Shown piece after piece: positions 1 through 21,921 of a stretch of 21,921 nucleotides of DNA. The stretch lies in IMG/VR virus record IMGVR_UViG_3300044998_000166, positions 1 to 21,921 of that record; one strand, written 5' to 3'. Under the pieces are notes generated by a model, which was not told where the DNA came from, did not search any database, and was given only the letters and a program-made list of their open reading frames with translations. The translations under genes were made by a program, and so were the position numbers. Each line of letters opens with the position of its first letter. The first letter of the stretch is position 1. The stretch comes from a virus.

Positions 1-385
1 GCCCTGCCGCCGCCCTGCCGCCGCCCTACCTCCGCCCTACCTCCGCCCTGCCGCCGCCCTGCCGCCGCCCTGCCGCCGCCCTGCCGCTGCCCTGCCGCCG
101 CCCTACCTCCGCCCTACCTCCGCCCTACCTCCGCCCTACCTCCGCCCTGCCGCCGCCCTGCCGCCTCCCTGCCGCCTCCCTGCCGCCTCCCTGCCGCCGC
201 CCTGCCGCCGCCCTGCCGCCGCCCTGCCGCCGCCCTGCCGCCGCCCTGCCGCCGCCCTGCCGCCGCCCTGCTACCTCCCTGCTGCCTCCCTGCTGCCTCC
301 CTGCTGCCTCCCTGCTGCCTCCCTGCTACCTCCCTGCTGCCTCCCTGCTGCCTCCCTGCTGCCTCCCTGCTGCCTTCCTGCTGCC
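1..385. repeat. 11-bp tandem repeat array, 35 in-phase units
   Basis: The first 385 bases are 35 consecutive 11-bp units with no insertion or deletion: unit boundaries stay in phase from base 1 to base 385. The commonest unit is GCCCTGCCGCC. Variants occur in runs: GCCCTACCTCC (units 3-4 and 10-13), TCCCTGCCGCC (16-18), TCCCTGCTGCC (26-29 and 31-34), with GCCCTGCTACC, TCCCTGCTACC and TTCCTGCTGCC as singletons. The minus strand carries a GGG run about every 11 nt. The array starts at the window edge, so its true left end is unknown. It could be a replication or packaging element, or a low-complexity end of an assembly. No function is assigned. Confidence 0.95.
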
Positions 386-387
386 GT

Positions 388-450
388 CAAAAACATTACA
401 ATAACAAAATATATAAATAGTAAAATTCCTATTTTCACCGCAAAAAATGG
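388..450. other. AT-rich island in high-GC context
   Basis: This stretch is strikingly A+T-rich (for example AACAAAATATATAAATAG near 403-420), while both flanks are GC-rich. It sits between the tandem array and a large inverted repeat and contains no plausible gene. Such islands can be duplex-unwinding elements or promoter regions. That role is inference only. Confidence 0.6.
395..424 (-). promoter_or_regulatory. possible leftward sigma70-like promoter in the AT island
   Basis: On the minus strand TTTACT (419-424) is followed after an 18-bp spacer by TGTAAT (395-400), a five-of-six match to the -10 consensus. It would direct a transcript leftward into the tandem array, producing a G-rich RNA. 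AT-rich DNA often gives such matches by chance. Confidence 0.25.
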
Positions 451-460
451 GAGCCGGATT

Positions 461-508
461 CCGAACGAAAACGAGAACCGACCTGGTTCTTCGGACTTTT
501 CGGTTCGG
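461..508. repeat. nested inverted repeat (long imperfect hairpin)
   Basis: Three nested arms pair in order: CCGAAC (461-466) with GTTCGG (503-508), GAAAA (467-471) with TTTTC (497-501), and AGAACC (474-479) with GGTTCT (485-490), leaving a 5-nt loop GACCT. That is 17 base pairs with small internal loops. No T-run follows, so it does not look like a simple terminator. It could be an operator cluster, an origin element or an RNA structure. Confidence 0.7.
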
Positions 509-525
509 CAGGATCAGCCGGAGCT

Positions 526-552
526 TACTTCAGGACCCTCGGTAGCCTGAAA
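526..552. repeat. 27-bp direct repeat, copy 1, containing a hairpin
   Basis: Copy 1 matches copy 2 (619-645) at 25 of 27 positions. It holds the inverted repeat TTCAGG (529-534) and CCTGAA (546-551), with inner ACC/GGT pairing around a CTC loop. The copies start 93 nt apart upstream of the first gene, which suggests binding sites or paired regulatory structures. Confidence 0.75.
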
Positions 553-618
553 TCCCCCTCCGCCCCCTTCAACCTTAACGCGAATCTACAAGTGGCTTTT
601 CTCCCGACCTCTAAGACC

Positions 619-645
619 TACTTCAAGACTCTCGGTAGCCTGAAA
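619..645. repeat. 27-bp direct repeat, copy 2
   Basis: This is the second copy of the repeat at 526-552. It differs at two positions: the left arm reads TTCAAG instead of TTCAGG, and the inner triplet is ACT instead of ACC. The right arm and the core CTCGGTAGCCTGAAA are unchanged. It lies about 125 bp upstream of the first gene. Confidence 0.75.
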
Positions 646-670
646 ACCATGTGACCGCATACGGTTAGCG

Positions 671-700
671 TTGAAGCGGACTGTTATCTTGCCATATCAC
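671..700 (+). promoter_or_regulatory. candidate promoter for the first gene
   Basis: TTGAAG (671-676) and TATCAC (695-700) are separated by 18 bp, a modest match to sigma70-like consensus, 72 nt upstream of the ATG at 772. It is the best candidate seen in the leader, but the match is weak. Confidence 0.35.
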
Positions 701-715
701 GATCCGAGGAGCACA

Positions 716-724
716 ATGGGGTAG
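716..724 (+). other. possible two-codon minigene (ATG GGG TAG)
   Basis: ATG GGG TAG is preceded by GAGGAG at 704-709 with suitable spacing and lies in the leader of the gene at 772. Minigenes of this kind are known in phage lambda. Here it may be chance. Confidence 0.2.
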
Positions 725-771
725 CGTAAGCCGCCCCACAGTTTCTTGCGCTGTCAAAAAGGAGGTGAGTG

Positions 772-1194
772 ATGGACAACACGCCTATGGGGGCGCTTCT
801 TGCTCACGGAGCGGCTGCAACGGTGGCGGTCCTCGTAGCTGTTTTCGACACTCCAAAAGACCTGCTGGACGTGTTCAGGAGCGGCAGCACGAGTTCGCAC
901 CCCTCCATTTCCGAGACCTTTACGGCCATCTCTGAGGCGGACATTCTTCGCGTCTGCGGTGGCGGTCTCGTCGGCCAGAGCTACTCCGAGAATCCCGAGT
1001 GCCTCATCGAGATCGCTGAAATACTCGAACACGAAGGCGTCCTTCCGGCTCTGGAAACCGAACCGGACAATCCCGAACACCTGCTGTCCATTGCGGCTCG
1101 AAGCTGCCGTGACGCATGGCACGAAGACGACCGGAAATACATGGAATTGCCGGTCTGCAAGGCATTGACACAACTTCTTGCGTCGAATCCCTAA
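772..1194 (+). CDS. hypothetical early protein, 140 aa
   Basis: This is an unrecognised 140-residue protein starting MDNTPMGALLAHGAAATVAV. The ATG at 772 is chosen because a strong Shine-Dalgarno, AAGGAGGTGAG, sits five bases upstream; the in-frame GTG at 769 is too close to it. The N-terminal 30 residues are mildly hydrophobic (Ala/Val-rich) and could form one weak membrane segment or a buried helix. The remainder is acidic and looks helical, with Cys at about residues 60, 79, 110 and 126 in no recognisable metal-binding arrangement. It is a monocistronic unit, with a structured leader and a candidate promoter upstream and a strong terminator 60 bp downstream. That layout suits an early-expressed phage protein that acts on the host, but this is inference from position only. 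Confidence 0.75.
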   Translation: MDNTPMGALLAHGAAATVAVLVAVFDTPKDLLDVFRSGSTSSHPSISETFTAISEADILRVCGGGLVGQSYSENPECLIEIAEILEHEGVLPALETEPDNPEHLLSIAARSCRDAWHEDDRKYMELPVCKALTQLLASNP

Positions 1195-1213
1195 ATGGGG
1201 TAGACGCTCGGTC

Positions 1214-1259
1214 GGGGGTTGGCGCGGGTCTTCTGGGTCGCGCAGGGCCAACCTGGGGG
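1214..1259 (+). other. G-quadruplex motif
   Basis: Five runs of three to five G (1214-1218, 1226-1228, 1235-1237, 1245-1247, 1255-1259) are separated by loops of 7, 6, 7 and 7 nt. This satisfies the usual G3+N1-7 rule. The last run is shared with the terminator stem, so the two folds would compete. Confidence 0.55.
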
Positions 1260-1297
1260 CCGAGCAGGGGGAAGTTTGCTCGGCCCCTACCTTTTCC
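1256..1297 (+). terminator. intrinsic terminator after the 772 gene
   Basis: An 11-bp perfect stem, GGGGCCGAGCA (1256-1266) with TGCTCGGCCCC (1277-1287), has a 10-nt loop and is followed by TACCTTTTCC. The plus-strand orientation fits termination of the gene ending at 1194. Confidence 0.85.
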
Positions 1298-1386
1298 TCT
1301 CCGGACGAGAACCCGATGGCGCACCCAAGAAACGAATCCGGAGCTTTGACCCGGACAAGTTTCTCGAAATGCTTTCAAGCAAAAAG

Positions 1387-1415
1387 TTGACTGTATACCT
1401 AAGCGAGGCTAGTGT
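1387..1415 (+). promoter_or_regulatory. candidate sigma70-like promoter for the HD/nrdJ operon
   Basis: TTGACT (1387-1392) and TAGTGT (1410-1415) are spaced by exactly 17 bp, with GC directly before the -10. It lies between the terminator at 1256 and the ATG at 1450. The same layout recurs at 5500 and 9076. Confidence 0.55.
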
Positions 1416-1449
1416 TGGAGCGTTCGCATAACGAATCCGGAGACACCAG

Positions 1450-2037
1450 ATGCCCCTCGCCCTGACGTTCGGCTCCAAGCTGATCGAAGACCTGACGTTC
1501 CCGAAGCCGCACGAGATTGATGTCGACGCCATCCACACCAGGCTCGCGTGTATCAAGCGGTTCTCCAACAACCCCGACAGCCTGACCGTCATGGAGCATG
1601 TGCGGCTTTGCGTGTTGATCGGACGTGTGCTTCGCGTGCAGAAGAAGATTCTCGACTACCTCTACCATCACGACGACCACGAGGCTTTCATCGGGGACAT
1701 TCCCGGGCCGGTCAAAGCCCTGATCGCAGCGCACACCAGCATCCTCGGAACGCTTGAAAACGACCTGGACATCGCGATCCGGAAAGCGCGCGGCGAGACC
1801 TATGACCTGCCCGAGACGGCGCAGGATTTCAACGAGTTCCACCACGTCGACAAGCTGGCAGAAACGCTGGAATGGCAGTTGGTCATGGGGAACCCTGTCG
1901 AGCCGTGGAACCGCCACGTTCCCGTCGAGGTCGCTGCCATCTCGGGTTGGCTGATCGCCACGGCACGGTCTCTGGAAACCGACGTTTTCACCGTCGCCCT
2001 TCCGTCGCCGCCTTGGGTTGAAGACCATCCCGGATGA
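1450..2037 (+). CDS. HD-domain phosphohydrolase (YfbR-like nucleotidase)
   Basis: This 195-residue protein carries the ordered metal-binding signature of YfbR-like HD phosphohydrolases. H50 sits in MEHVRLCVLIGR, H74-D75 and E78 in YHHDDHEAFIGDIPGPVKAL, and a distal Asp at about residue 134 in FHHVDKLAETLEW, in the place of the family motif that closes the metal site. Family members remove phosphates from deoxynucleotides (dNMP nucleotidases, or dATP triphosphohydrolases of the DatZ type). The exact substrate cannot be read from sequence. The start is fixed by CCGGAG seven bases before the ATG. It overlaps the next gene by ATGA and precedes nrdJ in the same transcription unit, which supports a role in dNTP-pool control. 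The domain call is strong; the substrate is open. Confidence 0.85.
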   Translation: MPLALTFGSKLIEDLTFPKPHEIDVDAIHTRLACIKRFSNNPDSLTVMEHVRLCVLIGRVLRVQKKILDYLYHHDDHEAFIGDIPGPVKALIAAHTSILGTLENDLDIAIRKARGETYDLPETAQDFNEFHHVDKLAETLEWQLVMGNPVEPWNRHVPVEVAAISGWLIATARSLETDVFTVALPSPPWVEDHPG

Positions 2038-2216
2038 GCAATCCGGGCAGCCTCCTTGCGGCCTTCATGGAGCTTCTCGGAGCGTATGTGCGGATGCGCC
2101 GTGCAGCGAACGAATCTGTTCGATCCAAACCGAACCGGAAAGAGCGCAGAAAGACGAGCGCGCTGAACAAGAAGTTGCGAAGACGAACTACTAGTCGTAG
2201 CATTGTGAATCGCTGA
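2034..2216 (+). CDS. small basic hypothetical protein, 60 aa
   Basis: This 60-residue protein of unknown function begins on an ATGA overlap with the HD gene, so it is probably translated by coupling. The N-terminal 20 residues are hydrophobic to neutral. The C-terminal 35 are strongly basic, including RKERRKTSALNKKLRRR, which suggests nucleic-acid or ribosome binding. No known family was recognised. It ends eight bases before the nrdJ start, and tight packing is the main evidence that it is real. Confidence 0.5.
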   Translation: MSNPGSLLAAFMELLGAYVRMRRAANESVRSKPNRKERRKTSALNKKLRRRTTSRSIVNR

Positions 2217-2224
2217 CCCTAGAT

Positions 2225-5200
2225 ATGGTGCCTAGAATGACCTTTGAAACCCCTTCCGATCTCCCCGAAATCTCCCTGAAAATCTGGGACTCGAAATACC
2301 GGCTGAAGAACTTCGACGGAACTCCCATCGACAAGACACCGAACGACACCTGGCTTCGCGTGGCACGAGCGTTGGCTTCCTGCGAGAGCGACCCGGAGAC
2401 GTGGACTGGCCGGTTCTACGAAGTGATGTCCGAAGGGCTTTTCTCGCCCGCCGGACGGATCATCGCGGGTGCGGGAACCGAACGGCGCGTGACTCTCTCG
2501 AACTGTCTGTCTGGTGAGACTCTGATCCTCACCGCCGAATACGGACTGGTGGCTATCGGCGAGATTGCTGGCGAGAATGTTCACGTTCTCGACGGCAACG
2601 GAAAGTGGGTTTTCGCGCCTATCAACGTCTTCGGCGAGCAGCCTGTAGCGCCGGTCACGCTCAAAGGGGGCTACAACAGCCGCGAGCGCAAGACGATCTA
2701 CGCCACGGCGGGGCATCGCTGGATTCTCGAAGGTGGCGACGAGGTAACGACCGAATACCTCAAGGGAGGCCACGTTCTGAAGACCGTCAAGCGCCGTGAC
2801 GTGGAACACAGTCCCGCCTATCTCGCTGGCGTTCGCCACGGCATCGTCTACGGCGACTGGACGATCACCCGTCCGGACTGCTTCGAGGGCGACTTGGCGG
2901 TCTACAGGAGCCGCGTAACGGAGCGCGATATGGACCTCAAGTCCTTGCCGCCTGCGGGAATTAGCGTCGAGTATTTGACGGGTTTCCTGCGCGGCTGGAT
3001 GGCTGCTAACGGGTGCGCGGGACGTGGCAAGGATTTCATCTCCTGCGGCGCGAACGAAGCAGACTGGCTGAAGCGATACGGCCCGGTCGCGGGCATGGAA
3101 GTTTCGCGCGTTACGAAATCGGGCGACGAAACGAACTACGAGCGTCGGAACAAGGCCGTCTTCAACGTGCATTTCCACCGCTGGACCATGATCGCAGAAG
3201 ACTTCCTGCTGGAAACCCATCGGGAGAAGTTCGAGACCACGACCTATCCTTGGATCGTGGAATCTGTCGGCCCGATGGGCGATCCCGTTCCGGTTTACTG
3301 CCCGCGCGTCACCACCACCGATTCGGTGCAACTCGACCTCGGTATCCACACGGGCCAGTGTTTCACCATGGGGACGATCCCCGACTCGATGGACGGAATC
3401 TTCTCGCATCTTCGGGAAGCCGCTTTGACGATGCAGCAGGGAGGGGGCATCGGTTACGACTTCTCGACGATTCGACCGAAAGGTTCGCTGGTCAAGGGCG
3501 TGGCCGCCGACGCCAGCGGGCCGCTCAGTTTCATGGACTGTTGGGATGCCATGTGCCGGACTGTGATGTCGGCAGGCTCCCGGCGCGGCGCGATGATGGC
3601 GACGATGCGCTGCGACCATCCCGACATCATCGACTTCATCGAAGCCAAGGCCGATCCTGCCCGCCTTCGCATGTTCAACCTTTCCGTTCTCGTTACCGAC
3701 GAGTTCATGGGCGCGGTGGAAGCCGGTCACAACTGGCGGCTTCATTTTGAGGATCGACACGGCAATACGCTGGTCGAGCGCGTCGTGGACGCTCGCGAAC
3801 TCTGGAACAAGATCATGCGTTCCACCTACGACTACGCGGAACCGGGCGTGATCTTCATCGACCGCGTGAACGAGGATCACAACCTCGGCTATCTGGAAAC
3901 CATCGCCACGACCAACCCGTGCGGCGAGAAGCCCATGGGGCCTTACGCCTCCTGCCTTCTCGGCTCGATCAACCTTGCCCGGATGGTCGAGAATCCCTTC
4001 GTTGAGGAGGCTGACATCAAGCTCAACCGTCTGAAGGAAACGGTCGAAACGGCCATCCGGATGATGGACAACGTGATCGAGGTCGGCAACTTCCCCCTGA
4101 AGGATCAGGAGTGGAAGGCCAGAGAGGACAGGCAACTTGGCCTCGGCGTTACCGGGCTTGCCGACGCACTCGCCATGTTCGGCATCACCTACGGGACGCC
4201 GAAGGCTGCGGCGTGGACGGAGAAGGTGATGCGGGCCATCTGCCTCGCGGCCTACGAGGCTTCTGTCTCGCTGGCGCAAGAGAAAGGAGCCTTCCCGAGC
4301 TTCGACGCCGACGAGTTCCTGAAGGAGACCAGGTTTGCGGGCCGCATGTTGCCCGGGCCGCTGAAGCAGAAGATTCGCAAGCACGGTATCCGCAACGGCC
4401 TGCTCATCTCCATCGCGCCCACCGGAACGATCTCGCTCTTCGCAGGCAACGTGTCTTCCGGTATCGAGCCGATCTTCGCTCTCTCCTACGACCGGAAGGT
4501 TCTTCAGCCTGACGGGTCGAAAACGACGGAGCGGGTTGTCGACTACGCCGTGGCCGAGTTTGAGCGGATGTTTCCCGGAAAGCCTCTCCCGCCCCAATTC
4601 GTGACGGCGCAGAACCTCACTCCGGAAGCGCACGTCGTCATGCAGGCCGCAGCACAGAAGTGGGTCGATTCGTCCATCTCGAAGACGGTCAACGTCCCCA
4701 AGGACATCTCGTTTGAGGACTTCAAGGAGGTCTACGCGCTGGCCTACCGGATGGGCTGCAAGGGCTGCACGACCTATCGTCCGAACGACATCACCGGGTC
4801 TGTCCTCTCGGTTGCGGAGGCTCCCGAGGAAGCGCCGAAGGAATCTGCTGAAACGGTTTCGCCTTCTCCGGAAGTCCCCACCGAGAGCAACCTTCTTCCG
4901 GAGCGTCCGGTCAAGGTCACGGGCGCTACCTACAAGATCAAGTGGCCGACTTCGCCTCACGCCCTCTACGTCACGATCAACGACATCGAGGAAGACGGTT
5001 CGCGCAGGCCCTACGAAATCTTCCTGAACTCGAAGAACCTCGACCATCACGCATGGACCGTTGCCCTGACGCGGATGATCTCGGCCATCTTCAGAAGGCC
5101 GCACGACAGCCGGTTCGTCGCAGAAGAGCTTCAGGCCGTGTTCGACCCCCAAGGCGGCGCGTGGCTTGACGGCTCCTACGTTCCTTCCATCCCGGCGTCC

Positions 5201-5425
5201 ATCGGTCGCGTAATCGCGCAGCACATGGAATCCATCGGCTATGGGACTCCCGTCGTCGCCAGCCCTGTGGACACCGACAAGGCCCAGGTCGCAGCGTTGG
5301 GGGCGTCTGGCGTGCTCTCGTCGCGTCGTCTCGGTCCTGCCTGTCCTGCGTGCGGCAGCTTCGACGTGAAAAACGAGTCGGGATGCATGACCTGCCTGTC
5401 CTGCGGCTACTCGAAGTGCGGCTGA
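2225..5425 (+). CDS. nrdJ: class II (B12-dependent) ribonucleotide reductase with intein
   Basis: This gene reduces ribonucleotides to deoxyribonucleotides for phage DNA synthesis in the host cytoplasm, using adenosylcobalamin. The 1066-residue precursor keeps the class II hallmarks. Cys379, the first redox cysteine after splicing, is in CFTMGTIPDSMDGIF. The thiyl-radical Cys566 is in NPCGE, with its redox partner Cys577 in YASCLLGSINL. APTGTISLFAG and the C-terminal Cys pairs, CPACG and GCMTCLSCGYSKCG, are also present. A TSCPD-like domain (TSPHALYVTINDIEEDG) precedes the Cys tail. An intein occupies residues 94-378, and without it the enzyme is 781 residues, normal for NrdJ lacking an ATP-cone. 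The start is uncertain: no clear Shine-Dalgarno precedes the ATG at 2225 or the in-frame ATG at 2237, so coupling to the gene ending at 2216 is likely. A stem-loop follows the stop. Confidence 0.95.
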   Translation: MVPRMTFETPSDLPEISLKIWDSKYRLKNFDGTPIDKTPNDTWLRVARALASCESDPETWTGRFYEVMSEGLFSPAGRIIAGAGTERRVTLSNCLSGETLILTAEYGLVAIGEIAGENVHVLDGNGKWVFAPINVFGEQPVAPVTLKGGYNSRERKTIYATAGHRWILEGGDEVTTEYLKGGHVLKTVKRRDVEHSPAYLAGVRHGIVYGDWTITRPDCFEGDLAVYRSRVTERDMDLKSLPPAGISVEYLTGFLRGWMAANGCAGRGKDFISCGANEADWLKRYGPVAGMEVSRVTKSGDETNYERRNKAVFNVHFHRWTMIAEDFLLETHREKFETTTYPWIVESVGPMGDPVPVYCPRVTTTDSVQLDLGIHTGQCFTMGTIPDSMDGIFSHLREAALTMQQGGGIGYDFSTIRPKGSLVKGVAADASGPLSFMDCWDAMCRTVMSAGSRRGAMMATMRCDHPDIIDFIEAKADPARLRMFNLSVLVTDEFMGAVEAGHNWRLHFEDRHGNTLVERVVDARELWNKIMRSTYDYAEPGVIFIDRVNEDHNLGYLETIATTNPCGEKPMGPYASCLLGSINLARMVENPFVEEADIKLNRLKETVETAIRMMDNVIEVGNFPLKDQEWKAREDRQLGLGVTGLADALAMFGITYGTPKAAAWTEKVMRAICLAAYEASVSLAQEKGAFPSFDADEFLKETRFAGRMLPGPLKQKIRKHGIRNGLLISIAPTGTISLFAGNVSSGIEPIFALSYDRKVLQPDGSKTTERVVDYAVAEFERMFPGKPLPPQFVTAQNLTPEAHVVMQAAAQKWVDSSISKTVNVPKDISFEDFKEVYALAYRMGCKGCTTYRPNDITGSVLSVAEAPEEAPKESAETVSPSPEVPTESNLLPERPVKVTGATYKIKWPTSPHALYVTINDIEEDGSRRPYEIFLNSKNLDHHAWTVALTRMISAIFRRPHDSRFVAEELQAVFDPQGGAWLDGSYVPSIPASIGRVIAQHMESIGYGTPVVASPVDTDKAQVAALGASGVLSSRRLGPACPACGSFDVKNESGCMTCLSCGYSKCG
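2504..3358 (+). other. intein inside nrdJ with degenerate LAGLIDADG region (285 aa)
   Basis: The reductase sequence RVTLSNC...FTMGTIPDS is split after Asn93. The insert begins CLSGETLILTAEYG (splicing block A, Cys1), has TIYATAGHRW (block B, TxxH) and VPVYCPRV (block F). It ends GIHTGQ immediately before Cys379, the +1 nucleophile. The terminal residue is Gln rather than Asn and the usual penultimate His is Gly. The middle holds two LAGLIDADG-like helices. YLAGVRHGIVYGDW (residues 199-212) keeps an Asp, but YLTGFLRGWMAANG (250-263) has Asn where the catalytic acid is expected. Splicing is likely because the flanks restore a perfect NrdJ motif. Endonuclease activity is doubtful. Confidence 0.9.
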
Positions 5426-5459
5426 GGATGTGGGGGCCGGTCATCCCGGCCCCTATCCT
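5425..5459 (+). terminator. terminator-like hairpin after nrdJ
   Basis: GGGGCCGG (5433-5440) pairs with CCGGCCCC (5446-5453), with an outer AGGAT (5425-5429) and ATCCT (5455-5459) extension. The hairpin starts at the last base of the nrdJ stop codon. There is no T-run, so termination strength is uncertain. Confidence 0.6.
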
Positions 5460-5499
5460 GCACGAGAAGAGAAAAACCGGCTTGCCCCTCACTTTTCGG

Positions 5500-5528
5500 T
5501 TTACTGTCTACTCGGGGTTTGCTATTCA
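5500..5528 (+). promoter_or_regulatory. candidate promoter for the DUF932 gene
   Basis: TTTACT (5500-5505) and TATTCA (5523-5528) are 17 bp apart with TTTGC before the -10. It lies after the nrdJ hairpin and 60 bp before the ATG at 5588, so the DUF932 gene can be transcribed on its own. Confidence 0.55.
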
Positions 5529-5587
5529 GATGGTCGAGGGCGATTCTGCTCTCGCGTCGAAACCTCAACCCGGAGAACTAAGACACC

Positions 5588-6733
5588 ATGACTACCCTCA
5601 TGCAGGCATCCCGCCAGTGGGCCTCCCGTCCGGCTGACGAACGCTTCCTGTCGTTGGACGAGCTTTACGCCAAGGTCCGTCGCGAGCGGGAGAACTCGAT
5701 TCAGTCGGTGATCTCGACGCGCAAGATCAAAGTGCAGCCGCACCCCATCGACACGCGCCGTGGCATCGTCATCGCGGGCGAGAACACTGTCGCTGCCCCG
5801 ACGAACTGGTCCTTCAACCAGCTTGCCCAACTCGCTGGCGCACCGGCTTCCTACCTTCGGAAGCTGCCCGCGCCCATCGTGGCCGACGCCATGAACTATG
5901 GCCTTCGCTTCAACCGTGATGCCGAGGAAGTCGGCATCCTGCACACCACGATGGATGTCGTCGTTGACAACGACACGGGCCTCGTCGACGACGAAAACAC
6001 CATCGGGTATCAGGAGCTTCGCGCCGCCACCGGCCCGCGTTATGGCCGTATCTGGAACGAGGACATCGTTGGCGCGCTGATCCAGAAGTTCGGAGACGGA
6101 CGGACGGGCGACTTCAGGGTTCCGGGCGAGTTCGGCAAGGATGTCCCCATCACGCGGAACAACACCACGATCTATGGCTCCGACCGCGACATCTTCGTCT
6201 TCCTTGCCGACGAGCACAATCGGATTGAGGTCAAGGACCGCCGCGCCGGACAGCCCGGGTCTCTCGCTCGCGGATTTTTCGTCTGGAACTCGGAAGTCGG
6301 GGCACAGTCCATCGGCGCAGCCTTCTTCCTCTTTGATTACGTCTGCATGAACCGGATCGTCTGGGGCGTTCAGGAGTTCAAGGAAATCCGGCTCCGCCAT
6401 ACCGCTTCGGCTCCCGACCGCTGGCTGGAAGAAATCAGCCCCGTGCTGATCGAATACTCGAACGCCTCTGCTGCGCCCATCGAGCAGACTATCCGGGAAG
6501 CTCAGCAGAAGAAGTTCGACGACGATCTCGACGCTTTCCTTGCCAAGCGGTTCTCGAAGTCCGAGACTGTCGCCATCAAGGCAGCGCACGAGCGCGAAGA
6601 ATCTCGGCCTATCGAGACCCTCTGGGATGCCGTCACCGCCGTCACGGCCCACGCCAAGACGCTCCCGCACCAGGACGCTCGTGTCGAGATGGAGCGGAAG
6701 GGCGGCGCGATCCTCGATCTCGTCGCTGCCTGA
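5588..6733 (+). CDS. DUF932 family protein
   Basis: This 381-residue protein resembles the DUF932 (phage/plasmid-like) family of unknown function. Seen features are the N-terminal repeat-like region with NWSFNQLAQLAGAPASYLRKLP (about residues 77-98), the central GSDRDIFVFLADEHNRIEVKD, then GFFVWNSEVGAQSIGAAFFLFDYVCMNRIVWGV, which is characteristic of the family, and a long helical, charged C-terminus. There is no signal peptide or membrane segment. The ATG at 5588 is preceded by GGAGA 11 bases upstream. The gene has its own candidate promoter and is followed by two tandem hairpins, so it forms a separate transcription unit between nrdJ and the thyX cluster. DUF932 proteins are abundant in phages and plasmids; no biochemical role is claimed here. 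Confidence 0.85.
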   Translation: MTTLMQASRQWASRPADERFLSLDELYAKVRRERENSIQSVISTRKIKVQPHPIDTRRGIVIAGENTVAAPTNWSFNQLAQLAGAPASYLRKLPAPIVADAMNYGLRFNRDAEEVGILHTTMDVVVDNDTGLVDDENTIGYQELRAATGPRYGRIWNEDIVGALIQKFGDGRTGDFRVPGEFGKDVPITRNNTTIYGSDRDIFVFLADEHNRIEVKDRRAGQPGSLARGFFVWNSEVGAQSIGAAFFLFDYVCMNRIVWGVQEFKEIRLRHTASAPDRWLEEISPVLIEYSNASAAPIEQTIREAQQKKFDDDLDAFLAKRFSKSETVAIKAAHEREESRPIETLWDAVTAVTAHAKTLPHQDARVEMERKGGAILDLVAA

Positions 6734-6739
6734 CGCAAC

Positions 6740-6775
6740 GACTGGCGGGGCTTTCTCCTCCCTGTCCCGCCAGTC
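6740..6775 (+). terminator. terminator-like hairpin 1 after the DUF932 gene
   Basis: A 10-bp perfect stem, GACTGGCGGG (6740-6749) with CCCGCCAGTC (6766-6775), starts seven bases after the DUF932 stop. It lacks a T-run but is immediately followed by a second strong hairpin. Confidence 0.6.
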
Positions 6776-6779
6776 CAGT

Positions 6780-6809
6780 CCCCCGGCTTTCGTTCTCCCA
6801 GGCCGGGGG
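6780..6809 (+). terminator. terminator-like hairpin 2 after the DUF932 gene
   Basis: CCCCCGGC (6780-6787) pairs with GCCGGGGG (6802-6809) across a 14-nt loop. It is followed by CGCCATTTCTCTC, a weak pyrimidine tract. Together with hairpin 1 it makes a double-hairpin block 48 bp before the next start codon. Confidence 0.55.
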
Positions 6810-6857
6810 GCGCCATTTCTCTCATCAACCTACTGGCAGCACCTCAGGAGCCTCAGA

Positions 6858-7136
6858 ATGACCGTCAGACCGAAGTTGCCGAACCCCATGTTTTTTGAGG
6901 GAATCGGAATCTGCTTCTGGGAAGGGCCTCCCGAATACCGTTGCCCGAACCGCAACGAGTTCTTCGTCAGTGGCGCTATCCCTCAGGGTTACCGCGCCCG
7001 TCAGCACCTCACCCGAGAGTATTGGATCGTTCGTCCGACGCATTACGCGCGTCTCGTCAAGAACTTTGAGCGTGGAGACCCCATCGCCAAGAACTCCAAC
7101 GGCGTTCCGATCCCCCGGACCTCGTTCGAGGTCTGA
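6858..7136 (+). CDS. hypothetical protein, 92 aa
   Basis: This is an unrecognised 92-residue protein starting MTVRPKLPNPMFFEGIGICF. The ATG at 6858 is chosen because CAGGAG lies seven bases upstream and the earlier in-frame starts fall inside the DUF932 gene. It is basic and rich in aromatic residues (FWEGPPEYRCPNRNEFF), and ends in a segment, HYARLVKNFERGDPIAKN, that looks helical and charged. It has no membrane segment. It opens the cluster leading to the DUF550 gene and thyX. No promoter was recognised between the double hairpin and this gene, so read-through may matter. Confidence 0.65.
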   Translation: MTVRPKLPNPMFFEGIGICFWEGPPEYRCPNRNEFFVSGAIPQGYRARQHLTREYWIVRPTHYARLVKNFERGDPIAKNSNGVPIPRTSFEV

Positions 7137-7159
7137 ATCCCGTCAGCCCCTCACCCCCA

Positions 7160-7169
7160 CCCCCCCCCC
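7160..7169 (+). repeat. C10 homopolymer
   Basis: Ten consecutive C follow a C5 run in the 56-bp gap between genes. Such tracts are prone to length variation and to sequencing error. No coding frame crosses it in the calls made here. Confidence 0.8.
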
Positions 7170-7192
7170 AAGAGATGCAAGGAGAGAAAAAT

Positions 7193-7372
7193 ATGGGTAT
7201 ACTTCCGGTAAACCTTTTCGTATGGGTTTCCGAGAACGGAAGGATCACCGGGCCTTTCGTCAACCGCGAATCGGCTGCCGCATACGGCAACAAGGCGCGG
7301 GAGCGCGGAAGCGTTGTCGGCCTGGTCAACCCCTACTTTCCGGTCGGAAAGGAACTGACGGATGCCGTATGA
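7193..7372 (+). CDS. small hypothetical protein, 59 aa
   Basis: This 59-residue protein begins MGILPVNLFVWVSENGRITG. The ATG at 7193 follows AAGGAGAG by six bases; the upstream in-frame ATG at 7175 lies before that Shine-Dalgarno and is less likely. The sequence FVWVSENGRITGPFVNRESAAAYGNKARERG reads like a small alpha/beta protein with an alternating beta strand and a basic helix. It overlaps the DUF550-like gene by 11 nt, which suggests coupled translation with a nucleotide-metabolism gene. No family was recognised. Confidence 0.65.
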   Translation: MGILPVNLFVWVSENGRITGPFVNRESAAAYGNKARERGSVVGLVNPYFPVGKELTDAV

Positions 7373-7766
7373 CTTCACCGCACACCTCACGCGGCAGGCG
7401 GCCTTCAGCCGCGCCATGTTTGGTCCGGGTCCGCGAACCGAGGGCGTTCTCGACCACATCCGAAAGGAGATGGCCGAAGTTCGAGATGCTGTCGCTTCCG
7501 GAGACCTCTGTCATGCCGTCGAGGAGTGGGTCGACCTCTGCATCCTCAGCCTCGACGGCCTTCTTCGCGCGGTTCGCGAGCACGAAGAGAGCGTGCGGCC
7601 CGACCAACGCATCAATCACGACACGGTTGCCCTGATCGCCGCGCAGAGGATCATCGACAAGCAAGGGAAGAACGAGCTTAGGGAATGGCCCGACTGGCGC
7701 ACCGCCGATCCCGAGAAAGCCATCACTCACGAGAGGTTCCGGCATGAAGATCGAGCGAAACCGTAA
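7362..7766 (+). CDS. DUF550 dATP/dGTP pyrophosphohydrolase-like protein
   Basis: This 134-residue protein matches the DUF550 (dATP/dGTP pyrophosphohydrolase) pattern in order: an N-terminal RQAAFSRAMFGPGPRTEGVLDHIRKE with the FGPG turn, then EMAEVRDAV...EEWVDLCILSLDGLLRA, which carries the acidic metal-binding helices typical of the all-alpha NTP-pyrophosphatase (MazG-like) fold, and a C-terminal KQGKNELREWPDWRTADPEKAITHER. The expected reaction is dATP or dGTP to the monophosphate plus pyrophosphate. The ATG at 7362 follows AAAGGAAC. It overlaps the gene before it by 11 nt and thyX by 23 nt, placing it firmly in the nucleotide module. The family call is good; substrate preference is not visible. 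Confidence 0.85.
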   Translation: MPYDFTAHLTRQAAFSRAMFGPGPRTEGVLDHIRKEMAEVRDAVASGDLCHAVEEWVDLCILSLDGLLRAVREHEESVRPDQRINHDTVALIAAQRIIDKQGKNELREWPDWRTADPEKAITHERFRHEDRAKP

Positions 7767-8631
7767 CTACCGGATCGAAGACGTTCTCGGAGTCGAAATC
7801 CCGGTTTTGGATCACGGCATGATCCGGGTCATCGACTACATGGGCGACGACGCCGCCGTAGTGCAGGCCGCGCGTGTCAGCTATGGCAAGGGCACCAAGA
7901 CCCCTTCCGACGACCGTAGCCTCATCCGCTACCTCATGCGCAATCGGCACACCTCACCGTTCGAGATGTGCGAGATCAAGCTGCACCTCAAAATGCCGAT
8001 CTTCGTCGCGAGGCAATGGGTCAGGCACCGGACTGCGAGTTTGAACGAGGTTTCAGGCCGCTATTCTCTCGTCAAGGAAGAGTTCTACGTCCCCTCAGGG
8101 CCTGCCCTCGCTCCGCAGTCGTCGAGCAACAAGCAAGGCCGGGAAGGCGGATACTCGAACTCGGACAGAGCCATCCTCGAAACCGTTATGGCTACGTCGG
8201 CTACCGAAGCCTTTGAGGTATACAAGAGCCTCTTGGTCGAGAGCGGCTATAACCTGACGCGAGAACTGGCAAGGTGCGTCCTGCCGCTCTCTACCTACAC
8301 CGAGTTCTACTGGAAGATCGACGTTCACAACCTGCTGCATTTCCTGAAGCTGCGGGACGACCCCCATGCGCAGCACGAGATTCAAGTTTACGCTCGCGAG
8401 ATCGCAAGGATCATGGACATCTGGATGCCGATGACGATGGAAGCCTGGCGAGACTACGTCCAAGACGCAGTTACGCTCTCCCGTTCCGAAATGGAGGTCA
8501 TCCGCAGCGTCGTTCCGGACGACCTCTGGACAAGGCTGTATGAGGCCTTCGAGAACTCTGAACGCTTCGGCAGGACCGAAGCCCTCGAAGCCGTCCACAA
8601 GCTGCACGCCATTCGCGGAGCCGAGTCATGA
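7744..8631 (+). CDS. thyX: FAD-dependent thymidylate synthase ThyX
   Basis: ThyX makes dTMP from dUMP using methylene-tetrahydrofolate, NADPH and FAD. The 295-residue protein has the diagnostic ThyX motif RHRTASLNEVSGRYS at residues 94-108. It also has the flanking helix HTSPFEMCEIKLHLKMPIFVARQW and the C-terminal substrate-binding region LARCVLPLSTYTEFYWKIDVHNLLHFLKLR. The size is slightly long for the family because of an extended C-terminal helical tail. GAGAGG lies seven bases upstream of the ATG. The start is inside the DUF550 gene and the stop overlaps the next small gene by ATGA, so this is a tightly coupled operon. With NrdJ it gives the phage its own dTTP supply. Confidence 0.97.
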   Translation: MKIERNRNYRIEDVLGVEIPVLDHGMIRVIDYMGDDAAVVQAARVSYGKGTKTPSDDRSLIRYLMRNRHTSPFEMCEIKLHLKMPIFVARQWVRHRTASLNEVSGRYSLVKEEFYVPSGPALAPQSSSNKQGREGGYSNSDRAILETVMATSATEAFEVYKSLLVESGYNLTRELARCVLPLSTYTEFYWKIDVHNLLHFLKLRDDPHAQHEIQVYAREIARIMDIWMPMTMEAWRDYVQDAVTLSRSEMEVIRSVVPDDLWTRLYEAFENSERFGRTEALEAVHKLHAIRGAES

Positions 8632-8792
8632 GGGTGGGCAGCTACGATGTCCTCGCAAGGTCTCCGAGCGGAAGGCGGGTTCTGGTCGCATACCGCCCTC
8701 CATGGGCACCCGGGCACTGGCTTTGGATCGTCATTTTCAACGGCGGGAAGCTGAAGCGTATCTACAATCCCATGCTGAGAGCGAAAATATGA
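8628..8792 (+). CDS. small hypothetical protein, 54 aa
   Basis: This 54-codon frame starts on an ATGA overlap with the thyX stop and ends on an ATGA overlap with the next gene. It encodes MRVGSYDVLARSPSGRRVLV followed by an aromatic, hydrophobic centre (PPWAPGHWLWIVIFNGGKL) and a basic end, KRIYNPMLRAKI. The alternating pattern suggests a small beta-rich protein. It is recognisable only because it fills the gap exactly in an otherwise gapless operon. Function is unknown. Confidence 0.65.
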   Translation: MRVGSYDVLARSPSGRRVLVAYRPPWAPGHWLWIVIFNGGKLKRIYNPMLRAKI

Positions 8793-9079
8793 CCGAAAAG
8801 AAGCGCCTCGTCGTCCCCCACGGTCGGCCCCTTTACTTCCCGGCGTGCGGAGACCCGGACGTGCTCTACCTGTGCGCCTGCTGCCTTCGGTATGGCATCA
8901 CGGTCAAGTATAGGCTTCGCGATCTCTACATGAACGACCCGGCCTGTAATCCGTGGGGAAACTCTTCGGACACCGGCGTCTACTATGTCTGCCGCTACCA
9001 CGTTCCCAAGAACGCGGTGATCTACAATCCGGTCGACAGGACTCTTCGCGACAAGCGCGGAGACATCGTAAGCGGTTGA
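8789..9079 (+). CDS. Cys-rich hypothetical protein, 96 aa
   Basis: This 96-residue protein starts at ATG 8789, overlapping the preceding stop by ATGA. Six cysteines and a late His (ACGDPDVLYLCACCLRYG, then DPACNPWG and YVCRYH) could bind a metal ion, though the spacing does not match a named zinc-finger family. The segment VIYNPVDRTLRDKRGD resembles the IYNPM stretch at the end of the previous small protein. The stop codon TGA is embedded in the -35 element of the promoter at 9076. Function is unknown; metal binding is inference. Confidence 0.7.
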   Translation: MTEKKRLVVPHGRPLYFPACGDPDVLYLCACCLRYGITVKYRLRDLYMNDPACNPWGNSSDTGVYYVCRYHVPKNAVIYNPVDRTLRDKRGDIVSG

Positions 9080-9104
9080 CAGAAAACTTACGGTATGCTT
9101 ACTT
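9076..9104 (+). promoter_or_regulatory. candidate promoter for the DUF3310-gapR-methyltransferase operon
   Basis: A perfect TTGACA (9076-9081) is followed after 17 bp by TTACTT (9099-9104), with TATGC just before it. It lies in the only sizeable gap between 8628 and 10093 and 29 bp before the next ATG. The upstream gene's TGA lies inside TTGACA. Confidence 0.5.
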
Positions 9105-9132
9105 CACGGGAAGCAAGAAAGGATTTCAAGCC

Positions 9133-9609
9133 ATGACCAAAGACCCTCTGTCCGATCAGATCGGAGGAGACCATTACAAGCGCATGGGCATGGAGCCTTT
9201 CGAGTTCTCGCTGAAAGCCCGACACGACCCTTTCGTGTTTTCGGTCGTGAAGTATGTCTCCCGCCATTCCCTGAAGGGCGGTCGGCAAGACCTCGAAAAG
9301 GCTCTTCATGTCTGCAAGTTGCGGCAGAATCTCGTAGGGTATCCGCAACCTGTGGAGATGACGTTCGGTTTCGGGCGATACAGCGCCCTTCCTCTCAGCG
9401 TCAAGCCCGAGGAAATACCTCATCGAGACCTGGTGTTTCGGTTTTGCTATGCCAACAGGGCCTTTCTCTCCGAAAACGACGCCACGGTGATCCTGCTCGC
9501 TCACGAATGGAACTACCTGCCGGGTGACGATCCAATCGGCGACAAGGTCATTTGCGCCGTCAAGCAAGCAATCGACACCAGATACCCGATGGACCGCGCG
9601 AATGACTGA
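9133..9609 (+). CDS. DUF3310 domain protein with extra C-terminal domain
   Basis: This 158-residue protein begins with the DUF3310 pattern DQIGGDHYKRMGMEPFEFSL, then VFSVVKYVSRHSLKGGRQDLEKALHV, at residues 8-65. DUF3310 proteins are small phage proteins sometimes annotated as nucleotide kinases without firm evidence. Residues 75-158 form a second region (TFGFGRYSALPLSVKPEEIPHRDL and following) that is not usual for DUF3310. It faintly recalls the FGK-Y-G-P-L pattern of small DUF3820-like proteins; this is weak. The ATG at 9133 follows AAAGGA by nine bases. It is the first gene after the promoter at 9076 and overlaps the next gene by 8 nt. Confidence 0.75.
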   Translation: MTKDPLSDQIGGDHYKRMGMEPFEFSLKARHDPFVFSVVKYVSRHSLKGGRQDLEKALHVCKLRQNLVGYPQPVEMTFGFGRYSALPLSVKPEEIPHRDLVFRFCYANRAFLSENDATVILLAHEWNYLPGDDPIGDKVICAVKQAIDTRYPMDRAND

Positions 9610-10093
9610 GCTCGTCGTCATCCCTGCCCACCTCGGAACGCTCGACCCGAACGGGGTTCCCGTGATCGGATGGCTTGTCGAACCCGACGTGATCTCCGGC
9701 GGCGTCGAGGTCTCTCCGATCCTTCTTCCCGCAGACTTCACGGTCGGCCCTCTGAAGGCCGTCATGCCGATGAAGGTGACTGTCGAAGACAAGAACGCCA
9801 TCACCGGGGTCGACCTGACCGCACTCGACATCCTGAGAACCGACAAGTGCTACCGGAGCAAATCCTTCTGGCACTTCAAGGACGAATCCGGCTTGGAGTT
9901 CCTCTTCACCATCGAGAGCGGAAAGGAAATCCCGAACGACCATCGCGTCGTCAAGATCAACCGGGAAGCGTTCTTTGAGCGGCGCAGGAGCCTTCCCGTC
10001 GTGGATACCGCGCTTCTGTTCAACGGCGTCGAGATCGCGCCACCCGAAGCTGACGCCGCACCGGACGAAGAAGACGACTACGATCTGATCTGA
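9602..10093 (+). CDS. hypothetical protein with acidic C-terminal tail, 163 aa
   Basis: This 163-residue protein begins MTELVVIPAHLGTLDPNGVP at an ATG inside the end of the DUF3310 gene. The body is rich in beta-prone stretches (SPILLPADFTVGPLKAVMPMKVTVED). The end is an acidic tail, PDEEDDYDLI, closing with hydrophobic residues, reminiscent of the tails by which single-stranded DNA-binding proteins recruit partners. No OB-fold signature could be confirmed by eye. It precedes the gapR-like gene by 13 bp. Function is unknown; a DNA-replication role is suggested only by context and tail. Confidence 0.7.
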   Translation: MTELVVIPAHLGTLDPNGVPVIGWLVEPDVISGGVEVSPILLPADFTVGPLKAVMPMKVTVEDKNAITGVDLTALDILRTDKCYRSKSFWHFKDESGLEFLFTIESGKEIPNDHRVVKINREAFFERRRSLPVVDTALLFNGVEIAPPEADAAPDEEDDYDLI

Positions 10094-10106
10094 GAAAGGA
10101 GACACA

Positions 10107-10418
10107 ATGGCACCCGTGAAAGTGGAAATCGAAGACATGGACGAAGAGGACATGATTGGTTCGCTGGAAGACGTATCCGGCAACGCTTCGGTCTCGACGC
10201 GTGAGCTTCGCGCGTTCGTCGAACGCTACGAGACCCTTCAGGCCGACAAGGATTCCATCGCGAAGGAGCAGAAGGAAGTCATGGCCGAAGCCAAGGCTCG
10301 CGGATACGACACCAAGGTCCTTCGGCGTCTGATTGCCCTTCGCAAGCGTGACGCCGACGATGTCGCCGAGGAGGAGGCCGTCCTCGATCTCTACAGGTCT
10401 GCTCTCGGGATGCTTTGA
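10107..10418 (+). CDS. GapR-like DNA-binding protein (DUF2312)
   Basis: This 103-residue protein contains the DUF2312/GapR core: LRAFVERYETLQADKDSIAK, then EVMAEAKARGYDTKVLRRLIALRKRDADDVAEEEAVLDLYRSALGM. The ELRAFVER, EAKARGYDTK and LRKRD pieces align with the conserved helices of the family. GapR in Caulobacter is a dimeric/tetrameric clamp that binds overtwisted, AT-rich DNA ahead of moving replication and transcription machinery and stimulates topoisomerases. Here an extra acidic N-terminus of about 25 residues (VEIEDMDEEDM) precedes the core. The start is clear: AAAGGAGA lies five bases before the ATG at 10107. It sits between two acidic-tailed proteins and upstream of the methyltransferase. 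Family assignment is confident; the role in the phage is inferred. Confidence 0.9.
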   Translation: MAPVKVEIEDMDEEDMIGSLEDVSGNASVSTRELRAFVERYETLQADKDSIAKEQKEVMAEAKARGYDTKVLRRLIALRKRDADDVAEEEAVLDLYRSALGML

Positions 10419-10441
10419 CCGTGGGAACAGGTCTGGACAAG

Positions 10442-10795
10442 ATGAGCGCGCTGGCACGTTGCGGGATGTCTGACATCCGCCTTCGTGCCAGCCGTTTCGA
10501 CCCCCCTGAAACCGTTCGAGGCCCGTCACCCGGCTCGAAGGTGACTGAGTGGTCCGCGACCATAACGCACCTGAATCCTGCCAAACCGATGGTCAGGGCC
10601 GTTCGATCAGACGCGAACGAGGCGCTGGACGCCGCAGCCGAGCGTTTCCTAGCCATCTTCCGCGACGGAAAGAAACTCGACCCCTTTGAGGAAGCGAAGG
10701 TTTCTCCTCCCGCGAAGAAGCGCGCCGGTAGCAAGGCCAAAGCCGCCAGCAAACATCCCGAAGAAGACGATGAAGATTGGAGCATCCTGATATGA
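10442..10795 (+). CDS. hypothetical protein with basic linker and acidic tail
   Basis: This is an unrecognised protein of 117 residues if it starts at ATG 10442. GTG 10421, TTG 10415 and ATG 10466 are in-frame alternatives, and none has a convincing Shine-Dalgarno. The frame is open from the gapR-like stop to the next ATG. Its C-terminal third is a Lys/Ala linker, AKKRAGSKAKAASKH, followed by the acidic tip PEEDDEDWSILI. This linker-plus-acidic-tip design resembles SSB-type tails and echoes the tail of the protein ending at 10093. It overlaps the next gene by ATGA. Function is unknown. Confidence 0.65.
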   Translation: MSALARCGMSDIRLRASRFDPPETVRGPSPGSKVTEWSATITHLNPAKPMVRAVRSDANEALDAAAERFLAIFRDGKKLDPFEEAKVSPPAKKRAGSKAKAASKHPEEDDEDWSILI

Positions 10796-11013
10796 AGAGA
10801 TACCCAAAGCACGTCCTGGAAGCCGCGAGACGGTTTCGGGATGTCGGACTACCTGCGGAGATCACCAAGAGCAAGCGCCATTACCAGATACGGGTGCTCG
10901 GAGAACTCGTCTACACCCTTCACGCCGGAACGAAAGACTCACGGCCACGAGACGCCGCGAACCTTCGTCAGGCCGTCAGGTCAACAGCAGTCAGGCACGG
11001 GCTCATCGCATGA
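10792..11013 (+). CDS. small basic hypothetical protein, 73 aa
   Basis: This 73-residue basic protein begins MKRYPKHVLEAARRFRDVGL at an ATGA overlap and ends at an ATGA-type overlap with the methyltransferase gene. The layout is helix, then SKRHYQIRVLGELVYTLHAGTKDSRPRDAANLRQAVR. This has the outline of small alpha-beta-beta-alpha proteins of the HicA or double-stranded RNA-binding type that are common in phage small-gene operons. The resemblance is by shape only and no antitoxin partner is adjacent, so it is left as hypothetical. Confidence 0.7.
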   Translation: MKRYPKHVLEAARRFRDVGLPAEITKSKRHYQIRVLGELVYTLHAGTKDSRPRDAANLRQAVRSTAVRHGLIA

Positions 11014-11645
11014 CTGAAATCTTCACGTCGGGACCGTTTGCCGGTCTCCGCAAGGGCCACTATCGGGCCATTCTTGCTGACCCGCCTTGGAGCTTCGCGA
11101 CACGATCCGACAAGGGCAAGGACCGTTCTCCCGAGCAGCATTACGAGTGCATGACGCTTGACGAGATCAAGGCGCTTCCCGTCTCGCAGATCGCCGCGAA
11201 GGACTGCGCCATGTTTCTCTGGGTCATCGACACGCATCTGCCGATGGCCTTTGAGGTTCTGGATGCGTGGGGCTTCAGCTACAAGACCAAGGCGTTCACA
11301 TGGGCCAAGACCAACAAGGGCGGAGGCTCTCGACCGGCAGGAGACGACGCGGCATGGTTCAAGGGCATGGGGTTCTGGACTCGGGCCAACCCCGAAGACT
11401 GCCTGTTGGCGACCAGAGGAGCCCCCAAGCGCCGAGACACCGGGAAGGCCGTCAGGCGTCTGTTGGTGGCCGAGAGGCGAGAGCACAGCCGCAAGCCGGA
11501 CGAAATCTATGACCGGATAGAAGAGCTTGTCCCCGGCCCCTACGCCGAGCTTTTCAGCCGCACCGAGCGCGCGGGGTGGGATTGCGCGGGCCAACAGCGC
11601 GGAAGATTTCGAGCGCCGCGAGAAGACTGGATGGACATGATATGA
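11010..11645 (+). CDS. MT-A70 family DNA N6-adenine methyltransferase
   Basis: This is a 211-residue MT-A70-type methyltransferase. The catalytic DPPW motif is at residues 24-27 (ILADPPWSFA), followed by the conserved HYECMTLDEIKALPV, then AMFLWVIDTHLPMAFEVLDAWGF and FKGMGFWTRANPEDCLLATRG. SRKPDEIYDRIEELVPGPYAELFSR lies near the C-terminus, with the KPDE and ELF-R pieces typical of the family. It would transfer methyl from S-adenosylmethionine to the adenine N6 amino group. As no cognate restriction enzyme gene is next to it, it is probably an orphan enzyme protecting phage DNA or marking it for regulation. It overlaps both neighbours by ATGA-type junctions. Confidence 0.93.
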   Translation: MTEIFTSGPFAGLRKGHYRAILADPPWSFATRSDKGKDRSPEQHYECMTLDEIKALPVSQIAAKDCAMFLWVIDTHLPMAFEVLDAWGFSYKTKAFTWAKTNKGGGSRPAGDDAAWFKGMGFWTRANPEDCLLATRGAPKRRDTGKAVRRLLVAERREHSRKPDEIYDRIEELVPGPYAELFSRTERAGWDCAGQQRGRFRAPREDWMDMI

Positions 11646-11797
11646 ACGAGGACACCATCACAGAGCCTCTGCGCGCCTTCCTGACGGCCTTTGGGCTTTT
11701 CCCTGCTTCCGATACCCGGGAAAACCCAAAGGCCGTCCCTGAGCCGAATCTGAAGGCGTGGCGGCCATCCTACCCAAACGAAGAACCTCCGTTCTGA
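11642..11797 (+). CDS. small hypothetical protein, 51 aa
   Basis: This 51-residue frame starts on an ATGA overlap with the methyltransferase stop. It encodes MNEDTITEPLRAFLTAFGLF and then a Pro-rich, apparently unstructured tail ending in SYPNEEPPF. The acidic-then-hydrophobic start suggests one short amphipathic helix. Existence is supported mainly by the overlap and by the Shine-Dalgarno of the next gene lying at its end. Function is unknown. Confidence 0.55.
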   Translation: MNEDTITEPLRAFLTAFGLFPASDTRENPKAVPEPNLKAWRPSYPNEEPPF

Positions 11798-11808
11798 GGA
11801 ACTCCCCC

Positions 11809-12117
11809 GTGAGCAACACCCTTCTGTTCCACAAGCCCATCCATCCGGGGACCTGCGAGTGGTGCGGCAAAGCCTGCAACCCCGAAGACACTTGCTGTTC
11901 CCTGTCCTGCGAAGCGAAGCTGCTTCGGTTGGAGAAGGAAACCGGCCTGAACGTCCTGCGCCTGCTGAAGCTATGGCGCAAGCATCGGGGCCGCAAGGGA
12001 ACGCCCGGAGAAGGGGTTTTGACCCTCATCGCGGCAGAGGTCGATACGCTCTTGAAAAGTGATCGCTCCCGTCGGAAGCTGCTCACCGAGAAGCGCGAAC
12101 AGAAACCGGAGGCTTGA
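11809..12117 (+). CDS. zinc-finger-like hypothetical protein, 102 aa
   Basis: The likely start is GTG 11809 with GAGGA eight bases upstream; a longer frame from ATG 11758 would overlap the previous gene by 40 nt without a better ribosome site. Near the N-terminus HPGTCEWCGKACNPEDTCCSLSCEAKL forms a C-x2-C ... C-x3-C arrangement typical of small treble-clef or zinc-ribbon knuckles. The rest is a basic helical segment (LLKLWRKHRGRKGTPGEG, then RSRRKLLTEKREQKPEA) that would suit nucleic-acid binding. It ends on a TGATG overlap with the next gene. No named family was recognised. Confidence 0.7.
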   Translation: MSNTLLFHKPIHPGTCEWCGKACNPEDTCCSLSCEAKLLRLEKETGLNVLRLLKLWRKHRGRKGTPGEGVLTLIAAEVDTLLKSDRSRRKLLTEKREQKPEA

Positions 12118-12344
12118 TGGGATGTCCCCATGCGCAGCGCCAGAGCGACGAGTTCTTCTGCCCCCGCTGCGATCTGAGATGGCCCTGCGAAGAAGGGTCA
12201 GACTGCCGCAAGGCCGAGCGCCGAGAAGGTGCGAGGAGAAGACAGGTTTTGTCCCCCATTCGACTTCTCCGTCAGAAGACGACGAAGGTGTTGGAGAGGA
12301 CGGTCAGGTCTTTGACCGGCCATCCGTCCTTCTTGAAAGAGTAG
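12117..12344 (+). CDS. Cys-rich small protein, last gene of the plus-strand arm
   Basis: This 75-residue frame starts at ATG 12117 with GGAGG four bases upstream and a TGATG overlap with the gene before it. The N-terminus (CPHAQ, then FFCPRCDLRWPCEEGSDC) contains five Cys and one His in a zinc-ribbon-like arrangement. The C-terminus is basic. The last 73 bp overlap the 3' end of the minus-strand gene at 12272, so the end of the reading frame may be less constrained. The start evidence is good; full length is less certain. Confidence 0.55.
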   Translation: MGCPHAQRQSDEFFCPRCDLRWPCEEGSDCRKAERREGARRRQVLSPIRLLRQKTTKVLERTVRSLTGHPSFLKE

Positions 12345-12739
12345 CTGACGCGAAGCCGGTATGTCCCCGGTTTGAGGTTGCACTGTCTCCCGATGAACCA
12401 TGACAGGGAAACCTTGTTCTCGGGTATCACATCCGAGACATCGTAGTCGTTGATGCCGTAACCCGTGCACTCCGTAAACGACAGATCGCCGTATTCGCGG
12501 CGCTGGACCTCCACGATCCAGAAACCGCGAACGTTCTCAAAGATGGTCCTGTCGTAGACCATGACTGGATCGGTTCCGGCGAGATGATCCGGGACGAAGA
12601 TTTCGGTGACGGAGAACCAGGCCGAAACCGGCACCGCGTCTCGGGCGATCATGCGGAAATGGGTTATGACCTGAATCGTCAAGACTGCCAGCGCAGTAGC
12701 GATCACCGCTTCGAGGATTCGCTGCTTCCACTTGGGCAT
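12272..12739 (-). CDS. membrane-anchored hypothetical protein next to lysis genes
   Basis: This 155-residue protein starts MPKWKQRILEAVIATALAVL. ATG 12739 is chosen because GGGAG lies nine bases upstream and it follows the holin candidate by five bases; a longer in-frame start would run into that gene. Residues 9-28 form one transmembrane helix with a basic N-terminus, so the remaining 125 residues probably face the periplasm. The soluble part looks beta-rich (NLKPGTYRLRVSYSFKKDGWPVKDL) with two cysteines that could pair. Position at the end of the lysis cassette suggests a spanin-like or lysis accessory role, but the coiled-coil expected of an i-spanin is not visible. It overlaps the converging plus-strand gene by 73 bp. 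Confidence 0.75.
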   Translation of the reverse strand: MPKWKQRILEAVIATALAVLTIQVITHFRMIARDAVPVSAWFSVTEIFVPDHLAGTDPVMVYDRTIFENVRGFWIVEVQRREYGDLSFTECTGYGINDYDVSDVIPENKVSLSWFIGRQCNLKPGTYRLRVSYSFKKDGWPVKDLTVLSNTFVVF

Positions 12740-12744
12740 GAGGA

Positions 12745-13026
12745 TCAACTCCCGGCAATCGTCTTTAACCAATCGGCAATCTGACTGTGAGCCCCCCACC
12801 AAAGGGCGAGAATCCCTCCCGCAAGAAGCCCTACGTTCCGGATCAGGGTCAACACCTGAGCAAAGGCCGTCCAACGGCTATACCACGTCAGAGCTTCCAT
12901 GGCGACCATGGCCTGCGCGTGAGTTAGAGCTACGATATGCCCGGTCTCGACCATCCGGCGAAGATGCGCCAAGGTAGTCTTTTCCTCATCACTCAGTTTA
13001 GAGGTATCGCCGTTGCCCCAGAACAT
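12745..13026 (-). CDS. holin-like membrane protein
   Basis: This 93-residue protein begins MFWGNGDTSKLSDEEKTTLA. It has a charged helical N-terminal half and one hydrophobic helix at about residues 64-79 (RNVGLLAGGILALWWGAHSQ). The short size, single membrane span and location immediately downstream of the endolysin gene and upstream of a second membrane protein fit a holin or holin accessory. No named holin family was recognised, so the call rests on context and topology. AGAGG lies seven bases before the ATG at 13026. The gene has its own candidate promoter and an inverted repeat directly upstream, suggesting separate control. Confidence 0.6.
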   Translation of the reverse strand: MFWGNGDTSKLSDEEKTTLAHLRRMVETGHIVALTHAQAMVAMEALTWYSRWTAFAQVLTLIRNVGLLAGGILALWWGAHSQIADWLKTIAGS

Positions 13027-13062
13027 GCTCGTTGCCTCTTTTCCGCGATCCCTATCCCGGCA

Positions 13063-13094
13063 GTTGAACGAAGGAAAGACCTAGCCCGTTCAAC
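13063..13094. promoter_or_regulatory. inverted repeat at the holin promoter
   Basis: GTTGAACG (13063-13070) and CGTTCAAC (13087-13094) are perfect 8-bp arms separated by 16 bp. The right arm begins three bases from the -10 element of the minus-strand promoter. It could be an operator covering the transcription start or a hairpin in the holin leader. Confidence 0.6.
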
Positions 13095-13096
13095 AA

Positions 13097-13123
13097 AGGA
13101 TACAACCATCGGGCGAGTGTCAA
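13097..13123 (-). promoter_or_regulatory. candidate promoter for the holin gene
   Basis: On the minus strand a perfect TTGACA (13118-13123) precedes TATCCT (13097-13102), with a short 15-bp spacer. The endolysin stop codon TGA lies inside TTGACA. The spacer makes it suboptimal, consistent with a weak or regulated promoter. Confidence 0.4.
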
Positions 13124-14292
13124 CGACCCACATTACGTCCCGTGCGATGATCTTCCAGTCGAATCTGCTGGACCTTGCTGTTCTCCCACCACAGGTAGGC
13201 TCCGACGGCAGCGAACAGGATGGAGGATTCGACGCCGAAATAGGTCGCCACAGGCTCAAGGAAGGCCGCAGCGCCTTCCAACGCCTTGACCTGCTCGATG
13301 ATGCCATGAAGCGCCGCAATCGCCGTCACAGCGCCGCCAGCGCCGCCGACAACGGCTCCGACCATCTTCCCCGTGTCTGTCGTTTCGATGGTCCGCGATC
13401 CGCTCTTGCGCAGGTCTTCCACAGTCGCCTCGGCCCGTTCCGGTGCGATCCCTCGGCGGGGAGCCGTCGGAAGCGCCTTCAGGAAGTCCTCATCAATCGC
13501 CGCAACGATGGGAAGGCCGTTGTCGGCCCGAAATGCCAGAACGGCGGCGCGGGTCTTCGTCCCCCATACGCCGTCCGGAGTCCCGACTTCAGGGTATCCG
13601 AGATCGCGAAGCTGCTTCTGGACAGAACGAAGCTGCTCGCGGTCGAGGTTGTGCGGACGGGACGGATCAGGCTGATCGGGAGACCACTTGACATCCGGCC
13701 TTCCAGACCACTTGGTGTAGGCCGTGGCGAGCTTCCTGTCGTAGCCGTTGACCGCATAGCTCGGGCCGTTGTAGGCGCGTGCAACGGACGCCCAACGTTT
13801 CGCTCTGAGGTCGTCGTCGATCCCGTTCACCAGGATGAACCGGACCATCCCCTCGATGTGCTCCTGCGCGTCGTCCATGAACGCCTTGACCATGTTCTGC
13901 ACGGTAGCGAAGCCGATCAGGGAGTGGTTCTGCCCGAGGATTTGGCTGGCCCCCCAGGATGCGGATTTCAAAGCCGCCGTCTCGTCAATCGCCATCGCCT
14001 GCTTCAGCCGAGGGTAGCTGTCCGAGGGGTATGCTCCGGACTTCCAGTTCGGGTAGGCGAGACCCTGTGCAGAAGCCTGCGCACGCTTCGGGCCATCGCC
14101 GAGGTTACGCCAGAAAAGGTGCGGCTCAAAGAGCATCGCCGGACGGCCTTGCGAGTCGAACGGTCGGCCACCGGCCTCGACCTCGATCAGCGCGCGGATA
14201 TGGTCTTCGCTGACCCGGAGGCGATGGGCCAACAGGGGAACGTCGATCTCGTCAAGCGGCTTTGCCGCGCCTTTGAAGTCGTTGAAGCTCAT
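13120..14292 (-). CDS. N-acetylmuramidase endolysin with C-terminal membrane segments
   Basis: This 390-residue peptidoglycan hydrolase has a muramidase domain (PF11860 type) at about residues 10-195. The likely catalytic Glu39 is in IEVEAGGRPFDSQGRPAMLFEPHLFW, and SASWGASQILG and ARAYNGPSY follow. A peptidoglycan-binding domain 1 (REQLRSVQKQLRDLGY, then GVWGTKTRAAVLAF) lies at about 218-275. A linker and two hydrophobic stretches follow, at 309-333 (Gly/Ala-rich) and 356-370. These probably hold the enzyme at the inner membrane until release. There is no N-terminal signal sequence. ATG 14292 has GGGAGG nine bases upstream. The gene follows the tail-fibre genes and precedes the holin candidate. 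Confidence 0.93.
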   Translation of the reverse strand: MSFNDFKGAAKPLDEIDVPLLAHRLRVSEDHIRALIEVEAGGRPFDSQGRPAMLFEPHLFWRNLGDGPKRAQASAQGLAYPNWKSGAYPSDSYPRLKQAMAIDETAALKSASWGASQILGQNHSLIGFATVQNMVKAFMDDAQEHIEGMVRFILVNGIDDDLRAKRWASVARAYNGPSYAVNGYDRKLATAYTKWSGRPDVKWSPDQPDPSRPHNLDREQLRSVQKQLRDLGYPEVGTPDGVWGTKTRAAVLAFRADNGLPIVAAIDEDFLKALPTAPRRGIAPERAEATVEDLRKSGSRTIETTDTGKMVGAVVGGAGGAVTAIAALHGIIEQVKALEGAAAFLEPVATYFGVESSILFAAVGAYLWWENSKVQQIRLEDHRTGRNVGR

Positions 14293-14319
14293 CGTGGTCA
14301 GCCTCCCGAGCAGGGGGTT

Positions 14320-14655
14320 TCAGAGCGGGGTTTCAGGAAGTTCTGCGATCTGGCGTTCGATCTCGACACGATGGGTCTGGGTATAGATCGCGTCACCCTC
14401 GACCTCGTTGTAGAAAACCGCATCCCAATGAGCTTCGCCCAGGGGCCATGTCACTTGCTCTTCGGGAGAGGCTGTGACCGTGTATTCCCCCGTCTCTTCG
14501 ATGAGAGATATGGTCAGATCGGTTCTCGCGCCGTTACGGAAAGCCATCGTGGCGCGCGGCGTGTAGCCGGTCAGATCGCGCGGAGTGATACCGTCGTCTT
14601 CGAGGACTCGCCCCGTTCTTCGGAAAGTGGAAAGGCGCTTGTGCTTAGACTTCAT
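14320..14655 (-). CDS. small hypothetical tail-associated protein, 111 aa
   Basis: This 111-residue protein starts MKSKHKRLSTFRRTGRVLED with GAGGA eight bases upstream. The pattern TPRDLTGYTPRATMAFRNGA...TISLIEETGEYTVTASPEEQVTWPLGEAHWDAVF alternates beta strands. It resembles the small immunoglobulin- or BppU-like modules that phages place beside fibre and baseplate genes. The resemblance is by pattern only. Its position between the fibre gene and the endolysin supports a late structural role. Confidence 0.65.
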   Translation of the reverse strand: MKSKHKRLSTFRRTGRVLEDDGITPRDLTGYTPRATMAFRNGARTDLTISLIEETGEYTVTASPEEQVTWPLGEAHWDAVFYNEVEGDAIYTQTHRVEIERQIAELPETPL

Positions 14656-14708
14656 GGCGACATTCCTCGGGAACGCAGTCTGTGGGCTTCGGAATTGTAG
14701 ACCAAAGG

Positions 14709-16196
14709 CTAACTTCGCGGCAAGGGAAGGCTGGGGACAGTATACCCGGAATCGCTGGCATACCGGGCCACGCCTTTCGTGAGCCTGAAGGCCCGGATTC
14801 CGTTCGGATTGACGTTGGACCCGCTCAGCGCGGCGTTGCGCACATGCCCTACTGCCAACGGAACAGAGTCTGTCGGATTGAAGATCGTCGCCGTGAAGGA
14901 CTCGTTTTTGTAAAGCATGTCGCCGTTACGATACATCCGCAGCGTATTGCCGCTCCGCTCAACGCAGAAGTCGCCGCGCTGATTGTTGATGTTCGCACCA
15001 TTGGTGGCTGATAGAGTCACCACGGTCCCGGAGTTTCCGTCCGTGGAATATTGGAAGAGCGGTTTCCCGCCAGAGGCCATCCCTACGCGCCAGCACCGGC
15101 TGCCGTCAGTGTTGCCGTAGAGGCTCAGGAGTCCATCGTCGATTGACCGAAGCCAAAGCCCGAAGATTTCGATGGTGAAGTTCCCCGACCCGAGATGCCA
15201 CGCGCTGTTTGCCAGATAGAAAACGCTCGGGCTGTTGACGTTGGTTGGAGTCCCGTTCTGATTGATGAAAGGCAGCGCCGGAGTGTTTCCCGCGCCGTAG
15301 CCTCTCCCGGATATGCCGGAGGCTGCGCTTCCCGCCTCCATCTGCCTCGTGTAGTTGGAGAAGTCGAACAGACAAAGAACATTCGACCAGTTAGGATCGT
15401 CGCCGTTTGTCGCATGAGGCAGCACCGGCGTGAAAGCTGCCGTGTATCTCGGAACCCCCTTGGTGACGCGAACCTCGGCCAGCTTGCCGGTCCATCCTTG
15501 CTGGTAGTAGCCGTCGGAGCCGATGTTGGTGTGAAGCGCGCCGATGACGAAGCGATCTGACGAGGCCGTAGGGCTGAAAAGGGCTGTCGCTCCGATCGAG
15601 GCGGTCACGCTACCTTTAAGGCCGTCCACATAGACCGCGAGTTCCCCGCCGTTCCGCACCAGCGCGACATGGTGGAACGCGCCGTTGAAGAAGCCTGCAA
15701 CGCTCACGCCGTCCGTTCCGAGAATGAACCGCGCCGTATGCGTCACGGCAGACCCGTTGGTGGATGCCTCAAAGGTGATCGAATCGTTCGAGGGGTTGTA
15801 GTAGCCTCTGTATGACCGGCGGTTGTTCAGCGTCCACCAGCGAGAGCAGAAGTTCTCCTGGATGGTCGGCTCTCCGCTGCGGGCCATCGCCATCTCAATA
15901 CAGAAGTTGCTCGAACCCATCGTGAAGTCGGCATCGTTCGATTCCGTATGGATGGCTACGCGGTTGGCCGTCGCCGTGTCCGGGTCCGAACTCTCCTGAA
16001 ACCAGGACGTGCCGTAGGTGTCTTCGGTCACGATGTTCGGGACGCGCGAGACGGCGAAGGTCTTGCCGGAAGGCCCCACGTCCTCGACGGTGTAATACTC
16101 CGCCGTCATCACCACGTTGGCCCAATGCGGGTCCACGACCGGCGGAGTTCCGGTCACGACAGACGAAGCGATGGTCCCGAGGAGATGCCCGATCAT
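14709..16196 (-). CDS. LamG/concanavalin-like tail fibre or receptor-binding protein
   Basis: This 495-residue protein is built from two related jelly-roll modules of the LamG/concanavalin A-like type, at about 91-258 and 328-490. Seen hallmarks are SSNFCIEMAMA...FHHVALVRNGGELAVYVDG...FVIGA in the first and SGNFTIEIFGLWLR...GDFCVERSGNTLRMYRNG...LAVGHVRNA in the second. Both modules end with the same kind of motif, EVRVTKGVPRYTAAFTPVLP and AFRLTKGVARYA...LPLP, which indicates internal duplication. Such modules commonly bind surface sugars, so this is probably a receptor-binding fibre. The start overlaps the DUF2793 stop by ATGA. Confidence 0.85.
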   Translation of the reverse strand: MIGHLLGTIASSVVTGTPPVVDPHWANVVMTAEYYTVEDVGPSGKTFAVSRVPNIVTEDTYGTSWFQESSDPDTATANRVAIHTESNDADFTMGSSNFCIEMAMARSGEPTIQENFCSRWWTLNNRRSYRGYYNPSNDSITFEASTNGSAVTHTARFILGTDGVSVAGFFNGAFHHVALVRNGGELAVYVDGLKGSVTASIGATALFSPTASSDRFVIGALHTNIGSDGYYQQGWTGKLAEVRVTKGVPRYTAAFTPVLPHATNGDDPNWSNVLCLFDFSNYTRQMEAGSAASGISGRGYGAGNTPALPFINQNGTPTNVNSPSVFYLANSAWHLGSGNFTIEIFGLWLRSIDDGLLSLYGNTDGSRCWRVGMASGGKPLFQYSTDGNSGTVVTLSATNGANINNQRGDFCVERSGNTLRMYRNGDMLYKNESFTATIFNPTDSVPLAVGHVRNAALSGSNVNPNGIRAFRLTKGVARYASDSGYTVPSLPLPRS

Positions 16197-16921
16197 TCCT
16201 CGGTGTCCCCGCTCAGGATATAGCTGTTGGTTCCGACCGGGATCAGCGTTGCGACGGAATACTGCGCCCGCAGTTTGAACCCCTGCGACGAGTTCACAGT
16301 CACCCCGGTAGCCCCAACGACCTCAACGGTTCCGGTCCCCGTGCGAATGAGACTGACCGGCTCCGGGTTGGAGATTCCACTCGGGACAGTCACGGTCTTG
16401 GCGCTCGCCCCGCTGAACGTGATGACCCGGTTTCCTACAAAGTCTCCGGACACCAGCGTGTAACTCGCCGTCTGGTCTACCCGCGAGTATGCGGGCACGC
16501 CACCGCCGCTCGTCGGAGCTTCCCAGGCAGGCTCGCCGGAAACGATGGTCAGGACATCTCCATCGGAAGCCCCCGAGAAGTCCGGCATCAAGGCGCTGAA
16601 ATCAAGCTCGACCCACTCGGTGCCGTCGAAGGTAACGAAGACGTTCTCGTCCTGATCGTAGACCAGCCATCCTTCCCGAGGCGTCAGGTATACCCATGCG
16701 CTGTTGACGCAGATGGCGATGTGGTTCTCGTAGGTTCCGGTTCCTGTGTAGATGTAGATGTCCCCTGCTGTCGGAGACGGAAGGACGGACTCGCGTCCAA
16801 GGACAGCCGCCTGCACCAGCGCCGACACCAGGCGCAGAACATGGTTCATGTCGCCTGACCAGCCGTTGTCGCCCGGGTCCCACTCTCCGACAACACCGAG
16901 TCCGGGAAGTATCTCAGTCAT
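16193..16921 (-). CDS. DUF2793 phage tail protein
   Basis: This 242-residue protein carries the DUF2793 pattern in its first 110 residues: GVVGEWDPGDNGWSGDMNHV, then GDIYIYTGTGTYENHIAICVNSAWVYLTPREGWLVYDQDENVFVTFDGTEWVEL. DUF2793 proteins occur in phages and prophages of Alphaproteobacteria, usually next to tail-tip genes. Residues 110-242 form a second, beta-rich region, DQTASYTLVSGDFVGNRVITFSGASAKTVTVPSG and following, like the repeated tail-fibre domains that carry short Thr/Val-rich strands. It begins four bases after the tail-tip gene stop and overlaps the fibre gene by ATGA, so the three are co-translated. Confidence 0.85.
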   Translation of the reverse strand: MTEILPGLGVVGEWDPGDNGWSGDMNHVLRLVSALVQAAVLGRESVLPSPTAGDIYIYTGTGTYENHIAICVNSAWVYLTPREGWLVYDQDENVFVTFDGTEWVELDFSALMPDFSGASDGDVLTIVSGEPAWEAPTSGGGVPAYSRVDQTASYTLVSGDFVGNRVITFSGASAKTVTVPSGISNPEPVSLIRTGTGTVEVVGATGVTVNSSQGFKLRAQYSVATLIPVGTNSYILSGDTEE

Positions 16922-16924
16922 GGA

Positions 16925-19858
16925 TCAGCCGCCCCAATTATTGCCCCAATCGTAGCCCCATCCTTCGACGGCTCCAAGCTGAACATACCGACGCGCGGCT
17001 TGAAAGGACAGGAGGCCGTCACGCTTGGCATATACGTCGACGAAACAGCCGCCGCCTTCGAGAATATCCGCTTCGGGGATGGTGAAGCTGGTCCCGGCGA
17101 GGTCGGTGTAGGTCTCGATCACGTCCCCGAGAACCGAGGTCAGAACGATATGAGTCGTCTGACCGGCTTCCGGCGTGATGTCGGGATCGTTCCAGTTGGG
17201 CGGCGATCCGGAGTCTTCGACAAGCCGGTTGCGCCGAGCCCACGTCACGATGATGTCGGGATACGGCCCGGTCAAGTAGATCGCGCTTCCGAAACCCTGC
17301 CCGTTGATCTGCACGTTGGCAGGACGGTGAGGAAGGATGGACCTCTCGTAGGCCGGAAGGATCAGCGTGGGGGCCTGAGATGTCGGGAGGCGGCCACCGC
17401 GCGTGCGCGGCATGGCCCGAAGCCGAAGGTCTCCGGGGCCGTGCTCGTGCGCCAGAACGTAGTCCTCCGCGTCGGGGTATTTCCAAAGCCGCGTCCCTTC
17501 GGGCCAGTCGCGAGGCACGGTATCGTAGATGCCCCTCCTGACGGACCATTCCTGATCGAGCGTCACGAAAGAGTGCAGACGGACAAGCTCGCCGGTCAGG
17601 TCATCGTCCCCGAGCATGAGGATGTCTCCCGGCTGAAGGTATCCGCTGCCCAGAGAGTCGATCCATGCGCGGGGAAAACGCGAGAACCAGTTGGCCGTGA
17701 TAGGCTGATCCGTGAACGTCAGTCCGAGAGGGGGCACCGTCGCCACCAAGGACCACGGCTCGCCGGAGGCGGTCTGGACGCGGACCTGCACGTCCAAAGG
17801 TCTCGGGTTGTCTGAGAAGGCCATGAAAGCCGAGCGAACCAGCCCGGAATCGTCTTCCTCTTCCGGGTCAACCCCATTCCGCATGAGTTCCGGCATGGGA
17901 ACAGAAGTCAGTTGCGCGTATTGCAGAGGCGTCGGCGGAACCAAGTCGTCCTGCCAAATCGGCGGTTGGGGTTGAGTGAACGTCGTCCCGGCTACCGAGA
18001 AAATGTCCTCAACGACGTTGAGCTTGATCGTCCGGCTACCCTTCTGGCCGTAGTCTACAGACATGACCCTGACGACCATCTCGGAGATGGACTCATCGGG
18101 CCATGAAAGCCTCCGGACATCCCCAGGAACGATCTGCCATTCGCTCCTGTCAACCTCGATGACGCCGCTCCACAGAGGCGTCCCGGCTTCCATGACATCC
18201 CGATTGGCAACGACCTGCGCGAGATTGGCATTGCGGATTCCGTAGTAGTTCCGTGTCTCTGCTGCTGTCCCGCCTTGGATCGCCATGTTGGCGATGTTGT
18301 GAGCGGAAACCGTTGCGTCTTCCTCGCTTGCAGGATCGGTGTAGGAAACAACAACCTCGTTGATCGTCTCGCCCCAACGACGCCTCTTCGGGTTCTTGAC
18401 CGTGCAGTTGTCCGGCGTCAGCCACGGAAGCGAAGAGGCGACGTAATCGTCCCGAAGCAGCTTCAGCGTCCAAAGGCCGGTAGCCGGATGCTGAAACAGG
18501 AACGCCTTGATGTGGTCCAGAATCTCTTGGACGAAGTTCTCTACGGTGTCTTCTCGCCGCCAGGCCATCGAAAGCCCGAAACGCTCGTTGAAGAGGGTCT
18601 CAGCCGCACTCTGGAAGCTGGCAACGTCTATCTGCGAGGGGTCTTCGCCCTTGCCCCATTCAGGGTTGGTCATGCACTCGTAGACGATGTGGGCGGGGTT
18701 CGCGTCCGGCAAGAGACCGAGCGTCCCGTCGACGGTGCAATGCTGGTAGGCGTAGGGGATGAGGGTTGTCGTCACGCCTCCGGACGAAGTGAATGAGGTC
18801 CAGATAGGGAAGGTTCGGTTTACACAGGTCCAGACGCGAACGTATGCCGTCTCCGGCGGAACCGTCACCGATCCGGAGAGGCTACCCTGTCCCGTCACGT
18901 TGATGACACGATTGAAAGAGGCCCCGGAAGTGAGGATTCTTTGCCCGAGCAAGGGGTTCCCGTCCTGATCTTCACCGCCTGCGTAACACTCGATGTAGAT
19001 GATGAGTTGACCAGTCCGAAGCGACGGGTTGGAAGCCATTAACTCGGCCTGAAGGGTGGCCGTTACGGAGACAAGCTGAACGTCCAGATAGCCGCCAAGC
19101 TCCGTTTCGTCGGAATCCGGCTCATCGCTGTCAGGGAGCTTGATGGAGCCGCGCGCCTCTATGAGAGCCTCGCAATCTTCCAGATCGGGAGGCGCGCTTT
19201 GAGCGGGGCCGTAAAGCCACACGCTATCGTCCAAGTCCTCGTCTTCAAGTTGCGGAAACCCCGCGTGGACCATTGGCTCGGACGCGGAAAGCGTTCGCGG
19301 CCTAGTCCTCTGAGTCAGAACCCTGAGTCCCGGCCCGCCGCCCGTTATGGGGTCCAAGGGGATCGCCGCGCCCTGCCAAGACCCGGTTTCGATGCCCGGA
19401 GGATTGTCGAGACCCATGGGCCAGATGACGGAGTATTGAGCCCCGAGCCTCCTCGGGATCGACGTAAGGTTTACCTTTACGTCTCCGACGTAGGGGTTGT
19501 TGGTGGCCCAGCGAAATCCGGCTCCCGAATACCCTCTGAAGAACAGATGAGCAACGCCGCGATAGCCGGGAAAGGTCGACGGAGTGAGACCTTCCCGAGC
19601 CGCAAGCTCCGCACTCGCAAGCTGGTTGTTATCCCCCATGTAGGCTTCGAGGACGCCGTAGACTCCGCCCTCCCTTTTGCTTCCGCCGAAAAGGTCTGGG
19701 AGGTCTATGCAGACGTTCTTACGTTCCCGAATACCGCCGCAGAATATGGGCTTATCCTTTACCCAGACCTGATTGTATGAATCAATCGGGCCATAGCAAA
19801 TCCCCCAATCCAGCGAGTAGAGGTAATCGTATACCGTTACCCTTCTTCTCTTTCCCAT
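16925..19858 (-). CDS. tail-tip / host-specificity protein (J-like, Phage-tail_3)
   Basis: This is the central tail-tip protein, 977 residues. It begins MGKRRRVTVYDYLYSLDWGI, then CYGPIDSYNQVWVKDKPIFCGG, typical of J-like proteins of siphophages. A putative Phage-tail_3 domain is seen at about 430-620, including ENFVQEILDHIKAFLFQHP, WGETINEVVVSYTDP, and RRLSWPDESISEMVVRVMSVDYGQKGSRTIKLNVVEDIF. The C-terminal half is beta-rich, consistent with fibronectin-like modules. It probably forms the hub and central spike and contacts the cell surface. AGGAAG lies about ten bases before the ATG at 19858, inside the end of the upstream small gene (22-nt overlap). Confidence 0.9.
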   Translation of the reverse strand: MGKRRRVTVYDYLYSLDWGICYGPIDSYNQVWVKDKPIFCGGIRERKNVCIDLPDLFGGSKREGGVYGVLEAYMGDNNQLASAELAAREGLTPSTFPGYRGVAHLFFRGYSGAGFRWATNNPYVGDVKVNLTSIPRRLGAQYSVIWPMGLDNPPGIETGSWQGAAIPLDPITGGGPGLRVLTQRTRPRTLSASEPMVHAGFPQLEDEDLDDSVWLYGPAQSAPPDLEDCEALIEARGSIKLPDSDEPDSDETELGGYLDVQLVSVTATLQAELMASNPSLRTGQLIIYIECYAGGEDQDGNPLLGQRILTSGASFNRVINVTGQGSLSGSVTVPPETAYVRVWTCVNRTFPIWTSFTSSGGVTTTLIPYAYQHCTVDGTLGLLPDANPAHIVYECMTNPEWGKGEDPSQIDVASFQSAAETLFNERFGLSMAWRREDTVENFVQEILDHIKAFLFQHPATGLWTLKLLRDDYVASSLPWLTPDNCTVKNPKRRRWGETINEVVVSYTDPASEEDATVSAHNIANMAIQGGTAAETRNYYGIRNANLAQVVANRDVMEAGTPLWSGVIEVDRSEWQIVPGDVRRLSWPDESISEMVVRVMSVDYGQKGSRTIKLNVVEDIFSVAGTTFTQPQPPIWQDDLVPPTPLQYAQLTSVPMPELMRNGVDPEEEDDSGLVRSAFMAFSDNPRPLDVQVRVQTASGEPWSLVATVPPLGLTFTDQPITANWFSRFPRAWIDSLGSGYLQPGDILMLGDDDLTGELVRLHSFVTLDQEWSVRRGIYDTVPRDWPEGTRLWKYPDAEDYVLAHEHGPGDLRLRAMPRTRGGRLPTSQAPTLILPAYERSILPHRPANVQINGQGFGSAIYLTGPYPDIIVTWARRNRLVEDSGSPPNWNDPDITPEAGQTTHIVLTSVLGDVIETYTDLAGTSFTIPEADILEGGGCFVDVYAKRDGLLSFQAARRYVQLGAVEGWGYDWGNNWGG

Positions 19859-20058
19859 TCCCCGCTCGCTTCCTGCATGGCGATCTCTACCATGCGCTGC
19901 ACCTGCGCGTCACGAATGTCCGCCAATTCGGACACAGGGATGCCGTTTTTCACGAAGGATTGCCAGTCGAGACCGAGCAGACGGGCCTTGTAACGACCTC
20001 CGCGAGAGCAGAACCCAGCCGCTTTCAGGTGCCGAAACATGATCCTAGGCTCGTTCAC
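19837..20058 (-). CDS. small tail-tip accessory protein, 73 aa
   Basis: This 73-residue protein starts MNEPRIMFRHLKAAGFCSRG with an ATGA overlap with the gene upstream. The pattern KAAGFCSRGGRYKARLLGLDWQSFVKNGIPVSELADIRDAQVQRMVEIA matches a small protein often found between the tail-hub genes and the J-like gene in siphophages of Proteobacteria. It appears helical and soluble. The role is probably in tail-tip assembly. Known function is lacking, and the family memory is by pattern, not a database result. Confidence 0.7.
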   Translation of the reverse strand: MNEPRIMFRHLKAAGFCSRGGRYKARLLGLDWQSFVKNGIPVSELADIRDAQVQRMVEIAMQEASGEWEREEG

Positions 20059-20297
20059 TTCTTGCGCACCCTGATCTTCCGCCGAACCACAGCCTTATCC
20101 CAACCCCCAAGAAGGTTTGGATCGGACATGGTTAAAGACCCAAAAACGACAGGTATGGGGCGACCGGCCTCCGACGTAGGCTCCTGCAAGTCCTCTACCG
20201 AAGGCGGTTTGGGTTGCTTCGGTTTGGGCGCGAGAAGGTATCCCAGATAGCTGAGTGCGACTCCTATGATAAGTTGAACCAGGAAAGGGATCGGCAT
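20055..20297 (-). CDS. small tail assembly protein with N-terminal hydrophobic segment
   Basis: This 80-residue protein has a hydrophobic helix at residues 3-22 (IPFLVQLIIGVALSYLGYLL), then a Pro/Lys linker (APKPKQPKPPSVEDLQEP), then TSEAGRPIPVVFGSLTMSDPNLLGGWD. The GRPIPVVFG segment is a recurring motif of siphophage tail-tip proteins located just before the J-like gene. The start at 20297 has no strong Shine-Dalgarno and lies nine bases after the upstream stop, so coupling is likely. Confidence 0.75.
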   Translation of the reverse strand: MPIPFLVQLIIGVALSYLGYLLAPKPKQPKPPSVEDLQEPTSEAGRPIPVVFGSLTMSDPNLLGGWDKAVVRRKIRVRKK

Positions 20298-20306
20298 GGC
20301 GCGCGC

Positions 20307-21188
20307 TCAGTCGAAAGGGTTTTTACCGACGGGATTGAAGGCAGGTATGTATGGGTGCCCGCCATAGTTTACAGTGTTGCCGTGAACACGGCCACAGGCT
20401 TCGAGGGTGTGCTGACACCCCAGAACTACGTCAACCGTGTCACCCGCATCAAGCCCGGAGGTCGGCCCGGACAATACCAAGGTTGCGTCGTCAGGTAGAA
20501 CATCCACAATGAGACGATACTCTCGACCGACCGGACCATCCCACTCGATCATACCGCCGATGTAGTCCAGCCTGGTCATGTCCGTCACCATCCAGCCGGG
20601 ACTCAGGACGATCCGGTTTGGCGTCGTGCTGACGATGGTTCCGGCTGTCGTTGCGGCTTCCTTGTCGGCGTTACAGCGCGTCCCGTAGAGGGCGAGAGGG
20701 CACGAATACTGGAAGTGCCTCGTGAGGCCGGGACGCTTCATGGAGACGCCGGAGGGGATGGCTACGAGCTTCACCTTGCCCTTCTCTCCGCCGACCCTCT
20801 CGACGATACGGCCAGTCCAAGCCACGGGGATGACGCCATCGTCCGGGAAAGACCTCGTCAGTGCAGGAAGGGCGGAATCGACCAGATGCCCGACGCGAAT
20901 GACGAGCGTGATTACGAAAGAGGTAGGATACAGGCTCAGGAGTTCGGCGACGGGGTTCGCACGAGAGACTTCGATCACAAGCTCGTTCTCGTCCAGCTTT
21001 CCGGAAGCCTCTACGGCGTCATGCCGTATCGGAACAGCTTCGTATACCTCATCGTCGTAGAGGACATCGCGCTCCGCGTCAGTGAAGCGGTATACAGCGC
21101 CCTCGTCCGAACCGTAGCGGATTCGATACAGGTATACCGGAGACCCGAGATCGACGCTGCCTTCGATGTCGTCGTGATTGTAGGGCAT
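20307..21188 (-). CDS. DUF2163/BR0599-type tail hub protein
   Basis: This 293-residue protein has an N-terminal DUF2163-like half (GAVYRFTDAERDVLYDDEVYEAVPIRHDAVEASGKLDENELVIEV) and a C-terminal BR0599-like half ending CQHTLEACGRVHGNTVNYGGHPYIPAFNPVG. Four cysteines, in SCPLALYGTRC and GCQHTLEAC, are placed like the cluster-binding cysteines of lambda gpL and the corresponding hub protein of the Rhodobacter gene-transfer agent, which hold an iron-sulfur cluster. It probably forms the hub ring at the tail tip. ATG 21188 overlaps the upstream stop as TGATG; the TTG at 21191 is less likely. Confidence 0.88.
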   Translation of the reverse strand: MPYNHDDIEGSVDLGSPVYLYRIRYGSDEGAVYRFTDAERDVLYDDEVYEAVPIRHDAVEASGKLDENELVIEVSRANPVAELLSLYPTSFVITLVIRVGHLVDSALPALTRSFPDDGVIPVAWTGRIVERVGGEKGKVKLVAIPSGVSMKRPGLTRHFQYSCPLALYGTRCNADKEAATTAGTIVSTTPNRIVLSPGWMVTDMTRLDYIGGMIEWDGPVGREYRLIVDVLPDDATLVLSGPTSGLDAGDTVDVVLGCQHTLEACGRVHGNTVNYGGHPYIPAFNPVGKNPFD

Positions 21189-21904
21189 CAAGCGATCCCG
21201 AGTTCTGCAAGGGGGACGGAAACCACGCTTGCCGTCGCTTCAGCGACCGTCGGCGTCAGCCAGGTCATAGACAGATTGTCAGTGGCGAAGCGGACTGGCA
21301 ACAGCCAATGCAGGGACTTCGCGTTCAAGACGCTATCCCACCACGAGGACTGCATGGTGAAATTGGAAACTCCTGACCCGGCACTCACCGACATGACCCG
21401 ATTGAACTGGTAGCTCTCATCGGGCCAACGGGCGACGATGAACCTGTGCGTCGGCGATCCGTTGAAGATCGAGGCGGCGTCCGTCCCCACCACGCGGAGA
21501 TTGGTCAAACCCCCTTGCGTAGCAGAAAGGTTGAAGTCGTCAGTCCACGTCGGAGACCAGAACGCCGAACGACGGCCTCTTCGATTCCGGAAGAAGGTCT
21601 GAAACCGCTCTGCGTCTTCAACGGAACGAAAGGTGAACTTCATCTGGAAAGCAGTCCGGGAGAAGTTGACGGGGGAGAAGGATTCCGTTCTGCCGAAGCC
21701 GAAGTCGACCGTGTCCCGATCTCGGGACATCGTGACCTGAATACCCTGTCGCCAGTTAGGCTTCCGCATGAGGACAGGGCGGCTTTGGTATAGGACATAG
21801 TCGGGACGGGCGGTCGGAAGACCGATCAGGTCTTGCTCCACCTCCCCTTCAAAGCCCGGTATGACCGTCAACGACAAGTTTCCCTGCCAGACAGAGTCGG
21901 TCAT
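21188..21904 (-). CDS. putative distal tail protein
   Basis: This 238-residue protein begins MTDSVWQGNLSLTVIPGFEG. Beta-rich stretches and the segment RSVEDAERFQTFFRNRRGRRSAFWSPTWTDDF are like tail-tip proteins that follow the tape-measure gene in siphophages. The gene order in transcription (this gene, DUF2163 hub, two small genes, J-like) matches the distal-tail position in the lambda/gene-transfer-agent tail layout. No firm Pfam name was recognised. The start overlaps the end of a gene that runs off the window. Confidence 0.7.
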   Translation of the reverse strand: MTDSVWQGNLSLTVIPGFEGEVEQDLIGLPTARPDYVLYQSRPVLMRKPNWRQGIQVTMSRDRDTVDFGFGRTESFSPVNFSRTAFQMKFTFRSVEDAERFQTFFRNRRGRRSAFWSPTWTDDFNLSATQGGLTNLRVVGTDAASIFNGSPTHRFIVARWPDESYQFNRVMSVSAGSGVSNFTMQSSWWDSVLNAKSLHWLLPVRFATDNLSMTWLTPTVAEATASVVSVPLAELGIA

Positions 21905-21921
21905 GGAGCGGAGCGTGACAT
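21901..21921 (-). CDS. 3' end of an upstream gene (partial)
   Basis: On the minus strand the bases before the ATG at 21904 read as a frame ending MSRSAP and TGA, with the stop overlapping the start codon as ATGA, the same junction used elsewhere in this arm. Only about six codons are present. A tape-measure or tail-assembly gene is expected here by order. Confidence 0.4.
   Translation of the reverse strand: MSRSAP

Follow-up and report, generated by a model that had tools for sequence, protein, structure and literature searches.

Several inteins in the ribonucleotide reductase (RNR) genes of phages and viruses resemble the one described here. The NrdJ intein of Thermobifida phage P318 occupies the homologous site (FN/C; the slash marks the splice junction), ends in LTGQ/C and, like ours, combines Cys1 with the Trp-Cys-Thr (WCT) triplet, but it is about 26% identical and its own block F His and endonuclease motifs are intact. 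In Vibrio phages ICP1 and PG07, the NrdA inteins end in LTGQ/C and, like our intein, have Cys1 and a Cys at block F position 4 (F:4), but they lie in another RNR class and at another site, have Phe at B:12 and keep intact endonuclease motifs. Phage NrdD inteins (Klebsiella FBKp34, Morganella MP1, Vibrio V6Aob and gut phages) have a TG end, Cys1 plus WCT, and a LAGLIDADG endonuclease, but they end in Asn and have a class III RNR as host. The RNR intein of CIV (IIV-6) likewise has a native C-terminal Gln and splices, according to a review's account of it (Amitai 2004, via PMC4031507); it comes from an animal-virus gene, and we liken it by that published description. Lastly, class 3 inteins (Msm DnaB-1, MP-Be DnaB, Bvi IcmO) carry the WCT triplet, but they are without an N-terminal nucleophile, generally without the class 1 TxxH, and end in Asn; in Msm DnaB-1 the penultimate residue is His, where ours is Gly (PMC6195587, PMC5222942).

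Here we analyse an intein in a class II RNR gene within a window of 21,921 nucleotides, the whole stretch of DNA studied (IMG/VR record IMGVR_UViG_3300044998_000166). It adds one more allele to a type of element that is already known. From sequence comparison, which establishes its site, borders, lesions, conservation and patchy distribution, we conclude that this LAGLIDADG intein at the redox-Cys codon of NrdJ has very probably lost its homing endonuclease and kept a conserved splicing domain that is probably fully active.

An intein at the redox cysteine of NrdJ

The window is a tailed-phage fragment, catalogued as a virus record, with genes for tail, tail-assembly, endolysin, thymidylate synthase and DNA methyltransferase functions. 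Its first 386 positions, at the contig end, consist of an 11-bp GC-rich unit (GCCCTGCCGCC) repeated 35 times; the array is open in all three forward frames and is possibly an assembly end effect.

The open reading frame at 2225-5425 encodes NrdJ (class II ribonucleotide reductase, 1066 aa; TIGR02504 at 566 bits), and a Pfam search matched PF00317 and PF02867 on either side of an insert. This insert spans Cys94 (TGT, 2504-2506) to Gln378 (CAG, 3356-3358) and is followed by Cys+1 (TGT, 3359-3361), which agrees to the nucleotide with the earlier note, where it had been placed at 2504-3358 at the NrdJ redox cysteine. The frame is uninterrupted across all 1066 codons, insert included. Alignment with intein-free NrdJ proteins bears out the borders: Rhodobacter phage RcIroh NrdJ has VTLFN-CFVMGTIPDSM, the corresponding stretch of the window is VTLSN-[285 residues]-CFTMGTIPDSM, and other relatives are also uninterrupted at this codon. 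We take Cys+1 of the intein to be the N-terminal redox-active cysteine of NrdJ, as is established for the RNR family. Because the insertion lies at this cysteine, a working enzyme needs splicing, which supports the earlier claim that reductase activity depends on it. The features are as follows.

2225..2503, + strand: NrdJ N-extein, residues 1-93, ending in ...VTLSN (PF00317 at 14-88; NrdJ_Z; aligns with empty-site NrdJ ...VTLFNCFVMGT)
2504..3358, + strand: intein, 285 aa, Cys1 ... His-Thr-Gly-Gln (intein matches; same-site homologues)
2504..2785, + strand: splicing domain, N-terminal part with blocks A and B (DnaE intein match; AF2 model)
2705..2722, + strand: block B, T68-A-G-H71-R-W73, the class 1 TxxH plus Trp at B:12 (8 family members all have T68, H71 and W73)
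3251..3358, + strand: splicing domain, C-terminal part with blocks F and G (alignment; predicted strands 250-255, 261-267, 274-277 and 280-283)
3299..3301, + strand: Cys266, block F position 4, the C of WCT (shared without exception by 8 family members and by the 14 inteins aligned)
3350..3358, + strand: Thr283 (G:5), Gly284 (G:6) and Gln285 (G:7) (all same-site alleles have TGQ; TG is constant across 8 family members; other phage RNR inteins have TGQ or TGN)
3359..5422, + strand: NrdJ C-extein, starting at Cys+1 (PF02867 at 379-851)

The insert is a real intein with a predicted HINT fold, on the basis of phmmer, Foldseek and same-site homologues among empty-site NrdJ genes. It lies in frame between conserved host residues, is absent from homologues, and has Cys1, TxxH, a cyclisable C-terminal residue and Cys+1. 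A Pfam search of the insert matched no family, and the NCBIfam intein N-terminal model scored below threshold. Insert residues 1-69 matched solved DnaE inteins by phmmer (E 0.003), and a family profile matched solved DnaE inteins at E 6e-7. An AF2 model built from four family sequences has pLDDT mostly 70-90 in the N-terminal splicing part, and Foldseek with this model returned the TliVMA intein 7qsu as its best match (E 1.6e-5), together with PI-SceI and NpuDnaE.

Same-site alleles and their distribution

A complete intein is present at the same NrdJ codon on three more IMG/VR contigs from uncultured phages, L008 (3300045922_000020), L010 (3300020045_009190) and L098/L104 (3300008004_000069), and a fragment of a same-site intein lies on a fourth (L101). 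We retrieved these alleles with a DNA pattern across the C-terminal junction; the window intein used as a protein query against IMG/VR gave no matches, because the conserved stretches of this intein differ. The three complete alleles share the HTGQ/C end and the splicing residues and are 57-73% identical to the window intein. The NrdJ of L098 contains a second intein, at the catalytic NP/CGE cysteine, with an HNH-like endonuclease stretch and an SN/C end.

Occupancy of the site is patchy. Among the 80 closest NrdJ loci in IMG/VR, those that could be assessed were all empty except on one contig (L008/L012). On a tree of C-exteins, the three occupied tips are scattered among empty ones, and three changes are required; the nearest relative of the window on this tree, its sister L011, has an empty site, as does the sister of L010; the uninterrupted L011 sequence is of the form VTLAN/CYTMG. 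This distribution is typical of a mobile intein, and loss could also have contributed to it. Bacterial genomes, scanned both with the alignment of the intein and with the junction pattern, yielded only chance matches and no same-site relative. A search for canonical His-Asn inteins at this NrdJ codon found none, and the LHN/C locus L118 is an empty site.

Probable loss of the homing endonuclease

The endonuclease domain of the window intein carries two lesions.

2819..2857, + strand: first LAGLIDADG-type motif, YLAGVRHGIVYGD, with its acid D118 kept (alignment; predicted helix 104-117)
2854..2858, + strand: junction left by an in-frame deletion of 78 bp, with 26 codons missing (DNA and protein alignment; microhomology)
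2972..3013, + strand: second LAGLIDADG-type motif, YLTGFLRGWMAANG, with Asp changed to Asn169 (codon 3008-3010) and the preceding Thr to Ala (ATDG in all three intact same-site alleles)

The deletion junction, at 2857/2858, directly follows the first acid motif. In the window, YGD is joined straight to the W that follows the missing stretch, 78 bp relative to L008, in which the missing segment is flanked on both sides by CGAC microhomology. L008, L010 and L098/L104 retain these 26 codons and read YGDG, then about 26-31 residues, and (M/L)ATDG as the second motif, which in the window is MAANG with N169. Both the deletion and the Asp-to-Asn change occur in the window only, among the same-site alleles compared. 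The deletion is known from one metagenomic contig, where an assembly error is possible, although the frame is kept.

The earlier note had proposed that the endonuclease is damaged, with Asn in place of the catalytic Asp of the second motif. The substitution is confirmed, and the damage now stands on stronger grounds, since the deletion, visible only against same-site alleles and not listed in the note, adds to it. The second catalytic acid of an active LAGLIDADG enzyme is absent, and the DNA-binding strands after the first motif are incomplete by 26 codons. Given the deletion together with the Asp-to-Asn change, the endonuclease is almost certainly inactive. Structure prediction modelled the window endonuclease domain at low confidence (AF2), and the AlphaFold model of an intact allele (pLDDT 48) was too poor for use.

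Because dS of the endonuclease domain is saturated, we compared amino-acid changes polarised with two outgroups on the window branch and the L008 branch. The counts (window:L008) come to 20:8 for the endonuclease domain, 6:9 for the splicing domain and 57:50 for the C-extein (Fisher, endonuclease domain versus the rest, p=0.06). These counts are suggestive of relaxed constraint on the window endonuclease; pairwise dN/dS of the remaining endonuclease domain was not raised. The splicing domain (dN 0.177, dS 0.761) and the C-extein (0.26/1.07) have similarly low dN/dS, which points to purifying selection on the splicing domain and the exteins.

The Gly-Gln C-terminal end

The C-terminal Gly-Gln recorded in the earlier note is indeed present. 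The suggestion that it is rare and may slow branch resolution is not supported: all four same-site alleles end in HTGQ/C, and these include the ones whose endonuclease motifs are intact. Inteins usually end in Asn, and the His that commonly precedes it is dispensable. LTGQ/C ends the P318 NrdJ intein at the homologous site and the ICP1 and PG07 NrdA inteins, and TGN/C ends the phage NrdD inteins. In published work, native Gln gives better splicing of the CIV RNR intein than Asn does, by the account in the review (PMC4031507), and in the RDF phage intein the native penultimate Gly is optimal, with slower splicing when His takes its place (PMC5050341). We therefore reject Gly-Gln as a mark of decay. 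Because it is invariant at this site, recurs in phage RNR inteins and is functional by published precedent, we regard it as most likely the native and long-established active-site arrangement of the family to which the window intein belongs.

The RNR intein of Caulobacter phage phiCbK (gp112, L102) was considered as a further precedent for Gln and dropped: the text of PMC3556154 gives Gly-Gln, whereas its own N584 and the GenBank record give Gly-Asn. In ICP1 (HQ641347, ORF203, L097), the annotated intein starts one residue late and ends two late; its likely borders are C...LTGQ/C.

Class 1 and class 3 signatures

An alignment with 13 other inteins shows that the window intein carries the whole WCT triplet, with W73 at B:12, C266 at F:4 and T283 at G:5. 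This signature has been described as exclusive to class 3 inteins, which lack Cys1 (PMC3196547, PMC5222942). However, in eight family members, from NrdJ, NrdD and a MobF-annotated plasmid gene, Cys1, Thr68, His71, Trp73, Cys266, Thr283 and Gly284 are all invariant, and thus this family of phage RNR inteins has the class 1 set (Cys1, TxxH, Cys+1) and the class 3 WCT in the same proteins. Since all members have the N-terminal nucleophile that class 3 inteins lack, the family is best filed as class 1 for now, and it could make use of the Cys at F:4. The plasmid member (L093, Skermanella rosea plasmid pSR-4, 4001-4927; Cys1, WCT, LTGN/C) interrupts a gene annotated as a MobF relaxase, at a cysteine within a stretch resembling a primase-type CHC2 zinc finger.

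As far as we checked, the combination of Cys1 and WCT is apparently undescribed; Tori & Perler 2011 may have noted such cases. It bears on a disputed descent. Class 3 inteins have been derived from a phage progenitor that lost Cys1 (PMC3196547), and direct descent of class 3 from class 1 has been argued to be implausible (PMC7664689). The family might represent the phage progenitor type, with either cysteine able to initiate splicing and class 3 arising by loss of Cys1, but we regard this as rather doubtful. By tblastn we found no relative without Cys1 in phages or plasmids, and the resemblance to class 3 may therefore have arisen by convergence. Cys1 together with WCT in phage RNR inteins offers a way to test the idea that class 3 came from phages.

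Proposed history and alternative explanations

We propose that a LAGLIDADG intein entered a phage NrdJ gene at the redox cysteine codon. We infer that splicing joins ...VTLSN to CFTMGT... and restores an uninterrupted NrdJ, so that Cys+1 would serve first as a splicing nucleophile and afterwards as the redox cysteine. The route would most likely involve Cys1 and Cys+1, and then cyclisation of Gln285 within the Thr-Gly-Gln of block G as the C-terminal step, with Cys266 assisting. The endonuclease would have been lost through the 78-bp in-frame deletion and the Asp-to-Asn change, and we infer the order of these events. The window allele would thus have reached the degenerate stage of the homing cycle, with full-length alleles circulating in related phages. 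The earlier view that the element is past its homing stage fits the two independent lesions, the intact alleles elsewhere and the empty site in the nearest relative. The intein may persist because only its precise removal leaves a working gene.

It is conceivable that the intein splices poorly, owing to Gly-Gln, or not at all, and that the phage NrdJ is inactive and decaying. Slow splicing is indeed reported for two archaeal Pol II inteins with a Gln end, those of Pyrococcus abyssi and Methanoculleus (PMC4031507), and the block F His is Asp in the window intein's clade. However, the same Gly-Gln and block F occur in the three intact alleles, the 1066-codon frame is open, and exteins and splicing domain are under apparent purifying selection. 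Moreover, the lesions strike the endonuclease and leave the splicing residues (C1, T68, H71, C266, T283, G284 and Cys+1) untouched, and we consider a non-splicing or poorly splicing intein very improbable. The shortened endonuclease domain might instead have been kept for another use, such as DNA binding, stabilisation of the splicing fold or control of splicing: about 155 residues remain in frame with the first acid, and 107 of 157 are identical to L008. Its retention may merely reflect a recent lesion, and the domain has more changes on the window branch than elsewhere, two of them in an active-site motif, which makes a retained function quite unlikely.

The first splicing step could also proceed through Cys266 in block F, in the manner of class 3 inteins, instead of or besides Cys1. 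The invariance of the full WCT triplet in the family is in keeping with such a route, as is the higher score of the family profile against WCT-grafted gp41-1 (6riz, 22.9 bits) than against native gp41-1 (6qaz, 16.6 bits). Cys1 and TxxH are equally invariant, though, as class 1 chemistry requires, and Cys at F:4 is known in ordinary class 1 inteins (PMC4031507). Together with nearest structures that are not solved class 3 inteins and the empty search for Cys1-less relatives, this leaves initiation at Cys266 unlikely, if worth bearing in mind. We favour loss of the endonuclease from an intein that still splices by the Cys1 route. Full-length and broken endonuclease alleles at one codon, with an empty site in the nearest relative, form a clear pair for the study of the homing cycle.

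A further long/short allele pair of one intein occurs in Thermus phages, in which the NrdJ intein at NP/C is full-length in G20c (L006) and is missing most of its endonuclease domain in P23-45_stolb1 (L005).
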